The notes under the pieces were generated by a model. It searched no databases. It worked only from the letters and a program-made list of their open reading frames with translations, and had not been told where the DNA came from. Below, piece by piece: positions 1 to 64,000 of a DNA stretch of 64,000 bases. Origin of the DNA: Xanthostigma xanthostigma (Eukaryota > Arthropoda > Insecta > Raphidioptera > Raphidiidae); assembly GCA_963575645.1 (NCBI GenBank), contig OY754465.1, positions 5,580,001 to 5,644,000 of the forward strand, in the 5' to 3' direction. Both the position numbers and the translations under genes were made by a program. Every line of letters starts with the position of its first letter. Positions within the stretch are counted from its first letter, which is position 1.

Positions 1-171
1 AAAAACTTTATAAAATTATAACTATTTTTACTTTTTTTAAACATTGCTCACTGACATACGGAAAATTGGAGTTCGAAGTTTTTTTCTAGTGCTCACCACA
101 AACGCTCGCATCGAAAAATTTGTAACTCCGCCTCCGTGCACATAGTCCATACGCTAGGAAAGTATCTTTGA
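1..171. other. AT-rich flank, nothing recognised
   Basis: I see no exon, RNA gene or repeat shared with the rest of the window here. It presumably lies in an intron of the resection-factor gene whose exons begin at 980. Confidence 0.4.
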
Positions 172-679
172 CACGCGATCTTTGCACCATCTCGTGTTTG
201 ATTTTTTAAAATCTGGTTCACTCAAAACTTACAAACCCATGGAAACCAGCGTTATTCTTAATTATAAAAAAATATTTACTCACAATGTCAGTAAAAAAAC
301 TACATAAATTATATACATCTTTTATTTCAAATTTTATTAAGTCTTATTTTTGTTAACAAAAGAGCAACTATTATATTTTTCATGTATTTAATAATAATTA
401 CAGGCGTAAAATACAATTTAATTATCCTTGACGACGTACTGCTGCAGTCCATTTTTTTTCTCTAATTCATAAAATCCAGGAAAACGGTGGAATTGTAATT
501 CTGGATGTTTAGTTGATGTATCTTTACAACCAACAACACAGCACTTCCGATTTGATAACTTTTTCCCCATTTTATTCAACAATTAATCCTTATTAAAATG
601 CACGTATAACATATGACACTAAGGTTTTCACTGAACCAGATTAAAAAAAAAAACACGAGAGGGCGCCAAAGTCATCGTG
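172..679. mobile_element. Short DNA transposon carrying a THAP start
   Basis: The two ends are imperfect inverted repeats of about 45 bp: the left starts CACGCGATCTTTG, and the right, read backwards, starts CACGATGACTTTG; both continue into CTCGTGTTT and later TCTGGTTCA. A 7-bp direct repeat AAGTATC lies close outside both ends (160-166, 683-689) and may be the target duplication. The interior encodes a THAP-like zinc-finger start on the - strand. P elements and relatives combine terminal inverted repeats with an N-terminal THAP domain, so a non-autonomous P-like element is the best guess. The 508-bp size leaves no room for a catalytic domain. Confidence 0.55.
418..570 (-). pseudogene. THAP zinc-finger N-terminal fragment (50 aa)
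   Basis: A 50-codon frame starts at ATG 570 and stops at 418. It reads as the beginning of a THAP domain: two cysteines in CCVVGC, then the HPEL and FHRFP blocks that mark this C2CH DNA-binding fold. The downstream tryptophan, the AVPTIF-type block and the closing Cys-x2-His are missing, so it is either a first exon or a truncated remnant. It sits wholly inside the inverted-repeat element at 172-679, which suggests it belongs to the transposon and not to the host. A domesticated host THAP exon is less likely. Confidence 0.6.
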
Positions 680-845
680 AATAAGTATCCAAACAAAAGG
701 TTTTGCCAAGAACTTTATTAATTTTCACTTGATGTAGAAAATGAAACAGAAAAAAATTACTGACTTTTTTGTTTAAATTTAATAAATACGTAATTGAATC
801 TAATTGAAAAATAAATAGATACAAAATTTATTAGCGATTTATTAG

Positions 846-961
846 AACGTTTGAACCTTGTTAAGTTAAAAATCGAACTTCCAAAACCTCTCTAACTTCA
901 ACTCACGTTAAGTATTTTTCAACGTCTCCCTTAAACTTTAATTTATCAAGGTTCTACTGTA
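846..961 (-). mobile_element. pogo-like MITE remnant beside an exon
   Basis: Read backwards from 961 it starts CAGTAGAACCTTGAT, the type of end seen in pogo/Tigger elements and close to the end of the clearer MITE at 43564. The other end (about 846-870) holds a diverged inverted GAACCTTGTTAAG. The outer TA is present. It stops 18 bp before the splice acceptor of the exon at 980. Confidence 0.45.
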
Positions 962-979
962 TTTGTTTTTCATTTTCAG

Positions 980-1088
980 CATTGACCAAAAAAAATCTGA
1001 ACCCAATTATGCTTACAAAAACGATGTTGTACGGAAAAAATCAGAACGAGCGAAATTAGATGGCTGGGATTGTGTTTACTGCAAAAAG
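980..1088 (+). CDS. RBBP8: CtIP-like exon with VVRKKSER and CxxC
   Basis: The acceptor is a pyrimidine tract ending TTTTCAG at 979 and the donor is AAG|GTAATG at 1089. One leading base completes a codon from the exon upstream and 36 codons follow. The stretch carries the conserved basic run and the first Cys-x2-Cys of the Sae2/CtIP C-terminal domain. Confidence 0.88.
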
Positions 1089-2366
1089 GTAATGAAGATA
1101 CCTTTTTTTTTATTTGTTTATTAAAAAAAATACTAGGTCGTTTATTGAGACCACGAAGTCTTTAACCAGGAGACCTAGCTTCCTATGGATCGTTTTCTGG
1201 CGCACGCAAGATGGCGCTGCCATCACTACTTGGGAAAACTTTGGTTCTTTCCATCTGTTTTCGCCACAGTAACCAAAGTTGTTTAACTTCACAGACATTA
1301 CACACATTGAAGCCATGAACCGATGTTGATATATTTATCGATATTAAAATCATTTTGCATCTCTGGTCACCACATTCTATTTGTGCCAAATTTAAAATTA
1401 TTGCGTCAAATAGTTTCAGAGAAAATCGCCCGTGACAGACAGGCGGATGTACACCGAAGTGATTCCATAAGTATTCCGTTTTGCACGGAACGTTAAAAAA
1501 AAATGTTTGCGAATCAATCAACTTTTTAATATTTTCATTACAGTATTACGACGCGGTAACTATGGATCCTGCACTCAGGAAAACAAGAATGAATCAGTGC
1601 TCTCGTCACAGACAGAAATTTTGTCCAGCTTATAATACTCCGAAAGGTTTGTGCTTCGTAATACATGCATTTGCTTTCACCGGTGAATATTTATTCGTCA
1701 TTGTGTAGACCAGGGGCGGGCAAATCTTTTGATCGATGGGCCACATAGCTGATGAAAATTTGACCGCGGGCCAAAAATTTGCAGAAAAAAAGGTCCTCAC
1801 ATTCTATTTCCGCATTAGGACAGCAAAAAAAAAAGGTCCCCGCATTCTATTTCCGCTACTATTTTTCTAAAATGCTTCGCGGTCGCGGGCCGGATAAAAT
1901 TGCGCTGCGGGCCAGATTCGACCCGCGGGCCGACATTTGCCCAGGCCTGCTGTAGACAGTAGAATGTTAGCGAAATAAACATATCATCGACACTACTGTG
2001 TAAATAAAGACGTCCCAGCTTTCATTGACTACATATTTTTATAAAAAAATTGGTTGTCTGTAAAGTCGGTTTACGGACGATAGTTTTACGTGATAACGTC
2101 ATAAAGAAACATTGATGAACTCTCTGACGTCACGCGAGAAGGTAGAGAAATGCGTACAAGCCGACGCTTGGGCCGATCGTGCCCCTCTATCGCTTATAAC
2201 GCGCTCTCGCTTGCACGCTCAGGCTCGGGCGGAACGTGACACTTTTTCGTGCGTGCAGCCGGTGTTTCATTAATTTATAAGACGTTATCACGTCAAAATA
2301 TCAGTTTAATATTATTTTTTTTTAGGTTTTTGGGAGCCAATGATGACACCTTCATTGGATGACTAA
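980..2366 (+). CDS. RBBP8: CtIP/RBBP8/Sae2-like resection factor, last 3 exons
   Basis: Three exons (980-1088, 1544-1646, 2326-2366) splice in phase to give the C-terminal 80-odd residues of a CtIP/Sae2 family protein, which works with the MRE11-RAD50-NBS1 nuclease to start resection of DNA double-strand breaks in the nucleus. The peptide holds the family hallmarks: VVRKKSERAKLDGW, a CVYC pair, CSRHRQKF, then NTPKGFWEP. In human CtIP the NTP block contains the CDK site Thr847, and its threonine is conserved here. The protein ends GFWEPMMTPSLDD. The N-terminal coiled-coil part lies upstream of the window. Introns are GT-AG and hold a THAP-bearing element, a hAT MITE and an unclassified repeat. 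Confidence 0.88.
1544..1646 (+). CDS. RBBP8: CtIP-like exon with CSRHR and NTP
   Basis: The acceptor is TTACAG and the donor is G|GTTTGT. The exon runs 34 codons plus one base in the phase left by the previous exon, starting YYDAVTMDP and including CSRHRQKF, the zinc/DNA-contact motif that loss-of-function work on Sae2/CtIP points to. It ends NTPK, holding the conserved CDK-type Thr-Pro. Confidence 0.88.
1711..1949. mobile_element. hAT non-autonomous element in an intron
   Basis: The ends are CAGGGGCGGGCAAAT and, inverted, CAGGCCTGGGCAAAT. Flanks GTGTAGAC (1703-1710) and CTGTAGAC (1950-1957) agree at 7 of 8 positions, as expected of a hAT 8-bp duplication. The interior repeats a CGGGCC motif, as in many GC-rich hAT MITEs. 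It lies between the second and third CtIP-like exons. Confidence 0.8.
2048..2315 (+). repeat. ACGTGATAACG family, copy A
   Basis: This copy starts AATTGGTTGTCTGTAAAG and ends GTTATCACGTCAAAA, just 10 bp upstream of the acceptor of the last CtIP-like exon. The same sequence recurs at 17708, 24790, 25006, 27990 and 34165. Near each end is an inverted ACGTGATAACGT block, but the outer 40 bp on the AATTGG side is not inverted at the other end. I cannot assign the family to a superfamily. Confidence 0.75.
2326..2366 (+). CDS. RBBP8: CtIP-like terminal coding exon
   Basis: The acceptor is a T-run ending TTTAG at 2325. The exon gives GFWEPMMTPSLDD and a TAA stop at 2364-2366. GFWEP matches the NFWEVGFP block that follows the Thr-Pro site in vertebrate CtIP. 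Confidence 0.88.
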
Positions 2367-2407
2367 AATACAGTGAATGTAAATATTATGCTTAAAGAAA
2401 ACAATAT

Positions 2408-2413
2408 AATAAA
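2408..2413 (+). promoter_or_regulatory. Poly(A) signal AATAAA
   Basis: This AATAAA lies 42 bp after the CtIP-like stop codon, a plausible distance for a short 3' UTR, and an A/T-rich downstream region follows. Confidence 0.55.
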
Positions 2414-2429
2414 GAAAATATTTTTTAAG

Positions 2430-2865
2430 AATTTATAATATGTATATTGGTTACTAAAAATAAACTCAATGTGATACAGTTCTTTTTTTTTTTTAGTGTT
2501 TTTTCTTATATACTATTGGCGTTTTGATTCTCTGACGTCATCGCTAGTCAGATGGCGTCAGCAAATCAAAATTTTGCACGCAAATAGAATAGGGCACGTT
2601 TACCAAAAAAACTTTGCCTGTCTACTGAAAAACGAGTTTTTTGGATCCTTTTTGACGCTCCCGTTAAATACATTGCCCATTAAAAGGTATATTCTCGATA
2701 TTTTATGCATGTATTCGATTTGTGAAACAGAATCAAAATCGTTTTCGAGAAAGTAACTAAGTAAACTATTATTTTGGGGAGTAGGGAGAAGATAAAAAAA
2801 AAACCTAAGGTATCTCTTAAAAACTTCAAGTATTTAAAAATGTACGACATTTTCCAAAAACTCGC
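2430..2865. other. Intergenic, unassigned
   Basis: The stretch after the CtIP-like gene up to the large palindrome holds an AT-rich non-coding sequence. I find no partner for it elsewhere in the window. Confidence 0.4.
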
Positions 2866-5800
2866 TTTTGAGATCTTCTAGGCACATACTAACAGAAAAT
2901 GACACCGAATAAAAAAATAATCTCAACTTCTGGTTCGGTGGGCATTTGAAGTGTCTTTAAACACTGAAGCTACATTCAAACGTCTCTATCTCTGAAACGG
3001 TATTGGATACAGACCTCCGAGTGCGCTCATCGAATTCGGCGTGTCTTTTTCTATCAGTTCACCGAATTTAAAAACGTATCCAATGCGTAGTATAGCCTTT
3101 GTTTTTTGCTGATTTTTTTGGACAATTTTGACAATCTCTAATCGATTCAAATTCGGTAGACTTATAGAAAACTAGCTGCTGCTACCTCGCGGCTCCGCCC
3201 GCGATTGAGACGAAACACCACAGCAACAACAATAGTGGCTGTGCTGTGTCCGTCAGTAGTCAGTGTTAAAGTAGTTTAGCCCCCTAAGGGGATGAATTTT
3301 CAAAAATCCTTTCTGAGTACTCACTTACGCCATATATAGAGAACTTCTGTGCAAAATTTCATGTTTCTAGATTCATCGGTTTAGGTACGTCAGTCCAGTG
3401 CTAAAGTTTTGACTAATTAGATTAACCCCCTTAAGGAATGAATTTTCAAATATGTTTTCTTAGAGCTCATGTACGTTATATGAGGAACCCCCCTACGCAA
3501 AATTTCATGCATTTAGACCCACCGGCTTAGGCTGAACGTTGTCTTAGCAAGGGAATTTTAAGAAAGTGTAAAAAAGTAAATTTTATTGCTAAACACGGAA
3601 ATATCAAAAATTTGCTATCCAGCTCCCAGAAGCAGTTAGAGGTATTTATAGTGAATAGAGAATTATAGAAGAAGACAAAACATAGTTGCATAATAGTTTT
3701 TATACTCACACCAAAAATTGCCGTCTTTAATGACAATGCAGTGTCTCCAAAACTTTTTTATTTTCAGTTTCTGAACCTCGTGGATTTTTTAAGAAGGCAA
3801 CAAGAAAGCAATAATTGCAGGATTTTGTCTAAGACCGTTTCAAAGACAGGTCTATGTTTAGTTTTTGTATTCATCAAATCGTTACACGGAACAATAAATT
3901 TTGATATTTTTACTACCTATCTCTTTTGCATTTTCTGATAATAACATCAAAATATATCACTTCCGTGTTAAATCTATATAATTTACAAAGATATTATGCA
4001 TGCATAATAAGCTTGATAAGGAAACAAAAGAGGAATTAATGTTTCAGCTTTTCAAGTCTAAATATTTCAATACTGTACAATTACAGACATGACCTTTTGA
4101 GGACTGCAGTATACGCTGTATTCGACATTACGCAATCTATAAAAATTCGTCAGTCAATAATATAAACAAAAATGTATCAGGCGCCGCAGCCTTTCAGAAA
4201 AAAAAAATAATTTTATATACATAAACTAGCTCTTACCCGCGACTTCGTCTGCGTGGAATTTATGATTGTAAGCTTGTTAATATTTGAATAAAAAGCGAGT
4301 TATTGGAAAATGTCGAAAATCGACTTAAAACGAGAAAATGTTCTTAGTCTTAGGTTTCTTTTTGGACAATTTTGGAAAATCTCTCGGAACCGATTCAAAT
4401 TTGCTATAGTCATATTATAGAGTACCAGCTGCTGTTATCCTCGCGGCTTCGCCCGCGATTGAGATGAAACACAATAGCAACAACAGTAGTGGCTATGCGC
4501 TGTCTGTCAGTAAGTCAATGTTAAAGTAGATTACTGATTAGCCCTCTAAGGAAAATCCTTTCTGAGTACTCACTTACGCCATATAAGGGACTTCTGTGCA
4601 AAATTGCATGCTTCTAGACCCACCGGTTTAGACTGTGCGTTGTACGGTCAGTCAATGTTAGAGTTTTAACCAAGTAGATGAACCCCCTTAGGGGATGAAT
4701 TTTCAAATATCCTTTCTGAGTGCTCACTTATGCCATATAGGGGACTTCTGTGCAAAATTGTATGCTTCTAGACCCACCGGTCTAGGCTGTGCGTTGTCTG
4801 TCAGCCTTTTTAGAGGGGACTTTTTTATTAGGAAAAAATATGAAAAAAGTGCAATTTATTTCAAAACAACGTAAATATCAGAAATTTGCTATCCAGCTCC
4901 CAGAAGCAGCTAGAGGTATTTATAGTGAATAGAGAATAGAAGAAGACAAAACATAGTTGCATAATAGTTTTTATACTCACACCAAAATAAATAGCGAATA
5001 AAGCAAGACGACAGACTTGTTATCTAATGAATTATATTTTTAAAATTTTAACCCCTTCCACAGTCAGGGCCGAACTCACCGACTTTGACCTTTTTGAAAT
5101 CTGAAAATAGTTGAGAAAAGTAAATTCAAATATTTCGTTTTTTGAGTGTATAAAGAGAATTCTAAATTATCGGAAAAATTAGTTTTTAGTAAAAAGAAAC
5201 ATATGAGCACATTTTTATTTATTTGTTTATTATACACATTTGTCCAACAGAAAAGTAAATCCAACTGCAAAGTAAACTATCTTGTTTACAAATCATTCTG
5301 TTGGACAACTGTGTATAATAAACAAATAAATAAAAATGAGTTCATAATATGTTTCTTTTTACTAAAAACTAATTTTTCCGATAATATAGAATTCTCTTTA
5401 TACACTTAAAAAACGAAATATTTGAATTTACATTTCTCAACTATTCTCAGGTTTCAAAAAGGTCAAAGTGGGTGAGTTCGGCCCTGACTGTGGAAGGGGT
5501 TAAAATTTTAAAAATTAATTCATTAGATAACAAGTCTGTCTTCTTGCTTTATTCGCTATTTATTTTGGTGTGAGTATAAAAACTATTATGCAACTATGTT
5601 TTGTCTTCTTCTATTCTCTATTCACTATAAATACCTCTAACTGCTTCTGGGAGCTGGATAGCAAATTTCTGATATTTACGTTTTATTGAAATAAAAATTG
5701 CACTTTTTTCATGTTTTTCCTAATAAAAAAGTCCCCTCTAAAAACGCTGACAGACAACGCACTGCCTAAACCGGTTGGTCTAGCGTAATGAAATTTGGTA

Positions 5801-5999
5801 CATGAGTTCCTTATATAACGTGGATGTGTATTAAAAAACGATTTTTGAAAAATCATCCCTTACGGGGGTTTATTCACTTGGTTAAAACTCTAGCATACTG
5901 ACCGTACAACGCACAGTCTAAACCGGTGGGTCTAGAAGCATGCAATTTTGCACAGAAGTCCCTTATATGGCGTAAGTGAGTACTCAGAAAGGATTTTTG

Positions 6000-8530
6000 A
6001 AAATTTTTCTCCTTAGAGGGCTAATCAGTAATCTACTTTAACACTGACTTACTGACAGACAGCGCATAGCCACTACTGTTGTTGCTATTGTGTTTCATCT
6101 CAATCGCGGGCGAAGCAGCGAGGATAACAGCAGCTGGTACTCTATAATATGACTATAGCAAATTTGAATCGGTTCCGAGAGATTTTCCAAAATTGTCCAA
6201 AAAGAAACCTAAGACTAAGAACATTTTCTCGTTTTTAGTCGATTTTCGACATTTTCCAATAACTCGCTTTTTATTCAAATATAACAAGTTTACAATCATA
6301 AATTCCACGCAGACGAAGTCGCGGGTAAGAGCTAGTTTATGTATAAAATTATTTTTTTTTTCTGAAAGGCTGCGGCGCCTGATACATTTTTGTTTATATT
6401 ATTGACTGACGAATTTTTATAGATTGCGTAATGTCGAATACAGCGTATACTGCAGTCCTCAAAAGGTCATGTCTGTAATTGTACAGTATTGAAATATTTA
6501 GACTTGAAAAGCTGAAACATTAATTCCTCTTTTGTTTCCTTATCAAGCTTATTATGCATGCATAATATCTTTGTAAATTATATAGATTTAACACGGAAGT
6601 GATATATTTTGATGTTATTATCAGAAAATGCAAAAGAGATAGGTAGTAAAAATATCAAAATTTATTGTTCCGTGTTTCGATTTGATGAATACAAAAACTA
6701 AATATAGACCTGTCTTTAAAACGGTCTTAGACAAAATCCTGCAATTATTGCTTTCTTATTGCCTTCTTAAAAAATCCACGAGGTTCAGAAACTGAAAATA
6801 AAAAAGTTTGGAGACACTGCATTGTCATTAAAGAAGGCAATTTTTGGTATGAGTATAAAAACTATTATGCAACTATGTTTTGTCTTCTTCTATTCTCTAT
6901 TCACTATAAATACCTCTAACTGTTTCTGAGAGCTGGATAGCAAATTTTTGATATTTCCGTTTTTGGCAATAAAATTTACTAATTTTTACAACTTTAAAAT
7001 TTCCTTAATGCGACAGTATACAGCCTAAACCGGTGGGTATAAATGCATGAAATTTTGCGTAGGGGTTCCTTATATAACGTAGGTGAGCCCTAAGAAAACA
7101 TATTTGAAAATTCATCCCTTAAGGGGGTTATTCTAATAACTAATTAGTTAAAACTTTAACCCTGGACTGACGTACTACGCACAGTCTAAAACGATGAATT
7201 TAGAAACATGAAATTTTGCACAGAAGTCCCCTATATATGGCGTAAGTGAGTACTCAGACAGGATTTTTGAAAATTTTTCTCCTTAGAGGGCTAATCAGTA
7301 ATCTACTTTAACACTGACTTACTGACACAGACAGCGCTTAGCCATTAGGTACTGTTGTTGCTATTGTGTTTCATCTCAATCTCGGGCAAAGCCACGGGGG
7401 TAACAGCAGCTGGTACTCTATATGACTATACCAAATTTGAATCGGTTCCGAGAGATTTTCCAAAATTGTCCTAAAAGAAACCTAAGACTAAGAAAATTTT
7501 CTCGTTTTAAGTCGATTTTCGACATTTTCCAATAACTCGCTTTTTATTCAAATATACCAAGTTTACAATCATAAATTCCACGCAGACGAAGTCGCGGGTA
7601 AGAGCTAGTTTATGTATAAAATTATTTTTTTTTCTGAAAGGCTGCGGCGCCTGATACTTTTTTGTTTATATTATTGACTGACGAATTTTTATAGATTGCG
7701 TAATGTCGAATACAGCGTATACTGCAGTCCTCAAAAGGTCATGTCTGTAATTTTACAGTATTGAAATATTTAGACTTGAAAAGCTGAAACATTAATTCCT
7801 CTTTTGTTTCCTTATCAAGCTTATTATGCATGCATAATATCTTTGTAAATTATATAGATTTAACACGGAAGTGATATATTTTGATGTTATTATCAGAAAA
7901 TGCAAAAGAGATAGGTAGTAAAAATATCAAAATTTATTGTTCCGTGTAACGATTTGATGAATACAAAAACTAAATATAGACCTGTCTTTAAAACGGTCTT
8001 ACAAAATCCTGCAATCATTACTTTCTTATTGCCTTCTTAAAAAATCCACGAGGTTCAGAAACTGAAAATAAAAAAGTTTTGGAGACACTGCATTGTCATT
8101 AAAGACGGCAATTTTTGGTGTGAGTGTAAAAACTATTATGCAACTATGTTTTGTCTTCTTCTATTCTCTATTCACTATAAATACCTCTAACTGCTTCTGG
8201 GAGCTGGATAGCAAATTTATGATTTTTCCGTTTTTGGCAATAAAATTTACTTACTTTCCTTAAAATTTCCTTAATGCTAAGACAGTACAGCCTAAACCGA
8301 TGGGTATAAATGCATGAAATTTTGCGTAGGGGTTCCTTATATAACGTAGGTGAGCTCTAAGAAAACATATTTGAAAATTCATCCCTTAAGGTGGTTAATC
8401 TAATAACTAATTAGTTAACACTTTAACACTGGACTGACCTACTACGCACAGCCTAAACCGCTGAATCTAGAAACATGAAATTTTGCACAGAAGTTCCCTA
8501 TATATGGCGTAAGTGAGTACTCAGAAAGGA
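6000..8530. repeat. Direct duplication of 1.27 kb in the palindrome
   Basis: Landmarks recur with a constant offset of about 1,270 bp: CGCAGACGAAGTCGCG near 6308 and 7581, GCTGCGGCGCCTGATAC near 6369 and 7641, and GGAGACACTGCATTG near 6811 and 8081. The left arm has each only once, so the extra copy arose in the right arm after or during palindrome formation. Boundaries are approximate. Confidence 0.8.
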
Positions 8531-8805
8531 TTTTTGAAAATTCATCCCCTTAGGGGGCTAATCTACTTACAACGACCTACCGTTTCGAAGATAGAAGTGC
8601 TTCTTTGGAAAGTCTGGAATACGTAACGGATACATTTCATATTCGGTGTACTGACTACTGATAGAAAACGACACGCTGAATTCGATGAGCGCACCTGGAG
8701 GTCTGTATCCAATACCGTTTCAGAGATAGAGACGTTTGAATGTAGCTTCAGTGTTTAAAGACACTTCAAATGCCCACCGAACCAGAAGTTGAGATTATTT
8801 TTTAA

Positions 8806-9408
8806 AGTGAAACTTTTATTCTATCGCCCCGAATTTTTCTGGCCGTCTGTTGCATGTCGCATTACAGGCGGCCGCGGAGTAGGGGTAAAGTGAAAGGCGT
8901 TCGGAGTAGGCGCTCGGTAGAGCAGCCAAGGCCAATATGACGGCACCCATGGTTAGCATCAGCTGATCGTGTAGTATGTATAACACATAGTCAGTCTGTC
9001 AAGCGGGCAAGTGCTGTACAGTGTTTACATGTTTTTATTCGTGTATTCATGTGAATATTGTTGTTTATAATTAATCGTGATGGATAAGTGCCTACAATCC
9101 AATAAAAGTTTCACTTGCGTCGTGGTTTCTTAAAACCACACAACTGTTTTTTGAAGTGAAAACTTCCTTAGCGGCGTTGGACACTTTTTTTGTAATGGGT
9201 AAAAAATCTTAAACTCGCCGTCAGGTCACGTGTCCTGATCGGTCACGTGTCCTGATCGAAAATGCGTAAGACGGAAACTTTTATTTATACAACGTTAGAC
9301 ATGTAGCGTTGAAATATCGTACATAAAAAAATGCTATCTATGATACAAACCATTTTGATATTAATATTCCAGTTTTCACTTCCGCTGGCCCTCCCAGAGT
9401 GCAAACCT
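8806..9408. mobile_element. Insertion in the right palindrome arm
   Basis: The left arm runs without a break through a T-run (ACCGAATAAAAAAATAA), while the right arm is split there by about 600 bp. The insert starts AAAGTGAAACTTTTATT; an inverted AATAAAAGTTTCACTT lies at 9102-9117. Its last 260 bp match 41495-41765 in inverse orientation (GTTTGTATCATAGAT, ATTTCAACGCTA). The other end reads, inverted, GTTTGCACTCTGGGAG. Confidence 0.65.
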
Positions 9409-9468
9409 TTTTTTTTTATTCGGAGTGTCATTTTCTGTTAGTATGTACCTTGTAGACCTCAAAATTAT

Positions 9469-9527
9469 TTCTGCGCCCCTCCAGGGTATGCGCCCTGTGC
9501 CTGGGCACCACCTTTGTTACGGCACTG
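9469..9527 (-). mobile_element. hAT end fragment
   Basis: Read backwards from 9527 it starts CAGTGCCGTAACAAAGG and continues through CCAGGCACAGGGCGC to GGAGGGGCGCAGAAAT. The same order of motifs is seen at 37714-37790. The giant palindrome begins right after it, so the palindrome may have landed in an older hAT copy. Confidence 0.5.
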
Positions 9528-10319
9528 CTAGGACAGTGGATCAAGAAACCTAAATAAAAATTAATAAAATAGAAGCATTCCAAATCACAGTGATATTTAT
9601 TATATTAAGCTCATTTTACATTGATAATTAACAAAGTCATATTGTGGTACATCAATGTTAAATTGACACTATCGAATTTATTTTATATGTATTTGGTACA
9701 GAGTAGACAAGCTATGAAGATATTTGGACCCCATTTCAACTCTAAATCCGATTTAATATTCATCTATGATTGTCTTTTAAATACCTAACTAACTCCATTT
9801 CAACAAATTGCTTGTAACACTGATGGTCCCAGAAGATTTTTTGAATAGTACAATTTTCCATTTCAGCATTATAAATTAAAATATCAATGTAAAACATTTC
9901 CATTTTCCTAAGTGAAAATATATATTATACGTAATAGAAAAGACAAATTAAATACTTGAAAAATAGACAGCTTAAAATGTATATCTACAATGTTTTTATA
10001 AATAGCAATCATAGTAGGTAGGTACTTATGTATAGTTCAATGTTATTAAAATACATGCAAAAATTAACTATAATAATCAGTGTTTTTATATTTTATTTGT
10101 ATTGTGTATGTAACATATTTTCGTGTCGATCTAGTAATTGACTCTACTTTAATAATTATTTATTTTATTAAAGAATTTGGACAGATAGTAAAACATCACT
10201 GAAATCTTCTTGAATTATTTATATCTTTTTGTGAACATTTTTTACACTATTCGTTTTTTAAAATGTTTTTCCGACATAAAAACATAAAAAAAGCAACGAA
10301 CATAATATTGTCTCTGAAT
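9528..10319. other. AT-rich intergenic, nothing recognised
   Basis: No open frame, RNA gene or repeat pair is visible in these 790 bp. Confidence 0.5.
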
Positions 10320-10764
10320 CATAGATATATTACCATAGAGTACCTACGCGAGAAAGTGTCTGCAATTAAGAGAGAGAGACAACATTTCCTCATCTCTATG
10401 GTAACTAATGATGCAAAACAATGCTGATTTGAGTAAACACATTTCTGGTTGTCTGCAGCGTTCTTTCCCTTAACTGAGGACACTTTCATTTATTCGGAAC
10501 CCAAAGGAATGGTGAGACCTCTGGGGAGAAATGTGCCGAACTGTCCTAAGGGTAAACTATGGAGGCATAAGGTAAACATTTATTTAGAAAAGCATGATAG
10601 AGGCTAACCTAGCCTCTACCATGCTTTTCTAAATCAATGTTTACCTGTCAAAAGCCCCCCTTAGGACAGTTCGGCGCATTTCTCATCAGAGGTCTCACCA
10701 TTCCTTTGGGTTCCGAATAGCAAGCATATGCACTAGCGTACTCTAGTTACTTATATCTCTTTGC
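10320..10764. mobile_element. AGAGTACGC MITE, copy 1, interrupted
   Basis: The ends hold CATAGATATAT and AGAGTACCTACGCGAG on the left, and the inverted CTAGCGTACTCTAG with an AGATATAAG partner on the right. Copies at 14399 and 56361 are about 220-230 bp; this one is longer because a foldback (10494-10720) sits inside it. The shared core reads AAACAATGCTGATTTGAG. Confidence 0.7.
10494..10720. mobile_element. Foldback nested in the AGAGTACGC MITE
   Basis: TTCGGAACCCAAAGGAATGG at the left is complemented by the right end, and the arms continue over roughly 100 bp (CCGAACTGTCCTAAGG and its complement) to an apex near GAGGCTAACCTAGCCTC. The intact MITE copies lack it, which gives the empty site. 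Confidence 0.75.
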
Positions 10765-10796
10765 TCCGAATACTTCATTTTAGGTGTCTTTGGTAT

Positions 10797-10862
10797 GTTA
10801 GTGTAGTGTAGATAACTTAGTGAAATTTTCACAGAAAAGTTAAGATCTACACTACACTAAAA
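10797..10862. repeat. Hairpin, TTAGTGTAGTGTAGAT arms
   Basis: A stem of about 16-20 bp with a loop near 30 bases. No function is evident. Confidence 0.55.
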
Positions 10863-11496
10863 CTCTGATCAAGAGTCGGTTTCGACTCTCGCACTTCAAC
10901 CTTCAGTTTTGAAACCAGTTTTGTAAGTTACGGCCATCCATGGGATAGATTTTGAATAGATATATTGTGTCCTACGATAAAACCTGGTTTTAGGTTTATA
11001 TGCCACTGCTTTCATTCAGCGATGTGATAAACGCATTTAATAAAATATTTCTCTTTTAAAAAGGCTAAGCTCTGTGCCTGATTAATATCGATATTTCTGG
11101 CACAGAATCGGCGGTATGATATGATTTCAAAAGCAGTATTATTTTTTGATGATAACTTTCTATCGACGGATATGATATTCGTTTTGAAGTGTTTCAATTT
11201 GGACGTCTTGCCGGCCGCACCGAGCTGACTTGTTTGGTAAAGCCGGCGGTACACACGGACTTCTTCAAGCAGTCGAGATTGATTGCTCGCCCGGCAGTCT
11301 CGATCGTACTGAGGGTACTGAGTAGTCAACAGCATGGCGAAATTTCGTCATGCAGTCGAGCTGTTGAACACAGACAGCTCTTGGGCATGGTTATTTAGGA
11401 AACGCACCAACAGAACACGGCGGTTCGTGTATTAGTACAAATCCCAATTTGGCTCGATCTTCACCCATCGAGTTTTCTAATTAAATTTGAAAAATA

Positions 11497-11975
11497 CAGT
11501 GTAACCTCGTTATAACGTCCTATGTTATAACGAAAAACTCCCTATAACGTAGAAATGTTTACAATTTGGTTGGTTTACCTTAAAATTCATACAATTAATA
11601 GCCTCTTTATAGCGCAACAGCCATTCTCTATTACGAAGAAATATGTTCATATTCAGGCGTCACAAATATTACAGACGTAAAGGGGACGATTCTGAACCAT
11701 TGCCGACTATTCAACAAGCACTTGATGCCGCCAAACTTATCGAAAAATTCCTATTGTTCAATGAAGATGATTCCACCACATCCCAAGTCATGCATAAGAT
11801 ACTTAATAAAATACAAAACAAATATTGGCATAGCAAAAAACATCAGGCAAAGTTGTGTTTGGAATAAATTAATTAGGTGCAATTTGGTTATTTTTCTTTC
11901 TTCCCTCCATATAACGAAAACTATAACGAAAAAAATGCTCGGTCCCTTGAGATTCGTTATAAAGAGGTTACACTT
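11497..11975 (+). mobile_element. pogo-family element (non-autonomous)
   Basis: The ends are CAGTGTAACCTCGTTATAACG-like on the left and GGTTACACTT on the right, with TA on each side (11495-11496, 11976-11977), the Tc1/mariner superfamily target. The inner frame keeps the C-terminal end of a pogo transposase, so most of the gene was deleted and the tail kept. Confidence 0.8.
11643..11867 (+). pseudogene. pogo/Tigger transposase C-terminal remnant
   Basis: From about residue 23 the frame reads as the acidic tail common to pogo-type transposases: TIQQALDAAKLIEKF, LLFNEDDST, then KIQNKYWHSKKHQAKL. In full-length relatives this follows the DDE domain, which is absent here. The first 20 residues have no family match that I know. 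The native element is about 500 aa, so this is a deletion derivative. Confidence 0.7.
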
Positions 11976-12230
11976 TATATTGTATTAATAAAGAAACATT
12001 GATTTGGTTGCCATTCAATTTCTTAGCCCAACTATTTTTAATACAAAATTAAAGTTGTTAATTTTATTTCTGAAATGTAGTTATCGAGTTTTCAGATAAA
12101 ATTACCAATCAAAAGTAAAATATGTATATAAAATTCCAAAGTTTGGTTGACATGTTGATTCCTGACATAAAACCAGGTAGACAGGCACCTTCGAACTAGT
12201 ATTTTGCAATTATAGTTTTCAATATTTTCA

Positions 12231-12279
12231 TATACCGGATGTCCCAGAAGTCACGCACTTCTGGGACACCCGGTATAAT
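12231..12279. repeat. Small hairpin insertion (CCGGGTGTCCCAG)
   Basis: A near-perfect palindrome: ACCGGATGTCCCAGAAGT, loop CACG, and its complement. Copy 2 of the host element (near 58340) lacks it, so it is an insertion or it was lost there. Its arms resemble the ends of mariner-like elements of the CAGGGTGTCCCA type. Confidence 0.6.
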
Positions 12280-12923
12280 ATTATGAAAATGTAGATCATT
12301 TTATTGCGAACACGTGGAACATATTATAAGTAGGTAACCATGGCAACGAATAGCAAGTATAACAATATTATTAATAATACTAAATAAATACAATCAAATT
12401 ACCAACTTTAATTTTTTATTAAAATATAGCTGTGCCAGGAAATTGAATGTCAACCAAATACATTTTTCTTTATTATTACATTTTATCAAATTTCATTAGA
12501 AAACTCAATGGGTGAAGAACGAGCCAAATCGGGATCTTAGACTATATGTTGTTTGTTCAGGAAACACCACGTATTTCAGTTAATATTCATTTTTTTTGTT
12601 TCACCCTATACTTTTATTTTTAGTTCATTATGAAATTGTCTTTAATTTATTGTATAACCATTTTTATACATTTTTGTGTTAAAAATCAATTTATTTTTAT
12701 CAATTCCAATTCAGTTATCGATCAAAATACAATCGCTAAAAAGTTAAAAGTGTTCGCTTCAATTAAAAACTAATTATCCCAACATTCCTTTCACGAATCC
12801 ATCATACATAAAAAATTCAATTGTTAATCCTAAACATTGTTCGACTATTAACTGCTCAAGACCGATCTGACTGACGAGCAGTTGAGAGTGACTGCTGAAG
12901 CAGTCCGTGTACGGCCGGCTTAA

Positions 12924-13648
12924 TACTTTTTTTTGCCTTCCATTTTAAGTGTGATTTTTAAAAAAATATATTTAATTATATTTAAAATTATACTTTTACT
13001 TTATTTTTAAAAAATACGAAGAAATATTTGAAGAATTTAAAAACTTGTACTATGTTTATCGATAGAATAGGGAAGTAACGGAATTCCTCTTGAAGACGAA
13101 GAGGTAGATAAGTTTTGGCAAGCGAACGAAGAGGGAAAAAGTGAGTTATTCACATGCGCATAGAAAAGTAAACAAAATCGAATCCATGTGTGATATCCAA
13201 AGATAAGGTTTTCAGACATAACTGAAAGTCTATGGTCTAGTTCTGTCAATATATGTATTATGGTTGGCATAGTCAAGACCCGACTGGCAAAATTTGGCTC
13301 CTTTAGCAGCGACAGAAATTTCAAGTCAGTTCAGTACTACAAAATATTTTTAATATTATATTTACAACAAGGATAATATATTGTTTATATAGTACAAAAG
13401 CCACCGATAGTTTTAGACAAAATCTTAAAAAAGGTGAAAATATTTCCAATTTCTACACTGAGATCTAAGATGATCTAAAATCTTAAAAAACAAATAAATT
13501 TCCATTAAAAAATGTAATTTAAATAAATATGTCTTTTCGAAAATCGCAATTATTTTTTTTACTTTTAGTGTGAAAATTGCTTACTTATCTTTTATAAAAA
13601 TTTTACAACGTATTCTTTTGTATTTACTCAAGAGGGATAAGTTCCATC
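12924..13648. other. Intergenic, nothing recognised
   Basis: AT-rich sequence with no exon and no shared repeat seen. Confidence 0.4.
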
Positions 13649-13651
13649 TTA

Positions 13652-14076
13652 AGGCCGCTGCACACGAGGCTAGAAACGCTGCTAGATTTGCCTACTAGTT
13701 TTCTAGCGCTGGTTTTCCTGATTGCTGTTAAGAGCTCGCTTCACACAAGACTATTTTTCAAGCTTGTTTTGTGGATAGATCTGGTGCGCGCGCAGTTCAA
13801 ATATAAACACAGAGCAAAACGTGTTTGTTGTTTGACTCTGAGCAGAATGACGCCATGTTGGTTTGTTGGCCTTTGTTCAAGTGTCCACGTGACAAGATAC
13901 TTCTTCCTGATTGGTTCTTGCTCATATCTAGCAGGGAAAATAGCCCCTGTTTTAATTTTAAAACCTATCTTTTGAGCTAGCAGGCCAGCCCGCAGTGACG
14001 TCATTTCCAGCTTCGTACCAAGCCTACCGGCTAGCAGAAGTCCTAGCAGCGTTTCTAGCCTCGTGTGCAGCGGTAT
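13652..14076. mobile_element. Harbinger-like MITE, GCTGCACACGAGG, copy 1
   Basis: The inverted ends are AGGCCGCTGCACACGAGG and ATACCGCTGCACACGAGG, continuing as CTAGAAACGCTGCTAG. TTA lies directly outside both ends, the PIF/Harbinger target duplication. The 425-bp interior closely matches copy 2 at 42660, including CGTGTTTGTTGTTTGACTC and CACGTGACAAGATAC. Confidence 0.8.
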
Positions 14077-14139
14077 TTATATTGTAAAATAGACTATCAA
14101 TCATCACCATCGGAATGTTAAAAAAATTAATTTATTGTA

Positions 14140-14875
14140 CAGGTGATTTTTAAGTTGATTCTTTTTTTAACAGCGTGTAGAAATCAAATAGACGAACATT
14201 TCAAGTCACTTTTTTATCAAAACTCGAAAATGAAAGAGGAACGGGCTTTCAAATTTTTGTTAAATTTTATCAAATTTTGAGGTCAGTCCTGGCGTTATGT
14301 TTTGTCACTATGGAAAATGTTATGTCATTATCAAGTATTCACAAAAATTGTTCGAAGTTGTCCCGGTTTTGTTGGACACAAAGATGCGTGCGTCTTAGCC
14401 ATAGAAATATAAGATACTAGAGTACGCTAGATCGTATGCTTGCCATAAGTGAAAGTGTCATCAGTTGAGAAAGAGAACGCTGCAGAAAGTCCAGAAAACC
14501 ATATATTTGTTTACTCAAATTAGCATTGTTTTGTATCATAGAGATAAGGAACTGTTCTCTGTCTGAATTGCAGACACTTTCACGGCTTACTCGCGTACTC
14601 TAGTCTAATATTTCTATGGTCGTAGCTATGCTTTCTGTCTATGCTTGTAGTAGCGATAAGGTCCTTCCGCAAATTATTTGGAATGCTATCATTTTTTCGC
14701 GTGTGTCAACCGGACTTTTGAATTAATTAAATAATATTTAAAACATTTAATTAAACATTGAACGGCCGTTTCTCTCTTATTTTTGAGTTTTGATAAAAAC
14801 GTTACTACAAATATTTGTTTGTCTATTTGATTTCTACACGCTGTTAAAAAAGAAGAATCAACTTAAAAATCACCT
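14140..14875. mobile_element. mariner-like foldback CAGGTGATTTTTAAG, copy 1
   Basis: Long inverted repeats (AAGTTGATTC ... ACAGCGTGTAGAAATCAAAT) bound it, with TA at the left edge. Copy 2 (32610-33056) is a cleaner palindrome. An AGAGTACGC MITE (14399-14619) is nested inside. Confidence 0.7.
14399..14619. mobile_element. AGAGTACGC MITE, copy 2
   Basis: The inverted ends read CCATAGAAATAT followed by ACTAGAGTACGC; the middle carries ACTCAAATTAGCATTG and TTTGTATCATAGAGATAAGG, as in copy 3. Confidence 0.75.
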
Positions 14876-15028
14876 CTATGTTTAAAATGTTACCCTTGTT
14901 GAAAATATTACCACATACAATAATCATTATTCAATGTTAATAGTTGATAGATTTATGGAATAAATACAGAAAAAGTTCCTATATAGGAATATATTCGATA
15001 AAAACAGAGGAAATTAAAATTGCCTATA

Positions 15029-15542
15029 CAGGGTGTCCCATGAAATGACTGCCATAGCCTGTGATTGTGTTGCTGGGGTGATTTCGAGTAAAAAATGTCT
15101 AATGAACATATACCCGGAACGCTATCCTAACTGAGCTAGAAGCATTTGAAATTTTAAATAAGTAAGCCCACAAATTCAGGTATTAGGTTCAGCTGTTGGT
15201 TTTGTAATTATTAAAAAGACCAGGTGGCTGTGAATCACCATTAGTATTTATTCGTGCTGATTCTGAGACTCTTCGCAGAGCTACCACTTCAATTCTAAGA
15301 AGAGGCTAGACTATGTATACAGCAACTGGGTCGATATTTTGAGCAAGTAATTCAATAAAGGGATTTCTTTTTAAATGGTTTTTAAATTAGTAGGGAATTC
15401 TACTACTACTTATCTAAAATTTCAAATGCTTCTAGCTCAGTTAGGATAGCGTTCCGGGTATATGTTCATTAGACATTTTTGACTTGAAATCACCCCAGCA
15501 ACACAGTCCCAAACTATGGCAGTCATGTCGTGAGACACCCTG
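15029..15542. mobile_element. mariner-like MITE CAGGGTGTCCCA, copy 1
   Basis: The ends CAGGGTGTCCCA and GACACCCTG lie inside TA/TA flanks. The inverted arms run about 130 bp and include GTTGCTGGGGTGATTTC and CGGAACGCTATCCTAAC. Copy 2 at 55647 has its central 250 bp in the opposite orientation relative to the arms. Confidence 0.78.
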
Positions 15543-16100
15543 TATATTAGTGTACTTATAATCCTTATAATATCTATCATAAATTAGTTATGTACATATT
15601 ATGAAATTTTATATCGTGTTTTAAAAAAAGAATAAATGAGAGTCGAAACACATCTTTACACTTCACAATTATTATATTATATTATACTATTATATTATGT
15701 ACAAAATGTCACAATATATTATCTCTGATTATACGAAAAAATATTTCATTTTTTTTTTGTTAAATTTTTATAAGAGATTAGTTCCAAATAAACTTTTGTT
15801 ATATTTATTTTATAAATAATTTTGTTTTTATGTTTTCAATATCACAATATGTGAATTGTAGGTATTTTGAAAAGAAAGCTACATTAAACATTTGTATATT
15901 TTATTATTTTGTCGTAATTTTAGAGACGGAACTTTATTATGTTTTATTTATATGCTTTGTAAATCAAGGCGCTGTTTATTTATATTTAATAAAAATCTTG
16001 CAATTGTTAAATTGATATGATCCTTTTGATATTTTGAAAATTCAATTCTATTTTTATTACGATATATACTCTTTCCTTTCGTCTTTTAGGACAATTTTAA
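15543..16100. other. Intergenic, AT-rich
   Basis: No exon or repeat partner is seen. The region lies downstream of the terminal exon of the - strand membrane-protein gene and could include part of its 3' UTR. Confidence 0.35.
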
Positions 16101-16152
16101 ATTTACCGCGGAATAATCGATATTAATTATTATTATTATTTAATTTTCGATG

Positions 16153-16158
16153 TTTATT
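16153..16158 (-). promoter_or_regulatory. Poly(A) signal candidate
   Basis: AATAAA on the - strand, about 145 bp past the stop codon at 16302. Several other A/T-rich variants exist nearby, so use of this one is a guess. Confidence 0.35.
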
Positions 16159-16301
16159 GAAGTAAAACACACAAAACTTATCACGATTTAGAACAAATCG
16201 AAAAAAAAACTTTTTGAGAAACATATTTATAAAAACGAGTTCACTTCTTATTCTTAACATAACGATAAATATCTCTTTGTAAAAGAGTTCTAAAAATAAA
16301 T

Positions 16302-16619
16302 TTATAAACATTCGTCTAGCGATTTCTGTTGTTCCTCCTCGTTATCTTCTTCCTGGTGTTCATCTGGCGGCGACGGTCCAGAAATTGACAACACTGGCAG
16401 ACCGAAATGCGTTGACTTAGTCAACGGTATGTTTTCTTCGCTTTGCGCTTTCCGGCACAACTTCGACGACGAGCCGTAACGACGCATGAATTCCCCGGAG
16501 TCGAATCCCGGACCGCTGTTTGATATAAATATCGCTGAATTTATACGAGGTCTTTGTCGTCTTGACGATGGTCCTGGCCAATATTCTCGATCGACGTGAT
16601 TCGACGACCAGCGAAAGTT
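16302..16619 (-). CDS. Terminal exon of FNDC-like membrane protein
   Basis: The acceptor TTTCTAG precedes 105 codons and a TAA. In phase 0 it starts NFRWSSNHVDREYWPG, continues with a basic RRQRPRINS run, then NSGPGFDSGEFMRRYG and a very acidic tail (EEDNEEEQQ). No membrane segment is present, so it is the cytoplasmic C-terminus. Phase 0 fits directly to the donor of the transmembrane exon (58727-58948), or to the 201-bp exon at 39140-39340. Serines around FMRRYGSSSKLCRKAQS look like possible kinase targets. I recognise no domain. Codon use is more GC-rich than its surroundings, as expected of a real exon. Confidence 0.75.
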   Translation of the reverse strand, partial: NFRWSSNHVDREYWPGPSSRRQRPRINSAIFISNSGPGFDSGEFMRRYGSSSKLCRKAQSEENIPLTKSTHFGLPVLSISGPSPPDEHQEEDNEEEQQKSLDECL

Positions 16620-16699
16620 CTAGAAACATCAAATTTTCATTAAATCACACTTTGAGCATTTATCTATTGAATTGAAGGTTTCATAACACACTCCCAAGT

Positions 16700-17703
16700 A
16701 GTGCAGGGCATAGTGGCGCATTCGTTTGCAAAATTCGTTTGGTTCGTAATTTTTTTTTTAAATGTCCAGGAGGCTCTCCTGATTATAACAGTGTAACATG
16801 ACACTCAATATCTGTTGCCGTTATTGTTTAAACAACGAAAAATTGAAAATATTGCAAAATAAGTTTTTTTGCAATAAATAATTTTTTTATATATTTTTCA
16901 GACTATTTTGAATCGAAAAAGTCCTTACACTCATTATCGTATCTTCAACCGGTGAATTATTATGAATTTTTAAAAATTAAAAATCGTTCTAAATCGTGAT
17001 TTTCTTGAATTAAATAGTACACCTGAAAAAAAAATACCGTGATTTCTATTTTTTTATTAAATATTTAAACTTTAATAAAAAAAATTGCGTAATCAGATTT
17101 CAAATATTTTATTAATTATTATGTTTATTATTCATAATAACAATATGCTCTTTACGCGCATGCACTTTAAGGATAGTAGTATTGTCGTCTCACTCCCAGT
17201 CCTATGTATGACATTAGTAAGAGAGAGGCAGATGGTACGCTTCGACAAATTATTGCATATTGTTATTATGAATAATAAACATAATAGTTAATAAAATATT
17301 TGAAATCTGATTAGGCCATTTTTTTTATTAAAGTTTAAATATTTAATAAAAAAATAGAAATCACGGTATTTTTTTTTCAGGTGTACTATTTAATTCAAGA
17401 AAATCACGATTTACAACGATTTTTAGTTTTTAAAAATTCATAAAAATTCACCGGTTGAAGATACGATAATGAGTGTAAGGACTTTTTCGATTCAAAATAG
17501 TCTGAAAAATATATAAAAAATATATTTATTGCAAAAAAACTTATTTTGCAATATTTTCAATTTTTCGTTGTTTAAACAATAACGGCAACAGATATTGAGT
17601 GTCATGTTACACTGTTATAACCAGGAGAGCCTCCTGGACATTTAAAAAAAAAATTACGAACCAAACGAATTTTGCAAACGAATGCGCCACTATGCCCTGC
17701 ACT
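16700..17703. repeat. 1.0-kb near-perfect palindrome
   Basis: The outer ends AGTGCAGGGCATAGTGGCG and the complement at 17685-17703 bound two arms of about 450 bp that differ at few positions. The arms meet at a roughly 105-bp unpaired centre (about 17150-17257). The centre itself carries GC-richer unique sequence. No TSD is clear. High arm identity suggests a young element or continuing arm-to-arm gene conversion. Confidence 0.85.
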
Positions 17704-17707
17704 AAAG

Positions 17708-17970
17708 ATTTTTTGACGTGATAACGTCTTATAAATTGATGAAACACCGGCTGCATGCACGAAAAAGTGTAACGTTCCGAAAAGTGTCACGTTCCGTCTG
17801 ACCCTGTGCGTGCAAGCGATAGCGCAGTATAAGCGATAGAGAGTCGGTAAAAATATAGTTTGACAGCTACTAAAATTTAGGTTATGTATTATTAAATATG
17901 ATATTCGAGCGGAATACGTTATCACGTAACACTATCGTCCGTAAACCGACTTTACAGACAACCAATTTTT
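17708..17970 (-). repeat. ACGTGATAACG family, copy B
   Basis: Inverse orientation to copy A: it starts TTTTTTGACGTGATAACG and ends ACAGACAACCAATTTTTTT. It includes the shared blocks CACCGGCTGCATGCACG and GATATTCGAGCGGAATA. It abuts the 1-kb palindrome on one side and a hAT element on the other. Confidence 0.78.
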
Positions 17971-17981
17971 TTCAGCTAAAT

Positions 17982-18495
17982 CAGAGGTCCCCAAACTTTT
18001 TTGTCTCGTAGACCACTTGCCAGGTTTTTCGGTTTTGGGTAGACCCCATGCTTATCAGAAATTTGATTTTTTGCAAATTCGTTAATTTCAAATGTATTTT
18101 TGACAGCCGGTATAGTGATACCCATTTTGAACGATTTTTTATAACGGTAGTGTAATGTACTATGAAATGTTTAGTTTTATACATTTATTAATTAGATTCA
18201 AATTAAACGAATCAAATTAAAATTTACTTTCTGTTACATAAAATAACTAAGCAAAAAATAAATGCTTTTAGTGTAAGGGATGAACCTGATGCTTTAATAA
18301 TAAATTTTCAACATTTGGCATCAATTTAGTTAGATTTAATTTTAAATCTTTTCGGTTAACGATGTCCAGTTTGTTTCTTTTTTTGTTAGAAGATTCACTA
18401 TCGTTGACCCCCATTTTCATTTCATGAACCCCCAATTTTTTTCCCGATGACATGGACCCCTTGCAAGTTGTCGTCAACCCCTTTGGGAATCACTG
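17982..18495. mobile_element. hAT non-autonomous element (CAGAGGTCCCC)
   Basis: The ends are CAGAGGTCCCCAAACTTTT and, inverted, CAGTGATTCCCAAAGG. A perfect 8-bp duplication AGCTAAAT flanks it (17974-17981, 18496-18503). The consensus of the ends is the CAGNGGTCCCCAAAC type widespread among hAT MITEs. A 69-codon frame inside has no recognised similarity. Confidence 0.88.
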
Positions 18496-18503
18496 AGCTA
18501 AAT

Positions 18504-18898
18504 AGATGTCATATTGTTAATTGATACTTATAGACCAAGATCCTAGACCCGCCAGAGCTACGTCATTTCAGTACTGCTAAGATTTTATCAGTAAATATAC
18601 AATATTTTGTTAAAAAACGAATGCGAATTTGCTAGCTTGAAAGCGAGGCCCTTGCATTTTTACTTAATTATTACACTGAATTTCCCACAATTATATTCAT
18701 TATAACATTCAGGACAACAATAGATAGGTACATAAACAAGAACATAACCCTACTTTTATTCGGGTTCGGAGTTTCGGACGTTGATTGAATGAAACAAACA
18801 GAACTAGTACTGTCCGTTCAGAAATGGACAGAACTAGTTTTGTTAAATTGAAAATGCACAAAACTAGTTTTTCTCATTTTATACCACAGAATACCCGT
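18504..18898. other. Intronic, ACTAGTTTTG-rich stretch
   Basis: Three spaced AACTAGTTTTG-like blocks occur (about 18800, 18835, 18860) and one more after the next element near 19656. This suggests that the TTAA element landed in an older repeat. Otherwise unassigned. Confidence 0.35.
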
Positions 18899-19615
18899 TT
18901 AAGGAGGTTGAGCCGTTTTACGAAGATAATGAAAAAACTCTGAGATAAAGTTTTTTTAATAGATTTTTTATGACAAAATTTTCTGTGAAAAATCTAAAAT
19001 CATTAAGAGATCTTTAAAGTTAAAAATTAAAAAAAATTTTTACATGTAGTCTTATGGAAAATATGTCAACCTGGCATGCAAACGGTACATTTTAATTTTT
19101 TGCAAATAACCAAATAATGTCAGCATTTTCGAAAACTAACTATGTAAAGCATCAATGTCTTACGCATATTTTAATATTTTTCCCAATTGAATTAGGAGAC
19201 TTTTAATCAATAAAAAAAAAATATTAAACCTTAGCATTTTTCGATTATGGACTTTTATTCTTGACAATTTTAACAATTTTAACTGAATGTTCAACTTTTT
19301 AATGGTTTAATTTTAATTTTTATTACTTCTATTTTTTTTTTAATTATTTACTGTAAAAAAATATGTAAAATACAGATATTTACATAAATTTATTTTTTCT
19401 AACCTAACTTTGACAAAAAATTCAAAAGTTAGTCCATTAAGTAAAATACTGAAATAATTAATTAATATTAAAAAAAATAATTTATTTATGCCTTTATGAC
19501 AATAATTTATTGGTATCATCGACTTATAACCTTTTGTAAAAATTTATTATGGAAAAGTTCCCATTTAGAATTCGATTTACTTTTGATTGGGACTATAACG
19601 CATCAACCTCCTTAA
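18899..19615. mobile_element. TTAA-flanked MITE GGAGGTTGA, copy 1
   Basis: TTAA stands at both ends, followed by GGAGGTTGAGCCGTTTTAC on the left and the inverted GGAGGTTGATGCGTTA on the right. The second copy is at 39593-40291 in the other orientation. A TTAA duplication points to the piggyBac superfamily, though the terminal GGAGG differs from the usual CCC start. Confidence 0.75.
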
Positions 19616-20067
19616 ATGTAAGATTTCGGGTTTGGTAAATATTCGTTGGTCAAAACTAGTTTTGCGCATTTATTTCGGTCATTGACCGAATTCGGGTATA
19701 GACCGTTGGTTTACTCGATCACGTAAAATTTAAGTGTTTTTGTTTTGGTGCGCTGCCTATACTCGGTGAACATAATATAGTCATGAAAATTTTCTACATG
19801 TTATCAGGCACTAAATTACGCGCATGCAAATTGCAAATAAAAATAAAATAAGCAAGAAACTTTGTGAAATGCAACCGGGAAGGAGTAAACGAAACACCGT
19901 TGTTGAACAAGAGAAAAAGCAATTTGTATAATTACACGTTATTCAAAGACGTTAACATAAATTCAGTGTTAGTCTAGAAAGCATAATCATAATGATTAAG
20001 TGCCATAATTTATGCCAACGTAAAGTAAATGGCCCAGTTTCTGGCAATTTGAACTTTCTTTTAAACT

Positions 20068-20690
20068 AGCGGTCCCGTCCGGTTTCACCCGGGTGTAAAA
20101 GAACTAATGGGGAAGGGAGGAACATGAGTACATACATTCATCTTAGTTTACCGAGATGAATGTTGTGTCCAAATTTCATGATGATCGGCGTTAGCGTTCA
20201 AAAGTTTTTGTCGATAAAAAGCAGTATTTATACTTTTTTAAATTAATAATTTTTTTTAATTAATTAAATAAAATTAAAATAAACTTAAATGTAAGCCTTA
20301 GAAGAAAGCAATGTACAAAATAAAAAAAAAATAAAAATATTTTCGCCCAACGTAGGGCTCGAACCCACGACCCTGATATTGATAGTCGCTTGCTCTACCG
20401 ATTGAGCCATCCGACGTTGTGTACTCACGACGCTAATATGAGTATATTTTGTTAGTGCATTTCACCTGAATAGAAGCTTATTTTTGAGATACATTTTGTA
20501 ACATTTTTCATTAATGCGTCGCTCCTAATGGTCGTAGCGTGATATTATATAGCCTATAGCCTTCCTCGATAAATGGGCTATCCAACAAAATTTTTTTTTT
20601 CAATTTGAACCAGTAGTTTCTGAGATTAGCGCGTTCAAACAAACAAACAAACTCTTCAGCTTTATATATTAGTATATAGATATAGATTTA
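20068..20690 (-). mobile_element. Retroelement-like repeat with tRNA-Lys head
   Basis: Read backwards it starts TATACTAATATATAAAGC, then TTTGTTTGTTTGAACGCG and GATAGCCCATTTATCGAGG ... GGCTATAGGCTATATAAT, a sequence order common in dispersed insect repeats. It ends at CCCGGGTGAAACCGGACGGG. A tRNA-Lys-like segment sits in its middle. Confidence 0.5.
20341..20416 (-). repeat. tRNA-Lys-derived sequence (SINE head)
   Basis: On the - strand, GGCTCAATCGGTAGAGCA is a D arm with A box and GGGTCGTGGGTTCGAGCCC is a T arm with B box, nearly identical to animal tRNA-Lys through the 3' end ACGTTGGGCG. The 5' acceptor strand does not pair with the 3' strand and the anticodon stem is broken, so it is a tRNA-derived promoter or pseudogene, not a working tRNA. 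Confidence 0.6.
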
Positions 20691-21271
20691 AAACAAAAAA
20701 TGATCTCGAATAGATTAATATTTTTTTTTTAAAATTAATGAAATTCCTCCTGTACCTAATTAATTGCAATAACAAAAAAAAAAAAAATAAAATAACTCAA
20801 TAAAAAAAAACTTTAAGCCTTATCAAGAAATTCTGAACTTGTTTATGGTATAAAATATTATTTATTCAAATTGAATTTTAATATTAGTTATCGTAGTATA
20901 ACCTCAGCTGTCACTTTTAAACTGTCAGAAACTGGGCCCTTTACCTTAGTTTTATGCGATACCTTTTTAAAAGAAATTATTGTCGAATAATAGTAAATTG
21001 TATATCTAGTACCATAATAGTATTACACACAATGTAGGTATATTATTTTTTGCACGTATTTCCTATAAAAAAGCTAGTTTTCTCTCCATTTCACAAAATT
21101 TAGACAGTTCACTTTTGAGTAAACTTCACTTCTAATTGTAGGTAAAAAACAATAAACATTGTTTCACTAGATAATTGATATATCGCTTCTGCAGTCTTGC
21201 TTTGCTTTAGAGCACTAGTGGTGTAATATGTCACTTTACATGACTGCATGCATGTATAAATTATTAAATTT

Positions 21272-21836
21272 TTATTATTCAACTCATGCGCGTTATTCAT
21301 GTTTTATCATGCCTAAAAACCGAACCCTAAATAGCCATTTACCGACTGGTGACAATTACTTGTCATAACTCAATGAAGATTCCTACTAGCTCGACCATTG
21401 TGGAGTAATGAAAATAAACGTAACTATTTTCTGAGTCGTAACGAAATAGTAGGTAACAACAATTCCGTTGTTACCCATTGAGGCTAAAATTGAGAGGCCG
21501 AATGTTTTCGACATGGAGTTTATTCATAACCGGCTAACCTCAAACCAAAACATTGAATCGTGCTGTTTGGTGCTGTTAGTATTGACAGTTTTTTTTATAA
21601 AGAAATAAATAGATATTTACAACATCTCATTATAATTAAAACATGAATAACGCGCAATTGTTGAATAAAATTATGGGCGCAACTTGTAGGCTAAGTCATG
21701 ACCTGTCAGCGCGATGTTTTCAGCACGAGTCGTAGGTGCGCAGGCACGAGCGAAGCGAAAGCATACTGCGCACCTACGACTCGTGCTGAAAACATCGCGC
21801 TGACACGCCATGAATGACTTAGACTACTAGTTACGC
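21272..21836. mobile_element. 400-bp element TTATTCAACTCATGCGCG, copy 1
   Basis: Inverted ends TTATTCAAC(T)CATGCGCGTTATTC bound 21272-21670; a palindromic appendage (ATGGGCGCAACTTG and its partner GTTACGCCAAT) follows to 21836. Copy 2 at 60714-61196 matches at nearly every base, except that this copy has a 100-nt hairpin at the apex of the appendage. Confidence 0.8.
21705..21804. repeat. Perfect 39-bp hairpin
   Basis: Both stems are exact complements over 39 bp (ending GTAGGTGCGCAG at the apex side) with a 22-nt loop GCACGAGCGAAGCG.... It is GC-rich against an AT-rich background. In copy 2 of the element, the same site reads straight across GTCAGCGCCATGAA. Confidence 0.85.
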
Positions 21837-22002
21837 CAATAACTATTATCAATCAGATGTCTTATAAATTTATTTACATCGTAAATTTTCTTGATCAAAG
21901 TATTGTATTTTCGTTGAATAGCTACTATTCAATGAAAATTCTACGCTCTGACCAGGACAATTGAAAATTCATTCCAGTAAACATTTGCAGCGTTTGTCAG
22001 CA

Positions 22003-22017
22003 TGTGTGTGTGTGTGT
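22003..22017. repeat. (TG)n microsatellite
   Basis: Seven TG units in tandem. Confidence 0.7.
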
Positions 22018-22654
22018 TCTGTAATGCTAAGAAGGTTTTTAGTATCTCCGTGTGTCTGTCAGTATATTATAGCTTCACTGTTTGTACCGTGCCATGGCCT
22101 AGATTACTGAATAATTTATTTGGAATTGACATACTGTCGAAATATATTGTATATCAGTATATATACACGTAGTATAGTTTGTACATGCCTGGAAAAAAAC
22201 ATTTTTTAAAGTGCGTACAATCTTGTTGTAGATCTTTAAAAGTTTTTTTTGCTTAACGTGTTTTATAAACGTTTAATATTATAAAGTATCGGTTTTCTTA
22301 AGTTTTTGTAGTTTGAGAATACTTTTTTTATCGGGAAAACATATCTATGAAGCCCCATTATTGTTAAAATCTTTGTCAGTTAGTTAAAACTTTACCAGCT
22401 CTTGATAAACGATAGATATGAATCTATACTAACGTCTGTTTATTTTCTTAAAAGTTTTTACTTTAACTATAAAACCATCCCTCATCATATATATTAATAC
22501 GCTAAGGCTAAAGATGTTTGCCTCCCTTTTTAGAAAAAAACCTCACAATTTCTCTACATAAATTATATATCATTTTACAGATAATTGCTTGCTCTACTGA
22601 CATCGACAACTAAAAAATTTATTATTGCTTTTGTTTTTGTAAATTAATTAAAAT

Positions 22655-22960
22655 ACAGCAACGCTGAACAACGTTTGCCATCTGACGGTTTTAATTTTGA
22701 AACAACGTCAACACTTCGATCTGTCATCTGACCTTCATATTGTAATACAACAGACACAATACTGCATACTGCCATCTGACGGCTTTAATTTTGAAACAGC
22801 GAGCAACGCTGAACAACGTCACAGCAATGCTGCATGATGCCATCTGACGGCTTAGATCAACGCTTTTGCTACTTGCGCCTCTATATGACAATTTTAGTAA
22901 AATATTTCTTCGATCTGTCATCTGAGCTTCATATTGTAATACAACAAAAAGAAGAACGTT
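22655..22960. repeat. Diverged tandem units GCCATCTGACGG
   Basis: Blocks GCCATCTGACGGCTTTAAT, CAACGCTGAACAACGT and TTCATATTGTAATACAAC each recur two or three times over 300 bp, which indicates an old tandem duplication. Confidence 0.6.
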
Positions 22961-23009
22961 ATAAACAGTGTGCAAAATTAGAAACGAATTGAATACCTGC
23001 AATCATATT

Positions 23010-24040
23010 TAAAAAATAATTTTGTAAAATGATAATTATTATACTTATTTAGTGCGAATAATTCGCACAGGTCACTCTAGTTATAAATAAAATAGGTTGT
23101 CCAGGTGTGTACAAGCACCTAAATCCCCCAACTGCACAAAGACAGTGGCGTTGTGGATCAATATAATATAAAAGCTTTGTCTATGACTACCTACATTCTT
23201 TGTCACAGTAAGTCGACGTGACGTACAAAATACAATTTAAACATACGACAATATTTTAAGAGTTATCTTCCAATAAATTAAGGTCAACTGCCTGTCCAGA
23301 TTTATTTGACACGCTGGCCTTAAAATAAAAATCTCTCCAGTAAATAATAAAGAATTTCAAGACTGTACTGCAGTTTGCAGAATATATAATGGTATGAAAT
23401 AATTATTAGATAAACGAGCATCAGTGAATTTCTATTTTGAATAAAACAATAAGAAGTAAAAGGAAAAAAATCGATTATTATCACTATCCAACTATTTATG
23501 GTGGGAGAACGGGTATATATGGTCGGAGTACGGGATAGGTTATATTGGTGGAGTTATAGTTTATACTAGTAGTAGATATGTATGTACTATGTAACGTTTA
23601 TTTTCGGTACGAGCGTTAGCAAATTTAAAAGTCACACGAGCCAGAATATAATTACTACCCACATATTAATTTTAATTTTATTGTTAACAAGAGTACCATA
23701 GGACAAAATGACCAAAATTTAGAAGAAGTAATTTTTTGTGTACCTACCTAAACATATTTATTAAGTAAATATTTTTTACCAAAAAGTAATTTTGTTTTGT
23801 AGCTTTTATTTTATTACATAATATTAAAAAAATGTATATTTATTTATGCGTTTTAAATAAGGGGGGTAAAAATATGATATGATAAGTTAATGGTTAGTTA
23901 AAAAATCAGAGACTGAATGATTAATATGTGATTGATTTAAAAATTTAAAAAAAAATAAAGACTGGTTATAATAATGTTTACTTTATTTTTTCCACGAAAA
24001 CATGAAATTTCGGTTTCGGCCGAAACTGAGACTGAAGCCA
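23010..24040. other. Intronic, unassigned
   Basis: AT-rich sequence without visible coding potential or a repeat partner. Confidence 0.4.
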
Positions 24041-24048
24041 AAATTCGG

Positions 24049-24300
24049 TTTAGAAGAAGTAAGCGGAGAAACAGACAGAAGCAGACAACGACTTTGTTTT
24101 ATACTATGTAGTTTTTGATAAAACACCGTCATAGTTCAGCCATTTAGTACAAAATATTTACAACTTATATATACACAAACCTTCCTCGTTTATCGCTCTT
24201 TCTATTAGTGAAAACCGTTTCAAAATCTGTTGCGTGGTTTAGAAGAAGTAAGCGGAGAAACAGACAGAGGCAGACAGCGACTTTGTTTTATACTATGTGA
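24049..24300 (+). repeat. Retroelement tail, duplicated
   Basis: GAAACAGACAGA(A/G)GCAGAC followed by CGACTTTGTTTTATAC occurs at 24068 and 24256, with AAACCTTCCTCGTTTATCG between. This is the 3' end of a widely dispersed insect non-LTR-type repeat, present as two tails about 190 bp apart. Confidence 0.6.
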
Positions 24301-24599
24301 AAAGATTTCTTGAAGTAAATTTAACATGCATTGAACGAACAGAATAATATAAACTTAATGTTCCCAGAAGCTGTTTGTGAAAGCTTTTAGTTCACTCTCA
24401 GAAAGACGTTTGAAATAGATTTGTTGTGCATTTTTAAAATATAAAATGAACAAATATACCTTATATAAATAATCTAACCATTAGAAACGGTTGTCATACT
24501 ACAGTAGATCTTTTTAAGGTAAATTGTTCGACGTTTGTTTAAAATAAATACTCGATCAAGACATATATTTTTAAGTGAGCTGAATTGGACGTGTGGCAT

Positions 24600-25310
24600 A
24601 TTCTGTTGTACGAAATTTATGTAAAATTTCCTCCTCTTTTGTTTAAGACAGGTTTCGAACCGATCTGATTTATATTGAGCGAGTTATAAGCGAAAAACAT
24701 CGTTTTTTCCTTATTGCTCCCCTCTGGGGTCAAAATTAAAAAATCAGCCGACGTTACGAGCTAAGTTACGCGGAGACGAATCGAACAAAAAAAAATTGGT
24801 TGTCTGTAAGGTCGGTTTACGGACGATAGTTTTACGTGATAACGTCATAAAGAAACATTGATGAAAAATTGCATACTTTTATGAGTTACACTTTTCGGAA
24901 CGTTACACTTTTCGGAACGTTACACTTTTCGGAACGTTACACTTTTTCGTGCATGCAGCCGGTGTTTCATCAATTTATAAGACGTTACCACGTCAAAAGT
25001 TTTTGACGTGATAACGTCTTATAAATTGATGAATCACGTCAATATAAAAAGATGAAACACCGGCTGCATGCACGAAAAAGTGTAACGTTCCTAACATTCC
25101 GCCTGACCCTGTGCGTGATTACTAAATATGATATTCGAGCGGAATACGTTATCACGTAAAACTATCGTCCGTAAACCGACTTTACAGACAACCAATTTTT
25201 TTAAAGTCGGTAACGGTGTTTGGGCTGTACGCGTGACACAAAAAAACGTGACGCACAGATTCACAGACAAACCGAGTGCATATAGGCGCTTCCAGTTAAA
25301 GCTTGGGTCG
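24600..25310 (-). mobile_element. AGGCGC repeat (inverse copy), split
   Basis: The stretch 24600-24790 matches 30290-30470 inverted (ACAGGTTTCGAACCGATC, CCCCTCTGGGGTC), and 25205-25300 matches 30152-30260 inverted (GATTCACAGACAAA). Between the parts are two ACGTGATAACG copies (24790-25202). Confidence 0.65.
24790..25202. repeat. ACGTGATAACG copies C and D, tail to tail
   Basis: Copy C (24790-25004, +) and copy D (25006-25202, -) meet at CACGTCAAAAG|TTTTTGACGTG and form one inverted repeat with AATTGGTTGTCTGTAA at both outer ends. Copy C contains three tandem TTACACTTTTCGGAACG units. Both are shorter than copy A. Confidence 0.8.
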
Positions 25311-25316
25311 CGCCTA

Positions 25317-25925
25317 AAAACGGTTAAGTGCGAGTCGGACTTGCGCACCGAGGGTTCCGTACAAACTTGCACACATGTAACTAGATCACCCATCACGGCA
25401 ATTGAGTCTCAAAGATTTTTCCCGCTTAGCCGTTGAAAGTCGCCGTACATCGATAAAAGTCGCGGTCAGTTTGCCAACTAAGCGTGTGATTGCAATGAGT
25501 TCAGAATCAGATGGACTACTGAACTGTAGTCTGTATTGTAACTCGTGGCTATATATCTGATAGTCTAGTTGTCGGACCGTGTTGTATGCGAGAGTTCTGT
25601 ATAAACGCAATGGTAGCGGACGCTTGTTTTGTATTAGAATTGTTACTGCGTACGTGCGTAGAATGTTGTTGCGGTTTAAAAAAATTATTTTTTTGTGATG
25701 TAACTACAAATCTATGGTTTCGGATTTTTTCCTTTACTTGTGCTATGGATTTTTTCCTTTACTTGTGCTATAAGACATTGCTTCTTGCCAAATTTCATGA
25801 CTCTAGGTCAACGGGAAGTACCCTATAGGTTTTGATTCCCAAGAGTCTTAATAGACAGACGGACAACAAAGTGATCCTATAAGGATTCCTTTTTTCCTTT
25901 TAAGGTACGGAACCCCAAAAATGAA
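25317..25925. mobile_element. GGGTTCCGTAC-ended dispersed repeat
   Basis: It starts AAGTGCGAGTCGGACTTGCG ... GAGGGTTCCGTAC and ends AAGGTACGGAACCCC, with GACAGACGGACAACAAAG just before the end. I know this arrangement as a very abundant repeat of moth and butterfly genomes. No intact frame is visible. Confidence 0.7.
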
Positions 25926-25959
25926 ATTTTTAAAATTCGGAAGGAAAAAGACATTCCTT

Positions 25960-26420
25960 TTTTTAGAACACATCTAAGATATTTTACCATTCCAACCCAC
26001 AAGTGGGGAATGGTACTAGTTTAGGTCAAAAATCACTTTTCAAAAATTTTACAATATCTTTCCGTTTTGAGCTCTCCCGAATCCAAAAAAATACATTTTT
26101 GAAAAAACTCTGTGCGTCTGTTAGTCTGTTAATCTGTCTGTTATTCTGTTAATTTGTCTGTTAGTCTGTAAACACGATACAGGTCAAACGGATAAGCGGA
26201 TTGAAACCAAATTTTGGGAGAATGTTTGGTATGCAAATATGAAGAGCCCTATTGTTTTTGGGGAAACTCGGCGCATGCGCAGAAGAGATATATGCTATAA
26301 CGTTGTTTTTTTATATAATAATGGTATACTTTTCATAACGGCTTATTATTCTATTTATTTTTTCAAGAAAGTTTCGTTAAAAAATTTTTTTCCTAAACTA
26401 TAGTTTCGAAAATATTTTGA
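25960..26420. repeat. CGGCGCATGCGC repeat, single-unit copy
   Basis: It shares AGCGGATTGAAACCAAATTT, ATATGAAGAGCCCTATTG and CTCGGCGCATGCGCAGAAG with 30735-31240, where the last part is tandemly amplified. A TCTGTTAGTCTGT minisatellite lies at 26107-26170. Confidence 0.6.
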
Positions 26421-27369
26421 AAACAAAAAAAAAGAGCCGCTATTTTGTTTTATGGATCTGTCAGAAATAAACTAGTTCGGCATGCTTTGATTAATTTTTA
26501 CATGACGTGGAACAAATTATGTAGTTAACCATGCCAACGAAAAGCAAATATCATATTGAATACTAGCCATTACCCGCGTCACCTCACACGATATCAGAAA
26601 TTTTTTTAATCTTTCAATGACACTTCGAATCGATAAGCGAATCCTCACTTCTATGTATATTTTAGTGTCAGATTCAGGGTTTTACAAACTCAATCAAAAT
26701 CTAGTTAATTTTAAGACAACCGTATGACGGTAACTTTTCAATGGTTCGGACAAAAGTAAGTGATTAGCCTCCATGTGATTGCAGCTATTATGTTACGGTA
26801 AGCTTATATCCGCCGTTCAGTATAAGTAAAAAGACGAAAATGATTTCCCCAGACGCGTAGTGACCACGTGTGGCCGGAACTAAAATCATTAGTGATGGAC
26901 TTCAAGCAGGGTTGGTCTGGGACTTTAAAAGTTATTGGGAAAATTGTCAAACAATTGTTCGAAATAAAGTAAATGAACTCATCACGCCGCTACGTGACAG
27001 TGTAACTAAGATAAAACAGATCCAGACAGGACCGGACTGGCCCACGAAGAATCGGCGGCCCAACGGGAAAAGTCCCGCTATTCCCTGAAGCCAGACCGGC
27101 GTTGACTTCAAGCTGGTTAGTATAAAGCCCGATTCACACTATAGTGCCGGTCACGGTTCGCTCTCGGTCCAGTCTTGGTTCGGTAAACGATACTTACACA
27201 AGAAACAATGAGCGTATTCATACTATCAGCACCGCTCAAGTTCGGATCCAATCACGCTCCGGCACCGATCCGTTTAGAAGAATATTTTGCTGGAGCGTGA
27301 TCGGACTTGTCCTGACTTGTATTCATAGTATGAATAGGTTTTTGTTTCAAATGACGATACAGGGTGTAG

Positions 27370-27468
27370 GTCCTGATGATGAAAATATATTTTTCGAAAC
27401 GTTGGCCACAAGCGATACACTGGTAAAGCTTATTTTCAATTGTTCCTCAACCAAATAAATCTCCTTCA
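27370..27468 (+). mobile_element. 99-bp Penelope-like unit with hammerhead-like core
   Basis: The 99 bp lie between two copies of ACAGGGTGTAG (27359-27369, 27469-27479), an 11-bp target duplication. The unit begins GTCCTGATGATG, continues with a hairpin GAAAA...TTTTTC, then GAAACGTTGGCC, and ends AAATAAATCTCCTTCA. CTGATGA - stem - GAAAC has the layout of hammerhead stem II and core, as described for Penelope-like elements. The right half of 62058-62266 is the same unit. Confidence 0.7.
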
Positions 27469-27479
27469 ACAGGGTGTAG

Positions 27480-27628
27480 TATTCACCTTCCCTTTTCCTC
27501 GCTAATAAGCTTGGATGCACCCACATTCTTCTCTTCGTTGTCTTCCGTTTTACTCTTTTCTTATTTGCCGCATCTTCATCAAGAAGAATAGCTATAACAG
27601 CTAATTCTTCAATTGAAAAATCAAACAA
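27480..27628 (-). pseudogene. Harbinger transposase N-terminal remnant
   Basis: The frame from ATG 27628 reads MFDFSIEELAVIAILLDED, a basic run, then WVHPSLLARKREGEYYTL. The WVHP...RK.(Q/E)GE(Y/F)(H/Y)TL signature is the usual start of PIF/Harbinger transposases (ALP1/HARBI1 type), upstream of the DDE domain. The frame then runs into the inserted Penelope-like unit, and the matching Harbinger sequence resumes beyond it. No catalytic part is present. Confidence 0.7.
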
Positions 27629-27869
27629 TATTGTCAGACAACTAGAAAAATTGTACTTATGAAATAAAGTAAAATGTATTGCAAAGGAAATACATCAGAC
27701 TTCTTGCAAATCGAGATTGAACCGTGATCGAACCCAGATGATAGTGTGGATACAGTAAAAGATTTTACCGAACCGAGACTTCATTAGAAAACTCGATGGG
27801 TGAAGATCGAGCTAATCTTAGACTATAAGTAATGACAAATGTTCGTCAAACAGGAGTCGCCATTTTTAA

Positions 27870-28450
27870 TTTTTAGGCGCGAATAGCGTAAGCTAAAGCG
27901 CCTATATGTACTCGGTTTGTCTGTGAATCTGTGATCCCGAATTTTGTATCCAGCGTACAGCCCAAACGGCTTAATCGATTTTAAAAAACTTTTTGACGTG
28001 ATAACGTCTTATAAATTGATGAAACACCGGCTGCACGCACGAAAAAGAGTAACGTTCCGCAAGTGAGAGCGCGATATAAGCGATAGTCTCTGTCTTCTCG
28101 CGTGACGTCAGAGAGTAGTGTGCGTTCAACATTTTTTTCGGCTGTTCCAGCTTAAAAATATGTATTTTGCTTTGGTTGATCAAATTATTAGTCAGTAAAA
28201 ATATAGTTTGACAGCTACTAAAATTAAGGTTATATATTATTAAATATGATATTCGAGCGGAATATGTTATCACGTAAAACTATCGTCCGTAAACCGACTT
28301 TACAGACAACCAATTTTTTTTTGTCCGATTTGTTTATACATATCATCGGAACTACACGTGCATGCAAAATTTCAATCGGATAACCGAAAGTGTATCAAAA
28401 TCGTCTTGCAATATTCGTAGCAGACATACAAAGCAAGTTAAATAAAAGCT
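27870..28450 (+). mobile_element. AGGCGC repeat, copy 2, split
   Basis: It starts TTAGGCGCGAATAGCGTAAG with a short palindrome (GCGC...AGCGTAAGCT...GCGCC), then TTTGTCTGTGAATCTGTGA and GTATCCAGCGTACAGC. An ACGTGATAACG copy interrupts it at 27990. Confidence 0.65.
27990..28318 (-). repeat. ACGTGATAACG family, copy E
   Basis: The longest copy (about 330 bp). It holds the standard ends and a middle not seen in C, D or F (CTTCTCGCGTGACGTCAGAG, shared with copy A). Confidence 0.78.
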
Positions 28451-28744
28451 TTTAAAAATAAGCTTAACAGAGCGCTAAATGAGGCAAGAGTTTAACGTGC
28501 TTTTAAGTCAACTTCCGATATGCAGTTTGCGACAATGCTTCTGTTGCAATAGTTCTATGGAGAGAAACAGTCATGTACTGCATTTTATGGTTATATTGCT
28601 TTTATCTGCATTAATGTACCGCATTTACGAAACTACTATCTAACTATGATCTGCATCGAACTAACGTGATATCCGAGGATATAAATGAAACTACAGTCTA
28701 AAGTTTAACGTTCCAGAATAAGAACGGCAAATACTTATATTAAA

Positions 28745-29040
28745 AATAGTTTAAAAAAACTAAAAAACATGCTCTTATAGCACATCGAACTAAAAAGTGA
28801 AAATAATTCTTAATATAAGCAGAAAATAACAATGAACTAAAAATATTAGTATTATTGTGAAAAAAGCGTGAGGCGCTCGATATACGAAAAATATAGCACA
28901 AAGCGCCTCACGCTTTTTTCACAATAATACTAATATTTTTTGTTCATTATTATTTTCTGCTTATATTAAGAATTATTTATCACTTTTTAGTTCGATGTGC
29001 TATAAGAGCGTGTTTTTTAGTTTTTTAATCTATATTTATT
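28745..29040. repeat. Foldback, GCGTGAGGCGC apex
   Basis: Arms of about 130 bp (TCGAACTAAAAAGTGAAAA ... TTGTGAAAAAAGCG) close on a 30-nt loop containing CGATATACG. The sister foldback at 29860-30155 has the same apex order. Confidence 0.8.
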
Positions 29041-29665
29041 TTTCACTTTTTAGTTCGATGTGCTATAAAAGGCTTGATTATTTTTGAGTAAAGATGGTTT
29101 AACTAATAGTCATAGAGAGGTTCTAAGTAGAGATGGAATACTGCTGATAATTAGACGATGTTCTTTTGAAATGGCTTTGGATCCATTTTCTGCAGTATTG
29201 GCTTTAGTGTCCTTCTTCGACAGTTAATTATTATAATTATATTATATATTATTATAATAATATATTATTTAATTCTAATGCCTCCCTACACCACTATGCC
29301 CCCCTCCCCACTCTTGTTAAGTTCGTGTTTGAAGCGAATCAACTATAACTCATTTGTCGACACGGTCACACAGCGGTTGAACAATAAGCATGATTGCAAT
29401 TCCTGCAATGCTGTCTCACTAAATAACGAGACAGTTAACCTACATTTGAAACATAAACAAATGAGACAGGAAAATGAATCAACGATATAACAAATACATG
29501 GACTAGTTTAATGAAGTTTCGATTCAGCTACTATTTCAATTCACACTTCATTTTTATTACACGCTTTATATTAGTTTCACTTGTATGTATGTATGTTTGT
29601 TTGTAAACTCGTTTGGACTACAGCAAGTGGTTTATATAGTGATATAATATGCCAGCACTGTAAGT

Positions 29666-29753
29666 ACAGTGGGTAGCCGTGCGGTCTAAAGCACGGGTCT
29701 TCGCTGACAACTCTCGGAATCACGGGTCGTGGGTTCTAATCCCGTCCACGCCA
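29666..29753 (+). repeat. tRNA-like sequence (Leu/Ser type)
   Basis: GTGCGGTCTAAAGCAC resembles a class II D arm and TCGTGGGTTCTAATCCCG a T arm. The acceptor strands pair poorly. It lies between two sister foldbacks and is better read as a SINE head or tRNA pseudogene. Confidence 0.4.
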
Positions 29754-29859
29754 AAAAAAGATTGTTTATTTTTCGGCAAATTTTTGACAATAAATCGAAC
29801 TAAAAAGTGGAAAATAAATATAGTTTAAAAAAAACTAAAAAACACGCTTTATATCAAAC

Positions 29860-30155
29860 TAAAAAGTGAAAAATAAATATAGTTTAAAAAAAATAAAAAA
29901 CACGCTTTATATCGAACTAAAAAGTAAAAAATATTTTTTTTAAAATAAGCTTAAAACAATAATGAATAAAAAATACTAGTATTATTGTGAAAAAAGCGTG
30001 GGGCGCTCGATGTACGAAAATGTGGAACAAAGCGCCCCACGCTTTTTTCACAATAATACTAGTATTTTTTTTATTCATTATTGTTTTAAGCTTATTTAAA
30101 AAAAATATTTTTTACTTTTTAGATCGATATAAAGCGTGTTTTTTAGTTTTTTAGG
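29860..30155. repeat. Foldback, GCGTGGGGCGC apex
   Basis: Arms of about 140 bp with AAAACACGCTTTATAT(C) outside and CAATAATACTAGTATT inside; loop with CGATGTACG. Compared with the 28.8-kb foldback the apex stem carries matched changes on both arms (GAGGCGC/GCGCCTC against GGGGCGC/GCGCCCC). Confidence 0.82.
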
Positions 30156-30480
30156 CGCGATTAGCGTAAGCTAAAGCGCCTTATAATGTACTCGCTTTGT
30201 CTGTGAATCTGTGAGTCACGCTTTTTGTATCCAGCGTACAGCTCAAACGCCTTAACCGATTTTAAAAAACTTTTTTTTGTTCGATTCGTCTCCAGGTAAC
30301 TTAAATCCTAACGTCGCCCGATTTTTGAATTTTGACCCCAGAGGGGAGCAATAAAGAAAAAACGAAGTTTTTTGCTTATAACTCACTCAATTTAAATCAG
30401 ATCGGTTCGAAACCTGTCTTAAACGAAAGAGGAGAAAATTTTACATAAATTTCGTACAACAGAATTTGCCAAAACAGGTT
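30156..30480 (+). mobile_element. AGGCGC repeat, copy 3 (uninterrupted)
   Basis: It runs from GGCGCGATTAGCGTAAGC through GTATCCAGCGTACAGC and ACCCCAGAGGGGAGC to TTCGTACAACAGAATTTG. This is the uninterrupted reference for the split copies at 24600 and 27870. Confidence 0.65.
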
Positions 30481-30734
30481 TTTTATACAAATTTATTTAG
30501 AAATAAATTCAATTTGATATAATCGATGGCAAACATCTTTCGGTTATCTCTCTCTGTTGCACGGTTTAATATGGTAATATAAAGATTACGTTTGTTCTGT
30601 CTTAAAATAAAACGATTGCATTTGTTCAAAAACGGATGGCATTTCAAATATTTGTGAAATGCAACGCCTTCTGAGTTAACAATTTGAATAACTAATTATT
30701 AGAAAATAATACTTTGAGAGATGCAAACGTCATT

Positions 30735-31240
30735 TTTGACATTTCTTACCATTCCGACACCACGGATGAGCGGATTGAAACCAAATTTTAGGAGGATGTT
30801 TGATATACAAATATGAAGTGGCCTATTGTTTTTTGGGAACATCGGCGCATGCGTAAAAGAGTATATCTTTTATAATGTTGTTTTATATAATAATAATATA
30901 GTTTTTAAAAAGACTTATTATTTTATCTATTTTTACATGAAAGTTTTGTAAATTTTTTGGGGAAAATCGGCGCATGCGCAAAAGAGATATGGGCTATGAC
31001 GTTGTTTCTTATATAATAATGCTTTACATTTCATAACGGTTGATTATTCTATGTGTTTTACAAGAAAGTTTTGTAATTTATTTTTGGGGAAAATCGGCGC
31101 ATGCGCAAGAGATATTATGTGCTATAACGTTTTTTATATAACAATGGTATACTTTTTATAGCGGCTTATTATTTTATCTGTTTTACAAGAAATTTTTGTA
31201 TTTTATTTCGGGAAAAATCGGCGCATGCGCATCAGAGATA
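30735..31240. repeat. Tandem CGGCGCATGCGC minisatellite, 4 units
   Basis: ATCGGCGCATGCG recurs near 30840, 30967, 31094 and 31218, a period of about 125 bp; each unit also has a TATAACGTTGTTT-like and a GGCTTATTATT-like block. Confidence 0.8.
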
Positions 31241-32200
31241 TATGTTATTACAAGAAAAATAAAATAATAATAAAAAGAAAGTTTTTATTGAAATGTACCA
31301 AAATGGAAATATAATTATTTTAATAATCTAGGGTAATAATTATAAAAAAGTTGGTTGTGTCAAAGTGTCGTTAAAAATATACAACAATTTTCAAACATAA
31401 CGCCGGGGTATATTTTATAGAATTTCGCGCCTTGTAATTCTTGAATTACTTGTGTCTTCAGACAATATTTTTTTAAACTATATTTATTATTCTACAGATT
31501 AGTTGATGTATTACACAGCACAGTAAAAAAATATTTCCATTCTTACTTTGGTCCAATTCTAATATTGAAGAATATTATTGTTAATTTTAGTTTTTATACC
31601 TATAGCATCTTCACGTGGACATAAATAACGTAAATATTGTTGTAAAAGGCGATTAGAAGTTATTTAAACGTGCTATTGTATTAAATACGATTGTTTGATT
31701 TAAATGTTATTAATTATTTTATCAATATGTTGAAATTTTTTATAGTAGCCACTGCACACTGATCTGACGAACTTGAGGTGACTTAATCGCATAATCGTGC
31801 TACAAAAAATTGCATGTATGCGTTTACTTATTTCCGACTACAAAAACTATATAAATTATAATTCTAAATAAAAAACTGTATTTCAAGACAATAGTTTCTA
31901 CTGCATGTCAAGCTTATATCATATAGGTAAAATGAATGAAGGTTTTTGATTTCATAATCCTCAAGAACAATTCCGAATTAAATTTTTTTTAAATGTTCGT
32001 ATAATACATTATTTGATTTCAGACACATCCCAGCCCACGGATTCAAAATTTTCATTTCACAACCCTTGTACCTCACCATTTTCTAGATTAGAAACGTTTA
32101 ACAGCTGAGGTTATCATGTTATGCATATATTTTCGGTTTTACAAATCCTTATTCAATTTTAATTAAATTTTGTACTTATTATAGTTAGCGAGCTAGTGAC
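31241..32200. other. Intronic, nothing recognised
   Basis: AT-rich, with no repeat partner or exon seen. Confidence 0.4.
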
Positions 32201-32204
32201 GATT

Positions 32205-33185
32205 TTACGTAGTATTTCCTGAAACCTGAGTTTTTGTACATTCATTAAGGGCGCTACCCTGAACGTAAAAAATGCATAAGTTCAGGTGCTCTTGAGTACA
32301 AAAACTCAAGTCTGGCATTTCGTACCCAGGACATCCTTCGTCTGGTAAAGGGTTGAACATGTCAAAACTCATAGCTCCCTCAAAATATTTCATCAAGGCT
32401 GATTTTTTCAAATCTAGTACACGCATAAAACTATAGAAACGCCGAATTATTGCTACTGTCAGATTTGAAAAAAATCAGCCTTGATGAAATATTTTGACGG
32501 TGCTACACATTTTTCCAAACGGAGGTTGTGTCGGGTATGAAATGTCGGACTTGAGTTTTTGTGCTCAAGGGCACCTAAACTTATCGCTCAGGAAATTTCA
32601 AACATGATACAGGGTGAGTTTTAAGTTGATGCTTTTTTTACAGCGTGTAAAAATCAAATAGACGAGCAAATATTTCAAATAGTTTTTTTATCAAAACTCA
32701 AAAATAAGAGAGAAACAGCCTTTTGAAGTTTAAATAAATTTTATTAAATTTTCTTTAATTTTGAGGTCGGTCCTGGGGTTCTATTATGTCACTATGGAAA
32801 TAAGTTGTTATTATCAAGTATGTTGGTGCTTATTTGAAACTGACATGTGTAATAATAACATATTTCCATAATGACATAATATAACCCCAGGACTGACCTC
32901 AAAATTAAAGAAAATTTAATAAAATTTATTTAAACTTCGAAAGGCTGTTTCCCTCTTATTTTTGAGTTTTGATAAAAAAACTATTTGAAATATTTGCTCG
33001 TCTATTTGATTTTTACACGCTGTAAAAAATAAAGCATCAACTTAAAACTAACCCTGTATATTGGCACCTCTAGTTTGACATCTTTGACCGGATCCAACCA
33101 CGCGTTGTCCCCGGTCAGCTGCCAGACTGCGGTTTTTACGTTCAGGATGAACGTACAAAAACTCAGGTTTGAGGAAATACTATAA
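32205..33185. repeat. Nested inverted repeats around a mariner-like foldback
   Basis: AGTATTTCCTGAAACCTGAG near 32212 is complemented near 33165. A second inverted pair, ATTTCATCAAGGCTGATTTT near 32385 and its complement near 32470, lies inside. The CAGGGTGAG foldback (32610-33056) then sits within the outer pair. Confidence 0.65.
32610..33056. mobile_element. mariner-like foldback CAGGGTGAGTTTT, copy 2
   Basis: A 447-bp palindrome with arms of about 205 bp and a short centre near GTGCTTATTTGAAACTGAC. TA flanks both ends (32608-32609, 33057-33058). The ends match those of the copy at 14140. Confidence 0.82.
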
Positions 33186-33427
33186 GTAAAATTGTCACTA
33201 GCTTTCTGGCGATTAGAGCCGTATTGATCTAACGATTCTGAAAACTTTGGCCTTCTGGGCTTAGTATTTTTAAATCTAAAGCAGTTTCTCTTCAAATTTT
33301 GCGCGCACAGTCGTTTGCTGTGTTAAAAATATTAATTGAAGATTGATGACATTTTGTATAATTGTTCGAAATACTCGTATTTCTCAATTTTAAAAACTTT
33401 GAGCACGATATTTACTTTGTTTCGATT

Positions 33428-33666
33428 CAAGGGCGTAGATATATTTTTTTCTGGGGGGAGAGGTAAAGCAAAAAAAATACTCACAAAGGAAGGTGTCAAG
33501 CAAAATATTAATTCTCAAACTAATTTTACAAATTCAAAAAGTAGGTATTTCTAAATTTTACTTCTTAGCCAGGTATTCGTATTATTTTCAGTTTTATTTT
33601 TTTATAATTATGATTCTGGGGGGGAGGGTAATTACCCCCATTTACCCCTCCATATCTACGCCCTTG
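33428..33666. mobile_element. hAT MITE CAAGGGCGTAGATAT
   Basis: Inverted ends CAAGGGCGTAGATAT bound 239 bp; TTTCGATT is perfectly duplicated outside (33420-33427, 33667-33674). The GGGGGG and CCCCC inner runs are usual for hAT MITEs of the GGCGTAG type. Confidence 0.88.
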
Positions 33667-33723
33667 TTTCGATTCAATATGAATAATTAATTATTTGAAA
33701 AATGGCAAATATATACGACAAAA

Positions 33724-33950
33724 GCGTATAAGAAAATATTTTTAACAAAAAAATTGAACCGACTTCAAAATATGTACTAAAAAGTAATAAAATAATTGCA
33801 TTTTTGGAGTCGGTGTTATTATTGCTAGGTATATTGTAGTGTTTCCTTGGCTGACACCGACTACAAAAATGCAATTATTTTATTACTTTTTAGTGCATAT
33901 TTTGAAGTCGGTTCAATTTTTTTGTTAAAAATATTTTCTTATACGCTTTT
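33724..33950. repeat. Palindrome of AACCGACTTCAAAATAT arms
   Basis: Arms of about 95 bp (AAGCGTATAAGAAAATATTT ... TGCATTTTTGGAGTCGGTG) around a 40-bp centre. Confidence 0.75.
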
Positions 33951-33959
33951 TAGTGTTAG

Positions 33960-34427
33960 ATATTTACTCAATCTAACACTAAAAATATTCTGTTATTTTA
34001 TGAAGTATTGCAATGGGTTTTGAGAGTTTCCCTCGATTTCTCCGGATTCCACCATCAGATCCTGACTTGGTTTCGATGGGACCACCTCGGAAGTGCACTC
34101 TTTCGAATAAAAAAAAAATTGAAAATCGGTCCATAATTGACGGAGAAATCGGTGAACATACATAAAAAATTGGTTGTCTGTAAAGTCGGTTTACGGACTA
34201 TAGTTTTACGTGATAATGTATTCCGCTCGAATATCATATTTAATAATACATAACCTAAATTTTAGTAGCTGCCAGGCGGAACGTGACACATTTCGGAACG
34301 TTACACTTTTTCGTGCATGCAGCCGGTGTTTCATCAATTTATAAGACGTTATCACGTAAAAAAAAATATATAGCTATATATACAGACGAACATAGAACCT
34401 CCTCCTTTTTTGAAGTCGGTTAAAAAT
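33960..34427 (-). mobile_element. CCGACTTC/GGAGGAGG dispersed repeat, split
   Basis: It ends with CCTCCTCCTTTTTTGAAGTC at 34399-34420 and carries TCGATTTCTCCGGATTCC, CCATCAGATCCTGACTTGG and TTGACGGAGAAATCGG, a set common in moth genomes. An ACGTGATAACG copy has landed at 34165. Confidence 0.6.
34165..34363 (+). repeat. ACGTGATAACG family, copy F
   Basis: A short copy (about 200 bp) with standard ends; the middle joins TTCCGCTCGAATATCATAT directly to GGCGGAACGTGACAC. The insertion point in the host repeat is an A-run. Confidence 0.78.
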
Positions 34428-34675
34428 TCGAAAGAAAACTAGTTGTAAAATAAAAATTTTGAGGCCGTGGACTGGACGTTTCTGATATCAAATAATGTAT
34501 TAAAACAAACATTAAAAAAAAAAAATAAATTCGGGACTGTTCTTGGCGATTAAGAAGTTTTAACGATTTTTCAGCTTCAATGACTTGACTACGTGTTAAT
34601 ACTAAAATAGCTCTGTTCAATGCAACTACGCTTTTATGCACAATGTCTACAAACAATGATATATTCGTTGTGTAA

Positions 34676-35093
34676 ATGTCGCTGTACACGAGACTGATTA
34701 TGCCACTGGAATCGCTGTTGAAACTTGTGCTGGCTGCCGTGCTAGCTGTGAGAATGGCAATGGCATCAATACATACTCCGTTGCCAGATCACAGGCAGGA
34801 TTTCAGAATTAGAACCGGGAATATTTTCGTGCTTGATTCTCTGCTGGCTCTGATCAAGAACCGACCATAAAACGTAGACGACAAGAGCTAACGTCGTTTA
34901 TAAATTAATAAAAACGCACCAACTTCTTCTTGTCGTCCATTTTTGTTGACAATCGAGCAAAACCATCTACAAATCCAGCTTCAAAATACGCATCGTGTGA
35001 AGCCAACGTTCCACAGCACGCTTGGAAACTAATAGCGAAAACAAGCAGAGATACTAGCGGCAAAACCAGCCTCGTTTGCAGCGGGATTTACGT
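34676..35093. mobile_element. Diverged GCTGCACACGAGG-type MITE
   Basis: The left end TCGCTGTACACGAGACTG faces an inverted CCGCTGCAAACGAGGCTGG at the right. It resembles the ends of the Harbinger-like MITEs at 13652 and 42660, but the interior is not shared. Confidence 0.5.
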
Positions 35094-35267
35094 TCTACAG
35101 CAGGCAAAATAACCATCGTATTATGGAAAATATAAAAATGCACACGTGTGTCATTCTGTACTCTACGGACATGGAAGGGAAACTTCACTGATTTTGGACA
35201 AGTTGAAAATGGGTTCAGGGATCGCTACAACAGCACAATCATATTTTTGGTGTTTTATAAGATCTGT

Positions 35268-35402
35268 TTCAACCCTCTCGGCGAACGGTAATAGTCATGC
35301 GCAGTAACTAAAACAAAACTGTATATATTTGTTTTGGTACACGTTATTACTGCGCATGACTCTGACGGTTCTGTTACCGTTCGCAGAGCGGTTGAAGCAG
35401 AG
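35268..35402. repeat. Hairpin GAACGGTAATAGTCATGCGC
   Basis: Two arms of about 45 bp (GTTTCAACC...GTCATGCGCAGTAA and complement) around an ACAAAACTGTATAT centre. Confidence 0.7.
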
Positions 35403-35893
35403 CTTGCAGTCAGAAATCTTCTGAGCTTTATGCTTCCATAATTCTGTACCTATTACCTATAATTATTAAATACTGTTTTAATATATATATTTTTTTAAAT
35501 ACTGATCATATTTTAAGGCCTTCGAGTTTTGAAGCAGTGGTTTAAATTTCGAATTTTGTAGAATTGGATCACATTTTTTTCGAGCTTAAATATATCATTT
35601 AACTAATAGCAGTATTACTTAATTAGAGATTTTTTTGATTATTTTTATCTCTAGAATAGGTTAATTTATTTTGTCAATCATTTTATGAAGAAAAAATATA
35701 TATATTATAATAATAATAATAAATTTATTTCAATAAATATAATACAAATAATATATAAATTGTTATTTTAAGTATGAAATTGATCCACTCAACTTGGCAT
35801 AGCCAGTGCTACAGTGATTACAAGTGCTGTTGTAACTTTTCCTGAAATGAATTGGATTTGGACAGAAATGGCAACTAAGATATTTTTTTCTTA

Positions 35894-36426
35894 AGGTAGT
35901 ACGAGCACCAAGGCAATTTTAAATAAAAAGCTTGATTTTTTTATATGAAGTTAGACTAAGTCTAAACCAATTCTGAAATTTTTAGGGGGGGTTTCCCGAT
36001 TATTTAAATAAATGACTTCAAAAGTAGGCGTATTTAACATTGGCTTTATGGTAAAACGGTAGATGGATGATATGTTTTCATTGATTTCTCCAAAACTAGT
36101 CGGTAGAAATTAAAAAAAAAACTATTTAAATTAAAGTTAAAACCTTAATAGATTATTGAAAAAAAAAACCGTTGTGCCCGACTAATTAAAAAGATATTTA
36201 CTTAATTAAAAAGATTAAATATCTTTTTAATTAGTCGTAAACAACGGTTTTTTTTTGTTTTCAATAATTTATTAAGGTTTTAACTTTAATTTAAATAGTT
36301 TTTTTTTAATTTCCACCGACTAGTTTTGGAGAAATCAATGAAAACATATCATCCATCTACCGAAATAAAAAAAAAAAATAATTAAGCCTTTTATTTAAAG
36401 TTGCCTTGGTGCTCGTACTACTTTAA
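35894..36426. repeat. 530-bp palindrome, GTAGTACGAGCACCAAGG ends
   Basis: The outer ends and the inner arms (GATGATATGTTTTCATTG, AAAGATATTTA) are complementary up to an apex at about 36200. The left arm has an extra stretch near 35940-36050. Confidence 0.8.
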
Positions 36427-36429
36427 ACT

Positions 36430-37710
36430 ACTTATTAATTGCCGATTTAGTATAGTTTGGCAAACATTTATGTTTTTAAATATCAGTTTTGTTTTGAAAA
36501 TAAGATGAATTTTTAATCAACATATTCACAATTAATAATTTTAGTGAAATACCATTAAAAATTTTGTTCATTCCACAATTTTAAAGAACATTTGAAGCAA
36601 ACTTTTTAAGACTCTCGAAAATCGAAATCACTGAGCGATTTCTTATTTGCATTTTATTTTTTTCGCCATACAACAAAATATCACACAGTAATGTATTATA
36701 TTTTGTGCGGATTTAAGATGAAAAAATATTGAAAAAAATCCATTTTAAAAATATCATTGTCATTTCAAATTAGGATCAGGTTTTGATGAAAATAACTACC
36801 AAACGAGTGTGACGTGAATTTAAAATTTTTACAGTGTTTTCAGAACGGTAATTTGGTTTCTAGAGATCTATTTATTATTGTCATGCAAAAACGTATGCCG
36901 ATTATTTGGAAAGAAAAATTCCCTTATAGCAAACATTTGTTAAATTATATTGTCACATTTCAGATTCTTGGATTTAGATAATGAATTTTAAGAAAGTTCT
37001 GAGCACAGAAGATTATTTGTCGAATAAAAAAGATAGATAAATGTTAAACATTAAAAATTTTGAGGTTATCACAAAAATTTCACTTTTTACACAAAATGAC
37101 GAACTCAGTTTCCACTAATTCAAAAATTTTTCCATGGTTACAATATTGAATTTTGACAAGACACAAGCAAAAAACTAATGAAACACAACTTTTTAACTCT
37201 TTTTTAACGTTTTTTTTAACAAGTTCCAGTTATCGCACGAATGTGCAATTTTGACAGATTATGTATCATAAACGTTCCCTCAAATTTGCACCCTTTTGCA
37301 ATTTTGTGGAAGTGTTTAGGGTCAAATCATCATCATTTTACTGGCCTATAAGTTTTACTAAGTTGGAAACGAGATATGTTTTTTTTTTGTTGTACTGAAA
37401 TAAAAATAAATATTTTTTGATATACTTATTCATTAATATTATATACTAAATTCAAATGTTTTTTGATGTAAATAAAAGAAAAACTTTAGAAATAAACAAT
37501 TACAATTATAACTTTCATTTAACAATATGACAACCCAATTGTTAAAACAGAATATTGTAATTTAACCATAATTTCTTCCAAATGTATCTAAAAAAAAGTT
37601 ATTATATATATTCGTGGTGTGTGCTATAGTGTGAACTTTGAGAAAAGAAGATTTGTTATTATTTTTAGTTTTGTTCTCGCATACGTACGTATGTACAAAA
37701 TTATGCCCAG
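36430..37710. other. Intronic, nothing recognised
   Basis: 1.3 kb of AT-rich sequence without repeats shared in the window. Confidence 0.4.
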
Positions 37711-37713
37711 CCT

Positions 37714-38310
37714 CAGTGCCGTAAATAGGGAAACGTGCCAGCGGAGCCTAGGCACAGAGCGCAGACCCTGGAGGGGCGCAGAAATGACAAGAACTGACTA
37801 AGTTTTAAAATTAGAACAATTTTCAAGGGCGTAGTTACAGAAGCTCGCGCCGAGTTCATAAACTAGGCGAGCTTATAAAGTTTTAATTTGCTCTCCGTTC
37901 ATCATTAACGGTAATTGCTCATATTCCTCTCGGGAGATGAAACTATGACTAATTTGGAATGATTTAACCTTATCACTTGGGGGTCGGAAATGCACCATTT
38001 TTTTATGATAATGACACTGCTGAGAAGAATTTTAATTAATTTTTTTTAACACAACAGTAAATTTCGTGTTTTTTAGCTTTAGGAAGGTTGGCCAATTAGT
38101 AAGCTAATCAGATCATGGAAAAATTTATTGACGCACAAAAAGTGAAAATATTTTTTTAAATTTTACTTGCCAAAATTAGTATTTTTTTTAAAAAGAAAAC
38201 CGAAGTAGATTTTCTCGAAAATGATGCATTTCCGATCTTCTGAGGTTAAATCATTCCAAATTAGTCATAGTTTCTTCACCCGAGAGGAATATGAGCAATT
38301 ACCGGTCACC
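37714..38310. mobile_element. hAT end and inverted repeat
   Basis: CAGTGCCGTAAATAGGG ... GGAGGGGCGCAGAAATGAC (37714-37793) parallels the fragment at 9469-9527. Behind it, GGTAATTGCTCATATTCC (near 37911) and GACTAATTTGGAATGATTTA (near 37948) find complements near 38300 and 38250, giving a 400-bp inverted repeat. Confidence 0.55.
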
Positions 38311-38401
38311 TGAGTATGCTAGTCGTGTAAGATTTTAGTCAATATCTTCGTTTACATATCGATGTACTTCAGCAAAATTTAACTGTTAGAGAACAAACAA
38401 T

Positions 38402-38896
38402 CATAGGCGTAGCAACGATTTTATCCTAGAGGGGGCCTTTACAACTCTATCTACCATTACTAGATACTCCTACTACTTATATATAATTTGAAAACTGTTC
38501 ATAGAAGCGAAATCGATCAACATGACATTCTGGAGAAAACGACATAGAAACGTAGATTATTGTAGATTTATCTTGTTATTTGTACATAAACAATTAATTG
38601 TGAAAAATAACTCTAATAATTTAGAGTGATGATGATCCTGTTTAAATATTGGAAGATTGAAGGATGAACCTGGTGGCATAGGATCAATGAACTAAGCAAA
38701 TACTGAAGGTTTTTTTAATTGCATTTTATTGTCTGACGTTTCTCCGAAGATGGCATAAAGTTTGCCGAAACGTCAGACATTAAAATGCAATAAAAAAAAC
38801 CTTCAGTATTTGCTTAGTTCAGGTTCATCCTTCAATCTTCTGAACAATTAATATCGTAGGGTGATGGGCCTGGCCCCCCCTCTTGCTACGCCAATG
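38402..38896. mobile_element. hAT element CATAGGCGTAGCAA
   Basis: The ends are CATAGGCGTAGCAACG and, inverted, CATTGGCGTAGCAAGAGG; CAAACAAT is perfectly duplicated (38394-38401, 38897-38904). Most of the middle is the foldback at 38645-38842. Confidence 0.88.
38645..38842. mobile_element. Penelope-like inverted pair inside a hAT element
   Basis: GAAGATTGAAGGATGAACCT ... GACGTTTC faces its complement, and the two halves meet at CCGAAGATGGC - stem - GCCGAAACGTCAG. The stem GGCA/TGCC followed by GAAAC matches the hammerhead-like layout of the 62.2-kb copy, with one change from CTGANGA (CCGAAGA). Confidence 0.65.
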
Positions 38897-39139
38897 CAAA
38901 CAATACAAAAAAATGACGAGTAATTCAACTGTTAACAATTCTTCTTTTCGTGTTCGTGTCGATATTATTCATTGTTCAAAACCCAATTAAAAAAAAAGCA
39001 GAACAAGTGCATTTATTTTATATACGTTTTTACACAACAACACAAAAAGATCCCGAAGGTGGCGTGATGCAGGTGGTTTGGTGGCGATGGTGTTCATAGC
39101 TGGGTGAAAGACAGTGATAGAGTACAGAGCAGCACTTAC

Positions 39140-39340
39140 TGGTGACGCGGGACACGGGGCCGGAGCCCGGGGAAACGGCTGCTAGGTGGTTGTTGCTGTC
39201 GAGGTGTCAGCACGATGTAAAAGCGCGAATTGGCAGCCGCAATCGCGCGTTTCGTCACGCGGTCTGCGCGAATAATTGAAACATCCGTCCAACATGCAGC
39301 AACCGTCCTGACAACACGACAAACAGCTCTCAGTCAGGAC
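39140..39340 (-). CDS. Cys-rich exon with in-frame stop, FNDC-like gene
   Basis: The acceptor is CACATCCACAG and the donor is CCA|GTAAGT. The exon is 201 bp, a multiple of three. Only phase 0 is open at the start, and that is the phase of the donor at 58727. It gives 52 residues with ten cysteines (SCLSCCQDGCC, DGC, DCGC), then TAG at 39182-39184, followed by 14 further open codons (QPFPRAPAPCPASP) up to the donor. So it could end the protein early as an alternative cytoplasmic tail, or be read through into the terminal exon. The Cys-rich run next to a membrane segment suggests palmitoylation; that is inference. Confidence 0.6.
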
Positions 39341-39489
39341 CTGTGGATGTGTTATAATCGATCCGATTTTTAACAATTATCAATTTATCAGCAACAATGT
39401 TTAAAATGAGGTTTTCAGGACTGATATGGATTCAAGTCATCAGTGTTTTGAATCAAAAACATATTTACAATTATTCTTTTGGCTAATAA

Positions 39490-40862
39490 TATTCATTACG
39501 ATTAGTTTCCAATTACCTACAGCATATTTTTTAACTGAATTAGTGAAAGCATAATAATATTAAACGATTATCGTCATAATATTTAAGAAGACTTAAGGAG
39601 GTTGATCCGTTACAGTCCCAATCAAAAATAGGTCGAATTCTAAATGGGAACTTTTCCATAATACATTTTTACAAAAGGTTATAAGTCGATGATACCAATA
39701 AATTATTGTCATAAAGGTATAAATAAATAATTTTTTTAAATATCTATTAATTATTTCAGTATTTTATTTAATGCACTAACTTTTGAATATTTTGTACAAA
39801 GTTGGGTTAAAAAAAATAAATGTATGTAAATATCTGTATTTTACATATTTTTTGCAGTAAATAATTAAAAAAAGAAATTAGAAGTAATAAAAATTAAAAT
39901 TAAATCATTAAGAAGTTGAAAATTCAGTTAAAATTGTTAAAATAGTCAAGAATAAAAGTCCATAATCGAAAAGTGCTAAGGTTAAATAATGTTTTTTATT
40001 GATTAAAAGTCTCCTAATTAAATTGAAAAAAAATATTAAAATATGCGTAAGATATCGATGCTTTACATAGTTAGTTTTCGGAACTGCTGACATTATTTGG
40101 TTATTTGCAAAAAATTAAAATGTACCGTTTGCATGCAAGGTTGACATATTTTCCATAAGACTACATGTAAAAGTTTTTTTTAATTTTTAACTTTATAAAT
40201 CTCCTAATGATTTTGTCATAAAAAAATCTATTAAAAAAACTTTATTTCAGATTTTTTTCATTATCTTCGTAAAACGGCTCAACCTCCTTAAAGATATAAG
40301 ATATAAGAAAAATTTAAATGTCACTGTCGGGACTTAAACCCGAAACAACCAATTTCGCGTTGGCTGAGTTACATTACTCTACAGTGCCCATGACAGTTAA
40401 TTTTTGATTTCTCTCATATATAGCACAATGCACCGCAGAATCGACTGCCTGCGAGAGCTCTTTTAATGACAACACTACAAGAATGTTGACTTTCTCAATT
40501 TAGCTTAAGTTAAACTAATAAACCAAGAGAAAGATTTTTATTTACTGTATGAGAAAGTCAACATTCTTGTAGTGTTGTTATTACAATAGCTCTCGCAGGT
40601 AGTCGATTTTGCGGTGCATTGTGCTTATATATGAGAGAAATCAAAAATTAACTGTCGTGGGCACAGTAGAGTAATGTAACTCAGCCAACGCGAAATTGGT
40701 TGTTTCGGGTTTAAGTCCCGACAGTGACATTTAAATTTTTCTTATATCTTTAAGTCTTCTAAAATATTATGACGATAATCGTTTAATATTATTATGCTTT
40801 CAGTAATTCAGTGAAAAAATATGCTTTAATTGGAATCTAATCGTAATGATTATTATTAGCCA
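39490..40862. repeat. Palindrome with tRNA-like arms
   Basis: Arms of about 340 bp meet at 40500-40548 (GAGAAAGTCAACATTC and complement). Each arm carries a T-arm-like TTTCGGGTTTAAGTCCCG. The left arm is split by the TTAA element at 39593; the right arm keeps the empty site. Confidence 0.82.
39593..40291. mobile_element. TTAA-flanked MITE GGAGGTTGA, copy 2
   Basis: TTAA lies at both ends, with GGAGGTTGATCCGTTACAG on one side and the inverted GGAGGTTGAGCCGTTTTAC on the other. The opposite palindrome arm reads CTTATATCTTTAAGTCTTC without the element, so one TTAA became two on insertion. Confidence 0.88.
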
Positions 40863-41164
40863 TTGTAATAATACAGTATATAAAAATCTTTCTCTTGGTT
40901 TATTAATTATTCTTTTGTTGAAAATGAAAATTAACTGTTATAATTTTTTTCTCCAAACCGAAAAGCGAATTTCGAAATATATGATATTTATATCAAAAGT
41001 GCAATATGTATAACTAAAAAAAAATAGAAGTATGCATTTATATTAAATATACAGTATCCAAACTTAAATGTACACTATCGCTAAATCCGGTTTGGACACC
41101 CTGTACTTATAGTAAAGGCTGTCCGAACATACATATATACAAATCTTTGATTAACGTCTGCAGA

Positions 41165-41410
41165 TTACTCTTCAATCGACCAATTTTTCAGAAAATATAT
41201 TAACAAAAATTATACAATTATAATTCAATTAATTGGCGTTTCGAATCGGAATTGGAGCTTCTTCGGAATTGAGCTAAAAAATTAATTAGTAATTATTTTG
41301 TAAAAAAATTAACTTATTTTCCGAAGATTCAAATCCGGATCGAAACGTCAATAAATTGAATTATAATTGTATCATTTTTGTTAATATATTGTCTGAAAAA
41401 TTGGTCGACA
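41165..41410. mobile_element. Penelope-like inverted pair, AT-rich
   Basis: CGACCAATTTTTCAGA ... GGCGTTTCGAATC faces its complement near 41400 down to 41340. The right half starts CCGAAGATTCAAATCCGGATC followed by GAAACGTCAA, the same order as at 38.7 kb. Confidence 0.55.
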
Positions 41411-41494
41411 GTTTTATTTATATATTTTTTATTTTTAAAAATTTCAATATTTGCAAGCACATTAATTCCATTAGAATATATTAAAAAAAAAGAC

Positions 41495-41765
41495 GGGTTG
41501 CACTCCGGGAGTGCCGGCTGAAGTGAAAACTTGAATATTAACGTCTTACGAATTTTCGATCAAAATGGTTTGTATCATAGATTGCATTTTTATGTACGAT
41601 ATTTCAACGCTAGATGTCTAACGTTGTATAAAAAAAAGTGAGTACCTACTCTCATAGTATCTCGCTCACTCAGTTCTTACTTTACCTGACGCGAGTTTAA
41701 CATTTTTTACCCACTACAAAAATAGTGTGCAACGCCGCTAAAGAAGTTTTCACTTCAAAAAAGAA
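41495..41765. mobile_element. GAAGTGAAAACTT repeat
   Basis: GGGTTGCACTCCGGGAGTGC then GAAGTGAAAACTT at the left, and an inverted GAAGTGAAAACTTCTTTAG at the right. It matches 9150-9408 in inverse orientation. Confidence 0.65.
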
Positions 41766-41799
41766 ATTACATGCAGTTGAGTCTGTGGTGTAATTTGGA

Positions 41800-42340
41800 G
41801 TTAAACTAGAGGTTTCGGGTTCGAATACCGACCTTAACATATTATAATTTTTTTCCTTGAATATACCCTTATAAATTTAATATGCTTATAGAAATTAATC
41901 ATATCACAACTATTTTTATGTACGGCACATTTATACCTAATATGCGCCACGGTTTTAAAAGATTCGGAAGTTAGTGACAAACAGCGTCGCAAAGGCACAT
42001 TTTAGAGCCGTTGAGACCCCCACTACCTCCCAGCTACCTGCACGGAACGTGCGCTCGTCGGTGATTGGCCGTGATCGCTCATTGCCTTTGTCACTTGTCG
42101 CTTTCCTGCTTTAAAATACAGTCGAGTACGCTCTTGTCAAGTTGTTATTGTTATTTTAGTTTTGTTGAGTTGCGAGTTTGTAGTTTTTCAACAGACTGTA
42201 CAAGCGCAAGCCCGCATTCGCATCTAACTTCCGAGCCTTTTAGATTCGTGGCGCGTATTATACTAATTAAACTAATATTTTCATTTTTCTATAGTTTTCT
42301 CATATTGTACTTTTGATAAGGAAGACAGCATATTTAAAGA
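41800..42340. other. GC-richer intronic segment, unassigned
   Basis: A tRNA T-arm-like GGTTTCGGGTTCGAATACC lies near 41810. The stretch 41980-42250 is more GC-rich than its surroundings, and a TTTAAAATACAGTCG block could be a TATA-plus-initiator arrangement. I cannot assign it. Confidence 0.3.
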
Positions 42341-42659
42341 TTTTACATTTTGTTACGTTGAGTCGTAATGCGTTGAATTAAATATGAAATCTATTAAAAA
42401 TGTAACTTTTAATAATATCTACCAAAAAAATCGAATCGCTTTTCAATCATGACAAATTGTCAGCATCAAGCCACTATTAGACTTTTCAAAAATACATGCA
42501 GCATTATATTGGCAAAAAAATTCATAAAAATTAGAAGTTCTGGTATTCAATATCACGTTTATTAATTTGTACAAAGTGTTGTTTTCATTCATTGTCATCA
42601 ATTTATGTATTTCACAACTTATTAAGCTATCCATAAATAACTAATTAATGGATGTCTTA

Positions 42660-43111
42660 GGCCCCTGCACACGAGGCTAGAAACGCTGCTAGATTCTTTG
42701 CTAGATTTGCCTACTAGTTTTCTAGCGCTGGTTATCTTGATTGCTGTTAAGTGCTCGCTTCACACGAGACTATTTTTCAAACTTGATTTGCGGATAGATC
42801 TGGTGCGCGCGCAGTGACAGTTCGAATATAAACACAGAGCAAAACGTGTCTGTTGTCTGACTCTGAACAGAATGCGACACCATGTTGGTTTGTGGGTGTT
42901 TGTTCAAGTGCCCACGTGACAAGATACTGCTTCCTGATTGGTTCTTGTTTATACCTAGCAGCAAATCTCGTAGGGAAAATAGCCCTTGTTCTAATTTTAA
43001 AACTTATCTTGTGAGCTAGCAGGCCAGCCCGCAGTGACGTCTTTTATAGCTTCGTACCCTACCGGCTAGTAGAACTCCTAGCAGCATTTCTAGCCTCGTG
43101 TGCAGCGACCT
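42660..43111. mobile_element. Harbinger-like MITE, GCTGCACACGAGG, copy 2
   Basis: The ends are GGCCCCTGCACACGAGG and, inverted, AGGTCGCTGCACACGAGG, with TTA outside both. The interior matches copy 1 through ACCATGTTGGTTTGT and GATACTGCTTCCTGATTGG. Confidence 0.8.
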
Positions 43112-43563
43112 TTAGATATCTTTTTAGAAACTTTATAAAATAATACTTTTGAGTTATTATCATCAACAATTAAATGAAACCAAAGATTTTTTATCCTAAT
43201 TTTATATATCTATTTCAGTATGTCCAAACTTTTTTGATGTCCTAAATCGCTAAATTATTGTTTATATATACGAAATAAACCGATTGAGATTTTTGCCGAA
43301 ATATTTTATTTTTTTTTAAATATCGTCATTAGTTATAGGTACTGATTAAAAAAATCACAATTTCAAGATTACGGAAATAAATGTTGACATAAAAAAATCA
43401 AATTTTCTAGTATAAGTAAAGTTGCAAGTTTTCCGGGCGATTTATTTTCGAAAATCATAAGATAAAATATTTTTTAGGTTATGTTTTTATACTATGTGCT
43501 ATTTAGGTATTAAAATGAATTCTTGGTTATGTCTCAGTTTTATATTTTCTTTTTTGGTAAATA

Positions 43564-43887
43564 CAGTAGAACCGCGATAAGTTAGAGTTCAAGGAAACGT
43601 TAAAAAACTTCAACTTAAAGGAGCTTTAAGTGAAGGGGGTTTAAAAAGACCATATTTTTACTTAAATTTTATTTATGTGCTTTTGAGAATTGAGTTACAT
43701 TAAGTTAAATGCAATTAATGTTAGATATAGAGGCAAGTACATACTTTATTTTTGAGTTACTGAGGTCCAAAGTTCCGTATTTAAAGTGAAGGAGCTTGTT
43801 TAACGCCCGTGAGAAAGGAAACTGTTAGTTTTATTAATTTATAGAGGCTTTTACGATTCCTAGGTTTAAATTATCGATGTTCTACTG
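43564..43887. mobile_element. pogo-like MITE CAGTAGAACCGCGAT
   Basis: The ends are CAGTAGAACCGCGATAAG and, inverted, CAGTAGAACATCGATAA, with TA directly outside each. The TIR style CAGTAGAACC is that of pogo/Tigger. 324 bp, no frame. Confidence 0.8.
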
Positions 43888-43929
43888 TATAATTGATTTA
43901 ATTTCATCTTTTTGTCACTAATAATAATT

Positions 43930-44264
43930 TAGAGCTGTAACAAACCGTATGCATTCGTTACTGAGTAACGGGTACATCGTCTGACTCGAAGTAACGAATC
44001 GTTACTTACAAATTCGTTTCGTTACTCGCATCTGTCGTTCCATGTTAGTTCGACTCGTTTGATGCGGTTATACGAATGAAGTCATACCGTATAACGTATG
44101 CAACGCGCCTCGATGCGATGGTACATGCTTGATGCTGTTAGTACACGATTGTATGTCGTATGAAAAGTAACGAGTAACGTAACGATACGAAAGTAACGGG
44201 TACTGGTTCTTTAAGTAACGAATACATACGGGTACACAATTTCTCGTTACTTTTACAGCTCTAC
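43930..44264. mobile_element. hAT MITE TAGAGCTGTAA with GTAACG repeats
   Basis: TAGAGCTGTAACAAACC faces an inverted TAGAGCTGTAAAAGTAACG; TAATAATT is duplicated on both sides (43922-43929, 44265-44272). The interior is full of GTAACGAGTAACG-type subrepeats, which hAT transposases of this type are thought to bind. Confidence 0.82.
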
Positions 44265-44689
44265 TAATAATTTTCAACATCTTGCATAAATGTGATTTTT
44301 ATTTCTTTGTTTAAAATCGTATTCTGTGTAAACGTCGCTTAACATATAAATGGCATGAAGTTTGAGATTACATAATAAAGACTGAAATTCATCTCTCAAA
44401 TGTCCCCAGAGATTATGTTTGATAGGTTGTCAATATTACTTTTCCTTTTTTTGAAAGAACATTATATAGGTAGATAGTACCTACCTACATATATTTTCTT
44501 AGATAGAATCTTTTCGTATCATATTACACTTATTTGAATTTATGCTCTAATGTACATAGAGTATAAAATATATCCCGACGCAATATTTAGAAGAATGTTT
44601 TTCGTTTCTATACTGTCAAAATTTTTAGAAAAATTTGCAGATTTCGTATTTGTTTTCAAAGGCATTAATGGAATTAACGCTTGTCTATG

Positions 44690-45122
44690 GAACACCGTTT
44701 TACTATTTAATAGTAAAATATTTTTCCAAAAATTATAAAAATATTTAACAATTTCAATTTCAGAAAAAAAATTTTGAGTGATTTTTTATGTGGTGACATA
44801 ATAAAAATACAATATAAATATGTCATGACATAATAAAAATACAATATTATTATGTCATGACATAATAAAAATACAATATTATTATGTCATGGCATAATAA
44901 AAATACAATATTATTATGTCATGATATAATTATAATTCGTCGTCTTTCCTATCTCTTCCTATGTATAAGTATTTAATTTTATGTCATGACATAATAATAT
45001 TGTATTTTTATTATGTCACCACATAAAAAAATTCACTCAAATTTTTTTTTCTGAAATTAAAATTGTTAAATATTTTTATAATTTTTGGAAACCTATTTTA
45101 CTTTTAAATAGTAAAACGGCGT
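44690..45122. repeat. Palindrome with 37-bp minisatellite
   Basis: CCGTTTTACTATTTAATAG near 44695 and its complement near 45110 bound long AT-rich arms. One arm holds four tandem units of ATGTCATGACATAATAAAA (44805-44935) whereas the other has one, so the array grew on one side only. Confidence 0.8.
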
Positions 45123-45240
45123 GCCATACTAATTGTCTCGTGTTGTATGGACCATTAATAAATTATTTAGGAGAAGCAACTCTACAAATCCAAGTGCGTA
45201 GGCTTTCATCAAGTTGCGTTATGCATATCGTATTTTTTTA

Positions 45241-45920
45241 ACGGTACAAAAATGACATAATTATTATTGATTGGCCGAGATATAACAAAATGAAAACAAA
45301 ATGTCGTTAATAAAAACTAATTCTTAAGTTAGCATACCCACAATTAACTGAATCTATTTATTAAGACGTAAAAAAATTAATTGTTATCTAGAATACAGGC
45401 TCGCTTTTTATATGAAAAAATACAAATTTTAAAAAGGACAAACAATTTTCGTTTTCAGAGAAAAAACACTTAAAAAAAATTTTATCTGCAATAAAATAAT
45501 ATAAAAATACTTTCGACGCAATCTTTATTTTTTTAAGTGATTTTTTTAAAGAAATAAAGGACTTTTACCGTTTTGTGATTTTTAACGGTACAAAAATGAC
45601 ATAATTATTATTGTTTGGCCGAGATATAACAAAATGGAAAACAAAATTTCGTTAATAAAAGCTAATTCTTAAGTTAGCATACCCGCAATTAACTGAATCT
45701 ATTTATTAAGACGTAAAAAAATTAATTGTTATCTAGAATACAGGCTCGCTTTTTATATGAAAAAATACAAATTTTAAAAAGGACAAGCAATTTTCGTTTT
45801 CAGAGAAAAAACACTTAAACAATTTGTATCTGCAATAAAATAATATGAAAATACTTTAGACGCAATCTTTATTTTTTAAGTGATTTTTTTAAAGAAACAA
45901 AGGATTTTTAGCGTTTTGTG
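45241..45920 (+). repeat. Tandem duplication, 344-bp unit
   Basis: ACGGTACAAAAATGACATAA starts at 45241 and again at 45585; the units then run in parallel (GGCCGAGATATAACAAAATG, ATCTAGAATACAGGCTCGC) with few differences. It looks like a recent local duplication. Confidence 0.88.
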
Positions 45921-46171
45921 TTGAAGAATTTGTATCAGAAAATTTTTAGTTCGTAAATTTCTTCTTGAAAACTTTAACTTGTGTAAAAACAATCGCTATT
46001 TATACACAGCTAAATAACACAATTTATATTTAGATGAGTTTAGTTACAATTAGTAATTATTATAATATATTGTTATATAGTAACAATGGGTGTTTCTTAA
46101 CAATTGTAGCAAACAGTAGCTACTATATAACAATTTATATTATTTATGACGCGAAGCAATTAATAGTATAT

Positions 46172-46286
46172 TGTGCGACTAGTGAGAGAAGGAGAAGATT
46201 CCATTAGCGTGAAATTTGCCGCACGAGCGTAGCGAGTGCGGTAACACGCGAGTGGAATATTCTCCTTCGATCAATGGTCGCACATA
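46172..46286. repeat. Hairpin GTGCGAC/GTCGCAC
   Basis: GTGCGACTAGTGAGAGAAGG faces a complement ending GTCGCAC; loop GCACGAGCGTAGCGAGTGC is itself a hairpin and resembles the loop at 21744. Confidence 0.65.
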
Positions 46287-46287
46287 A

Positions 46288-46675
46288 TATTTTATTCAAC
46301 TAGCACGAGTAATATGTAATCGGGGCCCTGATAAACGAGGGAAAAATAATAAATCACTTCATTGATTGACGTACCCACCGCCCTCGATGCACACAAGATG
46401 GCCCTGACTTTCGCTGAATTGCGATGCTGTTTTCATATATACAAATCGCTACCGCGTTCCTATTGGTCCAGAAACTATGCAGTAATAATTCATTACCGTA
46501 CAGTTTCGACACGCTACCGCGTTCCTATTGGTCCAGAAACTATGCAGTAATTCATTATCGTACAGTTTCGGCTCATTATTAGCACTCTACGCGTCAACAT
46601 GAAGTACTTTATTATTTCTCCCGAATTTAGCAGGGCCCCGAAATTATATATTACTCACGTGTGTTGAATAAATGT
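46288..46675. mobile_element. MITE, GGGGCCCTG inverted ends
   Basis: Arms of about 60 bp: TTATTCAACTAGCACGAG ... AATCGGGGCCCTG and the complement. Inside is a tandem 65-bp pair starting CTACCGCGTTCCTATTGG (46449, 46514). Confidence 0.75.
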
Positions 46676-46974
46676 ATATTATTCATTAACACCAAAACCA
46701 CCTACACTCTACATACTAATTAAATATCAAACAAATTGATTAGTACTTTAAGTTTTCGACGAAAGTTAGAAGCGGAAGCCGATTACTTATTAAAAAAATC
46801 AATTTATACCTCTACAAGAATAGTATACAGTACTAAGCTTTTAGTTGTTTCGTTTATATCGTTTTTTTGTCTACTGAACAGCTCCTTTTAGTAGAAGCGC
46901 GCGGATGTATTTACAGCGGTACCCAAAACTTTTTATTTATTAGAAGTGTCCTCAATTTTTTAATTCAAACGTTA

Positions 46975-47235
46975 CATTTTTCCCCGACGGGGGCAGATAT
47001 GGCTGGGATTTTTTCCCACTGGCTTTAGTCGAGAAACGGTATTTCCTGTACCGGCCATCTTGCTGAGGTTTTCCATGGTTTCCCTCAACAATTCCTGATA
47101 AATATCGAGATGGTTCCTTATTCAAGGCCATGGCCGATTACCTGTCAAACTCCTATGCTCAAAATTTGCCTACCTTATCCTTAATTTCCTAAAAATTCCT
47201 TCATTCGCCCATTGCTATTAATTAAGTTGAAGTTT
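46975..47235 (+). mobile_element. tRNA-derived SINE, copy 1 (head lost)
   Basis: It begins within CCCCGACGGGGGCAGATATG and continues GGTTTCCCTCAACAATTCC, AAATATCGAGATGGTTCC and GGCCATGGCCGATTACCTG. Copy 2 at 59549 has the full tRNA-like head. Confidence 0.7.
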
Positions 47236-47239
47236 AAAA

Positions 47240-47800
47240 ATTGTAGAAAATAACGGGAAGTGTGGTAGAAAAAAATTGTAATGGTGCGAATGGCGTCTGT
47301 TATGACATAAAGTCAAGAAACGGACGTTAAACGCATTAATTTTATTATTATTAATTAATTCAGTAAGTATAATTGTAAAAACATATAAAAGAATTAATTA
47401 AATTGTTGCAAAATCCGGTAGTCTTTAATTTTCAAAAAATAATCACAACGCTAGGGCAGCTTTCTAATTGAGAGTTTCTTTTTAATAAGAGTACTCAGCA
47501 ACTTAGGCTAAATGCATGTGGCTAGTTAAAAGCTAAGTATAGTTATATAAGTGGGAGTTAATTAATCATAGGTTTTTAAAGAAACAAAAATGTACAAAGT
47601 TGTCCAACCGGTATTTTAGAACATCAAATAATGGACACGCAGAAGTTTATAATCTGAGAAGAGAAAGTCTAAAATGTGTCATTAACCTCAAAATAAATAC
47701 ATAGGTATATGCAACGTAGCAAATATAAATCTATGATTGTGTCCTGTGATTTGTTAATATTTCAAAACCAACTACTACGGCTGTGTCTAGGTTTTACTTT
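47240..47800. other. Intronic, nothing recognised
   Basis: No exon or shared repeat seen. Confidence 0.4.
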
Positions 47801-47809
47801 AAAGGTGAT

Positions 47810-48662
47810 CAGTGGCGTAACAATACGGTGGCATCACGGGCAAAATGCCACGGGCCCCCGGCCCGAGAAGTCCGTAAACACAGGATGATCCTAATATTAT
47901 CCCTTAGGAACGCTGCCTAAGAAATTGTTTTATTTTTCTGTATATAATACCTATGTATAATTTTTCTAATAAATTTTATCCTATCTTAATATTATCCAAG
48001 TGTGTAAGCTTTCACGGCCGGTGTTGATCCAAATCTTCTTGGTTTCCAGACGTGTATGCCGTGGTCCATTGGTATTACTACCTGACGTTTCGTCTACAAC
48101 TGCGGTAGACATTATCAAAGGCGCTGTGGTAGCGTGCGAAGTTTCCTTCTAGGCTGCTCACAGGTAAGTGTGTCGACAAGTGCGGTATTTCCATCTTTTA
48201 TAGTCAGCGTGCTTGTGTTCTCTACTCGGTCGTAGTATGCACTGTGCAATACCAACCCACTGAATGGAACGACCAATCACAGAAGAGCATACTAAGACCG
48301 AGTAGAGAACACGAGCACGCTGACAATAAAAGACGGAAGTACCGCACTTGTCGACACACTTACCTGTGAATAGCCTAGAAGGACACTTCACCCGCTACCA
48401 CATCGCCTGTCTACCGCAGTTGTAGACGTAACGTCAGGTAGTAATACCAATGGACCACGGCATACAAGCCCGGAAACCAAGAAGATTTGGATCCTAATAT
48501 TTATTATTAGAACATTTAGTAAAATTTATTAGTTTTGTATTCAATTAATTTACGATACCTACTAAAGTAAATACACAAATTAAACAAAAAAATGTATAAC
48601 GTTGGTTAAGCTTCGGCCCCATCCGATGAACACGAGCCTCAAATGGTATAGTTACGCCCCTG
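47810..48662. mobile_element. hAT element CAGTGGCGTAAC
   Basis: The ends are CAGTGGCGTAACAATACGG and, inverted, CAGGGGCGTAACTATACC; AAGGTGAT is perfectly duplicated (47802-47809, 48663-48670). A foldback made of Penelope-like ends (48000-48492) fills the centre. Confidence 0.9.
48000..48492. mobile_element. Penelope-like inverted pair inside a hAT element
   Basis: Arms of about 240 bp: GATCCAAATCTTCTTGGTTT ... CTACCTGACGTTTCGTCTAC and the complement. On the - strand the left arm reads TTTGATAATGTCTACCGCAG, then GTAGACGAAACGTCAGG: a stem GTCTAC/GTAGAC followed by GAAACGTC. I know this tail from arthropod Penelope-like elements. The CTGANGA core is degenerate here. Confidence 0.7.
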
Positions 48663-49081
48663 AAGGTGATCTATCTGTACAAAGTTCAATATTACTGCCA
48701 TTTTCAGGACAAAATATTATTATTTTGAAAGGTCTACACAATGAAAATGAATAAAGTATTTTTATAAACCCTGAAAAATACACTACCTACCGAAAGTGTT
48801 TGAGTATTTAACATTTTTTTAAAATGTGTTAATATTGTTGCTACTCAGTGCCATGTAGTTTATAAATACAAAAAAAAAACTATAACTAAAGAACGATAAA
48901 ATAAATATTCCTGAAGTGTTGGATTAAGTGTAACTCGAAAACGTCAGATGAATCAATCAACAAAGTTAATGGAATTAAAAAAATATGACTATTGCTGAAA
49001 AAGTAACGTTACCTACGCCATAATCAGACCTGCACTTCCACCATATTTGATTATTGTATTATTGTTGCTGGACATTATGCC

Positions 49082-49592
49082 GGCACTTCACATGGCTATT
49101 TGTATTTGTGTATTTCGCATGTTTGGCAGACAATTACCAAGCGTGGACAGTCTATTTGACAAAGTGTTGGCCTTATTTGCCTATTTGACAAATAGGCCAA
49201 TACCAAATACGCGTTACCGTGCGCTTGTCGGTTTTTCGAGGCACATCAAAGGAGTCAAATAGGCAAATACGCAAATAAACCGTCCACACAATGGCCATAT
49301 TCAGAAGCGCACGCGCCGTGAACCTGTACGGACGTGCAGTATTTTTGTGTATGTGCTGTGAGCGAGAACTGGAACAATTACTATTGAAAATGAATTGGGA
49401 CAATGAAACAGTGCTAAAATTCCTGGAATTTTGAACCTTGCGTCCTGCTGCCAAATGTTTGTGTGTTTGTCATTTGACTGCCATGTGTGGATGGTCGTAT
49501 TTGCCTCTATTTGCATGTTTGCCTTGAACGTCATATATTTTGCCAAATACAACAAACACCCAATAACGAACACAAATAGCTATGTAAAGTGA
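49082..49592. mobile_element. Harbinger-like MITE with MADF remnant
   Basis: GGCACTTCACATGGCTATTTG faces an inverted GTCACTTTACATAGCTATT; within are repeated TGTTTG(G/C)C and CAAATACG motifs. It encodes a small MADF-like start. Confidence 0.6.
49351..49434 (+). pseudogene. MADF/SANT-like domain start (27 aa)
   Basis: The frame ends ...KMNWDNETVLKFLEF and stops. W-x-NE-x-VLKFIELY is how many MADF (Myb/SANT-like) DNA-binding domains begin; Harbinger elements carry such a second protein. The frame breaks off after helix 1, so it is a remnant. Confidence 0.45.
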
Positions 49593-49599
49593 CACTTTT

Positions 49600-50280
49600 A
49601 GAAACAGACATTTTAATCGAAGTGAGGGAATCATGTAGGCTTAGTAAATTGCATAAAAGTAAAAATATTTATTTTTAACGATGCTTTAGAACTTAAATAT
49701 GATTAAGTAAAACAAATAGAAATCGTGTAGGTATTTAATTATTACCAAAAATTATTTTAACGCAAAATGTAACAGGTTGAGGTTGATTTTAGTTTAATCA
49801 AGACAAAAAATTAAATAAAAAACTTAAAAATAGATTTTACATTTTCGTTTTAGTGTCGTAGATTGGTTTTTGTATCATATTTGGAGGTAGGTACAAATAT
49901 CTGAAGTTTGATAGAAAATACTATTTGTTATTATTCTAAGATGATTCGATTTATCTGACACAGTTTATGTATAAAGATGATCCTTAAGGATACAGCATAG
50001 TTTTTACAGCTGCTATTGAATTTGAAAGTCAAAATAAGGCATTTCATCAAAACATGCTCAACCTTCAAATAATAATTGTTAATTAATATCACGAAATTAT
50101 TATGTAGTGAAAAACAGAAGAACAAAGACTTTTCCATGACGACTTGAAACTTTTATTAATTAATTTATTTGTTTATAAAAATATATGCCAAGTATTTTCA
50201 GTATATTCCTAAAATTAATTATCATATTTTTGCTATTATTCGTTTTCCAGAATACTATTACTTTAAATATCTTTTTTAAT
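49600..50280. other. Intronic, nothing recognised
   Basis: AT-rich with no repeat partner seen. Confidence 0.4.
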
Positions 50281-50456
50281 AGCAGTGTGTTTTTCTATAT
50301 ATATGTTACGGTCAATATCCGGAACCACTGAACCGATTTTAATGAAATTTTGTAAATGTGTCTTGCTTGGTCAAACTTACGCTACAGGATAGTATTTATT
50401 GAATATTTTTTACAAAATTACGGTGTTTTGTGAGAATAAAATGTTTTAGTAACATG

Positions 50457-50612
50457 TAGCGACATCTCATAGTATTTACTCAAAGCTATTAGTTCATAAG
50501 CAAACAAAAAAACTGTTTTAGTACCAAATAGCGACATCTGAGAGAATTCGCTCAAAGCTATTAGTCCATCAGAACCAAATCTGGCAGAGTTTGCTCAAAG
50601 TTATTAGTTCTG
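50457..50612 (+). repeat. Tandem AGCGACATCT / CTCAAAGCTATTAG units
   Basis: Three diverged units of about 60 bp; the last ends in GTTATTAGTTCTGACGCC. Confidence 0.65.
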
Positions 50613-51059
50613 ACGCCGGGTCGCAACTGAAATACATCTTGCAGAATTGTATCTATCGCACCCGGATGAAAAAAATAACATACATTGACAAATTTCCAAT
50701 AAATCTATTCATTATTGATGACTTCATTGGTGAACATTTTGGAACTTCTGATAAATTAACAGTTTTAATTAGCTGTCAATCACACATTTTAAACATCCCC
50801 TTTCAAAGGGCTCATGACACTGCATAATCGCGTATTTCGGAAAAGAGCATGTTTCTGTGAATCAATTTATTTTGACTTTTGAATTAAAGTTTTACTGTTT
50901 AGAATCAGTCTGTGTATAATTGAAATAGTCCAGTCAAAATAAACATTTCAATTTACTAAAGTTCGCATAGAGCTGAAAATTGGTACAGGTCTTAAGTACA
51001 CTATTACAAATAAAATATCGAACGTCCCCACCGATCCTACATCTGCTTCGAAATTTATT

Positions 51060-51455
51060 CAAGGTCAAAGGTTAAAAGTATCGACTTTTTAACTTTTCTC
51101 GTAAATGGTAAATGTTATCTAAAAATAGGTCAGACAAAACTTGTAGATCATGCAATTGTCTACAAAAACTGTTCTTAATATTTTTTTCCTACGAATTACT
51201 ATTCCTGAGATATCGGACCAAGTACTGAACGTATTAATCGAAAATAACGTTAAATATTAATATGTATATAAGTATTTAAGATGTATAAAATCGCCATTTC
51301 AAAGGAATGTTGATTAGTAGGAAAAAAAGTATAAGAACAATTCTTGTAGACAATTGCATAGTCTACAACTTTTGTCTAACCTATTTTTAGATAACATTTA
51401 CCGTTTACGAGAAAAGTGCAAACAACCAATACTTTTAACCTTTGACCTTGAATAG
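51060..51455. repeat. Palindrome, CAAGGTCAAAGGTTAAAAG arms
   Basis: Arms of about 130 bp; CTTGTAGA-CA-ATTG blocks meet across a 120-bp centre. Confidence 0.75.
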
Positions 51456-51708
51456 TATAGTATAGTAGTATAGTATATTAATCATCTTACAAGCTGTACA
51501 ATTTACAGATAAGAATTGTCAGTACAATAAAATAGTTGGCAAAACCAAAAGTGCACATCCCGCAAGTTTTCCACTGTATGATAAAAAAAAAACAATTGAA
51601 AAAATAAAAAAAAATAAGAACTATACATAATATAATATATAATTAATATCAAGTAGAATAAAGTGGAATAAGGTGGAATAGAAAAAAAAATAAAAATCAA
51701 TCATTTCG

Positions 51709-51782
51709 TAAGGAATCGAACCCAGGACCTTTCCCTTGTGGATCTAACGGCATAACCATTGCGCCACGAAGCTTGCTATGCG
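51709..51782 (-). repeat. tRNA-like sequence
   Basis: On the - strand, GTGGCGCAATGGTTATGCC and TCCTGGGTTCGATTCCT are good A and B boxes. The T stem has mismatches, so a SINE head or pseudogene is more likely than a working tRNA. Confidence 0.45.
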
Positions 51783-52261
51783 TTTCGATGTTATTACGGT
51801 ATAGAAGTGTAGCACTTGTTTTGTGCATTTACACTATATTTACACAGGAACTATTATATTGTTTTTTCAAACTATTAGCTGTCAAAAATAATAAAATAAA
51901 ACTGTTTATAAAAATTAAACTACGGAACACATTTTAGTGAATTTAAATACGGGTGTTGGTCTGATAGTAAACAAAGTGAATAAAACATAACCCAAGGCAA
52001 TCCGACCAAAATTGCGATCTGTAGAGTCGTGACGTACATACGTACGTACGTTACTACGTACAGATCAACCGACAACTGCTGTTTGTGATTTTCAATTACA
52101 ATTTTAATAGTATTTATGAACTCCAATTGATTTAAAAATGGTTCTGTTTTATAGATCAGTATCTCCTCTTTTCAAAAAGCTTCAGATTTCGTGTGAAATT
52201 AACTTAGATATAACTTCTTATATAAACGAAAGTCAGCTCTGATGCACAAAGCGATAATAAA

Positions 52262-52290
52262 GCACATACCGCTAGTTTAGCGGTATGTGC
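52262..52290. repeat. Perfect 12-bp hairpin
   Basis: GCACATACCGCT, loop AGTTT, and the complement. Confidence 0.75.
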
Positions 52291-52378
52291 AATAGAAAAT
52301 TACAAGAAAGATTTACAATTGTAAAAATTAATATAGTTACACAAAATCGTTCACACTGTAAAAACATTTGGTGATTAA

Positions 52379-52668
52379 CACTTTGACGGACAAACCGGCT
52401 TAGACCGTCATAAACAAAACTTCAAAGTTTGACACGACGGCTGAAGCCGTCGTATACTACGGAACGTTTTATAGCCAGACGGGTGTAGCAGTCTATTTTC
52501 CAGTGTAGAATACATACCCTGTGTGCTTTGTGTCACCGTACAAATATCTACTAAGGCAATATTGTCACAACATAACAACTTATAAAAGTAATTCAATTTC
52601 AAACATATGAAAAAAACTATAGTGTCAAAATTGGAACAAAACTGAATTTTTAAGTGTCCGTCAAAGTG
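52379..52668. mobile_element. piggyBac-like MITE, CACTTTGACGGACA
   Basis: Perfect inverted repeats of 18 bp, TTAACACTTTGACGGACA, with TTAA as the outermost four bases on both sides (52375-52378, 52669-52672). The 290-bp interior has an inner CGACGG...CCGTCG hairpin. The TTAA target is diagnostic for piggyBac. Confidence 0.88.
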
Positions 52669-53122
52669 TTAAAAACTCTTTCAAATTTTTGCAGAATATT
52701 TTAAAATTTCTTTCTTGTCTTAGCGTTACTGGCAGCCTGTTAAAAAAAATTGTTCCAGAACACTGAGGAGAAGATATAAAAAAAGTTGATTTACATTTTT
52801 CTATACGGAGCATCTAAATTCTTCAGCAGGTGTAGGATCGGTGGGTCTTTCAATATTTTTATTTGTAATAGTGTACTAAAGACCTGTACCAATTTTCAGC
52901 TCTATGCGAATTATAGTCAATTGAAATGTTTATTTTGACTGGACTAATGTGTATAATTTGAAAGGCAAGCGTTTGTAATAAATAAATAGCAGGCTAGCAG
53001 CGTTATGTAGGAAGTGTATAAACAGCATGTCAGGTAAACTATTGATGATAATAATCTATATAGAGTGGGTATTTATTTGTATCGCTCACCCTACAGGCCC
53101 TGATCATCGACAAGAACCTGTG

Positions 53123-53218
53123 TCAGTCACTGTCGCAATCTGCCGGTACAGGTACGTACTTCACAGTGGCCGTGCTTTTGTCACAAATTATTCCCGCGTC
53201 TTGGCTGACGCCCTTCTG
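53123..53218 (-). other. Possible extra exon of the FNDC-like gene
   Basis: After a TGCGTGTTTCAG acceptor, only phase 0 is open: 31 codons ending ...TATVKYVPVPADCDSD and TGA, with ACACAG|GTTCTT shortly after. Phase 0 suits the donor at 58727. The local base composition is GC-rich. It could be chance; I recognise no family. Confidence 0.2.
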
Positions 53219-53329
53219 CTGAAACACGCAACGTCAAAAATACCCGCACACAAAACAAAAGACATAATATACGTTTATTCTTTTTTTTTAATTAAACTTA
53301 AAGTAAGTAATGTTAAATTAGAATGATTA

Positions 53330-53900
53330 CAAAGTATACTGTCTATTATAAGCACTTGAAAATATCTATTTAGAATTATTGTTTCTAAATTAATGTTTAT
53401 TACAATACCATTTGTAAAGCCTGAAAGATTTAATAATTAATAAGCAGTAAAGGGAAACTCATTTTACTAGCTACGCAATGTTAGTTTAGTTCAAGTGGGA
53501 CTAAGTAGATGTTGGATATTTAGTTTGTATTGGTTTATTTTTATTTTTCCGTATTATTTCACGTGAATTTGGAAATAGTGCCCCAATTTAGTTGTCTTAA
53601 TCCGCTCCTGTAGCTTCTCTAATGGTCGTCATAATTTCACTTAAGTTTTGTTACATTTAAATAAATAAAAGACGTAAAACATAATCTAGGAGAATTTTGA
53701 TTTGACTATATGTTAATTGATTTATTTTAATAAAAGAGGGTTCAATAAGGAACAAGATAAATGAATAGATTGAATTTAAACCATCTACCGAAAAGCAAAA
53801 TGATAAAAAGGTAGTCTGGATAAAAGAAGGAGAATAAATACGGGAAATAAAAAGACATAGTTTGTTATTATGAATTGAATTCACGATTGTTTTTTTTATC
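53330..53900. other. Intronic, nothing recognised
   Basis: No repeat or exon seen. Confidence 0.4.
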
Positions 53901-53906
53901 ACGTAC

Positions 53907-54498
53907 TAGTGATGTGTCCACATGACTCTTCTTTATTGGGAGCTGGCTCCGTGCGCTCCGCTCACCAAAAAGAGTCGCTCAGAGCGAGTCGTTCAAAGAA
54001 GCGACACTAGACAGTACGCACTACACAAGAGTGCAGACTGCAGAAATGTGAACTGTCATCACGCATGCTCAGGAGTCACGTAGCATTGCACAACACAATA
54101 CACATTCAGCTCTGAGCTCATTTTAATATGATTCTGATCTTATATTATTCGCATTTCGGATAAACTATAATAAAAGCTTAACAATAATAATGTTTATTGT
54201 TACGACGTCAATGTGAATGGTTTAAGTCACTGTAAGCTTAGTACTATTACACTTACAGAGTGTCATTCAACATTAAATGACTCAGCAAAGATTAAACTCC
54301 GTACGTGCAAAATTCACTAGCGCCTCTGTAGACTGTGCTGTGTGCGCTCTGTAAATGTGCGAATGCAACAATACAGAATAGCTCAGCACAGAGCAATGGC
54401 GCTCGGAGTGAGTCATTCACAAAAAAAGAGCGACTCGCTCCGCTCCGTGAAAGGAGTCGTTCATTATGAACGACTCGCTCAGGAGCGACACATCACTA
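53907..54498. mobile_element. hAT-like element TAGTGATGTGTC with GAGCGA repeats
   Basis: TAGTGATGTGTCCACATGAC faces an inverted TTAGTGATGTGTCGCTCC. Many GAGCGAGTCG/CGACTCGCTC subrepeats lie near both ends. An 8-bp duplication was not found, so one edge may have changed. Confidence 0.65.
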
Positions 54499-54499
54499 A

Positions 54500-55035
54500 T
54501 ATAATATACTAAAATTTTAGTTCTATTCGTTACTACGTGAACCTAAATTTTCATCGCCATGTTATTATATTCGACTTCCGCTATAAATACCAATCTGTTG
54601 TAATGTGTATAAAATAATGAAATAAATGATCGAAAAAATAATAAATATAAATTCGATATACGAAAACATTTTTCTATCTCATAATACAAAGAAAACTTCC
54701 GATGTCTGTTATATAAAAAAAATGTTTTAGATTGTCGAGTGAATAGACTTTTTATACAGAAAACTTTTCTTCAAACTGTATAGGTTTGTATATGCTCTTT
54801 GTAGATTTAGTTTAGTGTCTTTGACAGTAAAAAAGTCGTTATAAAATTATTTTATATAATAGTTTTTTTACAAACGTTAATATTGTAGATACAAAGAAGT
54901 TATCTTTTACTTTAAAATGTTATTAAGAGTAGTATTCGATGCTTTTTTTATATCGAATTAAGAAGAATTCAAGCATTAAATAAGACTGTGAACTTAAATA
55001 TAGATAGCGGTAAAAGACGAGTGTCGATAAATGGT
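54500..55035. other. Intronic, nothing recognised
   Basis: AT-rich only. Confidence 0.4.
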
Positions 55036-55038
55036 ATA

Positions 55039-55509
55039 TAGTCCATTCGGTGGAGGCAATTTTAGACCAAAAGCTCCAGAAATTCGCAAACAGACTCGAA
55101 TTTTTTTTATACGTGGTTTAAAGTGTACTGATTGAAATTAAAAAAAGTCAAAAAAAAATTTTATTTTCAAAATTCTAGAATATTTTGAGCTGGGATAAAG
55201 ATAGAGATAAATAAAAAATACTGCCTTGTAGGGGACGTTTTTTTCTATAAAAAAGATAACTTTTACATTTTTCGTCAGAGCTATGGTTTACCTGGAAAAA
55301 ATACAGAAAGTTAGTAAGTCATCTTGCGCCGGCAAACAAGCAATTAAAATCACTTTGCAGAAGCAAGAATCATTAAATTTTACTAAAATGTTTATAACAT
55401 ACACGAATGAACTTTTTTTATTTCAATCAGTACACTTTAAACAACTTATAAAGAAAAATTCAGCCTGTTTGCGAATTTCTGGAGCTTTTTTCCTCCACCG
55501 ACTGGACTA
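55039..55509. mobile_element. MITE with TAGTCCATTCGG ends
   Basis: TAGTCCATTCGGTGGAGG and the inverted TAGTCCAGTCGGTGGAGG start arms of about 100 bp that share GCTCCAGAAATTCGCAAAC and AAAGTGTACTGATTGAAAT. The centre contains a 75-codon frame without recognised similarity. Confidence 0.75.
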
Positions 55510-55646
55510 ATATTACGAATTCGAGAACAACGTGTTTGCTAATCCTTGGTTTAAAGCTATTTCGCATTAACAACGTCTTTAATTAATATTCGGTAAAAAA
55601 ACTTGATATTGATTCTACGACAGTTCACTGATAAACGCGCAATATA

Positions 55647-56150
55647 CAGGGTGTCCCACGACATGACTGCCTTAGTCTGGGACTGTGTTGCTGGGGTGAT
55701 TTCAAGTCAAAAATGTCTAATGAACATATACCCGGAACGCTATCCTAACTGAGCTAGCAGCATTTGAAATTTTAGATAAGTAGTAGTAGGAATTCCCTAC
55801 TAATTTAAAAACCATTTAAAAAGAAATCGCTTTATTGAATTAGTTGCTCAAAATATCCACCCAGTTGCTGTATACATAGTCTAGCTCTTCTTAGAATTGA
55901 AGTGGTAGCTCTGCGAAGAGTCTCAGGATCAGCACGAATAAATACTAATTGTTATTCACAGCTACCTGGTCTCTTTAATAATAACAATACCAACAGCTGA
56001 ACCTAATACCTGCATTAGTGGGCTTACTTATTTAAAATTTCAAATGCTTCTAGCTTAGTTAGGATAGCGTTCCGAGTATATGTTCATTAGACATTTTTGA
56101 CTTGATATCACCCCAGCAACACAGTCCCAGGCTATGGCAGTCATGTATGT
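55647..56150. mobile_element. mariner-like MITE CAGGGTGTCCCA, copy 2
   Basis: The left end is complete with TA outside. The right arm stops before the CACCCTG, replaced by GTACGGCAATG and a second CAGGGTGTTTCAGG end at 56164. The central segment is flipped relative to copy 1. Confidence 0.72.
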
Positions 56151-56360
56151 ACGGCAATGTATACAGGGTGTTTCAGGAGAATTAGTGCATATTTAAGTAC
56201 TTATGTTTACGATGTTTTTAGAATAAGTAAAAAATAAATTTTTTTACTTGAAATCATAAACTTAATTTTATTATTAATTTTAAAAATTATTGGGCCACCT
56301 CAAAATATTGAAAATTATTATTTTTTCAATTTTTTTTATAAGCTACAAATTGTACCTACT

Positions 56361-56591
56361 CCATAGATATATGAGTTACTGGAGTACGCTAGCGGGTATG
56401 CTTGCCATAAGTGAAAGTGCCTGCAGTTCAGAGAGAGAACGCTGCAAACGTTCCGTATCCTTATATATTATGTCTACTCAAATTAGCATTGTTTTGTATC
56501 ATTAGATACCATAGAGATAAGGAACTTTTCTCTCTCTGAATTGCAGACACTTTCACGGCTTACTCGCGTTCTCTAGTCTAATATCTCTATG
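56361..56591. mobile_element. AGAGTACGC MITE, copy 3
   Basis: CCATAGATATATGAG and GGAGTACGCTAG on the left; GCGTTCTCTAG and ATATCTCTATG on the right. The core matches copy 2. Confidence 0.72.
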
Positions 56592-57355
56592 ACCGACCCC
56601 CAAGCTAAGAAAAGAACAAAAAATTCTTTTTTTTTTCGACCCAACCTAATATCTCGTTTTTTTATTTTTGACTCCAAGAAGAGTATCATAACAGCTTTAT
56701 TAATTTATTGAAGATGTTTCAGCCAAAATTATATTGAAGTATTTTTTTAACACGTTTATTTAAGACTTCTATTGGAAATCGGATCTTATATATGAGTTAC
56801 ATACGACTGATTTAGAAAAACGCAATATTCAATAATAATCTATTAAAGATACGTCTAAAATATATTTGTCTAGACTCTAGTGGAATCAAGCGCTAACAAT
56901 AACCAGGAAGATTAAACATGTACTGAAAATGTGATTTTCTTAACTGTAAAATTCATCGCAACTTTTTTTTAAAACCTACTTCGAAAACTACTTCAATGTA
57001 TTTTATCAGTTAAGATCAGAAACATTGTTAGGCGAATGAGACAATAGATATAACAACATTTAATTTAAGGAAGACATTCAACTCTAGATAAAGATACAGC
57101 AAATATACGCAGGATTTCTAATGAAAGTGGGTGCGAAGAATACTATAACATAGACCACATAAAGAGCAGCGTTGCCAGATTGCGAAAATAAGTAAGTGAT
57201 TTGAAAATTTAAAGTATAGTTAAACTTGTTTCACTAAGTGCAAATTTTTTATTAGAAAATTAAAAAAAACGTATTTCGGAATAATATCGTTCAAATAACA
57301 GAAATTAACTAATATGGTGCCCCTTTGTCTGTCTGATTTTTTTCTCAGTGCCCTA
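56592..57355. other. Intronic, nothing recognised
   Basis: AT-rich only. Confidence 0.4.
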
Positions 57356-57357
57356 AA

Positions 57358-58584
57358 TAGTACAAGATCCCGATTTGACTCGATCTTCACCAATCAAATT
57401 TGATAATGTAATGTATTAGAAAAGAAAAATTGATTTGGTTGCCATTCAATTTCTTGGCACAGCTTTTTTTAAGGAAGTACCCTCGGTACGCAATAAGTCA
57501 AAGAATTTCAGTTTTCTACTTGAGTAACGTAGTATATAATTTGGCAACACCGCATGCCTTGCAATAGTTACAAGTGCTTATGTACGCAGCATAAGTCAGC
57601 ACGCGGTGTCAAATTCGCATTAATTTATGAAAATGCTTTTCTTTATTCCTGTCATTTCGGAAATAATAATATACTATCATTTTTTTGGAATACTATGCTT
57701 TTAGCATTTACTCAATTTACGTATGTTTTTACGATATCAAAACTGCTGCAGTTTCGTAACTTACCTTTGAATGACGCGCCACAAACTATAATATTGCGGT
57801 GTTGCCATGTTTATGAATTGCTAAAAAGCTTGGCTTTGTTTTAGTTATTTCTATAACATAAGTAAGCTTTATACGTTTTGGAAAAAGAAAAATGTTCATA
57901 GAATATTCGTTTATATTTCCTGAAAATTTTATCAAAATCTGTTTGTCAATTCCAACGTAATAAATGATGGAGTGCGTCAAAATCACAGATTTCTATAAGA
58001 CTCCATGGTAAGTGCAGCGAAATAAAATTATCAATATCTTTTTTCAAAGTCAACCAAACATCACAAAAATTTAACTCAGTCATTTTTGAAAAGGTTTTGA
58101 CATATTTGTAAGTTTTCGTAATTTTCTGTTTGTTAATTTATTTATCGAGGGTACTTCCTTAATAAGTTAATTTTATTTCTGAAATGTAAATCATCGAGTT
58201 TTCAGAAAAATGTATAACCAATCGAAAGTAAAATATGTATAAAAAATGCCAAAGTTTGGTCGACATTTTGATTCCTGGCATAAAACCAGGTAGACAGGCA
58301 CCTTCGAATTAGTATTTTGCAGTTATAGGGTTTTCTATATTGTCATACATGAAAATGTAGATAATTTTATTGCAAACACGTGGAACCTATGGAACCATGG
58401 CAATATTTAATACTAAATAAATAAAATTAAATTAACAACTTCAATTTTTATTAAAAATAGCTGTTCGAAGAAATTGAATAGCAAAAAATCAAATTTTCTT
58501 TATTAATACATTATATTATCAAATTCCAAATTTACTTAGAAAACTCGATGGGTGAAGATCGAGCCAAATCGGGATCTTAGACTA
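57358..58584. mobile_element. GATCCCGATTTGG foldback element, copy 2
   Basis: TACAAGATCCCGATTTGAC faces an inverted CTAAGATCCCGATTTGG. The inner order matches copy 1 (AAACCAGGTAGACAGGCACC, AAACACGTGGAACC). A TTAA-flanked element (57473-58158) interrupts the left part. Confidence 0.78.
57473..58158. mobile_element. TTAA-flanked element GGAAGTACCCTCG
   Basis: GGAAGTACCCTCGGTACG faces an inverted GGAAGTACCCTCGATAA; TTAA is outermost on both sides (57469-57472, 58159-58162). Copy 1 of the host element reads across the site without it. The interior has a 96-codon frame with no recognised family. Confidence 0.78.
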
Positions 58585-58726
58585 AAAGTATATAGTCAAA
58601 TTTCACATATAAAATTAAAGGACTTTTCCACAAAATCGACAGTCAAATGTTTTTCTATCGTCTGGCAATACTGGCAACAAGAATATTAAGAGTAGTATAG
58701 TGTAACCCTGACACTGCGTTGCGTAC

Positions 58727-58948
58727 CTGAGGACACACGTGAGTGCTGGAATGGTTACCATTACACGTGTTGGAAGCGGCGGCGGCGGCGGCGCATGCGC
58801 CTGAACCCGGCACCTTCAGTTGTTCCTTGTAGTCGGGTTGATACGGCAGCAACATCCGGATCTTGCCCCAACGGTTGAAGAACAATGCTATTGCGCCGAC
58901 CCACACCACTAACACTAGAAGAACTATACCTATTTCTACACCACGGAC
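58727..58948 (-). CDS. Transmembrane exon, FNDC4/5-like protein
   Basis: The acceptor is a strong TTTTCTCTGCAG and the donor CAG|GTACGC; 74 codons in phase 0. It starts VRGVEIGIVLLVLVVWVG, continues AIALFFNRWGKIR, a single membrane helix of about 22 residues followed by a basic stop-transfer, then MLLPYQPDYKEQLK, a GC-rich alanine run and CNGNHSSTHVCPQ. The W-x-G-x-IALF pattern and its place resemble the membrane segment of FNDC5 (irisin precursor) and FNDC4. The fibronectin domain would be upstream, outside the window, so the family name is inference. Confidence 0.7.
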
Positions 58949-59016
58949 CTGCAGAGAAAACAAAACAAATCGTTTAAATGATAGGTATTACCATTCCACC
59001 GATCGGTAGTGGTGAC

Positions 59017-59540
59017 TAGTGATGTGTCGGATCGTTAAAAATGTATACGGATCTGAATACGGATTTTTGGTTTCAAGATCCGCGGATACGGATCTTAATT
59101 TTCTTAGAGTACGCTGCGGTAAATATTATACATCGACCTTTGGAAAGAGACTATCTGTTATAGGAAAAAGTTATTGACCTCTTTAAGAGTTAACTCTCAT
59201 AACATATTGTCTCTTTCCAAAGATCGATGTGCAATATCTCATTATAAAGACAGTTGATTTAGTACCTTTGAGTTATGTACTATTAGTGTGGTACTCACTA
59301 CGATAAATGTTTGCAATATAAAGGTGCCAAATACGATTTAAAAAAATAAAAAATAATCTGAATGGAATTTAATAGGTTTTCATTATTACCTAATCACCTA
59401 TATATATAAAATTTCATCTATGAATTGAAAATTAATAAGGTAAAAGATCCGTATCAGATCCGCCAAAAACTAACGGATACGGATCTTTCTTCTCCCTCGG
59501 ATATCCGCGGATACGGATACGGATATCCGGCACATCACTA
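59017..59540. mobile_element. hAT element TAGTGATGTGTCGG
   Basis: TAGTGATGTGTCGGATCG faces an inverted TAGTGATGTGCCGGATATC; GTGGTGAC is perfectly duplicated (59009-59016, 59541-59548). GGATACGGAT subrepeats crowd both ends. Confidence 0.9.
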
Positions 59541-59548
59541 GTGGTGAC

Positions 59549-59835
59549 ATCACTAGACTAGCATTCGTGAGGTACCGGGTTCGGATCCCGACGGAGGCAG
59601 ATGTGGCTGGGAGTTTTTCCCGCTGCCTCTCGCCGAGAAACGCTAATTCCCTGTACCGACCATATTGTTGAGGTTTTCTATGGTTTCCCTCCATAATTCC
59701 AGATAAATATCGAGATGGTTCCTTATTCAAGGCCATGGCCGATTACCTGTCAAACTCCTGTGCTCAAAATTTGCCTACCTTATCCTAATGTCCTGAAATT
59801 CCTTCATTCGCCCATTGCTATTAATTAAGTGGAAG
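59549..59835 (+). mobile_element. tRNA-derived SINE, copy 2 (with head)
   Basis: GTGAGGTACCGGGTTCGGATCCC is a tRNA-like T arm with a pol III B box; then CGGAGGCAGATGTGGCTGGG and the same body as at 46975 (GAGATGGTTCCTTATTCAAG). It abuts the hAT element at 59540. Confidence 0.75.
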
Positions 59836-59839
59836 TTTA

Positions 59840-60355
59840 AAAATGTAGAAAATAACGGTAAGTGTGATAGATGGAAAATAATACTCCTTAAGTAACGATT
59901 TTGAGTTATAAAGCTCGGTTCGGAAATTTTATGAGTAGTAAAATACCTTGGTGAGGCGTTACGCTCCACCGCTTTAAGTGTGGCGTTACGCTCGCCCGCT
60001 TCAAAAGAGACAAACATATATATCTGTAGGATTTAACCATCGAAAGAATGAGATGGAATACATTACACAGCGTATCTAAGGAGTAAACTCCAGTCGTGCG
60101 TTGGAGCTAACACACACACATTTTTTTTAAATTTTCAAACCTTTCCAAAACTATGATGTTTAGAAGAAATTTTTTTTTTACAAAACTTTTTCGGAAAAAT
60201 ACATATATTTATAAATCGATATGAAAAACACCATTTTCACAATAAAAACAAAGGGCTAGCGCATATTTCTTCTGCGCTTGCGTCGATCTTCCCCAAGAAC
60301 AATACGGTCCTTTATAATATGTCCAGAGAAAGTTTTTAAAATTTCTACACTTAAA
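59840..60355. other. Intronic, small repeats
   Basis: Two GGCGTTACGCTC blocks lie near 59956 and 59983; AGCGCATATTTCTTCTGCGC near 60257 resembles the CGGCGCATGCGC repeat inverted. Nothing else seen. Confidence 0.35.
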
Positions 60356-60359
60356 AAAA

Positions 60360-60662
60360 TTTGGTAATTACCCCGAGCAAGGCTTCCCCCATACTATCCT
60401 TCTATCTGAATTTTATTCCAAGCTCCTGTCTGTCCGTCGTAAAAATTTTGGTATTAGGTTCCTATTTAAAATTATTCACAACTATGTTGATGATCCGCAT
60501 TTCCTTAGTCTTATCCCTTTCAATGCAACATCCTTAAGAACCCGTAAAACTCCCACGTTTTATTTTCTTTTCCCAAAAACGTCCCAAATAGCTAACTCCC
60601 CTCTGTATAATATGTGCAGTTCTGTCAATGAATTAAATATTGATATTTTTTGTGCTACATAA
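60360..60662 (+). pseudogene. LINE ORF2 C-terminal fragment (CR1/L2/jockey-like)
   Basis: An open frame of 100 codons without a start ends at TAA 60660-60662. It reads SVRRKNFGIRFLFKIIHN, then SLIPFNATSLRTRKTPTF, YFLFPKT and SPLYNMCSSVNEL. RR...FLYKI...H and SP...R(M)C..(Y)NEL are the usual C-terminal pattern of reverse transcriptase proteins of CR1/L2/jockey-type LINEs. The reverse transcriptase domain is missing, as in 5'-truncated insertions. An (AAAT)n tail at 61252-61270 may be its 3' end, with the element at 60714 inserted between. Confidence 0.65.
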
Positions 60663-60713
60663 CGATTAATGAATCATTTACTGTGATTGTCGTCTTTCAA
60701 TTGGGATTATTAT

Positions 60714-61196
60714 TTTATTCAACTCATGCGCGCTATTCATGTTTTATCATGCCTAAAAACCGAACCCTAAATAGCCATTTACCGACTGGTGACAATTACT
60801 TGTCATAACTCAATGAAAATTCCTACTAGCTCGGCCATTGTGGAGTAATGAAAATAAACGTAACTGTTTTCTGAGTCGTAACGAAATAGTAGGTAACAAC
60901 AACTCCGTTGTTACCCATTGAGGCTAAAATTGAGAGGCTGAATGTTTTCGACATGGAGTTTATTCATAGCCGGCTAACCTCAAACCAAAACATTGAATCG
61001 TGCTGTTTGGTGCTGTTAGTATTGACAGTTTTTTTTATAAAGAAATAAATAGATATTTACAAAATCTCATTAATAACAATAAATAAAACATGAATAACGC
61101 GCAATTGTTGAATAAAATTATGGGCGTAACTTGTAGGCTAAGTCATGACCTGTCAGCGCCATGAACGACTTAGACTACTAGTTACACCAATAACTA
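60714..61196. mobile_element. 400-bp element TTATTCAACTCATGCGCG, copy 2
   Basis: Nearly identical to copy 1 (21272-21836), including ATGCCTAAAAACCGAACCC and GAGTCGTAACGAAATAGTAG, but without the 100-nt hairpin. It probably sits in the 3' UTR of the LINE. Confidence 0.8.
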
Positions 61197-61279
61197 TTGT
61201 TTTTGTTTATTTTGTAAACTGTTTGGAACTTTCTGTTCCGTTGTGTTTATAGTTTTAAATAAATAAATAAATATCAAAC

Positions 61280-62040
61280 ATGCTTTCAATCCATTAATCC
61301 GTTTTGTACTGTGTCGTGTGCACAGACAAACAGATTCACAGACTTTTTCCAAAAATATGTTTTTTGAACTCGAAGAACCTCAAAACGAAAAAACATTGTA
61401 AAATATTCAAATGCAAATTTTGACTTAAATTAGTCCTGTTCCTCACTTGTACTAAGCCGAAATACCGCTAACTGTTAGTTTCTTTGAAGGACTTCTAAAA
61501 TGTGAAACGCAATAAGATTGATCCACTTCGGGTTTGGATATATTTTTTCCCTGCCAAGAAAGGGTTCAAATTCTGAATTCAAAACAGTATTATCATTTCA
61601 GTCAATGTCTCTGTAATTATTGTATAATTTAAATGTCGTAAATTTCAAAGCCACGCGACGAAAACAGTTGCCCTGAGGAATGCTTTTCTGTTCGTACCTA
61701 TCTCTAGCTATAACTGTTAGCGACCGATGTTTTCGCTTTATCCGGTTTTCTAATTTATAAGACAAACAGTTGTACCTATATTATATATGTTTTATTTATC
61801 TAAGTTGATTACATCCGCTGTTCTGTTCAGACAGTGTTTACTTCAGACAAGACGCGACACGGCGCACTGTTCTGTTGAAATAGACGAAGCAAATCGCAAA
61901 CAGCTTGTGTTCACATTATTAACGCCCTGACGACTCTAACAACGCCAGAAAACAATCAGCATAATATCTTTAAAGCAATTACTTCAGGCACATCTATTCT
62001 TACAAATAACGTCTCTGTATATGTTTATTTTAACGGCGCG
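61280..62040. other. Intronic, nothing recognised
   Basis: No exon or shared repeat seen. Confidence 0.4.
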
Positions 62041-62057
62041 GCGCCAGTTATTAAAAT

Positions 62058-62266
62058 TAGGAGAAGTTTTGTTCCAAAATATGTATTGAAGGAGATTTAT
62101 TTGGTTGAGGAACAATAGAAATAAGCTTTACCAGAGTATTGGTTGTGGCCAACGTGTCGAAAATTAGCCCTGAGGATGAAAATATAATTTTCGAAACGTT
62201 GGCCACAACCAATACTGTTGTAAAGCTTATTTCTATTGTTCCTCAACCAAATAAATCTCCTTCAAT
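62058..62266. mobile_element. Penelope-like inverted pair with 14-bp TSD
   Basis: CCAGTTATTAAAAT stands at 62044-62057 and again at 62267-62280. Between are two inverted copies of the 99-bp unit seen at 27370 (GAGATTTATTTGGTTGAGG and complement). The right half starts CCTGAGGATG, with stem GAAAAT/ATTTTC, then GAAACGTTGGCC: CTGANGA - stem - GAAAC. The long duplication fits target-primed retroelement insertion. Confidence 0.75.
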
Positions 62267-62458
62267 CCAGTTATTAAAATACAAGCAAAAAAACATTGTC
62301 TTTTAAAATATCTTTTATAAGAGTACCTAAACTGTGCGTTGTGAATTTCTAAAGGTGCCGAAATCAGTAAACAATAGTATTGGAAGAAATAAAAAATATA
62401 AGGAATTTAGTGATGTGAAAACAAATTTAAAAAAACAACTCGCTTTCAAAGAACCCCG

Positions 62459-62907
62459 CACAAACCTTACGGGATTTGGTTCTCGGTAAAATTGATCGAA
62501 AATGGTTTTATTTTATAGTTTAAAAGGTCCATGGGCGCATAGCCTAAGCAAATAGATTTTTAGCTACAGATATGTTTAGCAAAAACATGTTCCATGTTCA
62601 ACATTTGTGCTTTTTTTTAGAAATAGAAAAATAATCGAAAACTAGGTTATGTTGAAAGGTATCACCACTGTATAAAATAATAATGTCATATTCGGGTTCA
62701 GCGCACTCAAAAATATATTTCTAGAGCTTAGTATTTTTTAAGATTGTGAATTCAATGGATATCCCTATATTTAAAATCTTGCTAAACATATCTGTAGCTA
62801 CAAATCTATTGGTTTTTAGGCTATGCGCCCATGGACAATTTAAACTATAAAATAAAACCATTTTCGATCAATTTAACCGAGAACCAAATCCCATAAGGTT
62901 TGTGCCG
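62459..62907. repeat. Inverted repeat GCGCATAGCCTAAGC
   Basis: Arms of about 125 bp (ACCTTACGGGATTTGG ... AGCTACAGATATGTTTAGC and complement) around a 200-bp centre; it lies 100 bp from the exon at 63015. Confidence 0.8.
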
Positions 62908-63014
62908 AATCCTTTGTTTATCTTCTGGCCGAGATTGATCGCCGAACAAGTGAAACAGAGTTATCAAAAAGATACAGCTGTGGTGATAAGCGGAGGATAT
63001 GCTAAAATACTTAC

Positions 63015-63178
63015 ATTAGTGAATTCTTCAGGCTCTACAGAGTTGAGCGGCTGCGTTAGATCGTTGTCTGGAGGAGACGGCGCCACCGACGGTCCCGCAC
63101 CGCCTCCTCCACCTCCCGTTTCGCCTGTGATTAGGGCCGCTCCTGCCGCGTCCTGTTGCGGTGAAGTCCTCGGGGGCT
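63015..63178 (-). CDS. Linker exon of FNDC-like membrane protein
   Basis: The acceptor is GTGTGTTATAG and the donor AAT|GTAAGT. Two bases finish a codon, then 54 codons: PPRTSPQQDAAGAAL, a run of six glycines, PSVAPSPPDNDL and SVEPEEFTN. The last codon joins in phase 0 to VRGVEIG of the transmembrane exon. The Pro/Gly-rich, acidic nature suits an extracellular stalk between a folded domain and the membrane. The upstream exons lie outside the window. Confidence 0.68.
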
Positions 63179-63249
63179 CTATAACACACAACATTACATT
63201 ATGGTATGTTTATGCAGACATAACAACAATTATTACATCACTATGTTAA

Positions 63250-64000
63250 AGACTCTTGCACATAGAAAGCCAATATTGGTAAGTTAATCTGCTATTTTAT
63301 TTCAATTTTTGAAGTAAAACTTCTTTAGGCCCGCTTGACTTGCGGAGTAAGCTGGTGAATGCGTGACGAGAGCGTTTATGAAAAGTGTGATCGGGCGAGG
63401 CGAACGGAAGTTGACGCGAACGGTGATTTAGATGACAAATACTTCACTGGCTAGTGACGCCATCAGGTGGCCGAAAATATAAGCAGTACTAACAATAGAA
63501 TGACACATACTTTACTTGCCAGTGGCGCTATCAGGTGACAGAAAAAAGTTTTGTAAATCTGCTTAACTTGCAGAGCTAAATAATATTTCATAAATATTTA
63601 TGCTTAAAATCCAACGAGAGCTAAGTAATTGCATTGTATTACTTTTGTTTTCATTATCTTTATGTTGTATTTCTTTCTTTTTACATTAGACTGTTCATTT
63701 CGTTCTTGAACAATTTTATAAATTAATATTTTGTTCAATACATTAAATATTCTACGTTTAAAGTGAATAAAATTGTAAATTTATATGAAAGTTCATATTT
63801 AGTGAATTTTCGGGTGAATTATAACAAATTATGGCAGGAAGAAGTTTTACTTCAGTCGTGTGGTCTAAAACGCACTCGTTTTTTTTTTTTAGAACTAAAT
63901 CTCCCCTTTTCGAAAAGCTACAATTTGAATTAATTTCGTCCGAAATTAGCCCAAATGTAATGCTCTTGCATGTACACCGATAATAAATCACATATTCAGG
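63250..64000. other. Intronic, short duplicated block
   Basis: ACTTCACTGGCTAGTGACGC and ACTTTACTTGCCAGTGGCGC (63441, 63509) begin two diverged units, each followed by ATCAGGTG. Nothing else is recognised. Confidence 0.4.

Follow-up and report, generated by a model that had tools for sequence, protein, structure and literature searches.

The DNA stretch analyzed here (hereafter the window) comprises 64,000 nucleotides of the Xanthostigma xanthostigma contig OY754465.1 (positions 5,580,001 to 5,644,000 of the forward strand), with a GC content of 30-38% in steps of 4 kb and an open reading frame on the minus strand (58658-58987) that matches Pfam DUF4808 (E 2.3e-26). It contains five loci occupied by a short repeated unit, one of them a solo copy of 99 bp (27370-27468) and the other four head-to-head inverted pairs located at 62058, 38645, 41165 and 48000. 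The unit is composed of a minimal type I hammerhead and about 90 nt of sequence after it, and judging from the sequence the units appear to be 5' fragments of Penelope-like elements (PLEs). The patterns described below derive from these five loci, which represent four families (A to D) in one window. Other long palindromes are present in the window (16699-17704, 28801-28978, 32634-33029, 33720-33950 and 51087-51422), and inspection by eye revealed no central hammerhead core in them.

Measured from the ATG position, the outer ends of the units fall at +82 to +91 and those of the tailed arms of families A and D at +114 to +118. The right ends are found at +90 in the solo A copy, +91 in the A palindrome, +91 in B, +82 in C (a position not fixed by a duplication) and +87 in D (taken at the equivalent place on the left arm), and the tailed left ends at +118 in A and +114 to +117 in D. 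An extension is confined to the left arm in three of the four palindromes (A, B and D), the C palindrome being without a defined end. Target duplications, their strength gauged by how many of 2000 random stretches of the window reach each repeat, are strong at both A loci, probable at B, weak at D and absent at C. The units, their spacing, the covariation of stem I, the one-sided extensions of A, B and D and the target duplications at three loci are all read directly from the DNA. Since the pattern had been picked out in an earlier note on this DNA for its regular look, no p-value is attached to the position of the ends.

Family A is represented by the solo unit and by the palindrome at 62058. 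The solo copy (plus strand) starts at the GTC ahead of CTGATGA and has outside it an 11-bp target duplication, ACAGGGTGTAG (27359-27369 and 27469-27479), which was reached by none of the 2000 random stretches. The insert at 62058-62266 (209 bp) consists of an extension, then an inverted copy and then a direct copy of family A, and lies between exact 14-nt direct repeats of CCAGTTATTAAAAT on the plus strand (62044-62057 on the left and 62267-62280 on the right), a match reached by 2 of the 2000 random stretches. The extension, or tail (62058-62084, minus strand), adds 27-28 nt to the left arm only, is absent from the right arm and reaches about +118 relative to the ATG position. The left inverted copy (62085-62166, minus strand), delimited by the alignment of the arms and by inverted repeat I18, has its 5' end within hammerhead loop II. 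The right copy (62167-62266, plus strand) begins with the outer nucleotide of stem I (GCC ahead of CTGAGGA) and ends at +91. It contains on the plus strand a minimal type I hammerhead-like motif (62167-62203) with the layout GCC-CTGAGGA-U-stem II-GAAACGTT/GGC, the slash marking the predicted cut. By eye, the tail of the left arm seems to resemble a later part of the Poseidon ORF.

In family B, two inverted copies meet at the core within the palindromic insert at 38599-38842. The left arm begins with an extension of 53 nt (38599-38651), a candidate for element sequence that exceeds the usual length of tails and may be of host DNA origin. The left copy (38652-38742) carries a 17-nt insertion and stops at G12 of GAAAC, and the right copy, which starts 1-3 nt before the core (38741-38743), runs to 38840 and ends at +91; two nucleotides at the junction can be assigned to either copy. 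A candidate 10-bp target duplication, AACAATTAAT, lies outside the insert and was reached by 20 of 2000 random stretches.

The family C palindrome (41176-41408) has a core in both copies, with C3 at 41266 (minus strand) and 41321 (plus strand). The 54 nt between these positions place the meeting point about 27 nt upstream of each core, and the right arm ends at +82. A repeat search of the flanks returned no target duplication, so the true ends of the C palindrome are uncertain. Stem II is not formed in the usual register in either copy, and the right copy has one mismatch in stem I.

The family D palindrome (47996-48493) is made of a tail (47996-48025) and an inverted pair (48026-48493), the right copy extending to 48493. 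The left copy, from 48026 upward, contains the ORF start, with the ATG position at 48112 on the minus strand. The center of the palindrome lies about 145 nt upstream of the core, with 289 nt between the core positions. The left core reads UUGAUAA (48112-48118) and carries the changes C3U and G8A, in which both partners of the C3-G8 pair are altered; in the right copy, 8 nt of the core strand are missing (48406-48409). Consequently, ribozyme activity is doubtful for family D. The target duplication outside the palindrome is weak (7 nt; 337 of 2000 random stretches reach it). Both the B and the D palindromes lie within inward-facing GGCGTA(A/G)C ends (38406-38892 and 47813-48658, respectively), as though nested in TIR-type DNA transposons.

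The hammerhead core is the join or start point at three of the five loci (27370, 38645 and 62058), and five of the nine copy ends (the solo copy counted once and each of the four palindromes twice) fall inside the hammerhead. The earlier note had described repeats invariably joined at the core, a picture that is partly confirmed, holding at those three loci and failing at the two palindromes whose centers lie upstream of it, by about 27 nt at 41165 and about 145 nt at 48000. Its unit standing alone at 27370 and starting at the core was recovered, the copy beginning 3 nt before the core, as were the two inverted copies meeting at the core at 38645 and 62058, though not at 41165. At 48000 the core it listed is present, albeit as UUGAUAA in the left copy, and the palindrome had been overlooked. 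Finally, the CTGANGA-like core, stem and GAAAC attributed to all five loci are borne out in families A and B, while C lacks the usual stem II and the core of D is altered.

Minimal type I hammerheads of PLEs have reportedly been described by Cervera and De la Pena in 2014 and by Lunse et al. in 2017. A search of the window for CYGANGA followed by a stem II of at least 4 bp and GAAA returned three places (27373, 38744 and 62170), and the same motif appeared on average 0.63 times, and at most 3 times, in 40 first-order Markov sequences. The bare motif is thus only modestly above chance, and the case for a hammerhead rests on repeat structure, the covariation of stem I and spacing. The core CUGANGA and GAAA, together with stems I and II, are present in A (two copies) and in B (as CCGAAGA, with U4 changed to C). 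A stem II of 4-6 bp follows one unpaired U in A, B, D and Poseidon_Ac, an element of Anolis carolinensis. Stem I, in which the three bases preceding C3 pair with the three that follow CGUH, reads GCC/GGC in A, UCU/AGA in B, AUU/AAU in the left copy of C, and CCU/AGG in D and in Poseidon_Ac. With the right C copy (one mismatch) and the solo A copy (one G-U) set aside, 12 of 12 positions pair across the four families of the window, as compared to 3-7 of 12 when registers are slid by 1 to 5. Furthermore, among the 24 possible assignments of stem I strands the true one alone gives 12, the runner-up giving 11.

Covariance models were less generous. Rfam returned no hammerhead in the whole window, either at the gathering score or at E values up to 10, and none in the stretches 62140-62230 and 38715-38795. 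The earlier note had named the lack of a covariance match at all five sites as fatal to its reading, and to the letter this is what was found; yet the same models also missed two canonical-looking motifs of viral contigs, L002 and L003, at the gathering score, and L003 at E values up to 10 as well, which makes the negative a weak one. Models built with the scored family left out gave E values of 0.0011 for B, 0.012 (62167) and 0.24 (27370) for A, and 0.1 and 1.2 for C. A further model, R1, performs more strongly than these but is no independent test of its sites because four of them were used to build it. Pattern scans of viral contigs for relatives yielded five loci (L001-L005), none of them PLE-like from the sequence around the match, and scans of genome contigs yielded no related loci. 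R1 scored the viral locus L004 at E 0.0007, but its values on L001-L005 are no fair control, since these loci had been picked by the same kind of motif. L002 (11735-11777, plus strand) and L003 (3690-3731, minus strand) have the appearance of canonical type I hammerheads in which A9 and stem II are separated by an additional U.

In a type I hammerhead with this layout, cleavage follows CGUH, which predicts cuts at 62200/62201, 27403/27404 and 38774/38775. Each of these cuts would fall 32-34 nt downstream of the 5' end of its copy (62167, 27370 and 38741-38743, respectively), and the left copies at 62058 (in loop II) and 38645 (at G12) likewise end upstream of the cut. The predicted cut site is kept inside the copies, and consequently cleavage did not make these 5' ends.

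Homology to a known PLE was revealed in family D, which reads MSTAVVDETSGSNTNGPRHTRLETKKIWINTGRESLHTW from its ATG (MSTAVVDETSGSNTNG...NTGRESLHTW). When anchored at the ATG, this sequence and the ORF start of Poseidon_Ac are identical at 12 of 39 residues in a gapless alignment, a value reached by none of 100000 permutations. Eight of the identities are within the first 16 residues and four (residues 32 and 34-36) are in the tail. When the two pieces were compared by BLASTP, the match had E 0.001 (8 of 16). In an unanchored tblastn of the window with the Poseidon N-terminus, two unrelated places (E 0.69 and 1.8) scored better than D (E 2.4), and no protein-level match to Poseidon was found for families A to C. 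At the DNA level, the Poseidon_Ac fragment matched the D hammerhead better than any other place in the window (48121-48081, minus strand; 41 nt, 75.6%, E 0.019), and the second match, at E 0.065, was unrelated. Only the tail of D is backed as element sequence by homology. Ten of the 12 listed open reading frames of at least 110 amino acids contained no PLE protein (reverse transcriptase or GIY-YIG endonuclease), the only match being DUF4808. The inserts are too short for an ORF encoding reverse transcriptase and GIY-YIG endonuclease and were therefore classed only as non-autonomous relatives or 5' fragments rather than as full members. Overall, the Penelope-like unit with a hammerhead-like core that the earlier note had proposed is supported by the covariation of stem I, by the match of D to Poseidon_Ac and by outer ends near published start sites of reverse transcription.

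The closest known system is Poseidon_Ac. According to the available portions of its description (PMC11167929), this element shares with the window a CUGAGGA-U-stem II-GAAACGUC hammerhead with a 3-bp stem I that overlaps the ORF start. Further likely points in common are an internal start of reverse transcription, located in vitro at +111 to +118, a genomic tail that corresponds to the sequence between two such start sites, and action on both strands of the target, which are cleaved and extended during insertion. In contrast, Poseidon_Ac is a full element with an ORF, the RNA tested having a 5' region of 126 nt (PMC11167929), while only 5' pieces are found here, those of families A to C having no recognizable coding sequence. 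Penelope elements of Adineta vaga, as presented in the accessible text of PMC3846280, have head-to-head inverted pLTRs, palindromic junctions, a 31-bp tail on one inverted pLTR, target duplications of 9 and 10 bp in some cases, and a pLTR that spans the first 12 codons of the ORF. They differ in that most have ORFs for reverse transcriptase and endonuclease, and a hammerhead goes unmentioned in the main text to the extent available (PMC3846280). Inverted pLTRs and short 3' extensions are also listed among the features of PLE copies in the part of PMC8969392 at hand.

Two other groups of ribozyme-bearing sequences invite comparison. Minimal type I hammerheads of PLEs similarly lack stem III and are dispersed in metazoan non-coding DNA, according to sections of PMC7761336 and PMC6155905; the ribozymes described here are putative, and the left copy of D differs by its changes at C3 and G8. 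Metazoan non-LTR retrozymes, as outlined in portions of PMC7229834, are also short and non-coding and have a type I hammerhead, but their repeats are tandem, their hammerheads canonical and their RNAs circular (PMC7229834), whereas single or inverted units occur here. Since PMC11167929, PMC3846280 and PMC8969392 describe, in the parts available, inverted copies, tails, palindromic junctions and duplications, the architecture is already known. Inverted PLE copies with a one-sided tail and PLE hammerheads are thus published features, and the loci described here add a useful constraint on mechanism.

We consider it probable that the window contains four non-coding or 5'-only PLE insertions, of four families, in addition to the solo A unit, and that the palindromes arose by two-sided priming followed by end joining. 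The unit would begin with the PLE hammerhead, where the ORF starts, and would stop about 90 nt downstream, at an internal site from which reverse transcription is initiated. Each strand of the cut target would prime reverse transcription on PLE RNA, with one cDNA beginning at the nearer start site (about +90) and the other at the farther one (about +118), which would leave a tail. Both cDNAs would be extended toward the 5' end of the RNA and their ends would then be joined, the junction falling at the hammerhead in families A and B. We infer the two-sided priming, the end joining and the status of the A and B extensions as element sequence, in the case of the A tail from its position. Two-sided priming as an explanation of head-to-head PLE copies was not found in the literature surveyed, coverage of which was partial, and we claim no priority.

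The arms at 62058 and 38645 carry the argument. At both loci the core between the arms has the orientation of the right copy, which means that the right arm was not copied from the left. The extension is present on the left arm only, and the left arm, which thus carries sequence absent from the right, is no simple copy of it. At 62058, where neither arm was simply copied from the other, two separately primed cDNAs are favored. These relations weigh against self-priming, in which an antisense PLE template or first cDNA would fold back near the hammerhead and be copied into a head-to-head palindrome. This is a possible origin of the palindromes, though not one we expect. It is the published reading of palindromic PLE junctions, proposed for Penelope of Adineta vaga in the part of PMC3846280 available, and it would accommodate the 2-nt overlap at the B junction and a right arm of D that could be a shortened copy of the left; we infer that stem II of the hammerhead could draw the ends together. 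A host origin of the A and B extensions would remove the left-arm half of the objection from the arms. Snap-back into the right flank was rejected as a source of the extensions, which are alike to that flank at only 10 of 29 positions in A, 10 of 53 in B and 7 of 30 in D; for C, which has no defined end, the comparison used an arbitrary 36-nt piece.

A variant of two separately primed cDNAs, one per cut strand with its own start site, gives the ribozyme a structural role: the outer edge of the folded hammerhead, not cleavage, would fix where the RNA, or the copy, has its 5' end. In two families, three copies (right-hand or solo) start no more than 2 nt from the outermost base of the 3-bp stem I. 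A 5' stop at this edge would fit an RNA ending there, for example because transcription begins at that point or because the fold halts a nuclease. At the three loci with core junctions, arrest of reverse transcription, the end of the template or joining near the ribozyme are all possible. We think it unlikely that the folded edge sets the ends in this manner.

Foldback DNA transposons (MITEs) with a chance hammerhead-like sequence would account for inverted repeats in a window that holds many others (104 pairs of at least 24 nt within 1500 nt). Such an origin is highly improbable given duplications of varying length (11, 14 and about 10), extensions on one side only, a half-unit that stands alone between duplicated target sequence and the match of D to Poseidon; the terminal motifs used in this comparison were judged by eye. 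Still less credence is given to the proposal of the earlier note that ribozyme cleavage sets the 5' end of the RNA and hence the junction. In its favor, five of the nine copy ends are inside the hammerhead. Against it, all five lie upstream of the predicted cut, which the copies retain, the ends of C and D lie further upstream, and, in the portions of PMC11167929 available, hammerhead mutations left insertion in vitro unaffected and the authors detected no RNA-seq reads that started or stopped at the cleavage site.

The origin of head-to-head PLE copies and the purpose of the conserved hammerhead are open questions in the literature, as far as the accessible text of PMC3846280, PMC7761336 and PMC11167929 indicates. 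Two-sided priming followed by end joining, the reading we prefer, bears on the first of them: one-sided tails can be tallied in any genome with such copies, a simple way to test self-priming against two separately primed cDNAs with genomic data.
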